This document shows positions 1 through 64,000 of a stretch of 64,000 nt of DNA, one piece after another. Under the pieces are notes generated by a model that was given only the letters and a program-made list of their open reading frames with translations, had not been told where the DNA came from and did not search any database. Source of the stretch: Nitrospina sp. LS_NOB. GTDB taxonomy: Bacteria > Nitrospinota > Nitrospinia > Nitrospinales > VA-1. Numbering within the stretch: the stretch's first letter is position 1; every line of letters starts with the position of its first letter. A program made the translations under genes and the position numbers. The stretch lies in assembly GCA_001542995.1 (NCBI GenBank), contig LFLA01000009.1, positions 1 to 64,000 of the forward strand, given 5' to 3'.

Positions 1-40
1 CCTCCCTATGAAGGGAGGGATATTAATATTTTTTTCCTCT
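1..40 (+). terminator. Rho-independent terminator of an upstream gene
   Basis: A perfect 7-bp stem (CCTCCCT / AGGGAGG, loop ATGA) opens the window and is followed after an AT-rich spacer by a run of seven T. It would end a plus-strand gene lying left of the window. Confidence 0.5.
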
Positions 41-69
41 TCGGCCATCATCCCCATGATGTAAATACT

Positions 70-345
70 GGCGTTTCTTGTCATTCTGAACGAGATCGCA
101 TTGTCATTCTGAACGCAGTGAAGAATCTCGCTTTTCTGTCATTCCGGGAGGGATCCTTCGTCGCCTTCGGCTCCTCGAGGATGACAAACCGGCGTTTCTT
201 GTCATTCTGAACAGATTGTCATTCTGAATACTTCGGCTTCGCTCAGCACAGGCTCCGTGAAGAATCCCGCTTTTCTGATTTTTCGACTTGCGCAAAGGTC
301 GCCTCCCTAAAGAGACGTGCCAGGCCTTCGGCTCATCGAGGATGA
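70..345. repeat. MITE-like repeat, complex copy A
   Basis: This gene-free stretch holds nested copies of a sequence that recurs at about 30655-30815, 48690-48720 and 62281-62438. The recognisable body is GGATCCTTCGTCGCCTTCGG followed by the CTCGAGGATGACAAACCGG segment and a CATTCTGAACGCAGTGAAG module, here present more than once. A right end resembling GACTTGCGCAAAGGTC lies near 285-300, but no clear left terminal repeat is visible. The copy therefore looks rearranged. Short ORFs here are repeat-encoded and are not considered genes. Confidence 0.7.
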
Positions 346-378
346 CAATAGTTTTTCAGCACCCTGCCGGGCATTTCG

Positions 379-576
379 CTACATGGTTTTCGATCCTATA
401 TAAATTCCATAAGCAATGGCGGCGCCCACCAGGCCCATCAGAAGGTTGTCGAGGGCCACTGCTTCCCAGTCTGGCTGGCGTCCCCAGTTCATCCAGGGAA
501 TAATAAGAATGAACATGGAAAAAAAGCCAACGAGCAGGATACCGGCAAGGATGAATACCAGTTTTTTCTCGTCCAT
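379..576 (-). CDS. Small two-helix membrane protein (65 aa)
   Basis: I do not recognise a named family. The 65-residue protein has two hydrophobic segments (about residues 6-27 and 43-60) around a short polar stretch containing a Trp-Gly-Arg-Gln motif. An AGGA ribosome site lies about 8 bases upstream of the ATG. It follows its neighbour at 594-791 after a 17-bp gap, and the two proteins match in length, helix positions and an I/V-PW motif after helix 1. They look like tandem paralogues in one operon. Role unknown; an inner-membrane location is inferred from hydrophobicity. Confidence 0.65.
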   Translation of the reverse strand: MDEKKLVFILAGILLVGFFSMFILIIPWMNWGRQPDWEAVALDNLLMGLVGAAIAYGIYIGSKTM

Positions 577-593
577 AAAGGAGTCCTGTTTAT

Positions 594-791
594 TCAGTGC
601 ATTCTGGTATTCATGTAAAACCCATAGACGAAAAGACCAATAGCGATCATCACTATCCCGCTATCCAGGAGTGAGTCCTTCCAGTTCGGCAGGGCGTAGT
701 TCACTAACCAAGGCACAGCAATGAAAAGTACCGAGACAAAACCGATCCCCAGCAGGCTGAAAATAAAAATGATAAGCACTTTATCGTTCAT
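594..791 (-). CDS. Small two-helix membrane protein, paralogue (65 aa)
   Basis: This is the first gene of the tandem pair. It has 65 residues with two predicted transmembrane helices (about 5-27 and 44-60) separated by a polar loop that contains an NW-DSLLDSGI stretch, comparable to DW-AVALDNLL in the neighbour. A GAGGGGG ribosome site lies 8 bases before the ATG. No catalytic residues are visible and no function is assigned. The equal length and layout of the pair suggest duplication and perhaps hetero-oligomer formation, which is inference. Confidence 0.65.
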   Translation of the reverse strand: MNDKVLIIFIFSLLGIGFVSVLFIAVPWLVNYALPNWKDSLLDSGIVMIAIGLFVYGFYMNTRMH

Positions 792-1079
792 AAAACAAAC
801 CCCCTCAATCCCCCTTATCAGGGGGAAGTTCAGCTATTAAATTCTCTCGGCGCAACGAGCAAGGGCAAGTTAAGCCGAGATAACCCGTTGCTAGCAGTAA
901 AAAGTTTTGCAAACTGAGTCCAGCGTCACCCTGGCCCTAGTGGATTGTACCAATTCTGCCTCGGGTATGAAAATATTTGCTTCCACTGGTTTTTGTTTTA
1001 GAATCGGCAGGATCCTTTCAATCCGCACAACCCGTTTGGAGAGAGGCCAAATCTTTCCCCATACTTCTCAAGAGAAAAT
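792..1079. repeat. Repeat-filled intergenic region with a hairpin-repeat relic
   Basis: No gene is seen. It contains a CCCCCTTATCAGGGGG hairpin (813-828) related to sequence near 30455 and 55030. At about 843-900 it holds a diverged copy of the gene-end repeat (CTCGG...GAGCAA...GTTAAGCCGAGATAA...CTAGCAG). At 920-945 it has the CCAGCGTCACCCTGG motif, which recurs near 20125, 45215 and 58100. Confidence 0.5.
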
Positions 1080-1374
1080 ATGAACCATAAAGACGGAGAT
1101 CTTAATCATCCCCGCATTGAGGCTTTGATCCGGGAACTTTCCCAACTGATGGGTCCCGATGCCAAACCTGGAATGTTTGAGGAAATATTCACCGATCTTG
1201 CCCTGATAGGTAGAGAGCATCAGGACTTTGGCGACCACAAGCTGATCCATAAAGCGTTGGGAGAATTGCGTAAGGCCCTGAAAATGTTTTTACCACACCG
1301 TGACAAACGCAAAGTCGCTATTTTTGGTTCCAGCAGGATTGGTGATTCCCATCCAAACTATAAGCTGGCATTAG
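1080..1374 (+). pseudogene. N-terminal fragment of a LOG/Rossmann-type protein
   Basis: Residues 1-98 read like the start of a TIGR00730/LOG-type nucleotide-binding Rossmann protein: a helical N-terminus, then KVAIFGSSRI followed by HPNYKLAL, matching the GSxR...Y.lA beginning of that fold. Homology stops there. The frame stays open to 1601, but the remaining 75 residues look like non-coding translation and run into the next gene. The family's PGGxGTxxE active-site segment is absent, so the protein cannot be functional as that enzyme. I treat it as a 3'-truncated remnant left by a deletion. Confidence 0.5.
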
Positions 1375-1575
1375 AACCTGCGCCAGGGGTTGACCGGCCA
1401 GGATTATCAGGTTATAACCGGACTATGAAGCTCTCATCAGCGCTTCTTGTTAAAAAAGAATTGCTGCTTGAGCGCGCGCTTCCCGGCTCCCGCTTTTTCT
1501 CTGTCAGACAAGGCACCACTTGTTTTCCTGAAAATTTTTCCACTTCCATTTTATTGAGGATTTATTGCCTGACCG

Positions 1576-2565
1576 ATGACCAGCAATACCTACAAGAATA
1601 AAAATATTTTGATAACTGGTGGCTTGGGTTTCATTGGAAGCAGCCTGGCTATTCGGTTGGCTGAAATCGGGGCTCATGTGACCTTGGCTGATGCCATGAT
1701 TCCTGGCTATGGCGGCAACCTGTTTAATATTGAGTCGATCAGCGACCGCGTTACAGTAAATTACTCAAATATTACAGACGTTAATTCTGTGAACTGCCTG
1801 GTTCTTGACAAGGACTATATTTTCCATTGCGCTGGCCAGGTATGCCATGTCATGAGCCTGAGTAATCCCTTCCCTGATATTGAATACAATATCAAAGGAA
1901 CCGCCATCCTCATGGAAGCTTGCAAAAAATTTAATCCGCAGGCTAAAGTGATCAAGACCGGAACCCGAGGTCAGTATGGACCTGCGGCCCAGCTTCCTAT
2001 TGACGAAAATGCTCCAACTAACCCTTTGGGTATTTATGAAATTTCTAACCTGACCGCAGAGAAAATCATGAAGGTCTATCATGACATACATGGGGTTCGC
2101 TCCGTTATGTTGAGGTTGACCAATATATATGGGCCCCGGTCCCAAATGCAGCATTCGCGTTTTGGGGTGCTCAACTGGTTCATCCGTCAAGCCATTGATG
2201 ACGAAACCATCAAAGTTTTCGGTGATGGAAAAATCCTTAGAGATTTTTTATTTATAGATGACTGCGTAGAAGCTATTTTAATGAGCGGAATGAATGAGGC
2301 GGCAGAAGGTGAAATTATGAATGTTGGGTGGGACAAACCCGCCTGTTTCCTTGAAGCCGCAGAGCTTATCGTAGAAATTTCCCAGTCCGGAAAATGGGAA
2401 TTCGCAGAATTTTCTCAGGAAAGAAAACTGCAAGAGCCGGGTGATTTTTATTCCGACATCAGCAAAATAAAGAAATTGGTGGGTTGGGAACCAAAGACTT
2501 CTCTTCGGGAAGGGGTTCAAAAAACCATCGATTATTATCGGACCCACAAAAATTATTACTGGTAA
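1576..2565 (+). CDS. NAD-dependent epimerase/dehydratase (extended SDR)
   Basis: A 329-residue extended SDR that should act on a nucleotide sugar. The NAD-binding GGLGFIG glycine motif is at residues 15-21, and the sugar-domain signature RLTNIYGPR lies near 180. The catalytic tyrosine is Y154, but the usual YxxxK lysine is N158 (YEISN). It starts the sugar cluster 1576-5255; the acyltransferase begins 5 bp after its stop. With those neighbours it probably helps make an amino- or acylamido-sugar for a surface glycan. The missing lysine may mean altered chemistry or a binding-only role. The exact substrate cannot be read from sequence. Confidence 0.85.
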   Translation: MTSNTYKNKNILITGGLGFIGSSLAIRLAEIGAHVTLADAMIPGYGGNLFNIESISDRVTVNYSNITDVNSVNCLVLDKDYIFHCAGQVCHVMSLSNPFPDIEYNIKGTAILMEACKKFNPQAKVIKTGTRGQYGPAAQLPIDENAPTNPLGIYEISNLTAEKIMKVYHDIHGVRSVMLRLTNIYGPRSQMQHSRFGVLNWFIRQAIDDETIKVFGDGKILRDFLFIDDCVEAILMSGMNEAAEGEIMNVGWDKPACFLEAAELIVEISQSGKWEFAEFSQERKLQEPGDFYSDISKIKKLVGWEPKTSLREGVQKTIDYYRTHKNYYW

Positions 2566-2570
2566 TAGTA

Positions 2571-3140
2571 ATGTCTGCTCCTAATGTAGTTATCCATCCA
2601 AGCTCTATTGTTGACACAAATCGAGTCGGAAAAAATACCAGGGTTTGGGCCTTTGTGCACATCCTTGAGGGCGCTGAAATCGGAAAAGAGTGCAATATCT
2701 GCGATCATGTTTTTGTCGAAAATGACGTGGTGGTGGGTGATTTTGTGACGGTAAAATCAGGAGTCTATATCTGGGATGGCGTGAGGATTGAGGATCATGT
2801 GTTTGTTGGACCTAACGTTTCTTTTACCAATGATGTCTACCCAAGGAGCAAGGCACATTTGCAACAGCATCCGCAGACAAGAATAAAAAAGGGTGCCAGT
2901 ATTGGTGCTGGAAGCGTTTTGATCGCGGGAATCGAAATAGGCTGTTTTGCTATGGTGGGTGCGGGTGCAGTAGTAACACGTGATGTCGGTGATTATGAGC
3001 TGGTCATGGGTAACCCGGCCCGTCCTGATGGATATATTTGTGAGTGTGCGAAAAAATTGGAGGAGGACTCCAATAAAAAACTCCATTGCTCCTGCGGGCG
3101 GACATATGAAATGACCGAAGACGGCGTCCGGCGCCAATGA
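2571..3140 (+). CDS. Left-handed beta-helix sugar N-acetyltransferase (WbpD/WlbB-like)
   Basis: A 189-residue hexapeptide-repeat protein; repeats such as VGKNTRVWAF, IGKECNICDH and IGAGSVLIAG cover most of its length. Members of this family acetylate a 3-amino group on UDP- or dTDP-linked sugars. The C-terminus carries paired cysteines (CEC and CSC, about residues 151-175) resembling a small zinc-binding tail. The frame is open further upstream, but the ATG at 2571, just after the epimerase stop, fits the family start. Its stop overlaps the aminotransferase start (ATGA), so the two are translationally coupled and probably act in successive steps. Confidence 0.85.
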   Translation: MSAPNVVIHPSSIVDTNRVGKNTRVWAFVHILEGAEIGKECNICDHVFVENDVVVGDFVTVKSGVYIWDGVRIEDHVFVGPNVSFTNDVYPRSKAHLQQHPQTRIKKGASIGAGSVLIAGIEIGCFAMVGAGAVVTRDVGDYELVMGNPARPDGYICECAKKLEEDSNKKLHCSCGRTYEMTEDGVRRQ

Positions 3141-4258
3141 CCTCTCCAGATACACCCATAGCCTTTTCCGCTCCTTTGGAGCAATACCAGGAAATCAAAG
3201 ATGAAATTGACGAAGCCATTGCCCGGGTTCTCAACAGTGGATGGTATGTTCTGGGTCGTGAGGTGGAAGAATTTGAAAAGGAGTTTGCAGCCTTTTGCGG
3301 CACCCAATATGCGGTAGGCTGTGCTTCGGGAACCGAGGCTATAGCACTAACACTAATGGCTCTGGGCATTGAACAAGGTGACGAGGTAATTACTGTTCCA
3401 AATACCGCCGTGCCCACTGTTTGCGGAATAATTATGGCGGGAGCGAAACCGGTATTTATAGATATTGACTCCTCGTACCATATGGACCCCAAACAGTTAG
3501 ACGCTGCTATTTCAAAAATGACTCGTTCCATTGTTCCGGTTCACCTTTATGGACAAACGGTGGACATGGAAGCCATCAATGAGGTTGCCCGCCACCACAA
3601 TTTATGTGTGATAGAAGATGCATGCCAGGCCCATGGTGCTGAGCTTAGAGGAAGTCGGGCCGGCTCTCTGGGACATGCTGGTTGTTTTAGCTTTTATCCC
3701 ACTAAAAATCTGGGATGTTTTGGCGATGGAGGAGCAGTTACTACTGACGACCCTGAGGTTTATGAGAGGCTCTTGCTAATTCGGAATCATGGGCAGAAAA
3801 AGCGCTATTATCATCAAGTCCGCGGCATAAATAGTCGATTAGATGAGATACAGGCGGCTGTATTGCGGGTTAAATTAAAGTATCTTGATTCATGGAATGA
3901 ACGGCGTCGAAATCTTGCGGCGGTTTATGACTCACGATTATCGGATGTTTGTGGTGTCCCCTTTGAGAAGGATGGTAATTGTCACACATATCACCTTTAT
4001 GTTATCAGAACCCGGAATCGGGAAAGCCTGCAGGAGTTTTTGAAGCAAAATGGAATAGAGACGCTAATACATTATCCCTTACCGATATACTCGCAGGAAG
4101 CGTACAGGGACATAAATCGCCGGCCTGAAGATTTTCCGCAAACAGAAAAGTTTGCAAAAGAGATTGTCAGTCTTCCTTTGCACCCGCAAATGACAAAAAG
4201 TGATGTCGAATATGTTTGCGATAAAATCATAGAGCACTTGAATGCAGGATCATTCTAA
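3137..4258 (+). CDS. DegT/DnrJ/EryC1/StrS sugar aminotransferase
   Basis: A 373-residue PLP enzyme of the nucleotide-sugar aminotransferase family. The PLP lysine is K190 (SFYPTKNLG), the cofactor aspartate lies in VIEDACQAHGA (D161), and the SGTEA phosphate-binding motif is near 64-68. It would transfer an amino group, usually from glutamate, to a keto-sugar. Overlapping the N-acetyltransferase by 4 bp, it most simply supplies that enzyme's 3-amino-sugar substrate. Length is normal for the family. Confidence 0.93.
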   Translation: MTSPDTPIAFSAPLEQYQEIKDEIDEAIARVLNSGWYVLGREVEEFEKEFAAFCGTQYAVGCASGTEAIALTLMALGIEQGDEVITVPNTAVPTVCGIIMAGAKPVFIDIDSSYHMDPKQLDAAISKMTRSIVPVHLYGQTVDMEAINEVARHHNLCVIEDACQAHGAELRGSRAGSLGHAGCFSFYPTKNLGCFGDGGAVTTDDPEVYERLLLIRNHGQKKRYYHQVRGINSRLDEIQAAVLRVKLKYLDSWNERRRNLAAVYDSRLSDVCGVPFEKDGNCHTYHLYVIRTRNRESLQEFLKQNGIETLIHYPLPIYSQEAYRDINRRPEDFPQTEKFAKEIVSLPLHPQMTKSDVEYVCDKIIEHLNAGSF

Positions 4259-4298
4259 TTGGTAATATTAATATCAAAGACATCGGGTACAAATCATT

Positions 4299-5255
4299 TT
4301 GAAGAAAAGTAAGCTTTCAGTTGTCATTCCGGTTTATTACAACAGCGAAACTCTGGAGATGTTGCACTCCCAATTGACCAAGGTGAATGAGGCCAATCCT
4401 GATATGGACATGGAGATTGTGTTTGTGGATGATGGGTCAGGAGACAACTCCTATGAAGTCATTCTAAAAATTGCAGCACAAAACCAAAACGTCATCGCTG
4501 TAAGACTTTCCAGGAATTTTGGTTCCTTTGTTGCTTGTCTGGCTGGTTTGACAAAAGCAACCGGTGATTCTGCGGTTATTATTTCGGCCGACCTCCAGGA
4601 TCCCCCCGAACTCATTTCCAAAATGTTTCTAAAATGGAAAGAGGGTAGCGAGGTTGTGATGGCGGTTCGCTCCCGACGTGAAGACAATTTTGTAAAAGTT
4701 TTCTTTGCAAACATGTATTACCGAATATTTCGCCTGCTAATCACCAAGGACATGCCTAAAATGGGTTTTGATTTCGTATTGATAGATCGAAAGATCATAG
4801 AAGTGCTGATCAATATGCAGGAGAAAAATACTACCCTGATGGGCCTTATCCTTTGGACGGGATTTCGCAGAACAGAAATACCTTATACTCGTGTGGACCG
4901 TAAATTTGGGAAGTCCAGGTGGACCCTGGCTAAAAAGATCGACTATTTTTTAGATTCAATCATGGCCTTTTCAAAATTTCCAATCAGAGTTTTTTCCCTA
5001 ATGGGTTTATTCCTGTTTTTTATGAGCTTGTTGGGTACAATTTATGTAGTAGTTGCCAAAATATTGGGGTGGGTGACTATGGCAGGGTGGTCCTCTCTCA
5101 TGGCAATGATGCTCATGTTATTTGGAATTGTTTTTTTTGCTCTTGGCATGATCGGAGAATATATATGGAGAAATCTGGAAGAATCTCGGCAACGGCCACT
5201 ATTCATCATCGAATCCGAATACCAGCATCCAGCACCTTCTGAGCAGGGGAAATGA
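4299..5255 (+). CDS. Family 2 glycosyltransferase with C-terminal membrane anchor (GtrB/DPM1-like)
   Basis: A 318-residue GT-A glycosyltransferase. The N-terminal VVIPVYYNSE strand, FVDDGSGDNS and the metal-binding SADLQDPP motif are present. Two hydrophobic helices (about 230-255 and 265-290) close the protein, as in polyprenyl-phosphate sugar transferases. It probably loads a sugar onto undecaprenyl phosphate at the inner membrane. The start is TTG with only a weak CGGG upstream, and no in-frame ATG fits better. It is the last gene of the plus-strand sugar cluster and faces the epimerase at 5378 tail to tail. Confidence 0.88.
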   Translation: MKKSKLSVVIPVYYNSETLEMLHSQLTKVNEANPDMDMEIVFVDDGSGDNSYEVILKIAAQNQNVIAVRLSRNFGSFVACLAGLTKATGDSAVIISADLQDPPELISKMFLKWKEGSEVVMAVRSRREDNFVKVFFANMYYRIFRLLITKDMPKMGFDFVLIDRKIIEVLINMQEKNTTLMGLILWTGFRRTEIPYTRVDRKFGKSRWTLAKKIDYFLDSIMAFSKFPIRVFSLMGLFLFFMSLLGTIYVVVAKILGWVTMAGWSSLMAMMLMLFGIVFFALGMIGEYIWRNLEESRQRPLFIIESEYQHPAPSEQGK

Positions 5256-5377
5256 TTAAAAGGGCCGATTATTCTTGTTTGTGTTGTCCTAATTGCGCAT
5301 TCCATTCCCCCTAACTCATACCAACTCCTGGCATAACAAACCTACAAAGGTTTTTCTAGTGGATTTCATCCGGCTTT

Positions 5378-6256
5378 TCAAATATGCCAATATGCAGCCA
5401 TACCCTCTTCCAGTTTTCTAGGAGCATAAGAAATCAACATTGACGTTTTACTGATATCCTGATCCTTGCTGCATAATAAGCGGGGAATTTGATCAGGGAC
5501 CAGAATTTTTATTCCTAAACTTGACAATACTGCCGCACCGAATTTCACAAGGTCCGCTGGCAAGTGGATCTTGGACCTCTTAACACTAAAATATTCTGCA
5601 ATTCGATCCACCAGTTCATCAAAGGTTAACTCTTCGGGCCCTGCCAATAGAAGCGTTTCATTTTCGAGTCCTTCATCGAGAATTGATCGTGTCATCGCAG
5701 AAACTACATCGTCGATATAGACTGGACTGAACCGGGCTTTCCCGGTTCCTATAACAGGCACAAAGTGGTACCTCCGAACCCATTCGATCAATCGGTTGAG
5801 GGTATCACCCGCTCCCTGACCGTACACTTCAGATGGACGAAGGATCAACCACGAGAGGCCAGCCTTCTTAACACATTCCTCGGCTTCCAGCTTGCTACGG
5901 GCATAGCCCCCTCCATCCAACGACGCGGTCCGCGAACTAATATAAACAAACCTTTTAACCCCCGCCAAAACACAGGCATCTATCAGGTTCTGGGTTCCCT
6001 CCCGGTTTACCCTGAAATATTCTGCGTCATTGCAAGAATGTGTGAGAGCCGCCAGATGCAGGACCCTGTCCATCCCCTGGCATGCCCGGTTTAAAGATTC
6101 GGGATCATTCATATTTCCGGAAACGGTTTCGCACGATTCCATTCTAACTGGTGAGCGATACTCCAGAAGACGGATAGAGAGCTCTCTCCTTTCCTGCAAC
6201 ACAACCACCAACCTACGAGCCAAGGAACTCGATGCCCCTGTGATTAAAAGTTTCAT
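5378..6256 (-). CDS. NAD-dependent epimerase/dehydratase
   Basis: A 292-residue extended SDR with catalytic YARSK (YxxxK), ISSRTAS upstream of it, and a RPSEVYGQG motif. The N-terminal dinucleotide motif is unusual: TGASSSLARRL in place of TGxxGxxG, so two conserved glycines are Ser and Ala. Substrate is unknown, but the setting among glycosyltransferase genes points to a nucleotide or lipid-linked sugar. It lies just downstream of the broken GT2 gene on the same strand, and unlike its neighbours appears intact. Confidence 0.82.
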   Translation of the reverse strand: MKLLITGASSSLARRLVVVLQERRELSIRLLEYRSPVRMESCETVSGNMNDPESLNRACQGMDRVLHLAALTHSCNDAEYFRVNREGTQNLIDACVLAGVKRFVYISSRTASLDGGGYARSKLEAEECVKKAGLSWLILRPSEVYGQGAGDTLNRLIEWVRRYHFVPVIGTGKARFSPVYIDDVVSAMTRSILDEGLENETLLLAGPEELTFDELVDRIAEYFSVKRSKIHLPADLVKFGAAVLSSLGIKILVPDQIPRLLCSKDQDISKTSMLISYAPRKLEEGMAAYWHI

Positions 6257-6280
6257 TCAGGCAATTCCGTTTGATGGTGT

Positions 6281-6945
6281 TTATTTCGCGCCAAATTCTT
6301 TTATGCGGTACCAGATCAGGTTTACCAAAAATTCCAGAATGGCTAGAGGTTTTACAAAAGAAAGACGGGCATCAATGCTATGAAAGGAGGTTTCTATTTC
6401 TCCAATCTTTATTTTCAGGCGCCGAGCTTTTATCATGATTTCGGCATCCATAAACCATCCATTGGATTCCAGATTCATCTTTTCGTATAGTTCCCGCTTC
6501 ATTATTTTAGGCTTAGAGTTCATATCCCAGGCATTGATTCCCGGGAACAACATTTTAAATACTAAATTATAAACAGTGGATATGAGCGTTCGGTACAAAC
6601 CGTCTGCCCTTTTAGTCCGTACCGTTTTGACCAGGCCATATCCCTTTTGATTCATGAGATCATAAACACGGATCACATCCCCGCACGGCATTTGCCCATC
6701 GCCATCAATCACTGCGAGAGTTCGTCCCGTGGCAGCCTCTAATCCGCTTTTCATATCCCATCCCATCATTCCCTCTTTAACGCAAACCACCGCTTTTAAT
6801 ACGCGGATTCCCGTCTGAAATCCTTTGGACCACTTCCGGCGTCTGGTCACCCGTTCCCTCAATATAATTGCCAACAAGAACGATCTCCCAATCCAATTTT
6901 CCTTCTTCATCGGATACCTTCAACGATTTTCAAAAGTAGGCCCCA
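6281..6945 (-). pseudogene. Family 2 glycosyltransferase, truncated and frameshifted
   Basis: The C-terminal two thirds is a GT2 glycosyltransferase (SGLEAATGR, VIDGDGQMP metal motif, DMNSKPKIM, then GWFMDAEIMIKARR). Upstream of about 6797 the homology moves to another frame, where LDWEIVLVGNYIEGTGDQTPEVVQRI is readable. The switch is at an AAAA run (6794-6797 on the plus strand), consistent with one extra A. The N-terminal VVIPxxN strand is missing because the gene is cut near 6945, where it abuts the remnant of an oppositely oriented gene. An ATG at 6910 opens a 209-codon frame, but its first 35 or so codons are out of the native frame. Probably inactive. Confidence 0.75.
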
Positions 6946-8215
6946 TCCAGACTTTACTAAAATCCCATATCGCCTTAATTTTTCTCATCCCTTTTTCCTT
7001 CCTTCTGATTTTCACAGGTTTGGACGACACCGTGTTGCAGATGGATGAAGGCGCAGACACATTTATATCCACTACCATTCATAAATATGGCTATCCGAGA
7101 CATTCGGATGGAACGCACTACACCATGCCCGAGGGAGATGCTTTTGGCGGCATCTTTCTGTACAGAACATGGGTTCCGTATTACCTTCAATCCGCTTCGC
7201 TCCTGCTATTTGGTTAAAACACCTTTTCCGCCAGGCTGCCCTTTGCAATCATAGGAGTACTTTCGGTTTGGAGCCTTTATAGCTTTACTTTAAGGTTGAC
7301 CAACCGGAAAACCATCGCCTTCATGGCATCCCTGCTACTCGCAACTTCTGTTCCTGCCTTGCTCTATTTTCGTACCGCACGATACATTGCTGTTCCCATA
7401 CTTCTGACCCCGCTTTTGCTGAGAGCCTATATCAGCATTTTTGACAAATCAAAATGGAATCCCATACCCCTTACAGTGCTGTCAATCGTCTATTTCCACA
7501 CCATGTATGTTGAGCTTGCAGGAGTAATAATAGGGATGTTGATCCATCTGTATGTCTACAGAAGCCGTGTGACAGGCACCAACCTTACCATGGTAAATGG
7601 CGCAGCAATTATCACAGCCGTGTTCTGCCTTCCATGGCTGGCAGTCCTTCCTGCTTTAATGAGCAAACTCTCGGAGTTTTATACTTCCGCAAGTCCATTG
7701 GTTGATACTTCATGGTGGCGCTTTCCCATGCATTTCTTCGCGTTCTTGTTCCAAATTAATAATTATATTTTCCCAGTTACCCTTGCTCCATTCTTATTCG
7801 TTTCACCCTTGAAGAATCTACGGTTTCAAGTTTCTCTTCTGCTATTCTGCTCCATGTCGGTTTTCATCACTGCCACCCTGCACTCGATTCCGCTCATGCA
7901 ATACATCTCCGCCTTCATCCCCATGTTTTTTGTTCTTCTGGCTATGGTTGTGTTCTATTTATTTGAGAAGTCGATTGCCCGGCAATCCGCTTTTCTGCTG
8001 GTCCTGATCTTCACCAATCTCATTCAGGTGGGTCCTCTTCTTCCTATAAAACAAATAACCTCTCGATACCCAGATAAATTCACGACTACTGATTACAGCC
8101 GAAATGCCTACAAGACCTTCCTGAGGGAAACAAACTTAAAGTCCGTATCTTATCTATACTTACAGGAATTGACCCACCGCTACCAGGGACCAAGGGAACA
8201 GGCTATGCAACATAC
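6931..8215 (+). pseudogene. GT39-like membrane glycosyltransferase, in-frame stop and truncated
   Basis: A multi-pass membrane protein resembling ArnT/dolichyl-phosphate-mannose transferases: a first helix, an acidic MDEGAD motif in the first loop, then about eight further hydrophobic segments. Reading is broken by TAA at 7215-7217, and the same frame continues cleanly afterwards (NTFSARLPFAIIGVLSVW), so one base change from AAA would explain it. No start codon is evident because the 5' end is cut near 6940. The 3' end is cut near 8200-8215 at the junction with the next remnant. Confidence 0.72.
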
Positions 8216-9138
8216 GCCCAACGTTAGAGCTTAAAACAGTAAATCCAAATGTTATGGGAATGGTCCAAAGGAGAAAACGAGGAATTTGGTACTGTGTATC
8301 AATCTTCTTGAATTCAAGCCATGCTCCAAAAAAGGCAATCACCCAGAATACTGAGAACGGTGAAAAAGACCATGCCAGCCTGCTAAAGAAAAATACTTTT
8401 GAACAAGACTTTCCAGCCCTGATGCCAAATGGCTTGTGATTGTCATCAGGATCGGATCATCTGGTTTGACAACATCGGCACAATGGCTGTGACCATGCTT
8501 CTTACCCAAAAGAGAATGGCAAAAGAAATCGATAAAGACAGAAGAATGAGTTTGCGGTTCATACCCTTCACCAAGAGCGGAAGGAATAAAAATGGTACCG
8601 TTGTCTCTTTGGTGAGAATTAGAAGGGGATTCAGTAAGCAGAGCAACATTGAGCGCTGAGTCAAACAAAAATAGACGATGACAATAATTGCCAGATAATA
8701 TAAGGAGTCCACCATCGGCCCTCCTGTCGAGATAATTGTAATTCGACTGCCCAAAAATATAAACACTCCCAACAAAGACAACTTATCGTCAAACTTCAAC
8801 TCAACAAGAAAAAGATACAAAAATAAGCCCGCAAGACTCGTAATGAGGTAGTTGGCCATATAAAAGCTGAGCGCATCAATCGTATGTAATTGGTCAACAG
8901 GGACCAGCGGTTGAATCGCACCTCGAACAAGGTCAGCGAGAAAGGGAATGATAATACGATAACGGTGGATTGATGCAACATCATGATCGCCGTTTGACAT
9001 GGCAAGGTAACTGGACGAATCACCCAATCCCCTTGGGTCAGCCCAGTCAAAATGAAGGAATTGCTGGAAGCTCACGCCATAGTTAAACCCTAGAATGACG
9101 AGTACTATCAGGAATGTTTTGGCAGTTTTGGTATTCAT
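8190..9138 (-). pseudogene. Multi-pass membrane protein, two frameshifts and truncated
   Basis: The start (ATG 9138) and first 230 codons are intact: a signal-anchor helix, then several hydrophobic segments with STGGPMVDSLYY between two of them. The frame ends at 8446, but homologous-looking sequence continues in a second frame (DPILMTITSHLASGLESL) and, after about 8372, in a third (FSPFSVFWVIAFFGAWLEF and then SNVGRML..LFP, a motif typical of bacterial polysaccharide membrane proteins). The end is lost near 8190. Precise family unknown; an integral membrane glycan-related protein is likely from context. Confidence 0.65.
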
Positions 9139-9150
9139 TCTCTGCTTCTC

Positions 9151-10149
9151 TTATCCTTGAAAAGCTTCCTGGGCCTCATTATAGAACTGTTCCCGGCAGT
9201 CCTTATGTCGGGATGAAAAGTGAAAAACTTGAAGCTGTTTAACGCCCGCCTCCCTGGCCAGGGTTCCCGCTTGACGGGATGTGAGATGACAACGCGCCTG
9301 CCCCCGTTCTTCTTCATCGGCCAGAAAGGGGGATTCACAAAAAAAGATATCAGCGGATTTTACTAATTCCACAATCTTCTTTCTATTGCGGTCGTTAAAA
9401 ACCGTGTCCACCACATAACCAATTTTTTGCCCTGGAAAAATCTCTACCAGATTGCTCTTGAGTTGACCCAAGGGAATGTCTTCTGTACGGGAACGCCCCT
9501 TAAACGGTACCGTTATGAGTGCGGATTCCGGATCATCCCTCAATACGCTTTGCTTCAATTCATTCAACCAGGGCCCGGGCTCGGCCTTCATGGACTCCAA
9601 CTTGTCTTTGTCAATATTGACGTGCGGTTTTTCTTCCAGCGCAAACCCCAAACAGGGTACTCGATGCTCCAGTATCGCCGCACGCGCAGAGAAAGCAGAG
9701 TCATCCACGATCAACCCATCTACAAAAGGCTCTTTCCTTTCATCACAGAGTTGAAACCGTTCGATCGCCCGGAAGGTGGCTTTCAGCAAACCGCTCTCTT
9801 GCACTTCAACCACTTCGATGGTGAGCGATTCGGAATACTGTTCAACCAGGTTCCAGGTGAACCCGGCCAGCTTGCCTTTCACGTTTTGAATAATATTTTT
9901 CGGGCCAAAAATGGTCAGAGTTTTTTCGTGGCCAAATAGCGTTCTCAACAATCGGTCAAAACCAATGAAATGGTCAATATGGGTATGGCTGACAAAAACA
10001 TGGGAAACCTTGAGAAGAGTTCCGTTCGACACAGCCGACAAATCGCCCAAGTCAAACAACAGTGCACGCTTTTGCAAAAGAAAATGTACCAGCAGTCCGG
10101 GGTCGCCGAACGGATCATTGATCAAGGCCGGTTGGATTGCCGATTTCAT
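9151..10149 (-). CDS. rnz: Ribonuclease Z-like metallo-beta-lactamase protein
   Basis: A 332-residue MBL-fold enzyme with the SHTHIDH zinc motif near residue 54-60, a later VDT aspartate, and the RNase Z-type block CHLTSRQAGTLAREAGVKQL ending in HFSSRH. Family members process tRNA 3' ends in the cytoplasm. Its start overlaps the prfB stop as ATGA, so the two are co-translated. Sequence identity to canonical RNase Z looks modest and the function could have drifted to another phosphodiesterase activity. Confidence 0.75.
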   Translation of the reverse strand: MKSAIQPALINDPFGDPGLLVHFLLQKRALLFDLGDLSAVSNGTLLKVSHVFVSHTHIDHFIGFDRLLRTLFGHEKTLTIFGPKNIIQNVKGKLAGFTWNLVEQYSESLTIEVVEVQESGLLKATFRAIERFQLCDERKEPFVDGLIVDDSAFSARAAILEHRVPCLGFALEEKPHVNIDKDKLESMKAEPGPWLNELKQSVLRDDPESALITVPFKGRSRTEDIPLGQLKSNLVEIFPGQKIGYVVDTVFNDRNRKKIVELVKSADIFFCESPFLADEEERGQARCHLTSRQAGTLAREAGVKQLQVFHFSSRHKDCREQFYNEAQEAFQG

Positions 10150-11265
10150 TCCTTTCCTGCCTCCTCACCGGTTTTATCGAAACGCAAAAAAGCATTGATA
10201 AACGGTTGCAGATCGCCATCCAGCACCGCATCCACATTACCTGCTTCCACACTCGTCCTCAGGTCTTTGACCAGTTGGTAAGGGTGCAGGACGTAAGAGC
10301 GAATCTGGCTGCCCCACTCAATCTTCTTTTTTTGTTTCTCCATTTCCTTTTTTTCTTCACCCAGTTTTTCCTGTTCCACCTCATAAATGCGGGCTTTCAA
10401 AACCTTGAGGGCCGATGCCTTGTTTTTATGTTGCGACCGTTCATTTTGGCATTGCACCACAATACCTGTCGGCACATGCGTCAGCCTCACCGCCGAATCC
10501 GTGGTGTTCACCCCCTGCCCGCCTGGTCCCGAGGCGCGATAGACATCTATCTTCAAATCTTCTTCCTTGATTTCGACTTCAATCGAATCATCAACTTCAG
10601 GATAAACAAAAACCGACGCGAACGAGGTGTGGCGTCTTTTATTTGAATCGTAGGGAGAAATGCGCACCAGACGATGAACTCCAATTTCCGCTCTTAAATA
10701 TCCAAAAGCATAATCGCCGGAAAATAAAACCGTCGCGCTTTTTATGCCCGCCTCTTCCCCATACTGGGTATCGAGGACTTCCGTCTTATAGCCATTGCGA
10801 TCTCCCCAGCGCAGGTACATCCGCAACAGCATTTCCGCCCAGTCCTGAGATTCTGTACCCCCGGCGCCGGAATTGATGGCCACGAAAGCGTTATTAAAAT
10901 CGGTTTTCCCCGAAAGCATAGCCTTCAATTCGGCCTGTGCCGCCTGTTCGCCCAACCGGGTTAAAGAGGACCGGATATCCTCATCCATAGAAGAGTCTTC
11001 CTCTTCGGCAGAAAGCTCCAGCATTGCCCCCAGGTCTTCTCTCTCTTTTTCCAGGTTTTTCCAGATTTCTATCGAACGTTGCAGGCCGGATCTTTTTTGC
11101 AGAACTTTTTGCGCGGTTTCGTTATCATCCCAGAATCCGGAGCGGGCGGTTTCCGCATCCAGAGACTCAACAGACTTCATATTCTGGTCAACGTCAAAGT
11201 AACCTCCGGAGAAGTCCAACCCTGTCCTCTATACCCTTAAAAGCTTTTGCGAAATCTTCTTGCAT
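10146..11265 (-). CDS. prfB: Peptide chain release factor 2 with programmed +1 frameshift
   Basis: RF2 recognises UGA and UAA and triggers peptidyl-tRNA hydrolysis; GGQ sits in SGPGGQGVNTTDSAVRLTH. The true start is ATG 11265. A 23-codon zero-frame segment ends in TGA (11196-11194), and the main frame resumes by +1 slippage at CTT TGA C. The slip site is preceded by CGGAGG and a 3-nt spacer, the same geometry as in E. coli. RF2 levels are thus autoregulated. The main frame alone, from an internal ATG at 11219, would miss the true N-terminus. The codon-reading tripeptide is SPY where E. coli has SPF. The stop overlaps rnz. Confidence 0.95.
11190..11210 (-). promoter_or_regulatory. prfB programmed frameshift signal
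   Basis: Read on the minus strand: internal Shine-Dalgarno CGGAGG (11208-11203), spacer TTA, slippery CTT (11199-11197), stop TGA (11196-11194) then C. This is the classic RF2 autoregulatory arrangement, in which low RF2 lets the ribosome pause at UGA and slip +1. Confidence 0.93.
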
Positions 11266-11444
11266 CTGAATCTCCCTACTCATTGACATTGCAGGTATTT
11301 TCCTCAATCTCACGCCGAAAAGCAAGCTGGCCCGACTGATTTTGACTGACGTCCTCCCTAAAAGCTGTACCGTTCCTAGGTCTAAAAATCGGTTAAAATC
11401 GGTTTTTTTAAGGGGGGAGGGTCAAAAAGTGGGAACTCTAACTT

Positions 11445-11762
11445 GAAAAATGGTACAACTGACCGGGGCAGGTCAAGCATTCTTTCGGGCTCCTGTGAAA
11501 ATAGCAGGGAAACCATCATCATGCGCGAGTACACCAGAGCAAGAGGGTTTTGCCCCTGGGTGTCCACCCGGCTTTGCAGGAAATATTCACCCTCGCCCTT
11601 AAACCAGAGCTCGCGATGCTCCCCATTCCGGATGACATAAATATCGTTATATCGAGTTTTTTCTCGCGCCAGAACCTTGACCTGAGGTTCCTCCTTTTTT
11701 TCGCTAAATACTAAATAATCGAAACATTCTAAAATCCTAAAAAATTTATCCTTATAGACCAA
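11445..11762 (-). pseudogene. N-terminal fragment of a spermidine-synthase-like protein
   Basis: About the first 95 residues (start ATG 11762) resemble the N-terminal beta domain of polyamine aminopropyltransferase-like proteins: the HRELWFKGEGEYFLQSRVDT block and then YSRMMMVSLLFSQEPERML. The next expected motif, GLGGG for binding decarboxylated SAM, is missing; the frame instead runs through unrelated sequence to a stop at 11382. The gene was probably cut just after PERML. The adjoining DNA (11370-11460) carries a direct repeat AATCGGTT and odd composition that could be a transposon end, though I cannot name one. Confidence 0.55.
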
Positions 11763-11920
11763 GATCTACAGCAAAAAGCGGTTTTCATTTTTCGTAAATA
11801 TGATAAACTTTTATATACCATTAGTGAGTTATTCAACGCATCCAGGCTAAAAACCAAGGGAACCCATACCCTTTCAAAGGGTTATAACCATGCCCCTCAT
11901 ATCATAAAGGAATATCGTCC

Positions 11921-13576
11921 ATGCCGCAAAAAGTTTTAAAACATAAAGTTGGGTTGGAAACGCATGGCTTAAAAAATCTGGAAAAAATTCACTGGAATTT
12001 ATCCACTCCTCAGCTCTACGAACACATCATCAATAACGGAGAAGGACATCTTTCCCATTTAGGGCCTGTGTGCGTAAGCACAGGGGAACATACCGGGCGC
12101 GCTCCCAAAGATAAGTTTATTGTTCAGGAGCCTTCCAGCCAGGAGAACATCTGGTGGGGGAAAGTCAACCGGCCTTTCACGGTGGAACAGTTTGAAGCCC
12201 TGTACTCCAGAGTACTGGCTTATCTTCAGGGAAAAGAAGTTTATGTGCAGGATTGTTGCGCTGGTTCCGATCCCAAGCACCAGACCCATATTCGCGTCAT
12301 CACCGAACAAGCATGGCACAGCCTGTTTGCGAGAAACATGTTTATCCAGATTCGGGATATGGCCAAACTTGAAACTCATGAGCCGGCGTTCACCGTCATT
12401 CAGGTTCCCGGTTTTAAAGCTGTTCCCGCCATTGATGGCACCAATTCAGAAGTTTTCGTTATTGTTGATTTTGGCAAACAGTTGGTTTTGATCGGTGGAA
12501 CGAGTTATGCCGGGGAAATTAAAAAATCCGTTTTCTCTATTTTAAATTACCTGCTGCCGCAAAAACAGTCAGTGTTATCCATGCATTGTTCTGCGAACAT
12601 CAGCAAAAGTGGCGATTCCGCAATATTTTTCGGGCTTTCAGGAACCGGAAAAACCACCTTATCTGCCGATCCTTTGCGCAAGCTAATCGGAGATGACGAA
12701 CATGGCTGGAGTGACCGGGGCGTTTTTAATTTTGAGGGCGGCTGTTACGCCAAGGTGATTCGCCTATCCAAGAAATCTGAACCTGAAATTTATGACTGCA
12801 CGCGACGGTTTGGCACCCTGCTTGAAAATGTGGTTATGGATCATGATACGCGCCGGCTCAATCTTGATGATGCCAGTCTCACGGAGAATACTCGCGCCAG
12901 TTACCCCATCACCCATATTAATAATGCCGTGCTCAGTGGTATGGGCGGTCACCCTAATAACGTGATCATGCTGACCTGCGACGCATATGGGGTCATGCCT
13001 CCGGTTTCCAAGCTCACCCCGGAACAGGCCATGTATCATTTTATCTCAGGCTATACCGCAAAAGTGGCAGGCACCGAAAAAGGCATGAGCCGTGAACCTA
13101 CAGCAATTTTCAGCACCTGTTTTGGCGCTCCATTCATGTCCCTGCACCCTTCCGTTTATGCAGATATGCTGGGTGAAAGGATTTCCAAGCATGGCGTGTC
13201 CTGTTGGTTGGTGAATACCGGATGGACGGGTGGGCCTTATGGGGTCGGACACCGGGTAGAAATCAAATATACCCGGGCCATGATCAAGGCTATTCTCGAA
13301 GGCCAGTTGGATAAGGTGAAAACCCAGGAAGATCCGGTTTTCGGCCTGCATATCCCGCTTAAGGTTAAATCGGTCCCGGATGAAATCCTTCAGCCTAGAA
13401 ACACCTGGAAAAACCCGGAAGCCTACGACGAAAAAGCCCAGGAACTTGCAAACCAATTTATTGAAAATTTCAAAGAATACGAAGACAACGTAGATAAAAA
13501 AATCCTGGATGCCAGTCCAAGGCCGTCCGGGTCGTCAAAAAAACCCAAGGGGAAAATCCATAAATTGAGGAAGTGA
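11921..13576 (+). CDS. pckA: Phosphoenolpyruvate carboxykinase (ATP)
   Basis: A 551-residue ATP-type PEP carboxykinase that interconverts oxaloacetate plus ATP with PEP, CO2 and ADP. The kinase-1a P-loop GLSGTGKTTLSADP is near residues 236-249, with the downstream GDDEHGW metal-binding motif, and the RVITEQAWHSLF and TNSEVFVIVDFG blocks are typical. It ends in a basic Ser/Lys-rich tail of about 25 residues. The ATG follows AAAGGA closely. It stands 48 bp before pdxA on the same strand. Confidence 0.96.
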   Translation: MPQKVLKHKVGLETHGLKNLEKIHWNLSTPQLYEHIINNGEGHLSHLGPVCVSTGEHTGRAPKDKFIVQEPSSQENIWWGKVNRPFTVEQFEALYSRVLAYLQGKEVYVQDCCAGSDPKHQTHIRVITEQAWHSLFARNMFIQIRDMAKLETHEPAFTVIQVPGFKAVPAIDGTNSEVFVIVDFGKQLVLIGGTSYAGEIKKSVFSILNYLLPQKQSVLSMHCSANISKSGDSAIFFGLSGTGKTTLSADPLRKLIGDDEHGWSDRGVFNFEGGCYAKVIRLSKKSEPEIYDCTRRFGTLLENVVMDHDTRRLNLDDASLTENTRASYPITHINNAVLSGMGGHPNNVIMLTCDAYGVMPPVSKLTPEQAMYHFISGYTAKVAGTEKGMSREPTAIFSTCFGAPFMSLHPSVYADMLGERISKHGVSCWLVNTGWTGGPYGVGHRVEIKYTRAMIKAILEGQLDKVKTQEDPVFGLHIPLKVKSVPDEILQPRNTWKNPEAYDEKAQELANQFIENFKEYEDNVDKKILDASPRPSGSSKKPKGKIHKLRK

Positions 13577-13624
13577 TTTTCCTTCAATCCGTGGTATTTT
13601 CGTTCCTGAAATAGAGACATAAAT

Positions 13625-14629
13625 ATGGATTCAACACCTATCATCGCCTTAACAATGGGAGACCCGGCAGGGATCGGGCCTGAAGTCATTGTCAAAGCTT
13701 TCCAGGATGACACCTTGCCGCTACAGTCCCGGGCGGTGGTCATAGGTGATGCGCGCCTGCTCCAGGAAACCGCAAAAAAGTATGCCCCGGAAATTCTGGT
13801 GCACCCTATTGACCGACCCGAAGAAGGCTGGTACCAGACCTGCGCCATTGATGTCATCGACCTCAAGAACGTACCCGAAAATATTCCTGTTGGCAAACCC
13901 AGCGCCGAAGCGGGCCAGGCCAGTTACGAGGCCATTAAAGCCGCCGTAGCTCTGGCACTCGGCGACAAAGTCTCAGCCATCACAACGGCACCCATTAATA
14001 AAAAAAGCCTGCATCTTGCAGGCTATCCGTATCCCGGACATACCGAACTACTGGCCCATCTCACAAATTCCAAACAGGCCGCGCTTATGATGGCGGGCAA
14101 GAGCCTGAGAGTCGTGCTTGTCACCACTCATGTTCCGTTAGGACAGGTCCAACCTCTCATTACCGAAGAAAGGGTGCTCAACACCATTCGCCTGACTCAT
14201 GAATGGCTGACCCGGCATGTGACCGATGTTCCCAATATTGCCGTAACAGGACTCAACCCGCATTGTGGCGATGGAGGAATTTTCGGGCAGGAAGAAACCG
14301 ATTTCATTTTACCCGCATTGAAAACCGTGCAAACGGAAGGTATCCAGGCCAGCGGCCCCTTCTCCGCCGATGCCCTGTTTGGCAGGCCGGGTTCCGAGAA
14401 ATATGACGCGGTGGTCTGCATGTATCACGATCAAGGAATGATCCCGGTAAAAATGGACTCCTCCGGGCAGGGAGTGAACATCACCTTGGGCCTGCCCATT
14501 TTGAGGACCTCCGTAGATCATGGCACCGCATTCGATATTGCGGGAAGAGACAGAGCCTGCCCCGAAAACCTTAAAATGGCTTTGAGGACGGCGGCCCGGT
14601 TGTCGCAATCCACACTCTTCATGAAATGA
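13625..14629 (+). CDS. pdxA: 4-hydroxythreonine-4-phosphate dehydrogenase
   Basis: A 334-residue PdxA, the NAD-dependent oxidation step of the DXP-dependent pyridoxal 5'-phosphate pathway. The N-terminal TMGDPAGIGPEV block, the PYPGHTELLAHL metal-ligand histidine region, GLNPHCGDGG and MYHDQGMIPVK are all present. The stop overlaps the rsmA start by 4 bp (ATGA), and pdxA-rsmA coupling is common in bacteria. Confidence 0.96.
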   Translation: MDSTPIIALTMGDPAGIGPEVIVKAFQDDTLPLQSRAVVIGDARLLQETAKKYAPEILVHPIDRPEEGWYQTCAIDVIDLKNVPENIPVGKPSAEAGQASYEAIKAAVALALGDKVSAITTAPINKKSLHLAGYPYPGHTELLAHLTNSKQAALMMAGKSLRVVLVTTHVPLGQVQPLITEERVLNTIRLTHEWLTRHVTDVPNIAVTGLNPHCGDGGIFGQEETDFILPALKTVQTEGIQASGPFSADALFGRPGSEKYDAVVCMYHDQGMIPVKMDSSGQGVNITLGLPILRTSVDHGTAFDIAGRDRACPENLKMALRTAARLSQSTLFMK

Positions 14630-15414
14630 GGAAGAGGCCACTCGGGCAAAATTTCCTGATCGACCTCAACATCGCTCAGAACATCATCCAGTTGGCCCAA
14701 ATCCAGCCCGGCGAACCAGTGGTTGAAATCGGACCCGGAAAGGGTGTCCTCACCCAACTTCTGATCCACCAAACCGATTCGCTGACCGCCATTGAACTGG
14801 ATCCCCGGCTTTCAAAAAACCTGCAAAACCGTTTTGGAAATAACCCGTCTTTTAAACTGATTGAAGGCGATGCCGCAAAGTTCGATTACGCTTCTCTGGG
14901 AGAAGGACTTAAAGTCGTTTCCAATCTTCCTTATTACGCTGCCACCCATATTATGAAAAAATTGATCCATTTCCGGAATCAAATCCGCTCCATGACATTG
15001 ATGTTACAAAAGGAAGTAGTGGACCGGTTGACGGCCAAACCCGGTCAGCGGGAATACGGCTCGCTCTCCGTCTTTGTACAGTATTATTGCGAGGTTCAAC
15101 GTTTGCTTGAAATTCCCAACACTGCGTTTTCGCCGAAACCAAAAATTGATTCTTCGCTCATCGGTCTAACGCCCCTGCCCCAACCCAAGGTGCAGGTTGA
15201 AAACCCAAAACTATTTTTTAAACTGGTGAACTCCGCATTTTTTCATAAACGGAAAATGCTGAAAAATAATTTAAAAGACTGGGAACATCTTTTTAACCAG
15301 GAAAACGGGCAAGTCCGATTGGCCGGTATTGACCTTAGTCGGAGAGGCGAAACCCTTTCGCTCGAAGATTTCGCAGATATTGCCAACCATGTTCATGCTC
15401 TCACCGCCGCCTAA
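14626..15414 (+). CDS. rsmA: 16S rRNA (adenine1518/1519-N6)-dimethyltransferase
   Basis: A 262-residue KsgA/RsmA that dimethylates two adjacent adenines near the 3' end of 16S rRNA during 30S assembly. It opens with RPLGQNFL, has the SAM-binding EIGPGKGVLTQLL motif and the catalytic NLPYY motif near residue 104. Length and motif order are normal. Translation is probably coupled to pdxA through the ATGA overlap. Confidence 0.96.
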   Translation: MRKRPLGQNFLIDLNIAQNIIQLAQIQPGEPVVEIGPGKGVLTQLLIHQTDSLTAIELDPRLSKNLQNRFGNNPSFKLIEGDAAKFDYASLGEGLKVVSNLPYYAATHIMKKLIHFRNQIRSMTLMLQKEVVDRLTAKPGQREYGSLSVFVQYYCEVQRLLEIPNTAFSPKPKIDSSLIGLTPLPQPKVQVENPKLFFKLVNSAFFHKRKMLKNNLKDWEHLFNQENGQVRLAGIDLSRRGETLSLEDFADIANHVHALTAA

Positions 15415-15501
15415 CCTGACTGATATAATAATTTGATTACGCAGGCACAAAAGGTTAATGATGGTCTCGAAGCGATTAAACTCAATTAGTAAGAGGCAAA
15501 T

Positions 15502-16620
15502 ATGACGGGTGAAAGTAAAAACCTGCAACACATCAAGGTTGAAGGCTTTAAGTCTATAGGCAAACTTGATTTACCCATGGGAAACATCAATATATTGATT
15601 GGTGCAAATGGAGTGGGCAAGACAAACCTGATTTCACTCTTCACTTTCCTGGGTAATTTATCGCAAGGAAAATTACGAAACTATGTGGCAAAAGAAGGGG
15701 GTGCTGAACGTTTCTATCATTTCGGCACGAAACAAACCAATCAGATGATGTTTGACTTGGAGGTGGGAAACAATAGTTACCACGTTGAGTTTTCACCCAA
15801 CCTTGATGACGACTCTTTGGTATTCAACGAAGAATACTGTATGTCCAACCTATCGACAAGGCCATTTAGGCTGTACCCAAAAAAAGGTGAAAGTGGTTTT
15901 GTTTCAGGAGAACGTCCAGATAGTGTACCTGTAATGAAATACACACAAGAGTATCTTGAGCAATGCCGGGTTTACCACTTTCATGACACCAGTAATCAAG
16001 CGCAATTTAAGAAAACCAATAAACTGACTAGTTATCACTATCTCGAAAAAGATGCCACGAATATTGCACCATTTTTATACCACCTGAAAACGAGCCAAAT
16101 AGAAGGTTACAGGCAATCTTATAAATAAATTATTTCTACAATTCAATCGGTTGCACCATTTTTTCACGACTTTTATCTTGAGCCGAGTGGCGAGAAAGGG
16201 AATGAAAGCATCATTCTGCGTTGGACACACATCAAACATGAGAATCCATTTAGTGCCAATGTGCTTTCAGACGGAACCGCTCGCTTTATCTGCCTTGCGG
16301 TTCTATTCTTGCAACCAAATTCCCTTAGGCCAGACACCATCATCCTCAATGAACCGGAACTTGGGCTGCACCCGGCGGCACTGAATATATTGGCAGACAT
16401 TATTCACGCAACCGCCAAAGAAACTCAGGTTATATGTTCTACACAGTCAGTGGCCTTTTCCAATTTATTTGCCCCAGAAGATTTTATTGTTGTCGATGCA
16501 GAAGATGGCGTATCCACTTTTCAGAGGCTTGAAAAGGAATCGCTGAACCAATGGTTAGAAGATTACGGCATGGGAGATATATGGGCCAAGAACCTGATTG
16601 GAGGCCGTCCTAAGTGGTAA
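15502..16620 (+). pseudogene. AAA (AAA15/AAA21-type) ATPase, interrupted by an in-frame TAA
   Basis: An OLD/RecF-like ATPase of the kind found in two-gene phage-defence systems. Walker A is IGANGVGKTNL near residues 33-43. The second half holds the LSDGTARFICLA signature and Walker B TIILNEPELGLHP, and ends in the D-loop/TQSVAFSN region. The single frame 15502-16620 is broken only by TAA at 16126-16128 (SYK-stop-IISTIQSVAPFF); AAA is the likely ancestral codon. The DUF4276 gene overlaps its stop (GTGGTAA). Without readthrough, the N-terminal product lacks Walker B and would be inactive. Confidence 0.8.
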
Positions 16621-16861
16621 GGCTTGCTATATCGGTTGAAGGACTAACCGAAGAACGCTTTATAAAATGGTGATGGTTTCATACCTGCAAGAACGAGGTA
16701 TATATGCTGTTCCAGTAATATTGGGTAAAAATGGGGGCAATGTCTCTTTACCCAGAATCAAAAAAGATTTAAATCCTCTTGCCAATAGCTTTAATAAAGT
16801 TACAACTCTGTACGATTTTTATGGCTTCAAAGCTGAAGGACGATTTGCGTACAGACTTTGA
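16614..16861 (+). pseudogene. DUF4276 (TOPRIM/OLD-like) partner, frameshifted and truncated
   Basis: Starts with GTG at 16614 overlapping the ATPase stop: VVRLAISVEGLTEERFIK, the acidic EG.TE start of DUF4276/TOPRIM-like proteins. At about 16668 one base is lost in an A run (AAAA, five expected), and the native sequence continues one frame over as MVSYLQERGIYAVPVIL, GKNGGNVSLPRIKKDL and TTLYDFYGFK. After about 16835 it is cut and joined to the next remnant. Such proteins are proposed effector nucleases beside AAA ATPases; this copy cannot be functional. Confidence 0.72.
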
Positions 16862-18244
16862 GAATTATATTCGTGAGCCAGGTCGAGCTTCGCAAGATTT
16901 GAAACCAAAACCCAGGCTTACTTTGCGTGAAAGAGACAGCAAATTCTTTACCCAGTATGTGCAAGACCTAAAGTTTAATGAACTTCTGGCACTTGATGCG
17001 GTAGCTTTAGAGAATGAATCTCAGAAAAATATCCGATCAAACGGGAAGCTGATACTAGAGCGCCTTAGCTCCACATTATCTGAGAATCCAGAACAGTTAT
17101 GTGCCTTTGGGAAATTTATTGTGCAGCGCTGTTTTCTGGTTGCGGTTTCGACTCCCAGTCAACAATCAGCCTTTCGTGTCTTTTCCGTGATGAACAGTCG
17201 AGGTCTTGATTTACAACCCACGGATATCATCAAGGCGGAAATTATAGGAAAATTTGGATCAGAAGAAGAGAAAGATGGATATAGCGAGCGTTGGGAAGAT
17301 ATGGAGGTCGAGCTTGGGCGTAGTGGATTTAATGACCTTTTCTCTTATATTCGAATGATATATGCCAAAGAAAAAGCGAAACGAGCACTCCTTGAAGAAT
17401 TTAACAAACATGTGATTAAAGTATCTAATCTAAATAAACTAATCGAAGATATTTTAGAGCCTTACGCAAGTGCATTGGCGATCACTAAAAATGAGAATTA
17501 TGAGGCTTCATCAAACGCTCAGAATGTGAACGGATATTTGAAATGGTTAAACCGTATTGATAATTCGGACTGGATTCCTCCAGCAATCCTTTTTTATCCA
17601 AGCCGGAACATGACCCAGAATATGTCTTGTGGTTTTTCAGAAAATTGGAGCGCCTAGCGGCATTCATGCATGTTTGTGCAAAGAATATCAATGAGCGCAT
17701 AGATCGTTATGGCGGGCTGATTGTTGGGCTGGAAAAAGATCATAATTTTGAATCGCATGTAAACGAGGTAGAACTCACAGAAAGTGAAAAAGAGTCAATG
17801 GCACAAGCGTTAAATGGAAACATATATGAGCTAACGGCGCGTAGGCGTAATTATATTATATTGCGGCTTGATTCTTTTTTGTCAGATGGTGCGGCTTCTT
17901 ATGATTCAAAAATTTTGACCATTGAGCATGTTTTGCCACAGACCGTTGATTCAGAAAGTGAGTGGGCAAAGTTATGGCCGGATGATGAACAACGACAAGC
18001 CTGGGTCCACAGAATTGCTAATTTGGTGCCACTTAATCAAAGAAGGAATTCTCAGGCCAGAAATTTTGATTTTGAAAAGAAGAAAAAGGCCTACTTCTCG
18101 GGGAACAAACAGGTCTCCTCTTATATTTTAACAACAAAAATTTTGACATCGTCAACCTGGACACCTGATCTACTAAAGAAGCGACAAGAAGAACTAATGA
18201 ACGTGATGAAGAAAAATTGGGAGCTTAATAAGGTGACGTCATGA
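16821..18244 (+). pseudogene. DUF262/DUF1524 (GmrSD/RloF-like) nuclease, N-terminus lost and frameshifted
   Basis: From KLKDDLRTDFENYIREPG the sequence follows the DUF262-DUF1524 family, including RVFSVMNSRGLDLQPTDIIKA and the C-terminal HNH-like LTIEHVLPQTV...HRIANLVPLNQRRNSQA. The N-terminal DUF262 part with the DGQQR motif is missing, lost at the junction near 16835. A frameshift near 17600 at a six-T run (seven expected) separates two frames, 16821-17657 and 17627-18244. Related proteins are modification-dependent restriction nucleases. The last codons overlap the next remnant as ATGA. Confidence 0.8.
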
Positions 18245-18297
18245 AACTCCATTTTGAAGACAACCTGGATTATCAACGGGCGGCCATTGAGTCCGTA
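18241..18297 (+). pseudogene. First codons of a type III restriction (Res) subunit
   Basis: ATG at 18241, overlapping the DUF1524 stop, begins MKLHFEDNLDYQRAAIESV, which matches the usual start of type III restriction enzyme Res subunits. Homology ends after about 19 codons and the frame closes soon after. The 5' end of res thus survives where the rest was deleted. The stretch 18300-18460 shows an open frame (with GDPQARRWAARLKTYNP) joined in frame to the next gene, but I cannot assign it. Confidence 0.5.
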
Positions 18298-18460
18298 TCG
18301 ATTTATTCTGCAACCAGGATATTTGCCACATGGAATTTACGGTGACCCGCAAGCCAGAAGATGGGCCGCAAGGCTTAAAACCTACAACCCAATAGATGCC
18401 TTTTTTAAAATCGCTTATTTATGCAACCTAGTATTTAGAAACTCAATTTTTATTTGCAAA

Positions 18461-19996
18461 ATGAATAACTCAGAAAATAAACAGGGGAAAGTGGTTCTGG
18501 TAGGCGCCGGGCCAGGCGATATCGGCCTGTTGACCTTGAACGGAAAACAGTGGCTACAAAAAGCCGATGTCATCTTATACGACCACCTGGTCAATCCAGA
18601 TATGATTCGCTTCACGCAAAAATCAGCGGAAATAATTTATGTCGGAAAAAAAGAGGGCATTGCCTCAATGGAACAGGAGCAGATCAATCAACTGCTCGTC
18701 AGCAAAGCCCGCGAAGGAAAAACCGTTATCCGCTTAAAAGGCGGGGACCCTTTTATCTTTGGACGTGGAGGAGAAGAGATTCAGGCCGTCCGGACAGCAG
18801 GCATTGCATTTGTCATTGTTCCCGGCGTGACCTCGGTAACGGGCGTTGCAGCATATGCCGGCATCCCCCTCACGCACCGCAATCTTTCTTCCACCCTTTC
18901 TATCATTACCGGGAGCAACGAAAAAAAGCAGGGAGACATTCATATCGATTGGGAAAAAATAGCCGCCCGGTCAGGGACTTTGGTTTTTCTCATGGGCGCA
19001 CGCAAACTGCCTTTGATTGTCGAAAAACTCATGAGTTTCGGGAAAAGTCCGGATACCCCTATCGCCGTTGTGCAATGGGGCACGACAGCCCGGCAGAAAA
19101 CCTGGACCGGCACTCTCGGCACCATTGTGGAAATTTCGGCGAAGGATAAAATCTTGCCTCCAGCCCTGACCATTATCGGAGAAGTGGTGAACCTGAAACC
19201 CGTCATCGAATGGTATGAGCACCTGCCGCTGTTTGGCAAAACCGTTGTCGTCACGCGAAAAGGCGACCAGGCCGAAGCCATGATCGACCGACTGCAGGAG
19301 CTGGGTGCCGAGCCTTTCTTTTTCCCGGTGATCGAGACCATCGCCCCGGATGACTGGTCCCCCCTTGATAATGCGCTGAACAACCTCTCTCAATATCAGG
19401 GGTTGATTTTCACCAGCGTCAATGGCGTGCGGTTTTTTGTGGAACGACTCAAGGCTGTCGATCAGGACATCCGTGAATTGAAAGGGCTGCGGGTTTTCAC
19501 CATCGGACCCAAAACCGCCGATGCCGTTCGCGACTTGGGAATCCGTGTGGACGTGGTGCCCGAAAATTTTGTCGCCGAATCCCTGATCGAAAGTATCGGC
19601 AAGGAAAACATAGAGGGCAAACGGTTTCTTTTACCCCGCGCCACCGTCGCCCGCGAAACCCTACCCGAACAACTGCAGAAAATGGGAGCCATCGTCGATG
19701 TCGCTCCGGCTTACAAGACCATTCTGCCTGACACACCCGTGGAAACTTTGGCGAAGAGACTCGAAGCAGGGAGCATTGATGTCATCACCTTCACCTCCTC
19801 CTCCACCGTCAAAAACTTTTTGGCATTAACCGGTGAAAAACTCCTCCCCGCAATCAAAAAAGCAAAAATCGCCTGCATCGGCCCTGTCACCGCAAAAACC
19901 GCCCAAGATGCGGGGCTAAACGTGGAAATCGTGCCGGAACAATACACTGTACCCGCTCTGCTTGACGCCATCGAAATCTATTTCAATAGCCATTAG
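18461..19996 (+). CDS. Uroporphyrinogen-III C-methyltransferase / uroporphyrinogen-III synthase fusion
   Basis: A 511-residue CobA-HemD fusion. The N-terminal half is the SAM-dependent methyltransferase (VVLVGAGPGDIGLLTLNG, GGDPFIFGRGGEE, VPGVTSVTGVAAYAGIPLTHR) that makes precorrin-2 for siroheme or cobalamin. The C-terminal half (from about residue 255, VVVTRKGDQAEAMIDRL) is the HemD-type synthase that cyclises hydroxymethylbilane. Both ends of the branch point are therefore joined. The frame is open to 18254, but the ATG at 18461 fits the domain start. No strong ribosome site is visible. Confidence 0.93.
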   Translation: MNNSENKQGKVVLVGAGPGDIGLLTLNGKQWLQKADVILYDHLVNPDMIRFTQKSAEIIYVGKKEGIASMEQEQINQLLVSKAREGKTVIRLKGGDPFIFGRGGEEIQAVRTAGIAFVIVPGVTSVTGVAAYAGIPLTHRNLSSTLSIITGSNEKKQGDIHIDWEKIAARSGTLVFLMGARKLPLIVEKLMSFGKSPDTPIAVVQWGTTARQKTWTGTLGTIVEISAKDKILPPALTIIGEVVNLKPVIEWYEHLPLFGKTVVVTRKGDQAEAMIDRLQELGAEPFFFPVIETIAPDDWSPLDNALNNLSQYQGLIFTSVNGVRFFVERLKAVDQDIRELKGLRVFTIGPKTADAVRDLGIRVDVVPENFVAESLIESIGKENIEGKRFLLPRATVARETLPEQLQKMGAIVDVAPAYKTILPDTPVETLAKRLEAGSIDVITFTSSSTVKNFLALTGEKLLPAIKKAKIACIGPVTAKTAQDAGLNVEIVPEQYTVPALLDAIEIYFNSH

Positions 19997-20304
19997 CCTG
20001 CATATTGCAGGAGAGGTTGTAAATCACCCCAGCCCCTCGTGATATTTGACCTTGGCCTTCGTGCCCGGCACGGGTACTTTAAAAAGAGGGGTCCATTGAA
20101 GATCACCCCTCCGACGGGAGTGGCCAGCAAAACGCTGGACCCAGTTAGCAATGTCTTTATTTTACCGCCAATCGGCTTCTCGGCTTTATGAGCCCTTCCT
20201 CACTGGCGCCGCGCCTAGCGGTTGCCCCTGCGGCGAGCAGCGAGTATAATACACTCATATTACTTAAACCCTTACCAACGTCCTTTACGGACAGGGATGC
20301 CGAT
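19997..20304. repeat. Repeat-filled intergenic region
   Basis: No gene is seen. It holds a copy of the second hairpin family (20057-20076, stem GCCC/GGGT with loop GGCAC), the CCAGC..GCTGGACCC motif near 20123, and a gene-end repeat copy at 20178-20241 with CCGCGCCTAGCGG. The parvulin frame is open through part of this DNA but has no native start there. Confidence 0.6.
20178..20241 (-). repeat. Gene-end hairpin repeat copy
   Basis: Core CCGCGCCTAGCGG (reverse CCGCTAGGCGCGG), stem CCGC/GCGG, with CTCGGCTTTATGAGC before it. It lies in the gap upstream of the parvulin. Confidence 0.65.
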
Positions 20305-20679
20305 ATGTCGATACGATCCATTCAGGTCAGCCACATTGTTTTAAGTACCGAAGAGCTTGCCAACGTGCTTATTGATCACCTCAAGGAGGATGAGTATAAA
20401 GACCGCGAGATGCTGTTTAAAATGTTTGCCAAAATGGCTAAAAAATACAGTGCCTGCGGAACCCGCAATAAGGGCGGGGATCTCGGGTTTCTCGAGCACA
20501 ATACCGCCGCCCCTGAATTGGAAAAAGCCGCCATGGCGGCTCCGGTCGGAGAAGTACAAGGCCCGATCAAAAGCAAGTTTGGTTACCATATTTTTCTCAT
20601 AACCAAAGAAGAGGAAATGAAGGACCTGGATATTGACGGCCTGGAATCATCGATGGCCTCGGGCCCCGGCACCCTCTAA
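20305..20679 (+). CDS. Small PpiC-type peptidyl-prolyl isomerase (parvulin)
   Basis: A 124-residue stand-alone parvulin with no signal peptide, so probably cytoplasmic. The fold is recognisable from VSHIVLST at the start, YSACGTRNKGGDLGFLEH in the middle and KFGYHIFLITKEEE at the end. It should isomerise X-Pro bonds. The ATG at 20305 has GGGA upstream; the longer open frame starts in repeat DNA and adds a tail unlike parvulins. It lies 10 bp before the VOC gene. Confidence 0.85.
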   Translation: MSIRSIQVSHIVLSTEELANVLIDHLKEDEYKDREMLFKMFAKMAKKYSACGTRNKGGDLGFLEHNTAAPELEKAAMAAPVGEVQGPIKSKFGYHIFLITKEEEMKDLDIDGLESSMASGPGTL

Positions 20680-20688
20680 CTTTCCAAC

Positions 20689-21087
20689 ATGCAACTCAAA
20701 GGCATCCACCACATCGCTTTAAATGTCAGCGACCTGGACCGCGCCGAGCGTTTTTATACGGATGTACTCGGATTCAGCGTCAGCCACCGGTTTTCCAAAG
20801 GATTGAGGCATATCATGCTGAAAACAGGCAACGCCGCTATCGCCCTTTTTGAGGCCCCGGATCTGGAAGTCAAAGAAGCGATGAATCTTCTCAGTGAAGA
20901 CGGGTACTTGCATCTTGCCTTTGAAGCCAGTGCCGCTGACTTTGATAATATCGTAAAAGAACTCCAAACAAAAAACGTGAAAATCGATAGCGGTCCCGTA
21001 AAACGTGGAGATGGCAAGTCTCTTTATTTTAACGATCCCGATGACAACCATCTTGAAATTCATTGCGATAATCCCAGTTCATCATGA
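20689..21087 (+). CDS. VOC/glyoxalase-family protein
   Basis: A 132-residue single-module VOC protein with the beta-alpha-beta-beta-beta pattern repeated once. It has GIHHIALNVSDLDRAERFYTDVLGF at the N-terminus and YFNDPDDNHLEIHCDN at the end, giving plausible metal ligands (His near residue 7 and Glu near 124). Substrate unknown; relatives include glyoxalases, dioxygenases and antibiotic-resistance proteins. Its stop overlaps the mqnC start by 4 bp, so expression is coupled. Confidence 0.85.
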   Translation: MQLKGIHHIALNVSDLDRAERFYTDVLGFSVSHRFSKGLRHIMLKTGNAAIALFEAPDLEVKEAMNLLSEDGYLHLAFEASAADFDNIVKELQTKNVKIDSGPVKRGDGKSLYFNDPDDNHLEIHCDNPSSS

Positions 21088-22160
21088 TTGAACCCATTCT
21101 CGAAAAAGCTCTTGCCGGTCAGCGGATACAGACTGATGAAGCACTGGAACTGTTTTCCACAACAGACATCTTGCTTCTCGGAAACGTCGCTTCCAGATTG
21201 ACCCGCAAAAAAAGGGCGGATAAAACCATCACCTACATCGTAGACAGAAATATCAATTACACCAATGTCTGCGTTACCGACTGTTCTTTCTGCGCATTCT
21301 ACCGTAAGGAGTCAGACACGGACTCCTATGTCCTGCCCTTTGAAACTATCGCACAAAAAATTGAGGAAACCGTAGCAGCCGGTGGCAACCAGATTCTCCT
21401 GCAAGGCGGACATCACCAGAATTTAAAGATCGATTATTTTGAAGACCTGTTTCAAAAAATCAAACAACAGTTTGGCATTCATCTCCACGCTCTGTCTCCA
21501 TCGGAAATCATTCATACCAGTCGGATATCGAAACTCTCACTGGATGAAACTCTCACCCGGCTCAAACAAGCAGGGCTTGACTCCATACCCGGCGGCGGAG
21601 CAGAGATTCTCGTTGACCGCGTACGCCAAATCATCAGTCCAAAAAAATGCACGGCAGATGAATGGCTGGAGGTCATGGAACACGCCCACGGCATGGGCAT
21701 CCCCACCACCGCGACCATGATGTTCGGCCATGTCGAAACGCTCGCAGAGCGCATTGAGCATCTTGAACGGCTGAGAAAATTGCAGGACAAAACCCAGGGC
21801 TTCACCGCATTCATCGCCTGGGGCTTTCAGCCGGGAAACACACAACTGCAAGGGGACAGCGGAATAAAAACCGCCGTGACCGGATTCGAATACTTAAAAA
21901 CCCTTGCCATCAGCCGGATATTCCTCGACAACTTCAATAACCTGCAATCATCCTGGGTGACCCAGGGACCAAAAATCGGACAGGTGTCGCTTTACTACGG
22001 AGCCAACGATATGGGGAGTACCATGATGGAAGAAAACGTGGTCGCCGCGGCAGGAACCGTCTATTGCATGGACGAAGAGGAAATCAAACGCTTGATCAGC
22101 GACAGCGGTTTCATCCCCCAGCGCCGCAACATGCAATACGATTACCTCCCCCACCCCTAA
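21084..22160 (+). CDS. mqnC: Cyclic dehypoxanthinyl futalosine synthase
   Basis: A 358-residue radical SAM enzyme that cyclises dehypoxanthine futalosine in the futalosine route to menaquinone. The iron-sulfur ligands are C63, C67 and C70 in NVCVTDCSFC, followed by AFYRKE. LLQGGHHQNLKIDYFEDLF and the SIPGGGAEILVDRVR segment are typical of MqnC. The other mqn genes are not in the window. Coupled to the VOC protein through an ATGA overlap. Confidence 0.95.
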   Translation: MIEPILEKALAGQRIQTDEALELFSTTDILLLGNVASRLTRKKRADKTITYIVDRNINYTNVCVTDCSFCAFYRKESDTDSYVLPFETIAQKIEETVAAGGNQILLQGGHHQNLKIDYFEDLFQKIKQQFGIHLHALSPSEIIHTSRISKLSLDETLTRLKQAGLDSIPGGGAEILVDRVRQIISPKKCTADEWLEVMEHAHGMGIPTTATMMFGHVETLAERIEHLERLRKLQDKTQGFTAFIAWGFQPGNTQLQGDSGIKTAVTGFEYLKTLAISRIFLDNFNNLQSSWVTQGPKIGQVSLYYGANDMGSTMMEENVVAAAGTVYCMDEEEIKRLISDSGFIPQRRNMQYDYLPHP

Positions 22161-22175
22161 CAGTGGTGCTGGCTT

Positions 22176-22262
22176 TTCTCAGCCGAGACAACTATTTTCT
22201 AGCCAAAAAAAGTTATTGCTCATTGGCCTCACGCCTAGTGAGCAGCCGCTGGCCGGTTAGAG
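22176..22262 (-). repeat. Gene-end hairpin repeat copy between mqnC and the integrase
   Basis: CTCAGCCGAGACAAC followed by GGCCTCACGCCTAGTGAGC; the stem is TCAC/GTGA, a paired change relative to CCAC/GTGG. The integrase gene loses its 3' end at the border of this repeat. Confidence 0.75.
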
Positions 22263-23042
22263 GGCTCTGCGACCTAGCAAGGTTTGTACCGCAAAGCGGT
22301 CGGTACCTTTAGCGAGCATAAACGCCGTGAACGACTGGCGAAGTGAATGCGGTGTGACCTGTTTTTCCACTCCAGAGGTGGTCAACGCGGCTTTAAAAAA
22401 TTTGGTGACACTGCGAGTGGTCAGATTCCCTCCCTGTTCGCTGGGGAATAAATAGTCGCCCGGATTTTTATTACCGATCTGTCTTTGCAGGGCATCTTTA
22501 AGGCTGACGGAAAATATGGTTGTGCGCGCGCCCAGCTTGCCGATTCCCGGTACAAACAGCATCAATTTATCGAGGTTCACATGCTGAACCTTAACCGCTA
22601 CAAGTTCAGAAACACGCAAGCCTGCTGTATAGGCCAGCTCTATCATCAACCTGTGTTTCAGGTTCTCTGCCGAGATCGCTATTTTTCGCACTTCACTGAC
22701 TGTCAGCACTACGGGTTTTAATTTTTTCTTTCGCGGCCGCTTGAACCCATCCAGGATGAGATCATGGTTATAGACTGCCTTGTAAAAATAACTGAGAGCG
22801 TTATAGGCCTGATCCACCGTTGATCTAGATTTCCCCTCCATAACGAGACCTTCCAGATAACTCCTGATATCGTCTCCTGAAACATTTTGCGGATTGGTCA
22901 GGTCTTTGTCCCGCACAAAATGCCGCAACTGCCCAAGATAGGCCTTGATGGTTTGCGGACTATATGCACGTTGCTCGAGGTTACCCTGAATGGCGCTGAA
23001 TAATCTTGTCAGGGATAAGGGATGGGCGGTAACGCGGTTCAT
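22257..23042 (-). pseudogene. XerC/D-type tyrosine recombinase lacking the catalytic tyrosine
   Basis: Start ATG 23042, 7 bases after GGAGG. The SAM-like N-terminal domain (SPQTIKAYLGQLRHFV) and most of the catalytic domain are present: the first Arg in YTAGLRVSELV and the HxxR box as HSLRQSF. The protein then ends at TLLGRRAL instead of continuing LLGH...Y. The truncation falls exactly where a gene-end repeat begins. Without the nucleophilic tyrosine it cannot recombine DNA. It may still bind DNA, but a decayed chromosomal or element integrase is likelier. Confidence 0.7.
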
Positions 23043-23058
23043 GATGAATCCTCCAGGT

Positions 23059-23172
23059 AAGCCACTAGGCGTGGGGCCAGCGTGCAATAACTTTCTCAGG
23101 CGAGCAAAGAGCTATCTCGGCTCAACGAGCTATTGCCTATTACCACCGGGCGTGGCCCGGCGGTTAGCGGAA
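23059..23172 (+). repeat. Gene-end hairpin repeat copy upstream of the integrase start
   Basis: Exact core CCACTAGGCGTGGGGCC at 23062-23078, then GAGCAAAGAGCTATCTCGGC and a second hairpin CCGGGCGTGGCCCGG (23147-23161). Confidence 0.85.
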
Positions 23173-23257
23173 CACGGGGTTCCGCTTTCAGAAGACCAAT
23201 ATAATCAATGCGTTACCAAAGGTCAAGCAGAAAGGCGAGAAAAAACAATGAGTTACA

Positions 23258-24328
23258 TTAGGAGGAATAAAACGAGGAGGCTTTATATTGCACAATACCC
23301 CGCGACATGAGGACATTGAGGACAGCGACTACAGGAACACCCAGTATCATCCCCGCAAGTCCAAACAGTTCTCCGCCCAGCAAAACGGCAAGGATCACGG
23401 CTACCGGATGGAGCCCGATGCTATCGCCCACCACCCGGGGTGTGATGACCATGCCTTCCAGGGCTTGAACCACACCGAAGACGCCCGCGACAGCCAGCAC
23501 CGGCATCCACTCCTGAGTGTGCATATAAGTCAAAAGCGCGGAGGGCACAAAACCCAAAACCAGTCCCAGATAAGGAACCAGGTTAACCAGCCCTGCCATC
23601 ATTCCCAGCGACAGGCTCATCGGGGTGTCGCACAAAAACAGACCGATTGAATACATTGTTCCCATCAAACCAGCGACCACCAACTGCCCGCGCACAAAAC
23701 GCGAGAGCACCTGGTCAATTTCCAGAACAATGTCCTTGGTCTTTTCCTGAAACCGGGGCGGCACCAGTTTCAACAATTTTTCATTGATCGAGTCAAAATC
23801 ACGCAGCAAATAAAACATCACCACAGGAATGATGACCAGATTGGCAAACATCAGAATAATATTAAACAGGTTGGAAATTGACCCCCAGATAAATTTACCG
23901 GAAAACTGCAAGACCTTCATTGGCAGTTCCCCAAAACGCGACAGCCCTTCATTGACAAAATCTTCTACCTTTGCAGGATTCAATCCGCTGATCATATCCA
24001 GGATAGGACGAAACCATTCCTGGAAGATTCCAATATAAGTGGGTATATTTTTTGCGAGATTTTCCGCCTGCATACTAAAAATTGGTACCAGTAAAACTCC
24101 GGCGCCCAACATCAGAAAGAAAAAAGCCAGCATCAAAACCAAAACAGACAGGGTTCTTGAAAGCTTAAAAGAAACCAGCCGGTCTACCAGAGGATCAAGC
24201 AGGTAAGCCAGCGCAAACGCGATAAAAAATGGCGCCACAACGCGGCGAGAAAAATAAAGCACAACGCAGATTCCCAGAGTCACCGCAAAGGAAATAAATA
24301 ACAGGTTTTTATTTTTTTCCTGATTCAT
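23258..24328 (-). CDS. AI-2E/PerM-family membrane transporter
   Basis: A 356-residue inner-membrane protein with about eight hydrophobic segments and the family layout: two N-terminal helices, a long soluble stretch (about 85-150) and the C-terminal MAGLVNLVPYLGLVLGFVPSALL and LHPVAVILAVLLGGELFGLAGMILGVP motifs. Members export small molecules such as AI-2 or act as ion antiporters; the substrate here is unknown. It stands alone and is transcribed away from scpB-rluB direction neighbours. Confidence 0.88.
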   Translation of the reverse strand: MNQEKNKNLLFISFAVTLGICVVLYFSRRVVAPFFIAFALAYLLDPLVDRLVSFKLSRTLSVLVLMLAFFFLMLGAGVLLVPIFSMQAENLAKNIPTYIGIFQEWFRPILDMISGLNPAKVEDFVNEGLSRFGELPMKVLQFSGKFIWGSISNLFNIILMFANLVIIPVVMFYLLRDFDSINEKLLKLVPPRFQEKTKDIVLEIDQVLSRFVRGQLVVAGLMGTMYSIGLFLCDTPMSLSLGMMAGLVNLVPYLGLVLGFVPSALLTYMHTQEWMPVLAVAGVFGVVQALEGMVITPRVVGDSIGLHPVAVILAVLLGGELFGLAGMILGVPVVAVLNVLMSRGIVQYKASSFYSS

Positions 24329-24432
24329 TTTTATAGGATCTCTATTTATTCGGTAATTTTTCCTTGGGCAACTCGCAGGCCCTTATTTCATAAGGGCTGC
24401 TCATGGCCAAAAATAATTTTTAAAGATACCCT

Positions 24433-25407
24433 TTACATGTCCGACATAGATAACGGCGGAGCTTCCGGAACCTTCTTCACCGGCGCCTCCGCTCCTTTTT
24501 CCCGATAACGGTGGAATGAAGGGACAAGAAAATCCGCAAGCTTTTTACTGGCAATGTCAAAAGCTTCCAGTTCCGCCTGCAAAGCCCGCGCATGCTTGAT
24601 CGTGGAAAACTCTGCCTTGGCCGCGATCAACGATGGCTCCAAAGTCGACACCATTTTGACACTGATATTGGCTTGAACGGTTTTGGTGCCCTCTTTCGCA
24701 TTTTTCCCGCGCAGGCTGGATACAGCCGTACCCACGATAACGATATCAGCACCCGCTTTCAACCCTATACTCCTTGCAGATTTCAGATCGCCCTTGATGG
24801 CCTTAAGGACGGTTGTTTCAGAAATCATTTCGCGCAGTTGTTCTCGGCCTATCACTTCTATTCCTTCCTCCATCAGGTTTTTGGTCAACTGGGTCTCTGA
24901 AATGGGAAAGATGTCCCAAAAAGAATTGACCGGAGCGGAAGTAAAACTTTTCTCTTTTATCAGCACAACCACTTTATTTTCACTGACCGGACCGGCAATC
25001 ACCCCCAACCCTGCCAAGGCCTGGTTCACCGCAGAGGGGAAAAAACGCATTTCCAATCTCACCTCGCTGGTCTGATTGACCATGTCATCATAGGCTTCTA
25101 CAAAGCGATAGCTTTTTACATAACGAGAAGAACGCCGCAAAATTTTCCGAAGGTCTCTCTGGCTGGCTTCAAACTCCTCATCCCCCATAATTTCTTTCAG
25201 CGCTTCTTCCAGGCCATTCTTCAGAGCCAGGTTCACGGCTTTTTTCCGGGCGACCACATAGTTTTCCCCTTTCGCCTGAACGGTTGCGGAACCCTCATAA
25301 ACATCGCCCATCTCTTGTTGCGCAAACACTTCGGCGTTAAAAATTCCGCCAGCCGTGAAGAGCCAGAAACCCAGCAGAAGAGACAGAAAACATCTCATCA
25401 TGTTCAT
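24433..25407 (-). CDS. Secreted FlgT/LPP20-like protein
   Basis: A 324-residue protein with a signal peptide (about residues 1-29, ending VFAQQ). The next 100 residues (ARKKAVNLALKNGLEEAL...) resemble the N-terminal domain shared by FlgT and LPP20-type proteins. The middle contains a GADIVIVGTAVSS strand-rich segment like the CsgG/FlgT middle domain. It ends in a Pro/Ala-rich tail. Periplasmic or outer-membrane-associated placement is likely. No flagellar genes are nearby, so the role is open. The start overlaps the rluB stop by 4 bp. Confidence 0.65.
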   Translation of the reverse strand: MNMMRCFLSLLLGFWLFTAGGIFNAEVFAQQEMGDVYEGSATVQAKGENYVVARKKAVNLALKNGLEEALKEIMGDEEFEASQRDLRKILRRSSRYVKSYRFVEAYDDMVNQTSEVRLEMRFFPSAVNQALAGLGVIAGPVSENKVVVLIKEKSFTSAPVNSFWDIFPISETQLTKNLMEEGIEVIGREQLREMISETTVLKAIKGDLKSARSIGLKAGADIVIVGTAVSSLRGKNAKEGTKTVQANISVKMVSTLEPSLIAAKAEFSTIKHARALQAELEAFDIASKKLADFLVPSFHRYREKGAEAPVKKVPEAPPLSMSDM

Positions 25408-26168
25408 GCCCTCTTCTTTCGTCGCGCCTTAACCGGTTCGGGCTCATTCATAACAAGTTTTTTCAACGATTTAATTTCTTTGGAACTGAGAAATCGGCAG
25501 GCCCCCAGCGGAAGCCCTGTCAGGTTTAATCCTGCAAAGTGAGTGCGCTGGAGTTTGATCACCGGGTGGCCGATATGCCCACACACTTTTTTGATATGAT
25601 GGTTTTTGCCTTCTACCAGCGTTAAAATGAGGAAACAGTTTTTGCCGCTGACCCTTCCCACCTTTGCCTCCATAGGCTTGAACTTGCTGTCTTCAAGGTG
25701 CACCCCCCGGACCAGCCTTTTTAAGGTTTTTTCATTCGGCACTCCCGACACCTTGACCTTATAGGTGCGGGGCACCGCATACCTGGGGTCCAGCAGTTTC
25801 TTTGCGAGCAGGCCGTCATTGGTGAACAGCAATGCACCCTGGGTATTGTAATCCAGACGGCCGACTGGAAAAACCCGGGCCTCCACCACCCGAACATATT
25901 CCATAACAGTGGTTCGCCCTCGCTTGTCATCATCCATTGTGGTCAGACAACCCGTAGGCTTGTTCAGAATCACGTAGGCCGATTCCTGGCGGCGGGGAAT
26001 CAGTTTCCCCTGCACCTTGATATGGTCCTTGGCCGGGTCGGCCAGAGACCCCAACTTAATCACAACCTGATTGTTCACACGAACCTTGCCCGATTCAATC
26101 CATCTTTCCGCTTCACGGCGGGAAGCAAGCCCGGCATCGGCGATTATTTTTTGCAAACGAATTTTCAT
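25404..26168 (-). CDS. rluB: RluB/RsuA-family pseudouridine synthase
   Basis: A 254-residue enzyme with an N-terminal S4 RNA-binding domain (LQKIIADAGLASRREAERWI) and the catalytic GRLDYNTQGALLFTNDG motif holding the essential Asp. Together these indicate rRNA pseudouridylation, most likely 23S U2605 (RluB type) rather than 16S U516. The C-terminal tail is basic. The stop overlaps the next gene's start. scpB lies upstream on the same strand, a common pairing. Confidence 0.9.
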   Translation of the reverse strand: MKIRLQKIIADAGLASRREAERWIESGKVRVNNQVVIKLGSLADPAKDHIKVQGKLIPRRQESAYVILNKPTGCLTTMDDDKRGRTTVMEYVRVVEARVFPVGRLDYNTQGALLFTNDGLLAKKLLDPRYAVPRTYKVKVSGVPNEKTLKRLVRGVHLEDSKFKPMEAKVGRVSGKNCFLILTLVEGKNHHIKKVCGHIGHPVIKLQRTHFAGLNLTGLPLGACRFLSSKEIKSLKKLVMNEPEPVKARRKKRA

Positions 26169-26272
26169 GATACAGGGAAAAAATTAAAGAGAGGGCGGAG
26201 AACCTCCGCTGGTAACTGGCAATATCTTTATCTTACGCGCAAACGCTTTCTCGGCTTAACTTGCCTCCCTCG

Positions 26273-26893
26273 CTAGAGGGCGCCGTCTTCAATGTCAGAC
26301 TCGGCCTCGCTGGTCGAGGCCTCGGAAACCGAGAATTCGATTTGAGTTTGAAGTGGAGGATCTTCCCCTTCCAACTCTTCCCTCAAATCTTCCAGCGTGG
26401 GTAAATCGCTCAAATCCTTCAGGCCAAAATACTCGAGGAATTTTTGTGTCGTCCGATACATGATGGGTCGACCCGGAACTTTTTTCCTGCCAGCTGGACT
26501 GATCACTTTTTTCTCTAAAAGGGTCTTGAGCACACCGCTTGAGTCCACCCCGCGGATTTCATCCACCTCCTGGCGGGTGAGCGGTTGCTTGTAGGCAATG
26601 ATCGACAGGGTATCCAGACTGGGCTGAGACAACCGGGTAGAGCGATCAAGTTTCAGGAACTTCCTGATAAAATCGTTGTATTCATGCCGGGTGCAAAGCT
26701 GATATCCATCCGCCACTTCCGTGATCTGCAAGTTGCGCGAGTTATACTCGTCCCTCAATTCGTCAAGAATGGATTGCAGTTGACCTTTATCGGTTCCATC
26801 CAGGAAAATTTTGCTAAGTTCACCGGCATTGACCGGCTGGTCTGCCGCCAAAAGAACATTTTCTACGATAGATTTTAATTCTTCACGTTCCAT
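26273..26893 (-). CDS. scpB: Segregation and condensation protein B
   Basis: A winged-helix kleisin partner that works with ScpA and SMC in chromosome condensation. The start MEREELKSIVENVLLAADQPV at 26893 is preferred, giving 206 residues; an upstream in-frame ATG at 26932 lies inside a gene-end repeat. YKQPLTRQEVDEIRGVDSSGVLKTLLEK is the typical core. The acidic C-terminal tail ends in a TAG that belongs to repeat sequence CCCTCTAGCGAGGG. No scpA is present in the window. Confidence 0.92.
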   Translation of the reverse strand: MEREELKSIVENVLLAADQPVNAGELSKIFLDGTDKGQLQSILDELRDEYNSRNLQITEVADGYQLCTRHEYNDFIRKFLKLDRSTRLSQPSLDTLSIIAYKQPLTRQEVDEIRGVDSSGVLKTLLEKKVISPAGRKKVPGRPIMYRTTQKFLEYFGLKDLSDLPTLEDLREELEGEDPPLQTQIEFSVSEASTSEAESDIEDGAL

Positions 26894-26931
26894 AATTTGT
26901 CTTGTTTTGCCAAAGTCGTCAGCCCGGTTCA

Positions 26932-26995
26932 TTCAGCCGAGACAACTCTTTGCTCGCCAAATAAAGCGACAGCACACTGGCCCCACGCCTAGTGG
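26932..26995 (-). repeat. Gene-end hairpin repeat copy at the dcd stop
   Basis: Exact inverted core GGCCCCACGCCTAGTGG at 26979-26995; its CTA is the dcd stop TAG. The other end, CAGCCGAGACAACTC, reaches to the scpB side. Confidence 0.85.
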
Positions 26996-28170
26996 TCAGG
27001 GTCGAAGTATTTGCTCAACGCCAGGCCTTGCGAGTGGTAATTCGAGTTCAAGGACAGACCATACAACTTTTCCGGTCGTTCCACCACTTTTTCAAACTTC
27101 AGACGGCAGAAGGTCTGACCATCCTCTACCATAAAAGGTACGTCATGGGGGCGCACTTCCATCACCGCCCGGGTACCCTGATTCATGAGCTCATCAGTTC
27201 CGTTCCAACCGAACCCGGAGTCGAAAAAACCTGCGTAATGAGTGCGAAGTTCTCCGCTGTTGGGTTCATAAGCAATCATTTCCGCCAGCCAGTCGGGCCA
27301 GATGCACACTCTTTCCTTCGACATCATTATATAGAAACTTTCCGGCTCCAGAATCAACCTATTCTTTTTGTTTTTGTAAATTGGCTCCCAGAACTCGTCC
27401 GCCCGATAATGCCGGATTTTGGATAGATCAATAACGGTTGAATTGGTCTTGGCCTTGTAGGCAATGATTGATTCCGGCTGGTCCCCTGCAACATCCACGC
27501 TGACATAAACCCCTTCCGCTACCTTCACCTCATCGACAGGAATGGAGAATCCGTTTCGATCAAATAAAATAGGATTTGTCTTATATTTGATCACCAACTT
27601 CTTTTTATCCAGACTCTGCGATGTGACATGCGCGAGACGCAACTGGTTGAGCGACAACCCGGTGTGTATCTTCACTGGAAAGGAGCGGGGAATGATTTCC
27701 AGATACAACTTGCCCCGGTAACCCCGTGGTACTTCATCAAACCTATGCCCACCATCGACAATGACGCGAGTGAACATATCCAGCCTGCCGGTCGAACTTT
27801 TTGGGTTGGCCAGTCCATACATGGCAGCTGGCAGAGCCAGCTCTTCCATCAGAGGAATCAGATAAATGGCGTTTTTCTCCAATATCCCGCCATCGGTAAT
27901 ATCAAAATCGTAAAGCGTGACCTCCTTGAGCTTCGTTTCCACCTTTTCATTTTCCGGGAGGAAACTGCATTGGATTCGGTAGGCCTTGGGCCCAAGCCGC
28001 AAATCCAGGCTCACAGGCTGAAACTGCGAGGCTTCAATCTGCTTCTGGGAGTGGATCATTCCCTGACGGTGCGCCTGTTCAATCAACTGGCAAGGGAGAT
28101 ACCCGGACTTCCCCTTTAAATAAGCCATCAGGTCCGCTTCCAATATTTTTTCTTTTGTTGTGGAGTTCAT
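26989..28170 (-). CDS. dcd: Two-domain dCTP deaminase
   Basis: About 393 residues, twice the length of a single dCTP deaminase, matching the bacterial family with tandem N- and C-terminal deaminase/dUTPase folds. Recognisable parts are PVSLDLRLGPKAYRI, ANPKSSTGRLDMFTRVIVDGG in the first domain and AGFFDSGFGWNG, AVMEVRPHDVPFMVEDGQTFCRLKFE in the second. It converts dCTP to dUTP for dTMP supply. The ATG at 28170 is chosen over 28212. The stop TAG and last His codon (CAC TAG) are supplied by a gene-end repeat copy. Confidence 0.88.
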   Translation of the reverse strand: MNSTTKEKILEADLMAYLKGKSGYLPCQLIEQAHRQGMIHSQKQIEASQFQPVSLDLRLGPKAYRIQCSFLPENEKVETKLKEVTLYDFDITDGGILEKNAIYLIPLMEELALPAAMYGLANPKSSTGRLDMFTRVIVDGGHRFDEVPRGYRGKLYLEIIPRSFPVKIHTGLSLNQLRLAHVTSQSLDKKKLVIKYKTNPILFDRNGFSIPVDEVKVAEGVYVSVDVAGDQPESIIAYKAKTNSTVIDLSKIRHYRADEFWEPIYKNKKNRLILEPESFYIMMSKERVCIWPDWLAEMIAYEPNSGELRTHYAGFFDSGFGWNGTDELMNQGTRAVMEVRPHDVPFMVEDGQTFCRLKFEKVVERPEKLYGLSLNSNYHSQGLALSKYFDPDH

Positions 28171-28424
28171 TAAAATCAAAGAGTTTAGGATACTGTTGGA
28201 AAACCTGCCCAAAAAACCATTTTCAGCAAAGAAACTGCCCTTTGCCGCCTTTTCGTTGGGTCCACCCGGTTGACAGGCAGTTTGAGGCTATGATTTAATC
28301 GTATTACTCAAAATAATTCAACCTGATTATTCTAAATCAAAGGAATAAAAATCATTTTCAGTCGATCTTAAAAGGATTGGTCTTTTAATAACAGTTTCAT
28401 CCCAAGCAAGGTTCCAAAAAAACT

Positions 28425-30401
28425 ATGCGCTCCAAAAACAAAAAAAATGAGTCACCCAGCAGTCCCCTGAAACGCACCTTTCTGACATTGATCTGGGTGG
28501 GCGTATTGGGCGTTGGGTTGTGGGCCTTGATGCATTATTCAGCACCTGAAAGCAATCTGGAACCTTATAATAAAATTCAGGAAGCCAAAACGGAACGTGA
28601 GCAAGCGGAACGTGAAAAAGCGAAACTGGAAAAGAAAGCAGCCGAGCCTGAAAAAAAAGCACCCGAATTCACCCTTCCCAGCGATCTGGACACAGGGAAC
28701 CTGATTAAAACCGCCACATCTCCTATACAGACTCCCCAATCGCAATTGCCCCGGGAGACCCTGGAACATATCCAGAAAGGCATGCTGTTGACCGAGGAAG
28801 GCAGGTTCAACGCAGGAGATATAGAATTCGAAAAAGCCGCCAAGATCAGCCCCAACTCACCGGAACTGTTTTCTATCTGGGGCGCGGCGCTTCGCATGGC
28901 GAAAAAGTTTGTAGGCGCCAACCGGCGGTTTGCCCGGGCTCATGAACTCTCGCCTAATGACGAAGAAATCACCTTTAACTGGGGCATGACCGAACTGGAA
29001 GCCGATCATCCTGAAGAAGCCACTCGACTGTTTCAAAAAACCGTCAAGCTTTCTCCCAACAACTATATGGCTTACAACATGCTGGGCAAATCCCTCGGCC
29101 GCCAGAAAATGTACGAAGAAGAGAAATCGGCCTACAAGAAGGCTATTTCTATCAACCCGGATTTTGCCCAGAGCTATTTCAACCTGGGCATTGTATTGGG
29201 CATCCAGAAAAAGTTTGAAACCGCCGCGCCGCATTTTCTCAAAGCTATTGAGTTGGACAAGCAGTTCGAAAAACCTTTCGTCATCCAGATGCTGACGGCA
29301 TTAGGACTTTATGACTCAGCGGCTGAAAAACCGATCAAGAAAGATGTGCCTAAACCTCAGGAACCGGTTCAGCAGGCCAAAGTCGAAACAGCGGAAGCAA
29401 AAGTCGAAAAAGTCAGCAACGATAAAAAGTCCGAAGGCTCCGACCATAAGATGGAAGAAGGCTCCAAGAAAGTTAAAAACACGACGACGGTCAAAGGCAA
29501 TATCAAGATCAATGGCAGAAAACCCGGACCCAACACATTGGTATTTCTGGAAACCAAAAGCAAACTGAGATCAGCCAATCAGAAACCTCAGGAACTGACC
29601 ATCCGCCAGAGCGGGTTGCAGTTCAGTCCCCAACATTCGGTGATACAGGTAGGCTCCACCGTCACCTTTTCCAACGAAGACCGCGAGGTGCACAATATTT
29701 TTTCCAAGTCACTCAGCAACCAGTTCAATCTCGGGGCCATGGCGTCGGGCTCTTTCAAAACCGTCAAGTTCACCCAGGCCGGACCCGTGGTGCTGAGATG
29801 CAATATGCATAAAGACATGATCGGAACCCTGTTCGTTGTACCTAATGGTCATTACACCAAACCTGACACTAACGGGGACTATCAGTTCGACAACATCAAA
29901 AGTGAAGGCTACATCATGCAGGTCTGGGACCCCATGCTGGCCCCGGATGAAGTGGAAGCCAACCTCCTGTCCGCTGACCTGACCGGTGTCGACCAGACCT
30001 TCGATTTCAATATCAAGTCCGCTTCGGTTGCAGGCGAAATCCACGACATGACCGACCCGACCGATTACAACGCGATTGTGGACATTATCGAAAAAGAAAT
30101 GCTGCAAGCCATCGAAGACTGGAAAAACGGCAAAAAGTTTATCTCCCGCAAGCGCATGCTGATGGCCATCACCAAACATTATGCTGGAGAAGGCCTGAAA
30201 GGCGCGATCGCTAAAAGCTTCAGTTCCAAACGCAGTATCCTGCTGGAACAGAAAATGGATAAGATCCGCAAAGAAATTTCCGGATACGGCAAGTCCAAAG
30301 ACCCGGTCACCGAAGACTCGCTCATCAGCCAGGCTAAATTCGCCGTTTCACAACTACGCCTGAACGTCAAAGAACTCGCCGCTAGGCGCGGGGCCGACTA
30401 G
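28425..30401 (+). CDS. TPR-cupredoxin fusion protein
   Basis: A 658-residue protein: signal anchor (about 17-37), Glu/Lys-rich coiled stretch (45-75), four or so TPR units (about 113-290), Lys/Glu linker, then a plastocyanin-like domain (about 390-480). Candidate type 1 copper ligands are the His in REVHNIF and Cys, His and Met in LRCNMHKDM. A further region of about 170 residues is unassigned. It is probably periplasmic and membrane-tethered, perhaps an electron carrier held in a complex by the TPRs. The C-terminus RRGAD is encoded by a repeat copy. Confidence 0.8.
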   Translation: MRSKNKKNESPSSPLKRTFLTLIWVGVLGVGLWALMHYSAPESNLEPYNKIQEAKTEREQAEREKAKLEKKAAEPEKKAPEFTLPSDLDTGNLIKTATSPIQTPQSQLPRETLEHIQKGMLLTEEGRFNAGDIEFEKAAKISPNSPELFSIWGAALRMAKKFVGANRRFARAHELSPNDEEITFNWGMTELEADHPEEATRLFQKTVKLSPNNYMAYNMLGKSLGRQKMYEEEKSAYKKAISINPDFAQSYFNLGIVLGIQKKFETAAPHFLKAIELDKQFEKPFVIQMLTALGLYDSAAEKPIKKDVPKPQEPVQQAKVETAEAKVEKVSNDKKSEGSDHKMEEGSKKVKNTTTVKGNIKINGRKPGPNTLVFLETKSKLRSANQKPQELTIRQSGLQFSPQHSVIQVGSTVTFSNEDREVHNIFSKSLSNQFNLGAMASGSFKTVKFTQAGPVVLRCNMHKDMIGTLFVVPNGHYTKPDTNGDYQFDNIKSEGYIMQVWDPMLAPDEVEANLLSADLTGVDQTFDFNIKSASVAGEIHDMTDPTDYNAIVDIIEKEMLQAIEDWKNGKKFISRKRMLMAITKHYAGEGLKGAIAKSFSSKRSILLEQKMDKIRKEISGYGKSKDPVTEDSLISQAKFAVSQLRLNVKELAARRGAD

Positions 30402-30440
30402 CAAGGAATCACTAAGCCGTCATAACTCCCTGCTAACCAA
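30379..30440 (+). repeat. Gene-end hairpin repeat inside the 3' end of the TPR-cupredoxin gene
   Basis: CCGCTAGGCGCGGGGCCGAC is translated as part of AARRGAD and ends with the stop TAG. Stem CCGC/GCGG, compensatory to CCAC/GTGG. Confidence 0.8.
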
Positions 30441-30919
30441 AAAACTAATCGTCTCCCTGACAAGGGGGACTAAGGGGGTTGCTTAAATCAACATATTCTC
30501 TTCCAACCAAAACTGGCAGGTAGCTTCATATTGCATTGGATGAAAAACATTATTTCGTTCCCCTCATTCTAACCTTACCCTTGCAGGGAACGAATGTTTA
30601 GGAGAGATATCACGTCTACTTCCAGGGGAGAAGGAACTTTTTGCTTCCTCTCCCTTGAGGAGACCTTTGCATAACCCCGGATCCTTCGTCGCCTTCGGCT
30701 TCTCGAGGATGACAAACCGGCGTTTCTTGTCATTCTGAACGCAGTGAAGAATCTCGTCTTTACCCTTTTCTGACTTACGCAAAGCTCTCTTGAGGGGAGA
30801 GGACTGAGGTGAGGGTGGTTTGATAATGTCTTCCGCCCTCACTTGGAATACTCATGCTGCGGACTACAGGAAGGATTAACTTATTGCCAGCTGCGGCGCG
30901 ACGCTGTTATATTGACTCC
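30402..30919. repeat. Intergenic repeats including MITE-like copy B
   Basis: No gene is seen in these 518 bases. The element at about 30641-30805 carries terminal inverted repeats: left CCTCTCCCTTGAGGAGACC running into TTTGCATAA, right TTACGCAAAGCTCTC running into TTGAGGGGAGAGG. Its body is the GATCCTTCGTCGCCTTCGG sequence also found at 151 and 62310. A GGGGGACTAAGGGGGTT segment near 30465 recurs elsewhere. Confidence 0.65.
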
Positions 30920-32365
30920 ATGAGCCTTCTCATTTACAACACCCTGACCGGGAAAAAAGAGGAATTCGTACCTCTCAAAAAAAACCGGATCGGCATGTAC
31001 GTATGCGGGGTCACCGTCTATGACTATTGCCATGTGGGGCACGCCCGTGCCGCCATTGTCTTCGACACCTTTTACCGGTATTTCCAGTACCTCGGCTACG
31101 AAGTTCGCTTCGTGCGCAACTTCACCGATATCGACGACAAGATCATCAATCGTGCCAACGAAGAAGGTGTGGACTGGCAGGAGGTCAACCGCAAATACAT
31201 CGAAGCATTTTATGAAGACATGGGCAAACTGAATATCGCCGCGCCCACCGAAGAACCGAAAGCCACCGACCACATCCCCGAAATGCTCGACATGATCCAG
31301 TCTCTGGTCAATCAGGACCTGGCTTATGAATCCGAAGGAGATGTTTATTATTCGGTCAAATCGTTCAAGGACTATGGTCACCTCTCCGGAAAAAATATCG
31401 ATGATCTGCAATCGGGAGCCCGTGTCGAAGTCAGCGAAATCAAACGTGATCCGCTGGATTTTGCTTTATGGAAAAAGAGCAAACCAGGAGAACCATTTTG
31501 GGAGAGCCCGTGGGGTTCGGGTCGGCCCGGTTGGCATATTGAATGTTCGGCGATGAGCAAAAAATATCTCGGCGACACCTTCGATATCCATGGCGGTGGT
31601 AAAGACCTGGTCTTTCCGCACCATGAAAATGAAATTGCCCAGTCCTGTGGGTGTACTGGGAAACAACCTGTTCGTTACTGGGTGCATAACGGATTCGTCA
31701 ATATCGACAAGGAAAAGATGTCCAAGTCTCTCGGCAACTTTTTCGCCATCCGTGAGGTTTATAAAAAATACCACCCGGAAGTTTTGCGTTTGTTTCTCAT
31801 CAGCAGTCATTACCGCAGCCCCATCGACTTTTCGGAAAAAAATCTGGATGACGCCACCAAAGTTCTTTCCCGGTTTTATGAAGGACTGGCAGGAGCGCGT
31901 AAAAAAATCGGAAAACTGGATTTAGCGTCCATCCCGGACTTTCAGGAAAAAGTGAAGAACCATCCGTTGATAAAAAAGTTTGAAACGGCCATGAACGATG
32001 ACCTGAATACGGCTGTGGCAATGGCCCATATGAATGAGGAACTGCGCAACCTCAACACAGCGTTTCTGGACAAGGGTAATTCCTCTCTGGAAGAACTTGC
32101 GGTCGCAACAAAGGCCTGGGAAACTGCGGGCAAAATTCTGGGACTGTTTTTTCTCACTCCCGCAGAGTTTAAAAAGGAACTCTTCGAAACCAAAAACCGT
32201 GATCTGGACCTAGATGTCATCAAAATCGAAAAGTTGATCGCCGGTCGCAAATCAGCGCGCCAATCGAAAAACTGGGCGGAAGCAGACCGTTGCCGGGATG
32301 AGCTGGCTCAAATGGGAGTCCTCATCGAAGATACCGCAAACGGCACCGAGTGGAAATTGAAATGA
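30920..32365 (+). CDS. cysS: Cysteinyl-tRNA synthetase
   Basis: A 481-residue class I synthetase. The HIGH-type motif is HVGHARA, the KMSKS motif is KEKMSKSLGN, and zinc ligands include C in GVTVYD-proximal YVCGV and the HENE/HHENEIAQS region. The ATG at 30920 begins MSLLIYNTLTGKKEEF as expected, while the longer frame adds a non-homologous leader. The stop overlaps the DUF2851 start as ATGA. Confidence 0.96.
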   Translation: MSLLIYNTLTGKKEEFVPLKKNRIGMYVCGVTVYDYCHVGHARAAIVFDTFYRYFQYLGYEVRFVRNFTDIDDKIINRANEEGVDWQEVNRKYIEAFYEDMGKLNIAAPTEEPKATDHIPEMLDMIQSLVNQDLAYESEGDVYYSVKSFKDYGHLSGKNIDDLQSGARVEVSEIKRDPLDFALWKKSKPGEPFWESPWGSGRPGWHIECSAMSKKYLGDTFDIHGGGKDLVFPHHENEIAQSCGCTGKQPVRYWVHNGFVNIDKEKMSKSLGNFFAIREVYKKYHPEVLRLFLISSHYRSPIDFSEKNLDDATKVLSRFYEGLAGARKKIGKLDLASIPDFQEKVKNHPLIKKFETAMNDDLNTAVAMAHMNEELRNLNTAFLDKGNSSLEELAVATKAWETAGKILGLFFLTPAEFKKELFETKNRDLDLDVIKIEKLIAGRKSARQSKNWAEADRCRDELAQMGVLIEDTANGTEWKLK

Positions 32366-33873
32366 CTACAACTTTCTCAGATGCGTACCTGAAGTTCACC
32401 CAAATTTATAACCAACTGCAGGTTCGGGAAGAAGACCACACCATCCGGGTTCCGGAAAAAGTCATCCGCTGTATCTGGAACGACCAACTATTTTGCACAC
32501 CTTCTCTAAAAACCAAAGATGGTCAAAAACTTGAAATCGTTTATCCCGGATACTGGAATTTCGGCAAGGGCCCCGACTTCACCAGCGCCACCATCAAGGT
32601 GAACGGAAAAGTTTATGCAGGTGATGTCGAACTGCATGTCTACGCCACCGACTGGAACGCGCACGGGCACTCCGGCAATCCGGACTTCGACAACGTTATC
32701 CTGCATGTCTATATGTGGCAGGGCCGGGGCAAAAAATCTCGGCCACCGGCGAAACAGAAGGGCTTCCAGTTTGAAATCAAGGATTACCTGACCAAAGGAA
32801 TCCTTGAACTCAATGACGAACTCGATTTTGAGAACTACCCGGCCTTAAATTCCAGCAATGTCGGCCTGTGCCACCAACCGTTAGCGCAACTTTCAGAAGA
32901 AAAGCTCACCCATCTATTGAACGCCGCCGGTGAAGCGCGGGTGTTCACCAAAATGGAGCGGTTTCATGACTCGGTCATTATCGAGGGCTACGAACAGACT
33001 TTTTACCGGGGCGTTGCCGAGGCTATGGGTTACCCCGAGAACAAACAGCCATTCCAAACTCTGGCCGACACGTTGCCATTGTCTGAGTTGAACAATCTTG
33101 TGCCTGCAAAACTGAAAAAAGGCGAGCGGGTTCTGCATTACCAGGCCTTACTGTTTGGGGCATCTGGCTTGATGAATAAGGGCACGGAAAAAAAAGCCGG
33201 GTTCCGTAAACTTCTGCCGATTTGGAATACCTACAAAGACCGAGCCCCCCATTCCCCTCTAACGAAAAAAGATTGGAGTTTCCGCGCCATTCGACCAGCC
33301 AATTATCCTTACAGACGGCTGGCGGGATTGGCCCATTTGCTCGTGCGTCACGAAAAAACGGAACGTGAAGGAGCGGGAATGTTCGCCAACTTTATCGGGT
33401 CTTTTCAAAAGATTCTCGCGGCTTCCGGTCAGGAAACTCCCGACAAAAAAACTCTAAACGCCTTCAACGATTTCTTTTGCGTGTCTGCCGATGATTATTG
33501 GGCTAACCATTACACGCCCGACGGTAAGACCCTGCCACAATCCCAGCAACTTGTCGGCTCAGCACGGTCCCGCGAAATCATCATCAACATCGGTCTGCCT
33601 ATCGGCCTCATCTTTGCCCGGGCGGGAAAGTTCAAAGATCTGGAAACGGGACTCAACGCCCTTTTTCAAACCGGCAAGAGCGCCAGCGATCACAAACTAC
33701 TTCGCTTCATGAAACATTATATTTTTGGCAACCGGGAGGAAATGCTGCGAGTATTGCATTCTGAAAAACAAAATCAGGGGCTGATGCAGATTTATCAGGA
33801 TTTTTGCACCCAGAACCAGAACAATTGCCTGCATTGTCCGTTTCCCGATGTGGTAAAAAGGTATTTTTCTTAA
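32362..33873 (+). CDS. DUF2851 family protein
   Basis: About 503 residues. The N-terminal half has the family's conserved pattern (ERLFCTPSL-like NDQLFCTPSL, IVYPGYWNFGKGPDFTSATIKVNG, GDVELHVYATDWNAHGHSGNPDFDNVILHV), suggesting a beta-rich core with conserved His/Asp. The C-terminal half is helical and ends with CTQNQNNCLHCPFP, two Cys pairs that may bind zinc. Function of DUF2851 is unknown to me. GTG at 32350 is also possible, but the ATG at 32362 gives the usual 4-bp overlap with cysS. Confidence 0.82.
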   Translation: MTTTFSDAYLKFTQIYNQLQVREEDHTIRVPEKVIRCIWNDQLFCTPSLKTKDGQKLEIVYPGYWNFGKGPDFTSATIKVNGKVYAGDVELHVYATDWNAHGHSGNPDFDNVILHVYMWQGRGKKSRPPAKQKGFQFEIKDYLTKGILELNDELDFENYPALNSSNVGLCHQPLAQLSEEKLTHLLNAAGEARVFTKMERFHDSVIIEGYEQTFYRGVAEAMGYPENKQPFQTLADTLPLSELNNLVPAKLKKGERVLHYQALLFGASGLMNKGTEKKAGFRKLLPIWNTYKDRAPHSPLTKKDWSFRAIRPANYPYRRLAGLAHLLVRHEKTEREGAGMFANFIGSFQKILAASGQETPDKKTLNAFNDFFCVSADDYWANHYTPDGKTLPQSQQLVGSARSREIIINIGLPIGLIFARAGKFKDLETGLNALFQTGKSASDHKLLRFMKHYIFGNREEMLRVLHSEKQNQGLMQIYQDFCTQNQNNCLHCPFPDVVKRYFS

Positions 33874-34009
33874 AAAAACTCCAAAAAACCCATCAATCCC
33901 ATTGCGCAATCCATCAATTTCCCCTAAAATCGACATCCCCCTTGATTGTATTGAACTTTCGAGATAAAGTGATAGTCTTCCCATTCAGCAATAAGGAATA
34001 CCCGTTTTA

Positions 34010-34813
34010 ATGGATCATTTAGACGAACTGGAAAATCAAAGCATTTTCATCCTGCGCGAAGCCTACAAAAACTTTAAAAACCTGGCGATGCTGTGGTCGA
34101 TCGGAAAAGATTCCACCATTCTGGTCTGGCTGGCACGCAAGGCCTTTTTTGGTCATTGTCCCATTCCGTTGGTTCACATCGATACCACCTACAAAATTCC
34201 CGCTATGATTGAGTACCGGGACCGGGTCGCTAAAGAATGGGGGCTGAATCTGGTGGTCGGCAAAAACCAGAAGGCGCTGGATGAAGGCATGAATCATGAA
34301 AGGGGACGATTGATTTGCTGCGAAGCATTAAAAACCCAGGGCCTGCAATGCATCATGGAGGAGCACGGTTACACCGGGCTGATTCTGGGTATCCGAAGGG
34401 ATGAAGAAGGCACCCGCGCCAAGGAACGCTATTTCTCGCCACGGAATAAAAATTTCGAATGGGATTTCAAAGATCAGCCACCCGAGTTGTGGGACCAATA
34501 TAAAACCAGTTTTTCTGACGACACACACATCCGCATTCACCCCATCCTCCACTGGACGGAACTGAATGTCTGGGAGTACATACAAAGGGAGAAGATCCCC
34601 ATCATTGATCTCTATTTCGCCACCCCGGAAGGCAAGCGTTACCGATCTCTGGGTTGCGCCCCTTGCACCGGCACCATTGACTCCACCGCCAAAAACGTGG
34701 ACGAAATCGTAGAAGAAATTAAAAACATCGGCACAGCAGAGCGCTCCGGACGAGCACAGGATCAAGAAGACACCTATGCCATGCAGAAACTGCGAGCCCG
34801 AGGATATATGTAA
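34010..34813 (+). CDS. cysD: Sulfate adenylyltransferase subunit 2
   Basis: A 267-residue PP-loop ATP pyrophosphatase ([17 protein letters not shown] near residue 31) of the CysD type. With the CysN GTPase it forms adenosine 5'-phosphosulfate from ATP and sulfate. [18 protein letters not shown] and the C-terminal [14 protein letters not shown] block are typical. The next gene starts at the base after its stop. No APS/PAPS reductase or sulfite reductase gene is nearby, so the fate of the APS is not shown here. Confidence 0.94.
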
Positions 34814-36637
34814 ATGGGCGATAACGGTAGCGCACCAGATCTTTCCAGCCGTCTTTTGCGGCTGGTCATCGTCGGTCATGTGGATCATGGAAAATCCACC
34901 CTGGTCGGACGTCTTCTCTCCGACACCGGAACTCTGCCCGAAGGCAAGCTCGACTTCGTCCGCGATATCTGCAAGCAACAGGGCAAGGAATTTGAATTCG
35001 CTTTTTTGCTGGATGCTTTGGAAGAAGAGCAGGAACAGGGCATCACCATCGATACTTCACAGATTTTTTTCCATACCGCACAACGTAAATACGTCATCAT
35101 CGACGCACCGGGCCATAAGGAATTTCTGAAGAATATGGTAACTGGTGCCGCCGACGCCGAGGCCGCCCTCCTGCTTATTGATGCCAACGAAGGGGTGCAG
35201 GAACAATCGCGCCGACACGGTTATATTTTAAAACTGCTGGGGCTCACTCAGGTCGCAGTGGTGATCAACAAAATGGATCTGATTGGTTATGACGAGAAGG
35301 TTTATAACAATATCAAATCAGAATATATCGTCTTCCTCGATTCACTGGGGATTGAAGCGCGGGAATTCATTCCTGTTTCCGCCAAACTCGGTGTCAACAT
35401 CGCCGCGTTGAAAGATGAAATGCCCTGGTACAAAGGACCGACTGTTTTAAGAATGCTCGACCAGTTCGAGAAAAAACCACCACCGGATCACCTCCCCTTC
35501 CGCTTTCCGGTTCAGGATGTTTATAAATTTGACGAACGACGCATCATCGCCGGACGGGTTGAATCGGGAAAGTTAAAGACCGGGGACAGGGTCATCTTCT
35601 CCCCTTCCAACAAACAGGCGGTGGTGAAATCCATCGAAGCCTGGAGCGTGCCCGAGAAACCTTCTGCCGCCACCTCATCCGAGTCCATCGGGTTCACGCT
35701 TGATGAACAGATATTTGTCGAGCGCGGCGATGTGTGCACCCTCATGGACCAGTTGCCCATCGTTTCTACCACTTTCGATGCCAACGTTTTCTGGATGGGC
35801 AAACGCAACCTGGAAAAAGGTAGAAAATTTATCCTCAAATTGAACACGCAGGAAGTGGAATGCGAAGTTGTTGAGTTCAAAAAAGCCATTGATGCTTCTA
35901 CTTTAGAAACCCTGACCAATCAGGATTATATCGCCAAAAATGACGTTGCCGAACTGACCTTGAGCACGCGGAACCCGGTAGCCTTTGACCTGTTCGGGTC
36001 CATAGCCACCACCGGCCGATTTGTTCTGGTGGATGAATACGATGTTTGTGGGGGCGGCATCATCACCACCTACACACCGACAACCAAGTCCGATAAACTC
36101 AGGGATGAAGTCCGCACCCGGGATTTCAATTGGATCAAAAGCGAAATCAAACCCGATGAAAGAGCTTACAGAAATGGACACCGGGCAGCACTGATCCTCA
36201 TTACAGGCGACCCCGGCACCGGCAAAGGTCCGCTGGCCCGGGCATTAGAACACAGCCTGTTCCAAAGTAATTTTCAAAGTTATTTGCTCGACCGCAGAAA
36301 TGTTAACCTCGGCGTCGGGGCTGATCTTGAGGATCCCAAAAACAGTGGTGAAAGCGAATCAGCCCGGAGATTGGGAGAAGTGGCAAAACTTCTTCTCGAT
36401 GCTGGCCAGGTGGTGATCTCCACCTCCAACGCCTTTCATCAGGAAGACCAAGCCGACCTGAGATTATTGGCCATTCCCTATCAGGTTGTGGAAATTCAGG
36501 TGGGAAAGCAATCGTCCGGAGAACCTGATCTGGTCCTTTCTTTGGATGAAGCGCAGAATACTAGTGAAGCCTCCCTCAAAATTCAGGACTTCCTCAAAGA
36601 AAAGAAAATTCTGCTGGGCCACAATTACTCAATTTAA
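34814..36637 (+). CDS. cysN: Sulfate adenylyltransferase subunit 1 GTPase fused to a degenerate APS-kinase-like domain
   Basis: A 607-residue CysN-CysC-type fusion. The EF-Tu-like GTPase has [16 protein letters not shown] (P-loop), DAPGHKEF and NKMDL, followed by beta-barrel domains to about 435. The C-terminal domain (about 455-607) resembles APS kinase, but its P-loop is GDPGTGKGP (residues 465-473, Gly where Ser/Thr should follow K471) and the LDGDNxR motif is LDRRNVN. Kinase activity is doubtful. The GTPase part should still stimulate CysD. Confidence 0.9.
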
Positions 36638-36790
36638 CCACTCGGCGTGGGGCCAGTAGCCGTGATATTTTTCCATATGCTTCGTGCCCCGAAGGGGTAA
36701 ATCCAGAAAAGGTCTGGATCGCCACACCGCTTTCAGCGGTTCGCGACGACATATTTACGGGACAATAGGCAAGGGGTTTTGCCTTAAATT
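36638..36790. repeat. Composite repeat between cysN and ferredoxin
   Basis: Directly after the cysN stop comes CCACTCGGCGTGGGGCC (36638-36654), a gene-end repeat core with one loop change. It is followed by the second hairpin family CTTCGTGCCCCGAAGGGGTA (36680-36699) and two smaller hairpins (CCAGAAAAGGTCTGG and CCGCTTTCAGCGG). The order resembles that near 58131 and 61733. Confidence 0.7.
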
Positions 36791-36796
36791 AATCGG

Positions 36797-36826
36797 TTGA
36801 CATTGCCCCGGTTATCGGGCATTAAT
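36797..36826 (+). promoter_or_regulatory. Candidate sigma70 promoter of the ferredoxin gene
   Basis: A perfect TTGACA (36797-36802) is followed after 17 bp by CATTAA/ATTAAT (36820-36826), about 50 bp before the ferredoxin ATG. The -10 match is only moderate. Confidence 0.4.
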
Positions 36827-36873
36827 AGCCCTCTTGCAAAGCCAGAAAATCCAAGTTGGAGTTAAGCTTTACC

Positions 36874-37179
36874 ATGCCCAAGATCAAGATCATCAACACC
36901 GAAACCAACGAAATCATTGATTTAAAGGCCGGTTACGGTGCCAATCTGAGAAAGGCCGCGCTCTATAACAACGCCGAGGTTTATAAAGGATTCAACAAGT
37001 TCTTAAACTGTCGCGGGCATGGCATGTGTGGAAAATGTGTGGTGGAAATAGAGCCGCTCGAAAACGTTAACCCACGCACCTTTTTTGAAAATCTCCACAA
37101 ACTCGAAGACCACCAGAAACTCGGGTGTCGCGTAAAAGTCTATGGCGACATCACCGTAAAAGCCGCTATCGCCGACTGA
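36874..37179 (+). CDS. 2Fe-2S ferredoxin
   Basis: A 101-residue plant-type ferredoxin. Cys ligands lie in NCRGHGMCGKC (CX5CX2C, about residues 46-55) with the fourth in KLGCRVKVYGD (about 87). It should carry single electrons in the cytoplasm; the partner is not evident from neighbours. ATG 36874 is preferred over TTG 36856 because the GGAG ribosome site overlaps the latter. Confidence 0.9.
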   Translation: MPKIKIINTETNEIIDLKAGYGANLRKAALYNNAEVYKGFNKFLNCRGHGMCGKCVVEIEPLENVNPRTFFENLHKLEDHQKLGCRVKVYGDITVKAAIAD

Positions 37180-37228
37180 CCCTTCGAGCATTTCGTTCCT
37201 TCCCCAGTATTTTCTTCACCGCTTGTCT

Positions 37229-37582
37229 TTATATCTTTAGAACAATGAGCAGTGGCAGGAGTGTTAGTCCGACTGCGCCGACGAAGGCATGCACCAAAAC
37301 GTCCCAGCGTTTGCTGAACGGAACGACTGTGATACAGTAAAGGCAGACCAAATAATCCGGCAAGGTGTTTTCGTCATGAGTCTGGTTCATGATCAAGTAA
37401 TAGACCAGACAAAAGGCAATGCTGTAAAACAGGAGTCGGTGGATTTTCAGGCTCTGTTCCGTCTTCTTCCTGAATGCCATGAACAATCCCAGAAAGATAT
37501 TGAGGATATAAAATCCGATCGCGGCCACCACCCAGATGAGCGAAGGCGATGATGTTATTTTTGGGAGGAGAGTGGGTTCCAT
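37229..37582 (-). CDS. Three-helix membrane protein of unknown function
   Basis: A 117-residue protein with hydrophobic segments at about 15-36, 49-65 and 95-115 and short charged loops (FRKKTEQSLKIHR; NQTHDENTLPD). I do not recognise the family. It is transcribed divergently from the SDR at 37621, sharing a 38-bp gap. Confidence 0.6.
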   Translation of the reverse strand: MEPTLLPKITSSPSLIWVVAAIGFYILNIFLGLFMAFRKKTEQSLKIHRLLFYSIAFCLVYYLIMNQTHDENTLPDYLVCLYCITVVPFSKRWDVLVHAFVGAVGLTLLPLLIVLKI

Positions 37583-37620
37583 AAAACAGAAAATCTCAAG
37601 AGGGTAAATCGCATATTAAC

Positions 37621-38406
37621 ATGAATCTACAAGACCGAAAAGTGATCATCACCGGGGCCAGTGACGGTATCGGCAGAGCTCTTGCCTTGGCCTTTGCCAA
37701 AGAAGGCGCAAAGGTTGCCGTCTGCGCACGAAGTCAGGATCGGTTGGATTCCTTGTCCGATGAAATTGAGGGTACCGGGCATCTGTTTTGCTCCGCCGAC
37801 CTCGGCAAGGCGGAAGGTGTCGAGAGCTTTCATAAAAATACGGTGAAACAACTGGGCCAAGTCGATGTGTTGGTCAATAATGTCGGAGCAATTTTAAAGT
37901 TGGCCAGTTTTTTTGAACTGACCGATCAGGATTGGGAGGATTCGTTTCAGATCAACCTGATGTCTGCCGTTCGACTGAGTCGGCACTGCATTCCGTCGCT
38001 GAAAAAATCTGCTTGCGCCAGGATCATTAATATTTCATCCATTGCGGCGGCCGGGCCGCAGGAAGTTTTCCCCCACTACAGTGCTATGAAGGCCGGGCTT
38101 TCCAATTTGACTGTTTCTCTGGCCCAGACCCTTGCGCCGGACAAGATCCTGGTCAATTCCATTTCCCCCGGCCCAGTGTGGAGCAAATCATGGGAGGACG
38201 AAGCCCGGGCACAAAGTAACGGATCCAATTTGGAACAGGTAAAAAAAGAAATCATGGAACAAACCGGAAAAACTATTCCTTTAAACCGAATGGGCATGCC
38301 GGAAGATTTAACCGGACTGGCCCTGTTTCTGGCTTCCGACCAATCTGGTTGGATCACAGCCACGAACTTCAGCGTAGATGGCGGGGTCACCCGGAATCCT
38401 TTTTAA
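37621..38406 (+). CDS. Short-chain dehydrogenase/reductase
   Basis: A 261-residue classical SDR: TGASDGIGRAL cofactor motif (residues 11-21), NNVGA, catalytic Ser in NISSIAA and YSAMK. The arginine-containing CARSQDR after strand 2 suggests NADP(H). It resembles 3-oxoacyl-ACP reductase-like proteins, but the substrate is unknown. Its stop is directly followed by the remnant of an HtrA gene, so the original downstream DNA was deleted. Confidence 0.88.
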   Translation: MNLQDRKVIITGASDGIGRALALAFAKEGAKVAVCARSQDRLDSLSDEIEGTGHLFCSADLGKAEGVESFHKNTVKQLGQVDVLVNNVGAILKLASFFELTDQDWEDSFQINLMSAVRLSRHCIPSLKKSACARIINISSIAAAGPQEVFPHYSAMKAGLSNLTVSLAQTLAPDKILVNSISPGPVWSKSWEDEARAQSNGSNLEQVKKEIMEQTGKTIPLNRMGMPEDLTGLALFLASDQSGWITATNFSVDGGVTRNPF

Positions 38407-38814
38407 CAGGCTCAATTGATCGGATTCGCCATTCCCATCAACACAGCAAAAGATGTCATGGGCATGTTGATCACCGGCAAAACGGAAAGAGGATGGTTCG
38501 GAGCCAACGCGGCGCCGATCACAGCCGAGGAAGCCCTGGAACTGAATTACCCGGAACTTGAAGGATTGATTGTCAAAGGTATAGAAAAAGACAGCCCTGC
38601 CGAGCAGTCCGGACTGAAAATAAATGACGTCATTACCCAATTTAATAAAATGCCGATCACCAATCTGGCTATCTTGCGGCGGAAACTACTGGCTCTCGCC
38701 CCGGGGCAGGAAATTCATTTGACCCTCTTCAGGGATGGAGAAAGCTTCGAGATCACAAGCATCCTGGCCCGGAAAAAAACCGAGGAGGAAATAGAGACCA
38801 AACCAGCCTCCTGA
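38407..38814 (+). pseudogene. C-terminal (PDZ) remnant of a DegP/HtrA-type serine protease
   Basis: Begins at the codon after the SDR stop with QLIGFAIPINTAKDVM, the strand that normally ends the HtrA protease domain, then continues as a complete PDZ domain (GLIVKGIEKDSPAEQSGLKINDVITQFN...LRRKLLALAPGQEIHLTLFRDGE) and a short tail. The His-Asp-Ser protease domain and signal peptide are absent. The only possible start is a TTG at 38416 without a ribosome site. It could give a free PDZ by readthrough, but is most simply a deletion remnant. Confidence 0.72.
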
Positions 38815-38883
38815 GTTTTTGACATCTTGCCAACAGGCATCGCACGGCTTGCGTTTTAAGGAGAGTCACAGTATTCTCCCATC

Positions 38884-38912
38884 TCGAAAATAAATATCCC
38901 TGCATTTTTGCA
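38884..38912 (+). terminator. Small hairpin after the HtrA remnant
   Basis: CCTGCA-TTTT-TGCAGG forms a 6-bp stem in the 137-bp gap before the phosphohexomutase gene. There is no good T run after it, so termination is uncertain. Confidence 0.3.
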
Positions 38913-38950
38913 GGACTCTAGGACAACTTTAAAAACAAACCGTATTTATC

Positions 38951-40324
38951 ATGTCTATCAATCCTCAAATTTTTCGTGAATATGATATCCGTGGTGTGGT
39001 CGGCAAAGACCTCACCCCCGAAACCGTTCAACAAATCGGGCAGGCCATCGGCACCTATATGAAACGCCAAGGCGGAAAATCGCTGGTGGTTGGATGGGAT
39101 GTTCGCTCCAGCTCGGTAGAATTCCGCGATATTTTATCCCAAGCTATAAACTCCACCGGATGCGATGTCGTGGATATCGGAATGGTCCCTACCCCCGTTT
39201 CCTACTTTGCGCTTCATCATCTTAAAGCCGATGGCGGAGTGATGATCACCGGCAGCCACAATCCGCCGGAGTTCAATGGATTCAAAATCAGCCAAGGTCA
39301 ACACAGCCTGTATGGAAAAAAGATTCAGGAATTGAAGTATCTTATCGATTCCAATGATTTTGAAAGGGGCTCGGGAAAGATTGAGCAGACAAATGTTCTG
39401 GAACCTTATATGGAGAATATTTGCTCCATCATAAAGATACCCAGAAAAGTGAAAGTTGTGGTCGATGGTGGAAACGGGTGTTTCGGTATTGTCGGCCCGC
39501 AACTCTTACGAAAACTTGGACTGAAACCCATAGAAATTTTTTGTGAACCGGATGGCTCCTTTCCCAACCATCACCCCGACCCCACTGTGGAGGAAAACCT
39601 GAAAGGGTTGATGGAAAAAGTCCGCACCGAAAATGCGGAACTCGGTATCGGGTTTGATGGTGATGCCGATCGCATCGGCCTGGTCGATGAAAAAGGCAAT
39701 ATTTTGTGGGGAGACCAACTGCTGACCATTTTCGCGCGGGACATTTTATCAAGAAATCCCGGTGCCACCATTGTGGGCGAAGTCAAATGTTCCCAGAATC
39801 TGTATCAGGATATTGAAAAACACGGCGGGGTTCCGGTCATGGCACCGGCAGGACATTCCCTGATCAAAAAGAAAATGAATGAAACCGGCGCGCTTCTGGC
39901 CGGAGAAATGAGCGGCCATGTTTGTTTCGCTGACAATTATTTCGGATTCGATGACGCAGTGTTTGCCGCTGGCCGAATATTACAAATTGTGGCGCAGTCC
40001 AGCATGAAGGTTTCCGAAATGCTCGCCGACCTTCCGAAAACAGCCTACACACCGGAAATCCGCATCGACTGCCCCGATGACAGGAAGTTTGAAATCGTCC
40101 GCGAGTTGACAGAGATTTTCCGGAAAAAGTACGAAATCATTGACATTGATGGAGTGCGGGTCAACTTTGGCGATGGCTGGGCTTTGATTCGGGCCTCCAA
40201 CACCCAACCGGTACTGGTGCTGAGGTTTGAGGCTGAAACCCAGGACCGCCTTCAAGAACTGATCGGCATCATAAAAAAACAAATGGATAAATACCAACCT
40301 GTTGTCCAGTTTGATTACCACTAG
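38951..40324 (+). CDS. Phosphomannomutase/phosphoglucomutase
   Basis: A 457-residue alpha-D-phosphohexomutase (AlgC/ManB-like) interconverting hexose 1- and 6-phosphates for surface glycan precursors. The phosphoserine loop is TGSHNPPEFNGFK (about residues 97-109), the metal loop DGDADRIG (about 237), the sugar loop GEMSGHVCF and the C-terminal phosphate loop RASNTQPVL. The last codon and stop (CAC TAG) lie within a gene-end repeat copy. Confidence 0.94.
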   Translation: MSINPQIFREYDIRGVVGKDLTPETVQQIGQAIGTYMKRQGGKSLVVGWDVRSSSVEFRDILSQAINSTGCDVVDIGMVPTPVSYFALHHLKADGGVMITGSHNPPEFNGFKISQGQHSLYGKKIQELKYLIDSNDFERGSGKIEQTNVLEPYMENICSIIKIPRKVKVVVDGGNGCFGIVGPQLLRKLGLKPIEIFCEPDGSFPNHHPDPTVEENLKGLMEKVRTENAELGIGFDGDADRIGLVDEKGNILWGDQLLTIFARDILSRNPGATIVGEVKCSQNLYQDIEKHGGVPVMAPAGHSLIKKKMNETGALLAGEMSGHVCFADNYFGFDDAVFAAGRILQIVAQSSMKVSEMLADLPKTAYTPEIRIDCPDDRKFEIVRELTEIFRKKYEIIDIDGVRVNFGDGWALIRASNTQPVLVLRFEAETQDRLQELIGIIKKQMDKYQPVVQFDYH

Positions 40325-40497
40325 GCGTGGGGCCAACTGGCAATAATTCTTTCTGGTGAGCAAAAAGTATTCTCGGCTGAATAAGCTAGTGAAGTGACAT
40401 AACACGAGAGAGGCAAATAGCAAAGACTTCTTAAGCCAAGATAACTCTTTGTTTGTCAGCAAAAGCTATTGCTCGTTGCCCCTGCGGCTAGCAGTCT
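40318..40497 (+). repeat. Two facing gene-end repeats between phosphohexomutase and amrB
   Basis: Exact core CCACTAGGCGTGGGGCC (40318-40334) gives the mutase stop TAG, followed by GAGCAAAAAGTATTCTCGGC. A second, diverged and inverted copy (40431-40497) gives the amrB stop. Confidence 0.82.
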
Positions 40498-41324
40498 TTT
40501 ATTATCATTCCCGCGTAACCGACGACCTGTTCCATATCTCCAGTGACTTCTCCTGAAGTCATATACTTGACCAACTCGGCCTTTTTGGCACCCAGGCTTT
40601 CTGCGCATAACAACATGACGGTGACCGGATTGACCCCGCACATGGTGATCTTTTCTGACTGCACTGTTTCAAACAAACCCACCGGGTCACGATTTTTGAT
40701 GCAAGTGATGGCTAAACGGTCTTTGGTCCCGGCCCTGTCATGCGATTCATAATGCGTCATGTCCGAGCTGGCAACCAGTAACACCGACTTCCCCCGCCGG
40801 TTCACCGCCCGCACAATGCCCTCGCTGAGCACTTTACAGGCTGAAACTTTCATCCTCATGAGACAAATCGGGACGATTTTGAATTCCTTTTTAAAATATT
40901 GCAAAAATGGTAACTGGGTCTCCAGGGAATGCTCGAACCGGTGTGCGGAAGAGTCCTCTTTCGCCATGACCGTTTCTTCGCATATGGCGTTTGCCAGTTC
41001 CCTATCGATGCCAATGTCACCCATCGGCATGGACCAAATTCCTTCCGTCATGACCGCCACCGCCTCGCCCTGGCCAGTGTGATTGGGACCGATTAAGATA
41101 ACCGTGTCCGGAATTTCAATTCTCGAATACACCGCCCCCGCCACATCCCCGGAATACTTGAACCCGGCATGCGGCACGACAATACCCAGAACCGGACTCT
41201 TCTCCACATTTCGCTCAATATGCGCTTCCACTTCTCGAACCAAAGCCTCACGCTGGGCGGGATAAAACCTGCCGGCCACCGCTGGCTGGCGTTTTTCATG
41301 GCTCTCTTTATCCGAAAATATCAT
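40488..41324 (-). CDS. amrB: AmmeMemoRadiSam system protein B (MEMO1 family)
   Basis: A 278-residue MEMO-like protein with [20 protein letters not shown] at the start, the [18 protein letters not shown] motif, [10 protein letters not shown] and SSDMTHYES. These resemble class III extradiol dioxygenases, but activity is unclear. The partners AmmeCR1 and the radical SAM protein are not in the window. ATGA overlap with pcm upstream. The stop TAG falls in a diverged gene-end repeat copy (CTGCTAGCCGCAGGGGC on the minus strand). Confidence 0.88.
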
Positions 41325-42064
41325 TGGCGAATCTCTCCGGTCATCGGCACAAACACCACACCGGTGATGAACCGCTTTCTCAGGCTTCCGCCTTCCTGCT
41401 TGGTCAACACTATCAGATTCTGTGGCGATCCTGTTTTCCCCAGAGGAAGCACCATCCTGCCGCCAACTTTCAACTGGTCAATCAGAGGTCGGGGTATTTT
41501 GGGTGCCGCCGCAGTGATGAGAATTGCGTCAAAAGGGGACTTTTCCGGCCACCCCCGGTAACCGTCGCCGTGCCTGACGGTCACATTGTTATAGCCTAGC
41601 TCTTTCAGCCTACTGTCTGCGGTGCGGGCAAGCGACTCGACAATCTCGATGGTATAGACCTGATTCACGATTTCCGCCAGCACCGCCGCTTGATAAGCCG
41701 AGCCAGTGCCGATTTCCAAAACGCGGTCATCGGCCTTCAACATTGCGCTCTGAGTCATCAGCGCAACAACATAGGGCTGCGAAATAGTCTGGTTTTCTTT
41801 TATGGGAAGGGCAAAATCGGAATAAGCCCGGCTTAAAAACTTGGGCTCGACAAACAGATGGCGGGGTACCTTTAGCAGGGCCTGCAAAACAGCCGCATCG
41901 CGGATGCCGCGACGCTTGATCTGGTCTTCGACCATGTCTTTTCGAGCAGACTCAAAGTCTACAGAAAAGACGGCCTTAGACATGAAGAATGTCGAACAGA
42001 GGACCGTAACCAGGGCAGGGAAAAATGCCTTAAAAAATGAGGCCGTTTTTCTTGAGCCAATCAT
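41321..42064 (-). CDS. pcm: Protein-L-isoaspartate O-methyltransferase, apparently exported
   Basis: A SAM-dependent repair enzyme for isoaspartyl residues: [11 protein letters not shown] at the domain start, [22 protein letters not shown] and the SAM motif [18 protein letters not shown]. The start chosen (ATG 42064, 247 residues) places a basic, then hydrophobic segment ([22 protein letters not shown]) ahead of the catalytic domain, a likely signal peptide or anchor. It overlaps the upstream gene by about 35 bp. Other in-frame ATGs at 42070 and further upstream are possible. Confidence 0.88.
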
Positions 42065-42401
42065 TGGCATCAAACTTTTTGTTGGCAAACTCCTGGAATT
42101 CGATTTCTTTTTTAGAAAGTTCCTGTCCATCGATGAACTGCGGCTTTTGCGAAGACTTCTTACTCCTGCGCTTCTTTGGCGCGGGCCGCTCCTCCGTGAG
42201 TTCCTCTTCAACTTCCAATTCCAGCGAGTCGGTCAACACTTCCATCTTAAGGACCAACACCACAAAACTCTTGGGGCAGATATTGTCATCTTTCTGAATT
42301 TCAGAAACGATCTTTTTAACTTTGGGTGATGTCATGACCGCTTCGGTGATTGCCTTGGATAATTTTTCAAAGCTTCGCTCACTCCCATCGGAATCACTCA
42401 C
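42030..42401 (-). CDS. Hypothetical acidic/basic protein (123 aa)
   Basis: I do not recognise this 123-residue protein. Residues 1-35 are amphipathic, 40-65 form strand-like [19 protein letters not shown], then comes a Lys/Arg-rich linker ([14 protein letters not shown]) and a helical C-terminus ending [11 protein letters not shown]. There is no signal peptide or membrane segment. It heads an overlapping minus-strand operon with pcm and amrB. Confidence 0.65.
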
Positions 42402-42577
42402 AAAATCCCCCTTTCAGTTTCCTGATAAAAAATTTTCGATCAAAAAGAATACTTCGTTTCTTCTATTCAACCTTAAACCTCTCCCACCACCTTGTCAAGC
42501 CGGGATGCCTCGGGGGCAAAATGCAATAGACCCCTCAGCTTTCAAATAGCCCTTGGCGGCTGAAAAAAAACTTCTGC

Positions 42578-43732
42578 TCAATACAGAGGCACCGAAGAGT
42601 CAACTTTCTCCGACCACTCGTTGATGCCGCCCCGCATACTTTTGAGGTTGCGGAATCCCATTTCTTCCAATGCTTTCAGTGCTTTCATCGAACGCACTCC
42701 GGCCTTGCAGTGAAGCACAATCTCGTCATCCGGATTCAACCCATTCAACCGGGCAGAATCTTTGGCCTCAATATCGCCTAGTGGAATCAAGGTCGCCCCT
42801 TCAATTTTGCAGATGCCGTATTCGGACGGTTCACGAACATCGATCAGCTTGAAGGCGTGCTTCTTGTCCAGCATTTGTTTGACCTGCTCCACAGCAATTT
42901 CTTTTTCCAGGTCGGCGGTCGACTCTTCAACCGGCAGAATGCCACAAAACTGCTCATAGTCGATCAACTCTGTTATGGTCGGGTTGTCGCCGCAGATGGG
43001 ACAGGATGGATCCTTACGCAATTTCAGTTCCCTGAACTTCATCGACAAGGCATCAAACAGCAAAAGTCGTCCTACCAGCGATTCGCCTACACCCAGCACC
43101 AGCTTGATCACCTCGTTAGCCTGAAGCAACCCAACAATGCCAGGCAGAATTCCGAGCACCCCACCCTCGGCGCAACTGGGAACCAGTCCTGGTGGAGGCG
43201 GTTCCGGATACAAACAACGGTAGCACGGTCCCACTCGGGAATCGAACACCGAAGCCTGACCTTCAAAGCGTAGGATGCATCCATATATATAAGGTTTCTG
43301 CAACAACACGCAGGCATCGCTGGCCAGATAACGGGTAGGGAAGTTGTCCGTGCCATCGACGATGATGTCGTAGTCAGCAAAAATCTCCATCGCATTTTCT
43401 GAAGATAAGCGCGTGTTATAGGTGGTGACATTGATGCTGGAGTTGAGATCGGCAATACGGGCTTTGGCCGAATCGACTTTCAGTTTTCCAACAGTTGATT
43501 CTCCATGCGCCACCTGCCTTTGCAGGTTACTGAAATCGACCACGTCAAAATCGATCAGGCCCAGGTTTCCCACTCCCGCCGCCGCAAGATACAATGCCAA
43601 TGGCGAACCCAGCCCGCCGGTGCCAATCAAAAGCACCTTGGAATCACAAATTTTTTCCTGTCCCTCAACCCCCACCTCCGGCAAAAGCAGGTGCCGACTG
43701 TAACGATTGATCTGATCCTGTGTCAAAGCCAT
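42578..43732 (-). CDS. moeB: MoeB/ThiF adenylyltransferase with C-terminal rhodanese domain
   Basis: A 384-residue E1-like enzyme that adenylates the C-terminus of a ubiquitin-like sulfur carrier (MoaD, ThiS or similar). It has nucleotide motif GTGGLGSPLALYLAAAGVG, zinc Cys pairs CYRC and CPIC, and DGTDNFPTRYL. The rhodanese domain (about 285-384) keeps its active-site Cys in VLHCKAGVRS, so one protein can activate the carrier and relay sulfur. The partner carrier is not in the window. Confidence 0.92.
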   Translation of the reverse strand: MALTQDQINRYSRHLLLPEVGVEGQEKICDSKVLLIGTGGLGSPLALYLAAAGVGNLGLIDFDVVDFSNLQRQVAHGESTVGKLKVDSAKARIADLNSSINVTTYNTRLSSENAMEIFADYDIIVDGTDNFPTRYLASDACVLLQKPYIYGCILRFEGQASVFDSRVGPCYRCLYPEPPPPGLVPSCAEGGVLGILPGIVGLLQANEVIKLVLGVGESLVGRLLLFDALSMKFRELKLRKDPSCPICGDNPTITELIDYEQFCGILPVEESTADLEKEIAVEQVKQMLDKKHAFKLIDVREPSEYGICKIEGATLIPLGDIEAKDSARLNGLNPDDEIVLHCKAGVRSMKALKALEEMGFRNLKSMRGGINEWSEKVDSSVPLY

Positions 43733-43821
43733 AACGCAAATCCTTTAAAAAACGATCACTATTTTTCCCTGTTATTGATTAGATTCCATTTTAACAGAAA
43801 AGATTCTCCAATCAACCGGGC

Positions 43822-43925
43822 CCACTAGCGTGGGAAGCAAAGGGCGCAACTCTTTCTGGCGAGCAAAAATTATCTCGGCTTTATGGGCCGTTGCCCAGTT
43901 GCCCCCCCTCGCCAGAGGGCGGCTA
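43822..43925 (+). repeat. Gene-end repeat between moeB and aminotransferase genes
   Basis: CCCACTAGCGTGGG (stem CCCAC/GTGGG, shortened loop) followed by GCGAGCAAAAATTATCTCGGC and a CCCTCGCCAGAGGG hairpin that reaches the aminotransferase stop. The last hairpin resembles CCCTCGCTAGAGGG at the scpB end. Confidence 0.7.
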
Positions 43926-45098
43926 CGCCGGGAAGACCTGCTCAAACCCGGCAATGGAGCCCTCGATAACCGAATCGGGCAAGCAATAGGAAATACGGAA
44001 ATACCCCGGCAGGCCGAATCCCCTGCCCGGCACCACCAGAACCTTTTTCTCGGCCAGCTTTTTGACGAACTCTACCTCATCTTCCAGCGGGGATTTCGGA
44101 AAAAAATAAAATGCCCCCTGCGGTTTCACCACCTGATAGCCAATTCGGGTCAGCTCCTTATATAAGTAATCGCGTTTTCGGCGATACTGTTCCACATCCA
44201 CGGTCACTCCCTGTACCTGTTTCACCACACGCTGGATGAGCGCCGGAGCGTTGACGAATCCCAACACCCGGTTGCAGAAGATCAGTCCCGCCATGAGCGG
44301 CCCGGCAGACTCGCATTTTGGATGCACCGTCACAAAACCAATGCGCTCACCGGGCAGTGCAATGTCCTTCGAATGGGAAGTGATATAAATACTGTTTTCG
44401 TAAAACTCCATGATGTTCGGCGCTTCCACCCCATCAAAGGTGATTTTTTTATACGGGTCGTCCGAGATCAGATACACGGCCTTGCCGAGCTTGTCCGAAT
44501 GCGCTTTTAAAATGTTTGCCAACTCCTGCAACTCTTCACGCGAATAAACCACCCCGGTCGGGTTGTTCGGGGAGTTGATGATGACGGCTTTAGTTCTTTC
44601 GTTGAGCGCATTTTTTAAAGCCGGGAAATCGAGGTGGAAATCTTCCAATGTCGGAACCGCCACCGCCTTGCCACCATGGTTGTCAGCATAAAATAGGTAC
44701 TCAACAAAGTAAGGCGTGAAGATGATGACCTCATCACCCGGATCGAGCAGAGTCTTTAAAGTGATGTTGAGTCCGCCTGCCGCGCCACAGACCATGACCA
44801 CATCATTATCTGAGAGTTCTACCTTACATTCCGGAGCTAAGGACTCGGCAATCGCCGCTCGCACATCGGCAAATCCGGCATTTGGCATATAGCGGTGCAA
44901 GCCGGGAGCCTCATCCTGCGCGCTTTCAACCAGCGCTTTGCGGACTTCCTGCGGCGGTTCCATCACCGGGTTGCCCAAAGAAAGGTCGAACACGTTTTCT
45001 TCGCCGAACTCCTTTTTCAGCCGGATGCCTTCCTCAAACATTTTACGAATCCAGGAAGACTTCTCCATGAATCCAGTGACTTTTTGCGATATTGCCAT
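43923..45098 (-). CDS. Class I/II aminotransferase (aspartate aminotransferase-like)
   Basis: A 391-residue fold-type I PLP enzyme. NSPNNPTGVVYS and SDDPYKKITF hold cofactor contacts, and SHSKDIALPGERIGFV carries the Schiff-base lysine. The C-terminal Arg block is FRISYCLPD. The N-terminus VFDLSLGNPVMEPPQEVRKAL is typical. Substrate could be aspartate, alanine or an aromatic acid; sequence alone does not decide. Single gene, flanked on both sides by repeat-rich gaps. Confidence 0.9.
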   Translation of the reverse strand: MAISQKVTGFMEKSSWIRKMFEEGIRLKKEFGEENVFDLSLGNPVMEPPQEVRKALVESAQDEAPGLHRYMPNAGFADVRAAIAESLAPECKVELSDNDVVMVCGAAGGLNITLKTLLDPGDEVIIFTPYFVEYLFYADNHGGKAVAVPTLEDFHLDFPALKNALNERTKAVIINSPNNPTGVVYSREELQELANILKAHSDKLGKAVYLISDDPYKKITFDGVEAPNIMEFYENSIYITSHSKDIALPGERIGFVTVHPKCESAGPLMAGLIFCNRVLGFVNAPALIQRVVKQVQGVTVDVEQYRRKRDYLYKELTRIGYQVVKPQGAFYFFPKSPLEDEVEFVKKLAEKKVLVVPGRGFGLPGYFRISYCLPDSVIEGSIAGFEQVFPA

Positions 45099-45198
45099 AT
45101 TAAAACTCCACTATAAAAAAACTCACGCAAGTTGGTACCTTATATTCTGCTGGATTGACAGGCCCATCCATAGCATATTCCCCAGACAGGATCAACGG

Positions 45199-45290
45199 CC
45201 CACTCGGCGTGCCAGCGTGACGCTGGATCCAGTGTGCAAAAACCCGTTAAGCTACCAGCAGGGTTTGAGCGGAAAATAAAGACATGGCTC
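45199..45290. repeat. Diverged repeat upstream of the ABC exporter
   Basis: CCCACTCGGCGTGCCAGCG followed by CCAGCGTGACGCTGG, the motif also seen at 20123 and 920. No gene is seen in the gap 45099-45355. Confidence 0.5.
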
Positions 45291-45355
45291 ATTGCCTACG
45301 GAGGCTCTCCGCGTTATATTGAGGCCGAACTATTTTACTAATATCCTTTTTCTCT

Positions 45356-46039
45356 ATGACCACTCCAATCATTCAATTTATAGATGTCTGCAAGTCCTAC
45401 CAGAGCGGGTCGCAGCCAGTGACCGCGCTGGAGGCAGTGAACCTGAGCCTTGATGCCGGGGACTTCGTCACCATCATGGGGCCCAGCGGAGGAGGAAAAA
45501 CCACCTTGCTCAACCTGCTTGCAGGACTCGACCTACCCGACAAAGGACAAATCATCCTCAACGGCCGCAAGGTGTCCGACTTTTCCGATCATGAACTGAC
45601 TCTGCTACGGCGAAAAGACATTGGTTTTGTTTTTCAATTTTTCAACCTCATGCCCACCCTCACGGTGATGGAGAATGTAGAACTGCCGCTTCTGCTGGCG
45701 CATTCATCCCGAACCGATGGCAAACGCATTAAAACCCTGCTCGACTATGTCGGGCTCTGGCACCGGGCCGACTCTTTTCCCGCTGAGCTTTCGGGAGGGG
45801 AAATGCAACGCGTCGCCATCGCTCGCGCCCTGGTGCACCAACCCGTTATTCTGCTTGCCGACGAACCCACCGGCAACCTCGACTCGGAAAACGGATTGAA
45901 AATTATCGATCTTATGAGACAAGCCTCGACCGATTTTAAAACGACTGTGGTCATGGCCACCCACAACCCGCAGGTCGCGGCCATCGGCAACCGCCATTTC
46001 GAAATCCGCGACGGTAAACTGACCGATAAAATACTGTGA
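45356..46039 (+). CDS. LolD/MacB-type ABC transporter ATPase
   Basis: A 227-residue ABC ATPase: Walker A GPSGGGKTTL (about residues 39-48), signature LSGGEMQRVAIARAL, Walker B VILLADEPTGNLDSE and the switch His in MATHNPQ. It overlaps the permease start by 4 bp (GTGA), and the two form an exporter of the LolCDE/MacB/FtsX superfamily that works mechanically from the inner membrane. Confidence 0.93.
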   Translation: MTTPIIQFIDVCKSYQSGSQPVTALEAVNLSLDAGDFVTIMGPSGGGKTTLLNLLAGLDLPDKGQIILNGRKVSDFSDHELTLLRRKDIGFVFQFFNLMPTLTVMENVELPLLLAHSSRTDGKRIKTLLDYVGLWHRADSFPAELSGGEMQRVAIARALVHQPVILLADEPTGNLDSENGLKIIDLMRQASTDFKTTVVMATHNPQVAAIGNRHFEIRDGKLTDKIL

Positions 46040-48612
46040 GCTTTCTGCTATATTTTAAAGACCTGTTCACCGCGCTCATCCTGCGTCCCTTATTGCGCGA
46101 CCCATTTCGCACTGCCATCACCATCCTTGGCGTGGCAGTCGGGGTCGCCGTGTTTCTCAGCATTCGTCTCGCCAACCAGCAAACCATGATGTCGTTCACC
46201 GAAAGCGTGAACCTGGTGTTAGGCAGAGCCGATGCGGTCATCCGGGTTGAGGGTATGGACTTTAATGAATCGGTCTTCGAAAAGCTCCACACTCTCCGTA
46301 AGGAAATCAAGGCCTACCCGGTGATTGAGGGATATGGCGTCGAGTCAACCAGCGACGAGGTGGTGGAAATTATCGGCACTGACTTATTACAAGATAGTGG
46401 CATCCGCGACTTTTCCATCAAAACCGTGGAAGAAGGTCTGAAAGGATTAATTCCACTCATAACCGATCCGGCTGGAATCATTCTTCCGGAAAAATTCGTG
46501 CCGGGCACCCGTTTTGCCCCCGGCGACACCATTGAGTTCCTGATAAAAGGAAAAATAAAAACTCTCAACGTCAACGCGATATTGGAAGACGAGGGAATCG
46601 CCAAAGCCTTGAACGGCAATTTCGCCCTGATGGATATCGCGGCGGCGCAAAACGTATTTGACAAAGTGGGCCGACTGGACCGCATCGACATCCAGTTTCT
46701 GAACTCTGCCGACTTCGAATCCATGCAGGAAAAAATCGCCTCCCTGCTTCCCGGAAACATGAAGGTCGAACGCCCACAACGCAAGAATCGTCAGGTCGGG
46801 AAAATGTTGCAGGCGTTTCAATATAACCTGACCGCCTTGAGTTTCGTGGCCCTGCTGGTCGCTCTTTATTTGATCTATAACATGATCGCCCTATCGGTGG
46901 TTCGGCGAAGGGTAGAAATCGGCACACTGCGTGCAATAGGCGCCACCCCTACTTTGATCGCCCTGATTTTTTTTCTGGAGGCCGGGATCATCGGCGCCAT
47001 CGGTTCTTTGCTCGGAATCGGGTTGGGATATTATTTCGCACAGTTTTCTCTTGATGCTGTTTCACTCACCGTCAACAACCTTTACGCGCCGAGTTATGTC
47101 ACGGAAGTGGATTTCCAATGGAGCCAGATGGGGCCCTATTTCATTTTAGGTGTTGCACTTAGTTTCATATCTGCCCTCATCCCTGCCTGGGATGCGGCCA
47201 CCACCCCGCCCACCTCGGTCATGCGGCGAGGCAGTTATGACCTAAAACTGTTTCGCGGAAGCCGCAGACTGAACATGACAGCCCTGATGGTAGTTCTGCT
47301 TGCTGCACTTTGTACACAACTGCCGCCAATCAACCACTTCCCTTATTTCGGATTCTTTTCGGTATTTTTAATTATTCTCGGCCTTTCCTTATTGTCCCCA
47401 GCGGTTTTACTGTGGACCCGTGACCGACTGCATTTCTTTTGCAAGAAACACTTTGGCGGAGAAGGCCTGCTCGCCTGCATGAACCTGTCGCAAAATGTAG
47501 GACGCAACGCCCTTGCGGTTTCGTCGCTGGCCATCGCCTTCATGATGGTCATCAGCATGTCGATCATGGTGCACAGCTTCCGCCAGACCGTGATCGTGTG
47601 GATAGACCAGACATTGCGGGCCGACCTGTTTGTACGCGTAACCGGGGGACGTGATATCGACTACCAGCATACCCTTCCTTCCGAATCCGTGGAGAAACTG
47701 AAATCCTTAAAAGGCATTGCCGCGGTCGATCAGTTCCGCGCCCTCGACATCACTTATAACGATCTTCCGGTAGTGCTGGCCACCGGTGATTTTTCCGTGC
47801 TGTCCCAGTACGGCAATCTGATAATCAAGTCCGGCCCACCCGCTCAGGAGCTAGACCGGGTCATGGTTGGCCAGAACCGAGCCATGGTTTCCGAAGCGTT
47901 TTCTCTCAAGCACAAGACGAATGTCGGAGATAGTATAGAGTTGCAAACCCCCAGCGGTCCAGCCCGGATAGAAGTCGCCGCCATCTATTTCGATTATTCC
48001 CGCGAACGCGGCTACATCATCCTCGACCGCACCACGTTTTTAAACTATTACAAGGAAACCGAGATCAACAGCTTTGTTATTTACCTTGAAGATAACACCC
48101 GGCTGGAATCCGTACGAAAAGAAGTTCTTAAAACTTTAAAAGACCATCGGCTCATCATCCGTTCCAATTCTGAATTGAAACATCAGGTGCTCGAAGTGTT
48201 CGATAAAACTTTCGCCATCACTTACTCGCTGGAAATCATCGCCATACTGGTGGCAGTGCTGGGCCTATTCAACACCCTGGTTTCGCTGATTCTCGAACGC
48301 AAACGGGAAATAGGAATCCTCAGGTTCCTCGGCGCGTTCACAGGACAAGTCAAGCGTATGGTGTTGATCGAAGCAGGAATACTGGGACTGATCGGCTCAG
48401 TAATGGGGTTTGTAGCGGGAGTGATTGTTTCCTATATCCTGATCTTCGTGATCAACAAACAATCCTTCGGCTGGACCATTCAGGTGCATTTCCCCATCCT
48501 GTTCATTCTGGTCATGATAATCACGTTCTGGGGAATTTCTTTACTATCCGGACTTTACCCTGCAAGGCTGGCAGAAAAACTCAATCCCAAAGAAGCCGTG
48601 CGCGTCGAATAA
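46036..48612 (+). CDS. FtsX/MacB-family ABC permease (duplicated)
   Basis: An 858-residue permease with a GTG start. The first half has one N-terminal helix, a large periplasmic MacB-PCD-like domain, then FtsX helices (from about 275, VALLVALYLIYNMIALSVVRRRVEIGTLRAIGA). The second half repeats the pattern, ending with the LERKREIGILRFLGAF...LYPARLAEKLNPKEAVRVE signature. With the ATPase it may export or extract lipoprotein or lipid cargo; no periplasmic adaptor gene is adjacent. A repeat core CCACTCGGCGTG starts right after the stop. Confidence 0.92.
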   Translation: MSFLLYFKDLFTALILRPLLRDPFRTAITILGVAVGVAVFLSIRLANQQTMMSFTESVNLVLGRADAVIRVEGMDFNESVFEKLHTLRKEIKAYPVIEGYGVESTSDEVVEIIGTDLLQDSGIRDFSIKTVEEGLKGLIPLITDPAGIILPEKFVPGTRFAPGDTIEFLIKGKIKTLNVNAILEDEGIAKALNGNFALMDIAAAQNVFDKVGRLDRIDIQFLNSADFESMQEKIASLLPGNMKVERPQRKNRQVGKMLQAFQYNLTALSFVALLVALYLIYNMIALSVVRRRVEIGTLRAIGATPTLIALIFFLEAGIIGAIGSLLGIGLGYYFAQFSLDAVSLTVNNLYAPSYVTEVDFQWSQMGPYFILGVALSFISALIPAWDAATTPPTSVMRRGSYDLKLFRGSRRLNMTALMVVLLAALCTQLPPINHFPYFGFFSVFLIILGLSLLSPAVLLWTRDRLHFFCKKHFGGEGLLACMNLSQNVGRNALAVSSLAIAFMMVISMSIMVHSFRQTVIVWIDQTLRADLFVRVTGGRDIDYQHTLPSESVEKLKSLKGIAAVDQFRALDITYNDLPVVLATGDFSVLSQYGNLIIKSGPPAQELDRVMVGQNRAMVSEAFSLKHKTNVGDSIELQTPSGPARIEVAAIYFDYSRERGYIILDRTTFLNYYKETEINSFVIYLEDNTRLESVRKEVLKTLKDHRLIIRSNSELKHQVLEVFDKTFAITYSLEIIAILVAVLGLFNTLVSLILERKREIGILRFLGAFTGQVKRMVLIEAGILGLIGSVMGFVAGVIVSYILIFVINKQSFGWTIQVHFPILFILVMIITFWGISLLSGLYPARLAEKLNPKEAVRVE

Positions 48613-48729
48613 CCACTCGGCGTGAAGCTGGCGTCCGGCGAACCGCCGATGGAAATGGGGCGGTGATATTATACTAGAGGAGTTTAAAACAGAGATTCTT
48701 CGCTAACGCTCAGAATGACACCTTAAGAC

Positions 48730-50484
48730 TTATTCTGCGGAGCCCGATTTTTCTGACAAGCGAATGTCGACCAGTTTTATCTCCAGCTTTTCCCTGCCGT
48801 TCCAGGTGTTGAGGTTGAGTTCGTAGACAATATCAAAAAGTTCCGTGGCGACATCGACCGATTCAAACACCTCGGCAAACCCAAAACCCACGCCTTCTAT
48901 CCGACCTCTGCCTTGACTGGCGCGAAACCGGACATGATTTTTTTCCTTACCGATCAATTTCACTTCCTGAAGTTTCACGGCCCGTGACAAAAAACAGGGA
49001 ACCGGATTTTCAGCGCCGAATGGCTCGAGCAAAGCCATCCGACTGTAAAGGGAATGGTTGATTTCTTCCAGGTCCAGCACCGCATCCACCCGCACTTCGG
49101 GAATCAGGTCTTCTTCTTTTAAATATTGATGCCCCACTTCATTCATGGCATTGCGGAACGCCTCGATTTGTTCCTCTTGAATGGTGAGTCCGGCGGCGTA
49201 GGCATGGCCGCCAAATTGAACAAGGTGCCCGGCGCAATCGGTAAAAGCCTTGAACAGATTAAAGCGGGGGATACTGCGTCCGGACCCTTTCCCCTGCCCA
49301 GCTTCCAAAGCGATGAGAACCGTGGGCCGGTGATATTTGTCGACTAGGCGGGAAGCGGCAATGCCGATCACTCCTGGATGAAAAATTTCTGAAGCCAGCA
49401 CAATCACCCGATCCTTTTGAATATTGATTTCGCTACGGAAAAGCGATTCTGCTTCTGCTACGGTTTCTTCCTGAATTTCTTTTCGCTCTGTGTTGGTACG
49501 TTCCAGTTCCCGTGCCAGAACTTTGGCTTCTTTTAGATCCGTGGATGTCAGCAGGTGCAGGCCGCTATCCGCCCGGCCCAGTCTACCGGCGGCGTTGAGC
49601 CGCGGACCAAGACCGAACCCCACCGAACGTGCATCGACATTCCCCACAATGCCTGCGGTTTCTTTTAAGGCGACCAGCCCAGGCTTTGCAGTGGTGGATA
49701 ACATTTCGAGTCCATGCACGGTTAAAATATGGTTCTCTCCGGTCAATGGCGCAACATCAGCAATGGTACCCAGAGCAAACAGATCCAAATGCCGTTTTAA
49801 ATTGGGCAGGCGTTCCTTGGACCAGCCCGCTGAATGCAATCCGTTACGCACCGCAATAGCCAGTTTGAAGGCCAGACCCACCCCACTTAAAAAGCGATAA
49901 GGATAAGCGCAGTCGGCGCGATGCGGATTAAGCACCGCGATGGCCGGGGGCAAACCTTCCCCGCCTACTTGATGATGGTCGGTGACAATAACATCCAATC
50001 CGATTTCATTCGCCAGCGCCACCTCTTTAACCCCAGTAATACCGCAATCGGCGGTGATCATCAGTCCCGCACCGCCCTCGCGTATTTTACGAACCGCGTC
50101 GCAGTTGAGTCCATAGCCCTCTGACTGCCGTTCGGGCAAATAAGCCTCGACCGGACAATTCAGGTCGCGAAAAAAATGCGTGAGAAAAGCGGCGGAGGTC
50201 ACCCCATCAACATCGTAATCACAAAAAACGGTGATGGCCTCTTTTTGCTGCAAGGCCAGAATCACCCTTTCGACAGCTTGTTGCATGCCGGTCATCAAAA
50301 ACGGATCGTGCAGACGGTTGAAATCCGCTTCCATCAAATCCTTAGCAGACTCTTCCGACGTCACCCCGCGGTTGACAAGAAGCATGGCCACCGCAGTGGG
50401 GAGTTGAAGCCCACGCTCCAACAGAGACACCGTTTCTGCAGGGGGTTCGGCCAGACACCATTTTTTATTTGATAAAGAAAGCAT
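48730..50484 (-). CDS. recJ: Single-stranded-DNA-specific exonuclease RecJ
   Basis: A 584-residue RecJ, the 5'-3' ssDNA exonuclease of recombination and mismatch repair. DHH-family motifs appear in order: FCDYDVDGVTSAAFL, ADCGITG, VTDHHQVGG, HRADCAYPYRFLSGVGLAFKLA and, in DHHA1, FGGHAYAAGLTI. Length is normal. rnhB lies 3 bp upstream on the same strand, so the pair is probably an operon. Confidence 0.95.
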   Translation of the reverse strand: MLSLSNKKWCLAEPPAETVSLLERGLQLPTAVAMLLVNRGVTSEESAKDLMEADFNRLHDPFLMTGMQQAVERVILALQQKEAITVFCDYDVDGVTSAAFLTHFFRDLNCPVEAYLPERQSEGYGLNCDAVRKIREGGAGLMITADCGITGVKEVALANEIGLDVIVTDHHQVGGEGLPPAIAVLNPHRADCAYPYRFLSGVGLAFKLAIAVRNGLHSAGWSKERLPNLKRHLDLFALGTIADVAPLTGENHILTVHGLEMLSTTAKPGLVALKETAGIVGNVDARSVGFGLGPRLNAAGRLGRADSGLHLLTSTDLKEAKVLARELERTNTERKEIQEETVAEAESLFRSEINIQKDRVIVLASEIFHPGVIGIAASRLVDKYHRPTVLIALEAGQGKGSGRSIPRFNLFKAFTDCAGHLVQFGGHAYAAGLTIQEEQIEAFRNAMNEVGHQYLKEEDLIPEVRVDAVLDLEEINHSLYSRMALLEPFGAENPVPCFLSRAVKLQEVKLIGKEKNHVRFRASQGRGRIEGVGFGFAEVFESVDVATELFDIVYELNLNTWNGREKLEIKLVDIRLSEKSGSAE

Positions 50485-50487
50485 AAT

Positions 50488-51102
50488 TTAACGATTAAGG
50501 TGCTCAGTGACCCCCTTGAAAGTTCGGCGATGGATCGGACAGGGGCCGTGCTCGGCAATCAAGTCCCGATGCAGTTGGGTGCCATACCCTTTGTGCCGGA
50601 CAAACTCATACTGCGGATACAGGTGGTGATAGTCTTCCATGATGTGATCGCGGGTCACTTTGGCCAGAATCGAAGCGGCAGCTATGGAAAAACTTTTCGC
50701 ATCCCCCTTTACAATCGCCCACTGGTCTATGGATGAATCTATTTTCTGGTTGCCATCAATGAGCAGAAGATCAGGGTCCGATGGCAATTTTTCCACCGCC
50801 TGTTTCATCGCCAACCGCGCCGCCTGAAGAATATTAATTTCATCAATCACTTCCCGGTCAACCACTGCGATTCCATAAGAAACCGCTTTTTCTTTTATTT
50901 GCGGAAACAGTTCCTCGCGTTTTGTCGGCGAAAGTTTTTTAGAATCATTGAGACCGGTGATCTCAGACTCAGGAGAGAAAACTACAGCGGCAGCAACCAC
51001 CGGCCCCGCTAACGGACCTCGCCCTGCCTCATCCACTCCGACCACAAACCGGTAGCCCTTCTCACGTGCCTTGATTTCGTAGTCCCACAAATCCCGTTCC
51101 AT
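50488..51102 (-). CDS. rnhB: Ribonuclease HII
   Basis: A 204-residue RNase HII that nicks RNA in RNA-DNA hybrids and at misincorporated ribonucleotides. The catalytic acidic motif is VVGVDEAGRGPLAGPVVAAAV, followed by LNDSKKLSPTKREELF and DHIMEDYHHLYPQYEFVRHKGYGT. ATG 51102 is chosen; an in-frame ATG at 51153 would add a hydrophobic leader not expected of this enzyme. It is divergent from the M48 peptidase. Confidence 0.94.
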   Translation of the reverse strand: MERDLWDYEIKAREKGYRFVVGVDEAGRGPLAGPVVAAAVVFSPESEITGLNDSKKLSPTKREELFPQIKEKAVSYGIAVVDREVIDEINILQAARLAMKQAVEKLPSDPDLLLIDGNQKIDSSIDQWAIVKGDAKSFSIAAASILAKVTRDHIMEDYHHLYPQYEFVRHKGYGTQLHRDLIAEHGPCPIHRRTFKGVTEHLNR

Positions 51103-51172
51103 GGGCAAAGCATAAGACATTCCCAACCAGAGTGCTATTGAAAACCATGCCAAAGCCTTCTATAATTGGTCT

Positions 51173-52063
51173 ATGCCTAACCCATTGAAAGCTATTCTTG
51201 TGGCGGTCGTATTTATTTTTGCCGCCTGTGCCACTACGCCAGTTTCCAACCGGCAAGCCCTGATTCTCATTTCCCAGTCACAGGAAATTGCATTTGGCAA
51301 GCAGGCTTACAAGCAGGCTCTTAAAGGCCAAAAGGATTCGGACAACGCACATTTGAACCAGGTGCTTCGGCGTGTCGGTCGGCGCATCGCCGAAGTCAGC
51401 GACATGCCCAAGCTGGACTGGGAGTTCCGATTGATCGAGTCGAAAGATAGAAACGCTTTCGCCCTGCCAGGCGGCAAGGTCGCGGTCTACACCGGCATGC
51501 TCCGCATTTGTCAAAACGAAGCCGGACTGGCCACCGTGTTGAGTCACGAAATTGCCCATGTCATTGCCCGGCATGGAGCCCAGAGAATGTCTCAGCAAAT
51601 GCTTCTGACCGGAGCCATGATAGGTGCCAACGTTAGCCTTAGAAACAATACCCAGCGGGGCATTATCATGGGTGCTTTGGGACTGGGGGTTTTGTATGGC
51701 ATCACCCTGCCTTTCAGCCGGGGCGATGAAGGAGAGGCCGACCAGATCGGGTTGGTCTATATGGCTAAAGCGGGATACGATCCTGAGGAAGCGATCCGGT
51801 TCTGGCAACGGTTCAGTCAGGCCAAAGGGGATAAAGATCCTCCCGAGTGGGCTTCCACCCACCCTGCCGACAAGACCCGCATTCAAGGATTGAAGACCTA
51901 CCTCTCCCGCGCCAAATACAAATATCAAAACATCAAACTGAAACACGGACTGGGCGAAACGTTCAACCTGCCAGCGGAGAAAGACGAACCGGAAAAACCG
52001 AAACCTGTTCCCGGCGTTTCTGTCGAAACCCTCTCACCCTCCACTAGGCGTGGGGCCGACTAG
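51173..52063 (+). CDS. M48-family metalloprotease lipoprotein
   Basis: A 296-residue BepA/LoiP-like peptidase. A lipobox (FAACAT) ends the signal peptide near residue 19, so it is probably a membrane-anchored lipoprotein. The zinc motif is HEIAHVIARH with the downstream EGEADQIG ligand Glu. Such proteins degrade or fold outer-membrane proteins. The C-terminal six residues (TRRGAD) and the stop are encoded by a gene-end repeat copy, so the tail is not ancestral. Confidence 0.92.
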   Translation: MPNPLKAILVAVVFIFAACATTPVSNRQALILISQSQEIAFGKQAYKQALKGQKDSDNAHLNQVLRRVGRRIAEVSDMPKLDWEFRLIESKDRNAFALPGGKVAVYTGMLRICQNEAGLATVLSHEIAHVIARHGAQRMSQQMLLTGAMIGANVSLRNNTQRGIIMGALGLGVLYGITLPFSRGDEGEADQIGLVYMAKAGYDPEEAIRFWQRFSQAKGDKDPPEWASTHPADKTRIQGLKTYLSRAKYKYQNIKLKHGLGETFNLPAEKDEPEKPKPVPGVSVETLSPSTRRGAD

Positions 52064-52154
52064 CAGTGGCTCTATCTAGCTAGCAAAAGGTTAACTCGGC
52101 TGAACAAGAAGTTATAATTTGCCATCGGTGGATCGCTGACTCCGCGCCTAGCGG
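52041..52154 (+). repeat. Paired gene-end repeats between M48 peptidase and hydrolase remnant
   Basis: Exact core CCACTAGGCGTGGGGCC (52041-52057) is translated into the M48 C-terminus. The CCGCGCCTAGCGG copy (52142-52154), inverted and with compensated stem, is translated into the hydrolase tail. Confidence 0.85.
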
Positions 52155-52612
52155 CAAGTCGGGGATAGCAGTGGCAATGAGTTCGGACCAGACTTTTTTC
52201 CACCCCCTAGAATGAGTGACACCCGGCACCGTTTGTATTTTGACACAGTTGTCCTTACCCGCTTTGGAACGAAAGCTTTCGGCAACATAGCGACCCATGA
52301 CTTTGTCCCGTTCTCCAACATAGTGAATCTGGGGAATGGCGGAAACTTTATCTGCAACATGTGCCGGATTGAGCGAGCCTGTCAATGAACTAACTTTATG
52401 GCGTTTTGTCCAAACCTTGTGGTCAATATTTCCTGCCACGGTGCGGATGCCGCTGACATCCAACCGTCGGGCTGATACTAAGATGGCCACCGCACCTCCC
52501 CCGGAAAATCCGACAAGCTCCAGTTTCTTTGCCCCTGCTTTTTTCTTTCCAAGGTCGATCACCGCCGACACGCTATCGATAATCTCAGAGGCAAAGCGCT
52601 TGTTTGTCCAGC
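52080..52612 (-). pseudogene. Alpha/beta-hydrolase, C-terminal remnant
   Basis: Reads as the middle and end of an alpha/beta hydrolase: SRWTNKRFASEIIDSVSAV, nucleophile elbow LVGFSGGGAVAIL, then HYVGERDKVM and VPGVTHSRGW, which hold the likely Asp and His. The N-terminal part is missing; at about 52612 the frame runs into the broken autotransporter-like gene. An internal ATG at 52571 opens a 163-codon frame. The last 20 or so codons and the stop are encoded by a repeat copy. Confidence 0.65.
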
Positions 52613-54647
52613 GGGAAAAGTCAATCCAACCCCTGCAAGCAAACTGTGGTTGGCCGGATCAAAGCCAGTGGTCTTGAAAGAACCACCGCCACCAGTAAAA
52701 GTAGATGTCGTGGCAACCTTTTCATCTGGCAAGACCCTGTCCTGCACCGATACCAACACGAAGGTTGGCCATACGTTTTGAACCACTTGCCTTGAAGCCG
52801 TTCCTGCTGTTACGGAACTTACGATAGCACCCCCATCAACGGTTGGTGCCAGTGTTTCCAGAGCAGTGTCCAACTCAGCATTACTCGACAAACCGTTCAA
52901 CTCATCCAGCAAAGCATCTCCGGAAAATGCTGTATCTACAATATCGTTGATCTCAGCCGTTGTGCCAGTAAGCCCCAACGCTGATGAAGACAATGTCGTT
53001 GCAGTGAGGGTCAGATCAAATGAAGACTGGGCTGCGACAAAATCAAGCCGTATGTTGTTGTCAGTAATTGTGGGGATGTTGACCAAACCATTACTTTGGA
53101 TAATCGTGATAGCCTGCCCGGAGGTAATTCCGCCAACGATAGTCGGGACAAGGGTAGTCCCTGACTGTAAACTCACACCGTTAGCAGTGCCGATAATCGA
53201 CCCGTTGTCAGTCCCAATAGTAATGTTTAAAGTAGCGGTGGAACCCAATGTCACCGCTTGTGAAACCGTAACGTCTGCTGTTCCAACATCAAGAATGCCT
53301 GTGTCCGATGCTGTGATTGCTCCGGTAACAGATGTTGTCGCCTTGGTAAATTTTAACGTAGCCAGATTGCTGATCGTCGTTGTCGTTGCTTTGAGATCGC
53401 CGGCAAATGTCGCGGTTTTTCCGTTACCCTGAATATTGACAGCATTCAAGCTGGCAAGGGTCGAACCCACATCACCGCTGAAGGTACTGGTGCCTGCCAC
53501 ATTCAAGACCCCTTCATTCGTGGCCGCATTGGTGATGGTGCCGGTAAAATCAAAACCATTCGCAATGGTGACGGTGGCACCGGCACCGCTGGCAAAATTC
53601 AGATCCCCTGTGAAAGCATTGTTCAAGTCGATATTACCCGTGCCATTCGTCGTCAGCAAAGTGGTTTTCACAGCACTGGAAAAAGTTGCTGTACCGGTTA
53701 CCTGCGTTGATGGCCGCAAGACCTACTCCCGTTGAACCCACCGCTCCACTGACTGTTGTTGTTCCCACTAGAGTCAAGGTTCCCTGGTTCGTGGTGGTGT
53801 TCGTAATGGCTCCTGCAATGTTCACGCCTGTCGCAACGCTTATCGTGCCATCTGCAGCAAAGTCGATGGCGCCTGTTACTGTGCCGTTGAAAGAAGTGGT
53901 ATCGGTGCTAGAAATATTAATAACATCCGCCTTCAACGTGCCATTAAAAGTTGCGGTAGTGCTTGCCCCAATATTCAAAGTATCTATCGAAAATGAAGCA
54001 CCAATGTTTTGAGAGAACGTGAGTGTGTTGGCCCCACCATCGGAATTGTTGACATTCATGGTGATGTCATCATCTGCGCCCCCGGCATTGATGGTGGCAT
54101 TAATAATAATATTTTCTGCATTCGCCGTATCAAAAGTGAGAGACAATGTTGACGAGCCTGCGCCACCCACTATGGCGATCAAGTTTGTTCCGCCTCCTGA
54201 CGTAGTGGCGTTACCCTGAAAGGTCATATTGTCGTTTGTGGCTGCAATGGTCAAACTATTGGTGTTAGCGGTACTGTTCACCACAAGGTCATCGGCAAAG
54301 ATGACCCCATTTGCAGAGCTTGCAGTTGTAACATTGACACTTTGGGTAGTGTTTCCGCCTGATTCAGTGAGCGTGAAAGAATCGTTCGGTCCTGCATTAT
54401 TGCCAAGAATAACCACACCAGAATTGCTGTCAATAGTGATATTGGTCGACAACACTTCATCAGATTGGAGAAGACCACTAGCAATTAATGAAGTTAATGA
54501 TGTAACCGTTTGCCCATTAAAGACTTCAGTGGCGGCATCGGCCGCCATGGTCTTTCTGGCAAAGCCAGTCACCATGAAAAGGGATAACACAAAAATGGTT
54601 GAAACCCTGAGGCTAAGACTAAACTTATTTATTTTTAGCAATCCCAT
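52612..54647 (-). pseudogene. Autotransporter-like surface protein, frameshifted and truncated
   Basis: ATG 54647 follows GAGG. A signal peptide (to about MAADAA) leads into several hundred residues of Thr/Asn/Gly/Ser-rich beta repeats such as TTTVSGAVGST, GDVGSTLASLNAVNIQG and TFNGTLKADVINI, typical of autotransporter or filamentous passenger domains. One extra base near 53702 splits it into two frames. The end ASRQVVQNV...SLLAGVGLTF is where a beta-barrel translocator should follow, but the DNA is cut and joined to the hydrolase remnant. It would be secreted but not displayed. Confidence 0.72.
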
Positions 54648-54659
54648 TCCTACCCTCAA

Positions 54660-55171
54660 AGACGCCTATCCGCCTACACTGCGTAGGAGGAAAAATCTCG
54701 CTCCTTTTCTGACAAAAGACTGCCCATTTTTTAGACAGGCAAAAAATATTATATATTGAAGGTGAATGATTATTCGGAAAAAAGATACTGATTTTTAAGG
54801 ATATAGCTATGCTGAAACTATAGTGCGCGCATCCCCATAGCTAAAATTAAGCATTGAATGGGTTGATTGCTCAGAAGCAATATTAGTGAGGTTTCGTGAA
54901 ATGATCCCGCCGAACGGACAGGCTGGGCATACAAGTTTTTCTTTTTATTTATATGGAGGGGATGGTTGCAGAAAATGAACTTAATGGCAGGGTTACAACA
55001 GGGGCAAAAAATTCAGAAAAAAATATCAGCCCCCCCCTTGTCAGGGGGACTTTCCACTAGCCCCTTAGCAGGGGAGGCAGATAGCTAAAACTTGTTATAC
55101 CCCTCCGGGGCATGAAAGCTGGGGAAAGATTATCATAAGCCAAGAAAACTCTTTGCTAGCTGGCCCAACGC
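54660..55171. repeat. Long intergenic region upstream of the autotransporter-like gene
   Basis: No gene is seen. 54660-55010 is AT-rich with no clear signal. From 55025 repeats resume: CCCCCTTGTCAGGGGG hairpin, CCCCTTAGCAGGGG, an inverted second-family hairpin (55098-55118) and the gene-end repeat 55134-55175 that supplies the rplS stop. Confidence 0.5.
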
Positions 55172-55175
55172 CTAG
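55134..55175 (-). repeat. Gene-end repeat at the rplS stop
   Basis: TAAGCCAAGAAAACTCTTTG then GGCCCAACGCCTAGTTG: stem CAAC/GTTG, a paired change from CCAC/GTGG; its CTA is the rplS stop. Confidence 0.82.
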
Positions 55176-55597
55176 TTGCTTTTGGCAGCGGCTTTTGCGG
55201 CTTTGGCTTTTTTGCCCCGGGTCTTGGTCTTTTTCGCCTTGGTCGTGGGTCGCGGTGCCTTGAGCTCTTTCAGGCGGGCGGCTTTGCCACGCAGTTCGCG
55301 TAAATAATAAAGCTTGGCCTGCCGCACCTTAGCGCGTCGAATGATCTCAATTTTTTCGACTCGGGGGGAATGAAAGGGGAATATGCGCTCCACTCCGATA
55401 CCAAAGGAAATTTTGCGGACCGTCAGGGTCTTGCGAACCCCACCACCACGCATTTTGATGACCACGCCTTCGATAACCTGAATACGTTCTTTCTCTCCTT
55501 CAACGATGCGCATATGCACCTTGACGGTGTCGCCGATATGAACATCGGTAACATCTTTCTTCATTTCTTTTGCTTCGATCTGGTCTACTAAGTTCAT
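55172..55597 (-). CDS. rplS: 50S ribosomal protein L19
   Basis: A 141-residue L19: [71 protein letters not shown]. It is longer than usual because of a C-terminal tail of about 25 residues rich in Lys, Ala and Thr. The last codon and stop (AAC TAG) belong to a gene-end repeat copy. It is last in the rpsP-khpA-rimM-trmD-SPOUT-rplS block. Confidence 0.95.
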
Positions 55598-55665
55598 GAA
55601 CCTCTCTCCTTGGGTATATATAATTAACTAATTAATGATTTTCAATTTCGGTTTAAAACTATTTA

Positions 55666-56229
55666 TCAAAACCTGCCTAACAGGCGGTCTAATATAATTG
55701 CTATCGCTCCTCGTACCGGCAAATGATTGAACCCGTTATTGCCTTCGATGGGTTCGAGCACATGGTCGGCATTACCGATCAGGTTTTTTTCCAGTCCCCA
55801 GCCGGTACCAAAAACCAGAAGCACGGGCCCATCTTCATTTAACTGTTCCCTTAACGTTTCAAACCCGATGCTGTTCGGCACCTGTTTGGCCCCGGTGACC
55901 ACCACACGGGGTTTTTCCCCGCTCTGTTCGGCCAGCTCGGCAATCGCACCATCCAGGCTTTTTATGACCCGGGTTTTGAGCAACGCTTCCTTTCGGGTCG
56001 GATTGTATTCCGCCCCATGCCCTGTCAGCCAGTGACTGACCAACCTCTCGACCAGCTCCTGCTGAGTCTTCAAGGGCGTGACCACATAAAAAGTACCGAT
56101 CCCAAACGTCCGGCAGACGCGCGAAATATCATGCACGTCCAAGGTGGTGATGGATGATACCACCACTTCCCCGGATTTGTTATAGACGGGGAAATGGACC
56201 AGCGCCAGATGAATGTTTGCCTTATCCAA
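55666..56229 (-). CDS. SPOUT-type RNA methyltransferase
   Basis: A 187-residue protein matching the SAM-dependent RNA methyltransferase family (PF09936, Thermotoga TM1570 type) that sits between trmD and rplS in many bacteria. It starts NIHLALVHFPVYNKSGEVV, and the knot region is VLLVFGTGWGLEKNLI...LEPIEGNNGFNHLPVRGAIAIILDRLLG. Its RNA target is not known to me. It follows trmD after 12 bp. Confidence 0.87.
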   Translation of the reverse strand: MDKANIHLALVHFPVYNKSGEVVVSSITTLDVHDISRVCRTFGIGTFYVVTPLKTQQELVERLVSHWLTGHGAEYNPTRKEALLKTRVIKSLDGAIAELAEQSGEKPRVVVTGAKQVPNSIGFETLREQLNEDGPVLLVFGTGWGLEKNLIGNADHVLEPIEGNNGFNHLPVRGAIAIILDRLLGRF

Positions 56230-56241
56230 AGCCGACCTGTG

Positions 56242-56940
56242 TCAAGCCCGTTTATTTTTTTCGAGCAGGTCGGGCCGAACCTGCGCGGTTTTTTTTAGCG
56301 CTTCCGCTTTTTGCCAGTCGCGTATTTTTTTCGCGTCGCCGGAGACCAGAATCTCCGGTACCTTGAATCCTTCATAATCCCGAGGTCGGGTGTATTGCGG
56401 GTATTCCAACAAATCGTTGGAGAAAGATTCTTCCACCACCGATTCCGGATCGCCCAGCACCCCCGGCACCAACCTTGATATAGCCTCAACGAGAACCATG
56501 GCGGGAAGTTCTCCGCCGGTCAAAACATAATCGCCGATGGAAATTTCCTCATCGACATAATGCAGTCCCACCCGTTCGTCGATGCCTTCATAACGACCGC
56601 AGATCAGAGTCAGGCTAGATAAGCCGGAAAGCTCCCGGGCTTTTTCCTGATCAAAGGGCCGCCCACCCGGTGATAATAATATCGTCCGGGTTTCGGGAAC
56701 TTCCTTTTTAACTGCTGCAATGGCGCGGGCAATGGGCTCGACATTCATGACCATGCCCACTCCGCCTCCGAAGGGAGTGTCATCCACCTTCTTGTGTTTA
56801 TTCAGACTGTAGTCGCGCAAATCATGAACGCGAATATCCAGCAATCCTTCTTCGCGGGCCCGCTGAATAATGCTGTCCCCAAAAGGAGACTCAAACATCC
56901 CCGGGAAAATGCTGACAATGTCAAACCGGAGTGTCCTCAA
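56242..56940 (-). CDS. trmD: tRNA (guanine37-N1)-methyltransferase
   Basis: A 232-residue TrmD. The N-terminal [19 protein letters not shown], the [12 protein letters not shown] motif and the knot sequence [13 protein letters not shown]...[17 protein letters not shown] are all present. It makes m1G37, which prevents +1 frameshifting. Its start overlaps the rimM end by about 20 bp. Confidence 0.97.
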
Positions 56941-57424
56941 ACAAACCCTCGATACGATGAAAAATCAGTTTCCCTTGTTTCAGGTCGATGGACTTGACCA
57001 CCGAATCAATCATGGGGAGCATCCATTCCCGGTCCCCGTTTCGCACCACATAGACATCGTTACTGCCTGTCGGGATAATGTCTTCGATGACCCCATGAGG
57101 TCGACCCTCTTCATCGAAGACTTCAAGTCCTTCAATCTCAAAGCGGTAATATTCGCCTTCCGGCAGAGGCTTAAAATCCTCACGGTTGGCTAGCAGTTCT
57201 TTTCCCGTGAAGAGTTTTGCCGCATCAATGCCGTCAATTCCCTCCAGCTTGATGATGAAGGGAGCGTTGGCCCCGCGAATTGATTGAACCTTTAATTCTG
57301 TTTTTTCCAGCCGCACGGTCTGTCCGCTCAAAAACTCGATCCCTTCCGGGTCATGCGGATAAAACTTCAACTCCCCTTTCAGGCCGTGGGTCCGGGCAAG
57401 CTTGCCAATCGAAATCCAATCCAT
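56921..57424 (-). CDS. rimM: 16S rRNA processing protein RimM
   Basis: A 167-residue RimM for 30S maturation, binding S19. The N-terminal domain [19 protein letters not shown] and the PRC-like C-terminal domain ([39 protein letters not shown]) are intact. ATG 57424 is chosen over an upstream in-frame ATG at 57448, which lies inside khpA. Confidence 0.95.
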
Positions 57425-57425
57425 A

Positions 57426-57656
57426 TCACTCGATAATTTCCAGCACAACCCGTTTTTTTAATTTGGTTGCCGTTGCGTTCAGAATGGTTCGCATGGCCCT
57501 GGCGGTTTTCCCCTGCTTGCCAATGACCTTTCCCAAATCTTCTTTCGCAACTCTCAATTCCAGCACCGTTGTTTTTTCGCCTTCCACTTCCAGTAATTCC
57601 ACTTCATCAGGCTTGTCCACTAGCGACTTCGCAATCATCAGTATGAGATCTCTCAC
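57426..57656 (-). CDS. khpA: KH-domain RNA-binding protein KhpA
   Basis: A 76-residue single KH-domain protein with the [10 protein letters not shown] loop (GxxG) near residue 42-51. It lies between rpsP and rimM, its usual place. It probably binds structured or small RNAs, often as a heterodimer with KhpB/Jag. Confidence 0.92.
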
Positions 57657-57761
57657 AATTCCCTCCTAGTCCACAGGAAACGAACCCCAACATGAGGAAG
57701 AGCAACTTATGATTCCAGTTCGCTCAATTGTAAGAATCGCGGTTTTGCGAAATGAATGGGT

Positions 57762-58007
57762 TTAAACACCAACCCCGGCTTTTTTGAAGAGGGACCCCAC
57801 GGTTTTGCTAGGCTTGGCGCCTTTCTTGATCCAAGCCATGGCTTTATCCGCGTCAACCTTACAACCCTCTTTATCATTCAGAGGATCGTAGGTTCCCAGA
57901 ATTTCAAGAAATCTACCATCTCTTGGCATCCTGGAATCCGCCGCCACAATCCGGTAAAAGGGTTTCTTTTTTGCTCCTCGCCGAGTTAATCGAATTACAA
58001 CTGCCAA
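57762..58007 (-). CDS. rpsP: 30S ribosomal protein S16
   Basis: An 81-residue S16: [40 protein letters not shown]. It heads the ribosomal/tRNA-modification block. The gap to ffh upstream (58008-58218) is filled by repeats, including a GGGCTTAGCCC hairpin near 58030. Confidence 0.96.
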
Positions 58008-58218
58008 TGTACTTTCTCCTAGGTTACGGGCTTAGCCCGGTATATATGGCGTTAACACCCGCCAATAAATAATGCGCAAGCAAAACTATTACTTATAGTC
58101 CAGCGTCACGTGTAACATCCCTTCATTTATCTTCATGCCCCGAAGGGGTACTGTTCGGGTCTGGCCCGAAATGTTTGCGGCTCAATAAACCGCATTAATG
58201 CATCCAATAAAAACTCGT
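58008..58218. repeat. Repeats between ffh and rpsP
   Basis: Holds the CCAGCGTCACG motif (58100), the second hairpin family CTTCATGCCCCGAAGGGGTA (58131-58150) and the following GTTCGGGTCTGGCCCGAA hairpin. No gene is seen. Confidence 0.65.
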
Positions 58219-59565
58219 TTAAAAGAACCGGCCCGGCATACCCCGTCCGCCCATCAGACTGCCGAAGTTCATGCCGCCACCACGGGCAGCCTTTTTCATC
58301 ATCTTTTGCATTTGCGCAAACTGCTTTAACAATTTATTAACATCGTTCACCCGGGTACCACTGCCCTGAGCGATCCTGCGCTTTCTGCTGGCATTGATGA
58401 TGTTGTGCTTCTCGCGTTCTCTCTGCGTCATCGAACTGATGATCGCTTCCACCTGCACAAAAGCGCGGTCATCGATTTTCAAACCCTTCGCCAGTTTTCC
58501 TGCACCGGGGATCATGCTCAGCAACTGCTCCATCGACCCCATTTTCTGAACCTGTTTCAACTGGCCGCGAAAATCTTCCAGAGTGAAAGCGTTAGCCCTG
58601 ATTTTTTTCTGTAACTTTTCCTGCTCTTCCTGCTCGAAATTTTCTTCCGCCTTTTCGACCAGGGACATGACATCGCCCATGCCAAGAATGCGGGAAACAA
58701 TCCGATCAGGATGAAACGGCTCCAACGCATCGAGCTTTTCCCCCATTCCTATAAAGCGAATGGGTTTGCCGGTCACCCTCTTGATGGAAAATGCCGCACC
58801 ACCGCGCGCATCACCGTCCATCTTGGTCAAGATCACGCCATCAATACCAACAGCATCATTAAACGTCTTGGCGATATCGGCAGACTGCTGGCCCATCATC
58901 GCATCCGCGACAAACAATACTTCGTGCGGCTGGACCGTTTCCTTGATCTGCTTTAATTCTTCCATCAAGGCATCATCGACCTGCTGACGACCCGCAGTAT
59001 CAATGATCACTACCTGACTCATTTTGTTGACGGCTTCATCCAGCGATTTTTTACAGATCGCTACCGGATCTTTTTCTTCCCCAGCGTCATACACCGCTAC
59101 GCCGAGTTCCCGTCCTAAAACATGCAACTGCTCAATCGCCGCCGGGCGGTAAACATCCGCCGGAACGAGAAGACAGTTTTTTCCTTTTTCCTTAAACCGC
59201 TTGGCCAGTTTACCAACCGTGGTGGTTTTCCCTGACCCCTGAAGTCCCGCCATCAAAATAATAGTCGGCGGCTTCGAAGCAATCTGAATATCAACAAACT
59301 CTTCGCCCAGCAAATGAGTCAAGTGATCGTTGACGATCTTGACCATCTGATGTCCCGGAGTCAGGCTTTTCAAAACTTCCTGACCGACGGCTTGCACTCG
59401 GACTTCGGCAATAAAATCTTTGATGACCGGCAGACTGACATCCGCCTCGATCAACGCAACCCGAATTTCGCGCAAGGCCTCATCGACATCGGGTTCTTTG
59501 AGGACACCGCGGCCCTTTAATTTTTTGTAGATCGCTTCAAGGCGATCGGATAAATTATCGAACAT
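58219..59565 (-). CDS. ffh: Signal recognition particle protein
   Basis: A 448-residue Ffh: N domain, GTPase G domain with GLQGSGKTTTVGKLA, DTAGRQQVDD and TKMDGDARGGAAFS, then the methionine-rich M domain (MGSMEQLLSMIPG..., RKRRIAQGSGTRVNDVNKLLKQFAQM) and a Gly/Met/Arg-rich tail. With 4.5S RNA it targets inner-membrane proteins co-translationally; that RNA gene is not visible here. Confidence 0.97.
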   Translation of the reverse strand: MFDNLSDRLEAIYKKLKGRGVLKEPDVDEALREIRVALIEADVSLPVIKDFIAEVRVQAVGQEVLKSLTPGHQMVKIVNDHLTHLLGEEFVDIQIASKPPTIILMAGLQGSGKTTTVGKLAKRFKEKGKNCLLVPADVYRPAAIEQLHVLGRELGVAVYDAGEEKDPVAICKKSLDEAVNKMSQVVIIDTAGRQQVDDALMEELKQIKETVQPHEVLFVADAMMGQQSADIAKTFNDAVGIDGVILTKMDGDARGGAAFSIKRVTGKPIRFIGMGEKLDALEPFHPDRIVSRILGMGDVMSLVEKAEENFEQEEQEKLQKKIRANAFTLEDFRGQLKQVQKMGSMEQLLSMIPGAGKLAKGLKIDDRAFVQVEAIISSMTQREREKHNIINASRKRRIAQGSGTRVNDVNKLLKQFAQMQKMMKKAARGGGMNFGSLMGGRGMPGRFF

Positions 59566-59713
59566 CTAAACGGGGGCTAAACCCTTTAATTTTAAGGGGA
59601 CTATCCGGTTTATTTTAAGCGGATCAGTATATAATAACAACCCGGAATGCGCAAGGCGATAAGATCACAGCAAATAAAACACCATTTAATTGCCGACAAT
59701 CAGGTAAACCCTT

Positions 59714-60403
59714 ATGAAATCAGTTGTTTTATTGAGCGGGGGATTGGACTCCACCACCACCCTGGCCTTGGCCCGGAAAGAAGGGTTTGACCTCTTCTGC
59801 CTCACCTTCGACTACGGCCAACGGCACAGAGTTGAACTGGATCGAGCCCGGGATATCGCCCAACATTTCGGCGCCGTCGATCATCAAATCGTCAAAATTG
59901 ATCTTCGCCAGTTCGGCGGCTCGGCCCTGACCGATTCCATCGACGTTCCAACCGGCCGGGATCAGGAAGCAATGACATCGAGCATTCCCGTCACCTATGT
60001 TCCCGCCCGTAACACCATCTTCCTTTCGTTCTGTCTGGCTTATGCGGAAGTGAAAGAGGCCAAAGATATTTTTATCGGGGTCAACGCTGTCGACTATAGC
60101 GGCTACCCCGATTGCCGGCCCGAGTTCATCCAGGCGTTTGAAACTCTCGCCAACCTCGCCACCAAAGCCGGGGTGGAAGGGAAAGAGTCTATTAAGATTC
60201 ATACTCCACTGATAAAACTCACGAAAGCAGAAATCATAAAGAAGGGTTTAGAGCTGGGAGTGGATTATGCCATGACCCACAGTTGTTATGATCCGGCAGA
60301 GGGAGGATTGTCCTGCGGCGTGTGCGACAGTTGCCAACTGCGCCTGAAAGGCTTTCAGGAAGCAGGAATGAAAGACCCTATTGAATATACTTCAAACCTT
60401 TAG
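59714..60403 (+). CDS. queC: 7-cyano-7-deazaguanine synthase
   Basis: A 229-residue QueC that makes preQ0 from 7-carboxy-7-deazaguanine with ATP and ammonia. PP-loop [15 protein letters not shown] at residues 6-20; zinc Cys in [17 protein letters not shown] near 197-213. It is divergent from ffh across 148 bp with TATAAT at 59630-59635, a possible -10 box without a good -35. Confidence 0.96.
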
Positions 60404-60489
60404 CCATAGATGTTAATAAGTGCTCATAAATGAAAGAACCTTTCACCATAAGGTGAGCCAGGACCACTCTTTATTCAGAGGGGATTTAA

Positions 60490-61101
60490 ATGAAAACCTT
60501 TGTTTTCACATTTCTCATAGCAACTGTAATGAGCACCTTTTCACATGCTGGGCAGGACAAATATAGTAACAGAATCGACCCTAGTGGCTTATCGCCTTAC
60601 ACAATGAAAGGTTATCCTAAGACAGTTAAAAAATATAAAACTCGTTTGAAAGAAATTGAGCATTTTCGTAGGCGCACTGCTGAAATGGTATTAGATAGCG
60701 GTAAGTGCAAATTTGTAGAATATGTAGAATTATCTACCAAGAGTTCAATAAACGACTTAATATTTTTTGCCGACTGCCGTAATGGGCATAGGGTATTTCT
60801 TAATGAAAGAGAAATTGCTAAAGGTAAAAAAGTAATGACTCAAGCTGACAAATCGTGGAGCAAGGAAATGGCGAGGGAGGCTTGCATAGATACAATAAAA
60901 TCCAGCGCGAAACTTCCCAGTGAATTAGACATCCATCACTTTACAGGAACAAGCGTATATAAAGCTCCTACAACTCACAACGTTGTGGTTAAAATTAATT
61001 TTGATGCCAAAAATCTACTGGGTGCAGAACTGCCTTATACAGCTACTTGTTATTTTGAGCCGGGCAGAGCTGGGACAGTTGATTTTCAGTTAAGACGTTA
61101 A
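60490..61101 (+). CDS. Hypothetical secreted protein (203 aa)
   Basis: Unrecognised. A signal peptide (residues 1-20, ending SHAG) and four or more Cys (KCKFVEY, FFADCRNG, EACIDT, TATCYFEPG) suggest a periplasmic protein with disulfides. GAGGGG lies 6 bases before the ATG. The coding sequence is AT-richer than neighbours, which could reflect transfer. Confidence 0.65.
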   Translation: MKTFVFTFLIATVMSTFSHAGQDKYSNRIDPSGLSPYTMKGYPKTVKKYKTRLKEIEHFRRRTAEMVLDSGKCKFVEYVELSTKSSINDLIFFADCRNGHRVFLNEREIAKGKKVMTQADKSWSKEMAREACIDTIKSSAKLPSELDIHHFTGTSVYKAPTTHNVVVKINFDAKNLLGAELPYTATCYFEPGRAGTVDFQLRR

Positions 61102-61175
61102 TAGTCAGCCCTGCTATGAAACAGACGATCTACTTTTAAGCCCACTAGAAATGAGGAAAATTTTCATCCCCCCCT

Positions 61176-61290
61176 CACCTTAATCCTCTCCCTCAAGGGG
61201 AGAGGAATTATTAATTTCGAATCAATTTCCTTTGTGGATTCTTCTCCTTCTCCCCTGGAGGGAGAAGGCTGGGATGAGGGGGATTCAAAT
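61176..61290. repeat. Inverted repeat modules downstream of the DUF559 gene
   Basis: CTCTCCCTCAAGGGGAGAGG (61190-61209) recurs at about 61664-61683 on the other side of the DUF559 gene. A partly inverted version, CTTCTCCCCTGGAGGGAGAA, with GGGATGAGGGGG lies at 61245-61282. Confidence 0.6.
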
Positions 61291-61294
61291 ATTT

Positions 61295-61762
61295 TTACCG
61301 CTGGTTTTCCTGATTCAGGCACCGCAGTATCTCTTCAAGAATCGCATCGGTTTCTTTCAAGACTCGGTCATTCCAAAACCGAATGACTCGATAACCTTGT
61401 GACTGCAACCAGGTCGTGCGCTGACCATCGGCTATCGATGCCTCCATATGCTATCCTCCATCGACTTCAACGATCAAATTTTTTTCATAGCACATGAAAT
61501 CGACAATGTATTTTCCTAGGGGTGCTTGACGGCGGAACTTGAAATCCCCCAACTGGCGGTTTTTAAGTGCAGACCACAGCTTCAATTCTGCATCGGTGGA
61601 GTTGCTTCGGAGTTTTCTTGCAGAAGATTTGGAAGAGATTTTTAATTCCCTCTCACCTAACCTCTCCCTCAAGGGGAGAGGAATTATTGGAGTAAACCAA
61701 AAAGGCGGTCGTGTGGTGTCACCCTCATTAGCCTTCATGCCCTGAAAGGGTATCACCGCCAA
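61295..61762 (-). pseudogene. DUF559 (Vsr-like) endonuclease, in-frame TAG
   Basis: The DUF559 core reads ARKLRSNSTDAELKLWSALKNRQLGDFKFRRQAPLGKYIVDFMCYEKNLIVEVDGG, then TAG (61453-61451) where CAG for the conserved Gln of DGGQH is expected. The same frame continues HMEASIADGQRTTWLQSQGYRVIRFWNDRVL to a stop at 61295. The 5' part beyond about 61640 is repeat DNA, so the native start is unclear. One C-to-T change explains the damage. The gene is bracketed by related repeats. Confidence 0.75.
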
Positions 61763-61800
61763 TTACCCGCAGCGGTTCGCCGCTACATTTTTGAGCCTTC
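61647..61800. repeat. Repeats upstream of the DUF559 gene, with second-family hairpin
   Basis: CCCTCTCACCTAACCTCTCC leading into TCAAGGGGAGAGG (61647-61683) matches the module at 61176. It is followed by CTTCATGCCCTGAAAGGGTA (61733-61752), a second-family hairpin in which one stem C-G pair is changed to T-A, and a GCGGTTCGCCGC hairpin near 61780. Confidence 0.6.
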
Positions 61801-62124
61801 TTCCATACGTTGATGTTCCATTTCTTTCATTTTCATGGCTTCTTCTTTCATGCCACTACCTTCTTCCTGCATTCCTTGTTTTTCATGTTCGAATTTGCCG
61901 TACTTCTTTTCATAATATTCTTTAGAGTGTTCCGCTCCACCGGCATGTTCACCTTTATATTCATGAGCCGTTGCACCCGCCTTGTGACCCATATCCATTG
62001 AGGAACCGCCACTGCCTTCTTCGTACATATCCCTGGCTTGAGCTTCACCATCGTGGGCAAAAGCGGTGGAAGAAAATAAAATTCCCATCACTAGCAATAG
62101 AATCGCGAAAAACATCTTTTTCAT
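61783..62124 (-). CDS. Small secreted Met/His/Glu-rich protein
   Basis: From ATG 62124, 113 residues with a clear signal peptide cleaved near AFA-HD. The mature part is almost free of large hydrophobics and rich in Met, His, Glu and Lys (SSMDMGHK, EMEHQRMEEGSKM). Such composition could bind copper or other metals in the periplasm, but no defined motif is present. Family not recognised. The gene's 3' end overlaps a GCGGTTCGCCGC repeat flank. Confidence 0.6.
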   Translation of the reverse strand: MKKMFFAILLLVMGILFSSTAFAHDGEAQARDMYEEGSGGSSMDMGHKAGATAHEYKGEHAGGAEHSKEYYEKKYGKFEHEKQGMQEEGSGMKEEAMKMKEMEHQRMEEGSKM

Positions 62125-62280
62125 TTTGATCTCCTGGAGTTTATGTCGGGGATGAAACCTGTTTATTAAGAATAACAATAATAAATGAGTCAATGAAAGC
62201 CAAAAATCCGGCCAGCGAGGTATATGCTTCGACTCTGCTCAGCATGATAAACTGAACCCCTGTTTGTAAATCACCCCAGC

Positions 62281-62438
62281 CCTCTTTGAGAGAGACCTTT
62301 GCATAACCCCGGATCCTTCGTCGCCTTCGGCTCCTCGAGGATGACAAACCGGCGTTTCGTGTCATTCTGAACGCAGTGAAGAATCCCGCTTTTCTGCTTT
62401 ATCGACTTACGCAAAGGTCTCTCTTTGAGAAAGAGGGG
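62281..62438. repeat. MITE-like element, copy D, with terminal inverted repeats
   Basis: Left end AGAGACCTTTGCATAA (62291-62306) and right end TTACGCAAAGGTCTCT (62407-62422) are inverted repeats with one mismatch, extended outward by TCTTTGAG / CTTTGAGA. The body has the same GATCCTTCGTCGCCTTCGG...ATGACAAACCGG...CATTCTGAACGCAGTGAAG order as copies A and B. There is no coding capacity. Confidence 0.75.
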
Positions 62439-62449
62439 GGCAAAACCTC

Positions 62450-62513
62450 GTTAAGCCGAACAAACCTGTTGTCCGCTCATGAATGCTATTGCAGTCGGCC
62501 CCACGCCTAGTGG
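62450..62513 (-). repeat. Gene-end repeat abutting the moaB stop
   Basis: Exact inverted core GGCCCCACGCCTAGTGG at 62497-62513, directly next to the moaB stop codon at 62514-62516, with GTTAAGCCGAACAAAC at the distal end. Confidence 0.85.
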
Positions 62514-63038
62514 TTATTTTTCGAGAAGGCGCGGCATCAGTTCGACCAAATTGCACGGTTTGTGGGTGCTGTCCAACTGATGAACAAGAATCTGGTCCCA
62601 CCCGTCCTTGCAGGCCCCGGTCGAGCCCGGTAACGCAAACAGGAAGGTGCCGTTGGCAACCCCTGCCGTACAGCGCGACTGCAAACTGGATGTTCGGATG
62701 CTTTCATAACTCAACATGCGGAACAATTCGCCGAACCCGGGGATGGACTTTTCATACAGTTCCTCGAACGCTTCGGGAGTGATGTCGCGTCCTGTTACAC
62801 CTGTCCCGCCTGTTGCGATCACCGCATCGACATCGGGACTGGCGATCCATTTTTTCAATTGCTCCTGAAGCAAGTCTTTTTCATCTTTAATGATTTTCTT
62901 TTCAACCAGATGGTGCCCGGCTCCCTGAATCCGATCGACCAGAACCTGACCGGATTTATCGTCCGCTTCCGTCCGGGTGTCGGAAACCGTCAACACGGCA
63001 ATGTTCACGATTTTTTTCTCACTCATTTTTTTGGTCAC
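62514..63038 (-). CDS. moaB: MoaB/MogA-family molybdopterin protein
   Basis: A 174-residue MoaB-like protein that binds or adenylates molybdopterin. [11 protein letters not shown] at the start, [22 protein letters not shown] and [18 protein letters not shown] match the family. It may be linked with moeB (42578) in cofactor synthesis, though the genes are apart. The stop is immediately followed by an exact inverted gene-end repeat core. Confidence 0.93.
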
Positions 63039-63159
63039 TCCTGTTTCCTTAAAATGTTTTGGGTCTGTAAAGGATTCAAAACGGTTTCTATAATGCCGGT
63101 TTATGGTAAATTGATGATTAGCCTATAAGTATAACATAAGCCATTTGTGAGGAGCAACA

Positions 63160-63867
63160 GTGCCAACAGCCATTGTGACAGGGGGAGCGATCCGCATTGG
63201 CCGAGCGATGGCCCTGCATCTGGCCGGCAAGGGATTTGATATCGCCCTGCTTTACCATAGCTCCGGAACGGACAGTGAAACAACGATCGAGGAGGCACGA
63301 GCACAAGGGGTTCGGTGCCAGGGCTATGCGGGAGACTTGAGAAGCCCGGAGGAAGCCGAATCGTTCATCGGCAAAGTCCTCAAGAACTTCGATGATGTCG
63401 AACTTCTGGTCAATTCCGCCGCCAATTTCATTCAGGAAAATGTAGAGGAGACCGGCCTAAAAACTTTAGTCGACACCCTCAACCTCAATCTCATGGCTCC
63501 TTATTTGTTGATGCGCGAGTACAAGCGCAAGGTGAACAAAGGTTTGATCGTCAACATTCTTGATGAACGTGTGGCAAAAACCGTCCCCACCTTCGCGGCT
63601 TATTCGGTCAGCAAAGTAGGTTTGAAGCATTTAACGGAACTGGCGGCAGTGGAATGGGGCAAGTCGGTAAGGGTCAACGGCATCGCTCCGGGACTCATCC
63701 TCCCCCCTCAGGGTGGGCCGCCTGATTATCTGGAAAAAGCCGCCAAAAAAGTTCCGACCGGTACCCACGGCAGTATGGAGGACCTGCTCAAAGCCCTGGA
63801 CTACCTGATGGAAAACACATTTGTGAACGGAGAAACCCTTTTCGTCGATGGCGGCGCATCCCTTTAG
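63160..63867 (+). CDS. Pteridine reductase-like SDR
   Basis: A 235-residue SDR with a GTG start and GGAG 6 bases upstream. The dinucleotide motif TGGAIRIGRAMA (TGxxxRxG) is the arginine-type found in pteridine reductase/FolM proteins; catalytic YSVSK is near residue 147. It may reduce dihydropterins or dihydrofolate with NADPH. Other SDR roles remain possible. It is 2 bp upstream of the RluD-type gene. Confidence 0.82.
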   Translation: MPTAIVTGGAIRIGRAMALHLAGKGFDIALLYHSSGTDSETTIEEARAQGVRCQGYAGDLRSPEEAESFIGKVLKNFDDVELLVNSAANFIQENVEETGLKTLVDTLNLNLMAPYLLMREYKRKVNKGLIVNILDERVAKTVPTFAAYSVSKVGLKHLTELAAVEWGKSVRVNGIAPGLILPPQGGPPDYLEKAAKKVPTGTHGSMEDLLKALDYLMENTFVNGETLFVDGGASL

Positions 63868-63869
63868 CA

Positions 63870-64000
63870 ATGGAACAATACAAATTTAAAGTAGATTCAG
63901 TTTCCAGTCGGGAACGGCTCGATGTTTTTCTGTCCGCCCGACAGACAGAGATCAGCCGGTCGCGATTGAAAAAACTAATTGTTGAAGGCCGGGTGACAGT
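63870..64000 (+). CDS. RluD-family pseudouridine synthase (5' part)
   Basis: Begins MEQYKFKVDSVSSRERLDVF and continues with an S4 RNA-binding domain (ISRSRLKKLIVEGRVTV) as in RluA/RluD large-subunit rRNA pseudouridine synthases. Only 43 codons are inside the window; the catalytic domain lies beyond. Confidence 0.8.
   Translation, partial: MEQYKFKVDSVSSRERLDVFLSARQTEISRSRLKKLIVEGRVT

Follow-up and report, generated by a model that had tools for sequence, protein, structure and literature searches.

Our analysis identified in Nitrospina sp. LS_NOB a gene coding for a 658-residue protein in which a membrane anchor, a charged coil, TPRs, a type 1 copper (cupredoxin) domain and a C-terminal helical bundle follow one another, and whole-domain profile similarity indicates that the bundle (residues ~546-655) is a derived relative of FTR1-N, the N-terminal helical domain of FTR1 iron permeases. 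A sequence-only reading of the window, the stretch of 64,000 nucleotides that was analysed, had proposed the fusion of anchor, charged coil, TPRs and cupredoxin in one polypeptide, and all four were indeed found in this single open reading frame (Table 1). Its picture of a scaffold carrying a copper site on a membrane tether also stands, and the tail that it had left unassigned is now recognized as an FTR1-N homologue. As the best explanation we tentatively propose a periplasmic adaptor for redox or metal work, tethered to the membrane and laid out like EfeO, that would most likely serve iron handling. The observed basis is the architecture, four invariant ligand residues, a bundle homologous to FTR1-N, conservation across the order, and the lack of any M75 or P19 match there.

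Table 1. Features of the 658-residue protein and its gene, in positions of the window
Feature	Position	Strand	Basis
Gene for the anchor-coil-TPR-cupredoxin-helical bundle protein (658 aa)	28425..30401	+	ORF and orthologues
Signal anchor / single transmembrane helix, residues 17-38	28473..28538	+	hydropathy, model
Charged helix / coil, residues 49-72	28569..28640	+	structure model
Five TPR helix pairs (residues 110-277) and a further helix (284-292)	28752..29300	+	Pfam, model, fold search
Conserved linear motif EGSDHKMEEGSK, residues 337-348, end of disordered linker	29433..29468	+	alignment
Cupredoxin (type 1 copper) domain, strands over residues 353-478	29481..29858	+	Pfam, model, PDB alignments
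His423, predicted Cu ligand	29691..29693	+	58/58
Cys459, predicted Cu ligand	29799..29801	+	58/58
His462, predicted Cu ligand	29808..29810	+	58/58
Met465, predicted axial Cu ligand (C-x2-H-x2-M)	29817..29819	+	58/58
Carboxypeptidase-regulatory-like C-terminal strands of the sandwich, residues 475-535	29847..30029	+	CarboxypepD_reg in relatives
FTR1-N-homologous helical bundle, residues 546-655	30060..30389	+	hhalign, HMMER

The search for the same fusion elsewhere, suggested by the sequence-only reading, was rewarded with co-linear orthologues throughout one Nitrospinota order. A profile of the C-terminal domain of the family (A1) matched 61 of the 64 genomes of this order, LS_NOB included, among 387 genomes searched; the three without a match were G009, G011 and G023, and the three partial matches outside the order were weak (6e-4 to 4e-3 over 43-58 columns) and are regarded as chance. 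The gene is single copy in 60 of the 61 genomes, with two copies in G061, and orthologues were co-linear over their full length where read, save those ended by contig edges. By depositors' titles, 52 of the 55 orthologue loci in named genomes belong to Nitrospinota or one of its subgroups and three to Nitrospirae/Nitrospirota. Family members share 48-87% identity, and conservation at this level rules out chance. Conservation is highest in the bundle (mean majority residue 0.77), followed by residues 353-480 (0.74) and the TPRs (0.71), and residues 41-110 are only weakly conserved (0.36). Presence in so many genomes, mostly as a single copy, suggests that the gene is probably important. The fusion is described nowhere in the open-licence literature searched, among the matches listed; within the available parts of two sources, three copper genes were counted in N. 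gracilis by the authors' own method (PMC4585252) and a TPR gene and a cupredoxin gene appear as separate genes (PMC5371394).

Gene neighbours, also proposed as a check, could be compared but did not discriminate, since the nine scanned (AI-2E, DUF2066, pseudouridine synthase, ScpB, DCD, CysS, DUF2851, PAPS_reduct and GTPase/APS kinase) favour neither iron handling nor respiratory electron transfer. At the 55 named loci, many of them truncated, DCD was present in at least 50, ScpB in at least 47 and CysS in at least 34 (presence only). These recurring neighbours are housekeeping genes, and an operon-based function was therefore rejected. A promoter and terminator scan at the gene gave no signal beyond that of shuffles.

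The N-terminus is rich in K/R (5, against 1 D/E, in residues 1-16) and the best 19-residue Kyte-Doolittle mean, 2.01, falls at residue 18. On the same scale, 53 of 55 orthologues longer than 600 aa have a hydrophobic stretch above 1.6 near the N-terminus, and the region is modelled as a helix spanning residues 14-38, from which we infer an uncleaved signal anchor. The repeats that follow are tandem helix pairs by Pfam (TPR_2, 3.5e-18), structure model and fold search; their presence had been correctly predicted, but the model has five helix pairs, not about four. Among solved chains, MamA scores best for this region (Z 22.4, with an rmsd of 2.1 over 173 residues), and searches with the full model (Foldseek, VIA-align) returned nothing but TPRs among the matches listed. 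Both MamA and PilW were dropped as family assignments because the likeness is one of fold only. It can fairly be inferred that the TPRs dock a partner.

The structure model (mean pLDDT 78.3, pTM 0.37) contains a disordered stretch at residues 304-348 (pLDDT <50), a beta sandwich at 353-530 and a helical bundle at 548-655, with helices at 548-567, 571-587, 591-598, 601-619 and 630-655. Given the low pTM and the disordered linker, the model does not fix the placing of the domains relative to each other. The best conserved part of the linker is the motif EGS-x-H-x-M-(E)-EGSK, which directly precedes the copper domain. Among 58 family sequences (57 genomes, LS_NOB included), its H341 is kept in 52 and its M343 in 51. 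In a set of 64 genomes, 58 of the order and 6 of the class, the coding pattern of the motif has 26 exact matches, every one of them within the 658-aa gene family. The motif could bind copper or a partner.

In the copper domain, the His, Cys, His and Met ligand set anticipated by the sequence-only reading proved to be present in the order expected of a type 1 site, kept at each position in every family sequence, and aligned with blue-copper proteins. PF00127 matched all 16 scanned members and PF13473 15 of them at E <= 0.1. For LS_NOB, PF00127 scored 23.8 bits on the domain and 20.6 on the whole protein, with a cut-off of 21.2, and PF13473 scored 25.2 and 22.0, respectively, with a cut-off of 27. 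The 16-member profile matched nitrite reductase in the PDB at E 1e-4 and plastocyanins and amicyanins more weakly (0.01 to 0.1). In both plastocyanin and the blue-copper domain of nitrite reductase, the residues aligned with the four positions are H, C, H and M, which we take to be the copper ligands of these proteins; the match 5fc9 has no Met at the position equivalent to Met465. In the model, C459 closes strand 453-459 and M465 stands just before strand 466-472, as fits the cupredoxin fold, and the residues around the ligands are invariant (NQFNLGAM and RCN-H--M). CarboxypepD_reg was matched by 11 of the 16 members at E <= 0.1, the LS_NOB protein not among them; there, residues ~475-535 finish a carboxypeptidase-regulatory-like sandwich, and an equivalent stretch is present in relatives. 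On these matches, the cupredoxin is of the kind that shares one sandwich with carboxypeptidase-regulatory-like strands.

Elsewhere in these genomes the sandwich has relatives, as stand-alone proteins or within other fusions, and those scanned had no Pfam copper match, so they are called cupredoxin-like by similarity and motif only. A second protein joining TPRs to a cupredoxin-like/CarboxypepD_reg sandwich, of 471 aa, is encoded on LS_NOB contig C1 (L009:10016-11431, minus strand). In a tree of the sandwich it groups with another C1 protein (100/99), and the 658-aa family forms a clade of its own (100/100). These separate clades suggest that TPRs and sandwich were probably joined twice in the LS_NOB genome, and the 471-aa protein is probably an independent fusion.

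The C-terminal domain gave nothing credible in Pfam, NCBIfam or PDB sequence searches and, modelled alone (pLDDT 61.8), no fold match at E <= 0.001. The link to FTR1-N was sought more than once: the initial profile was null, but its hit was in register, and this, together with a pattern known from other FTR1 proteins, prompted wider profiles, which were positive. Compared by hhalign with all 22 FTR1-N domains from outside the order, A1 reached a probability of 96.3% (score 53.8); with six domains of the order added (28 in all) it reached 95.3% (score 47.1; maximum of 60 column shuffles, 16.4), and with a 3-row subset 94.4% (score 47.4; shuffle maximum 22.7). The highest values, 96.8% and 60.0, were obtained with A5, a profile of 13 rows hand-picked from the 22 domains. 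The nine dropped were the M75 domain, the middle copy of L220 and seven domains whose type is more distant. Nine of the rows kept come from Pfam FTR1 frames, three have the REG-x-E motif only (two from L220 and one from L230) and the remaining one is from L229, a frame of 223 aa that Pfam does not match; two rows are from G065 and none from the order. Seven control segments, three of TPR and four of FTR1, scored no higher than 17.1 against A1, with probabilities of at most 2.6%.

Genome searches were consistent with this kinship. In LS_NOB, A5 (HMMER) found FTR1 first (2.3e-11), the 658-aa gene second (8.4e-6) and its next match at 0.55. Among the 387 genomes it matched 52 of the 61 that bear an orthologue at E <= 0.001, missing nine, and its other matches within the order lay at or just upstream of FTR1 matches. 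Ten carriers outside the order were, by Pfam, eight FTR1 proteins, one M75/imelysin protein and the 223-aa frame. The profile also matches designed helical PDB proteins over a short hairpin and is thus partly generic. The M75/imelysin protein (L233, G184) was picked up by the FTR1-N profile at frame residues ~233-336, hinting that FTR1-N domains and imelysin halves may be related.

Comparisons with the order's own permeases were null. Against 30 FTR1-N domains, 29 of the order and one of G065, covering the segment before the membrane domain, A1 reached 0.8% (P 0.069; eight shuffles did equally well). A segment of the order's FTR1 further upstream gave 0.3% against the tail domain, and the A4 profile, with seven of its eight rows from the order, did not match the 658-aa gene. 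This indicates kinship of the tail with the wider FTR1 family and not a recent copy of the local permease. A5 has seven invariant residues, of which the family retains only Gly569 (18 of 19 sequences) and Glu608 (19 of 19). The invariant Phe and second Glu are replaced by Thr583 and Lys592 (19 of 19 each), the Tyr is mostly I, and the first Glu is D or A and rarely E or Q. Both kept residues lie outside the AYFxxFE--GxE stretch of FTR1, whose conserved residues the tail does not retain. With most of these residues replaced, the FTR1 signature is largely gone, which marks the tail as a derived member of FTR1-N, and the bundle may not bind iron as the permease does. An FTR1-N-like tail would indicate periplasmic iron handling at least as much as electron transfer.

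The iron genes of the order lead us to place iron handling first. FTR1 (PF03239) was found in 55 of the 64 genomes of the order, and the nine without it are 59-83% complete. The FTR1 of LS_NOB is 718 residues long; its N-terminal half contains a cytochrome c domain and it has the same kind of bundle, so that the combination of redox domain and bundle recurs. M75 (imelysin/EfeO) was detected in none of 80 genomes, the 64 of the order included, by a search that was positive in 4 of 14 control genomes. P19 was found in none of the 64, in one of the 80 (G065) and in one of the 14 controls. FTR1 and the 658-aa gene are both near-universal in the order and their co-occurrence therefore proves little; in LS_NOB the two are not adjacent, FTR1 being on another contig. 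There, on contig C26, FTR1 with its cytochrome c is followed by a PepSY/BNR-type membrane protein (L082:5616-7772 and 4072-5607, minus strand), and the two appear by eye to have similar helical tails at their ends. G065 belongs to the same class but not to the order; there, a copper-domain relative adjoins FTR1, with P19 and Fur within 6 kb. L replaces the Met ligand in this relative, which has no Pfam copper match. A Rosetta-stone link through this relative was rejected: although the two genes are truly adjacent, the tree, whose branches are long, does not join the relative to the 658-aa family.

EfeO consists of a cupredoxin and M75, according to the available part of PMC9174327, and imelysin or M75 of two similar four-helix bundles, with a few EfeO proteins fused to a permease, according to that of PMC3143127. 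The open-licence literature searched gave nothing on Ftr1 with imelysin, N-terminal domain and cytochrome together. It is the EfeO layout, together with FTR1 in an order without M75 or P19 matches and with the neighbourhood in G065, that puts the EfeO-like reading first. This reading is an analogy of layout combined with homology of the bundle, and not membership of the EfeO family: M75 had no match in the 658-aa protein at E <= 1 and matched 2 of 19 members (best E 0.055), and the EfeO motif GxHxxE occurs in none of the 58 family sequences. With both tests negative, the protein was not filed as EfeO. As we picture it, the protein would be anchored in the inner membrane and face the periplasm, where a MamA-like hook of five repeats would hold a presumed partner. 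A type 1 copper centre, if it binds copper as predicted, would pass single electrons in one direction or the other. Contact with the permease or a related iron protein would run through the bundle, the TPRs or both, with iron as the presumed substrate, and the copper site would exchange an electron with the bound metal. Such an adaptor would act in an order that has FTR1 but where EfeO/EfeM and P19 were not found.

Second to iron handling, and in our judgement unlikely though a serious competitor, is the docked electron transfer favoured by the sequence-only reading. In this view the TPRs would hold a copper electron carrier at a complex of the nitrite-oxidising respiratory chain (nitrite oxidoreductase, bd-like oxidase or cytochrome oxidase), with the bundle as a docking or spacing module. 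Copper carriers toward an oxidase or bc complex are suggested in the available part of Lucker 2013 (PMC3578206), on account of two cupredoxin-like proteins in a conserved cluster around nxr. LS_NOB contig C1 has a 285-aa cupredoxin-like gene (L171:12701-13555, minus strand) that carries the motif C-x2-H-x2-M but is not matched by Pfam copper families. It overlaps a gene (10795-12744, minus strand) whose product combines an EB_dh domain with three cytochrome c domains and resembles the alternative NxrC of that paper, as far as its available part describes it. A large frame in the same region was taken by eye for a multicopper oxidase. The second TPR fusion lies further along contig C1, the invariant surroundings of the ligands are as expected for a conserved docking face, and with the acidic residues of FTR1-N lost, a main reason to expect iron is removed. 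However, the nine neighbours scanned include no nxr or oxidase gene, three different contigs carry the nxrB-like match (C10), the NxrC-like gene (C1) and the 658-aa gene (C2), and the two C1 cupredoxin-like proteins form their own clade (100/99) apart from the 658-aa family. The gene also occurs in G047, a genome 96% complete that has no nxrB-like match of its relatives' kind, by a profile that is a weak proxy; nxr is often lost in binning. A respiratory carrier also leaves the homology to FTR1-N unexplained.

Copper acquisition or chaperoning, in which the cupredoxin and the His/Met linker motif would take up copper and pass it on while the TPRs dock a recipient enzyme, seems improbable to us. 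The conserved motif just before the copper domain, with its exact pattern confined to the family in the 64 genomes, speaks for it, and the available part of PMC3578206 attests Nitrospina copper enzymes (NirK and a multicopper oxidase) that could be recipients. Yet the motif lacks its His in 6 and its Met in 7 of the 58 sequences, and no copper genes are among the nine neighbours scanned. The His/Cys/His/Met set, moreover, is that of an electron-transfer site and not of an exchange site, which speaks against copper exchange.

Slightly less probable again is an envelope scaffold or sensor in which a partner bound by the TPRs would learn of redox or copper status from the copper site: stand-alone copper-domain relatives in the order (about 205 aa, by similarity) adjoin frames of 634-644 aa, of which the one scanned (L185) is a HAMP plus cyclase, and two relatives outside the order adjoin frames that look sensor-like (L177, L180), but regulator domains were found neither in the 658-aa protein nor in the nine neighbours scanned, and the three stand-alone relatives in the tree form a separate clade (100/100). 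The stand-alone relatives of the order lie in a repeated block (L179, L181, L183, L185 and L187) in the order glutamyl-tRNA reductase, hemC-like, cupredoxin-like, a frame of ~238 aa and HAMP-cyclase, assigned by domain scan in L185 and by frame length and look in the others. The proximity of a copper-type protein and a cyclase is suggestive of signalling by redox state or copper at those loci.

According to the available part of PMC3578206, no marine nitrite oxidisers are met with more often than relatives of Nitrospina, and in the partly available sources their periplasmic electron carriers and iron import are not settled. The FTR1-N homology of the tail turns a loosely defined redox scaffold into a testable hypothesis of iron import or respiratory wiring. 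A bolder form of the iron-handling proposal, which we regard as a long shot, would have Nitrospinota nitrite oxidisers replace EfeO and P19 by a tethered, TPR-docked blue copper protein on FTR1, the electron of Fe(II) leaving via the copper site and the permease's cytochrome c toward the respiratory chain. If true, iron import would be coupled to respiration via the copper site and the FTR1-fused cytochrome c.

Compared with known systems, the copper domain has the four ligands of plastocyanin and amicyanin in order, and the PDB matches include both; the C-x2-H-x2-M spacing is presumably shared by amicyanin. Unlike these proteins, it is set in a CarboxypepD_reg-like sandwich and fused to TPRs and a bundle. 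The 471-aa protein of contig C1 likewise has TPRs followed by the same type of sandwich, but it reads C-x2-H-x2-L, without the Met ligand, and has neither a Pfam copper match nor an FTR1-N match. The TPR fold resembles that of MamA, the magnetosome TPR scaffold, but the likeness ends there, as the NCBIfam equivalog for MamA scored 61.7 bits against a cut-off of 200. With FTR1/EfeU-type permeases the protein shares a C-terminal bundle that is homologous, by profile, to their N-terminal domain, but it is without the permease membrane domain and most signature residues are replaced. EfeO comes closest, being a cupredoxin followed by an all-helical bundle in one chain, a kind of bundle that is also fused to FTR1 permeases, and Cupredoxin_1 is among the best Pfam matches of the 658-aa protein. 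According to the available part of PMC3143127, EfeO has two bundles of about 250 residues in all, with GxHxxE. Its gene stands with efeU/efeB, and efe genes are not among the nine neighbours scanned here. The 658-aa protein has instead one bundle of ~110 residues, and may be seen as a conserved cupredoxin-plus-bundle variant to which a membrane anchor and TPRs were added, so far seen in one order.
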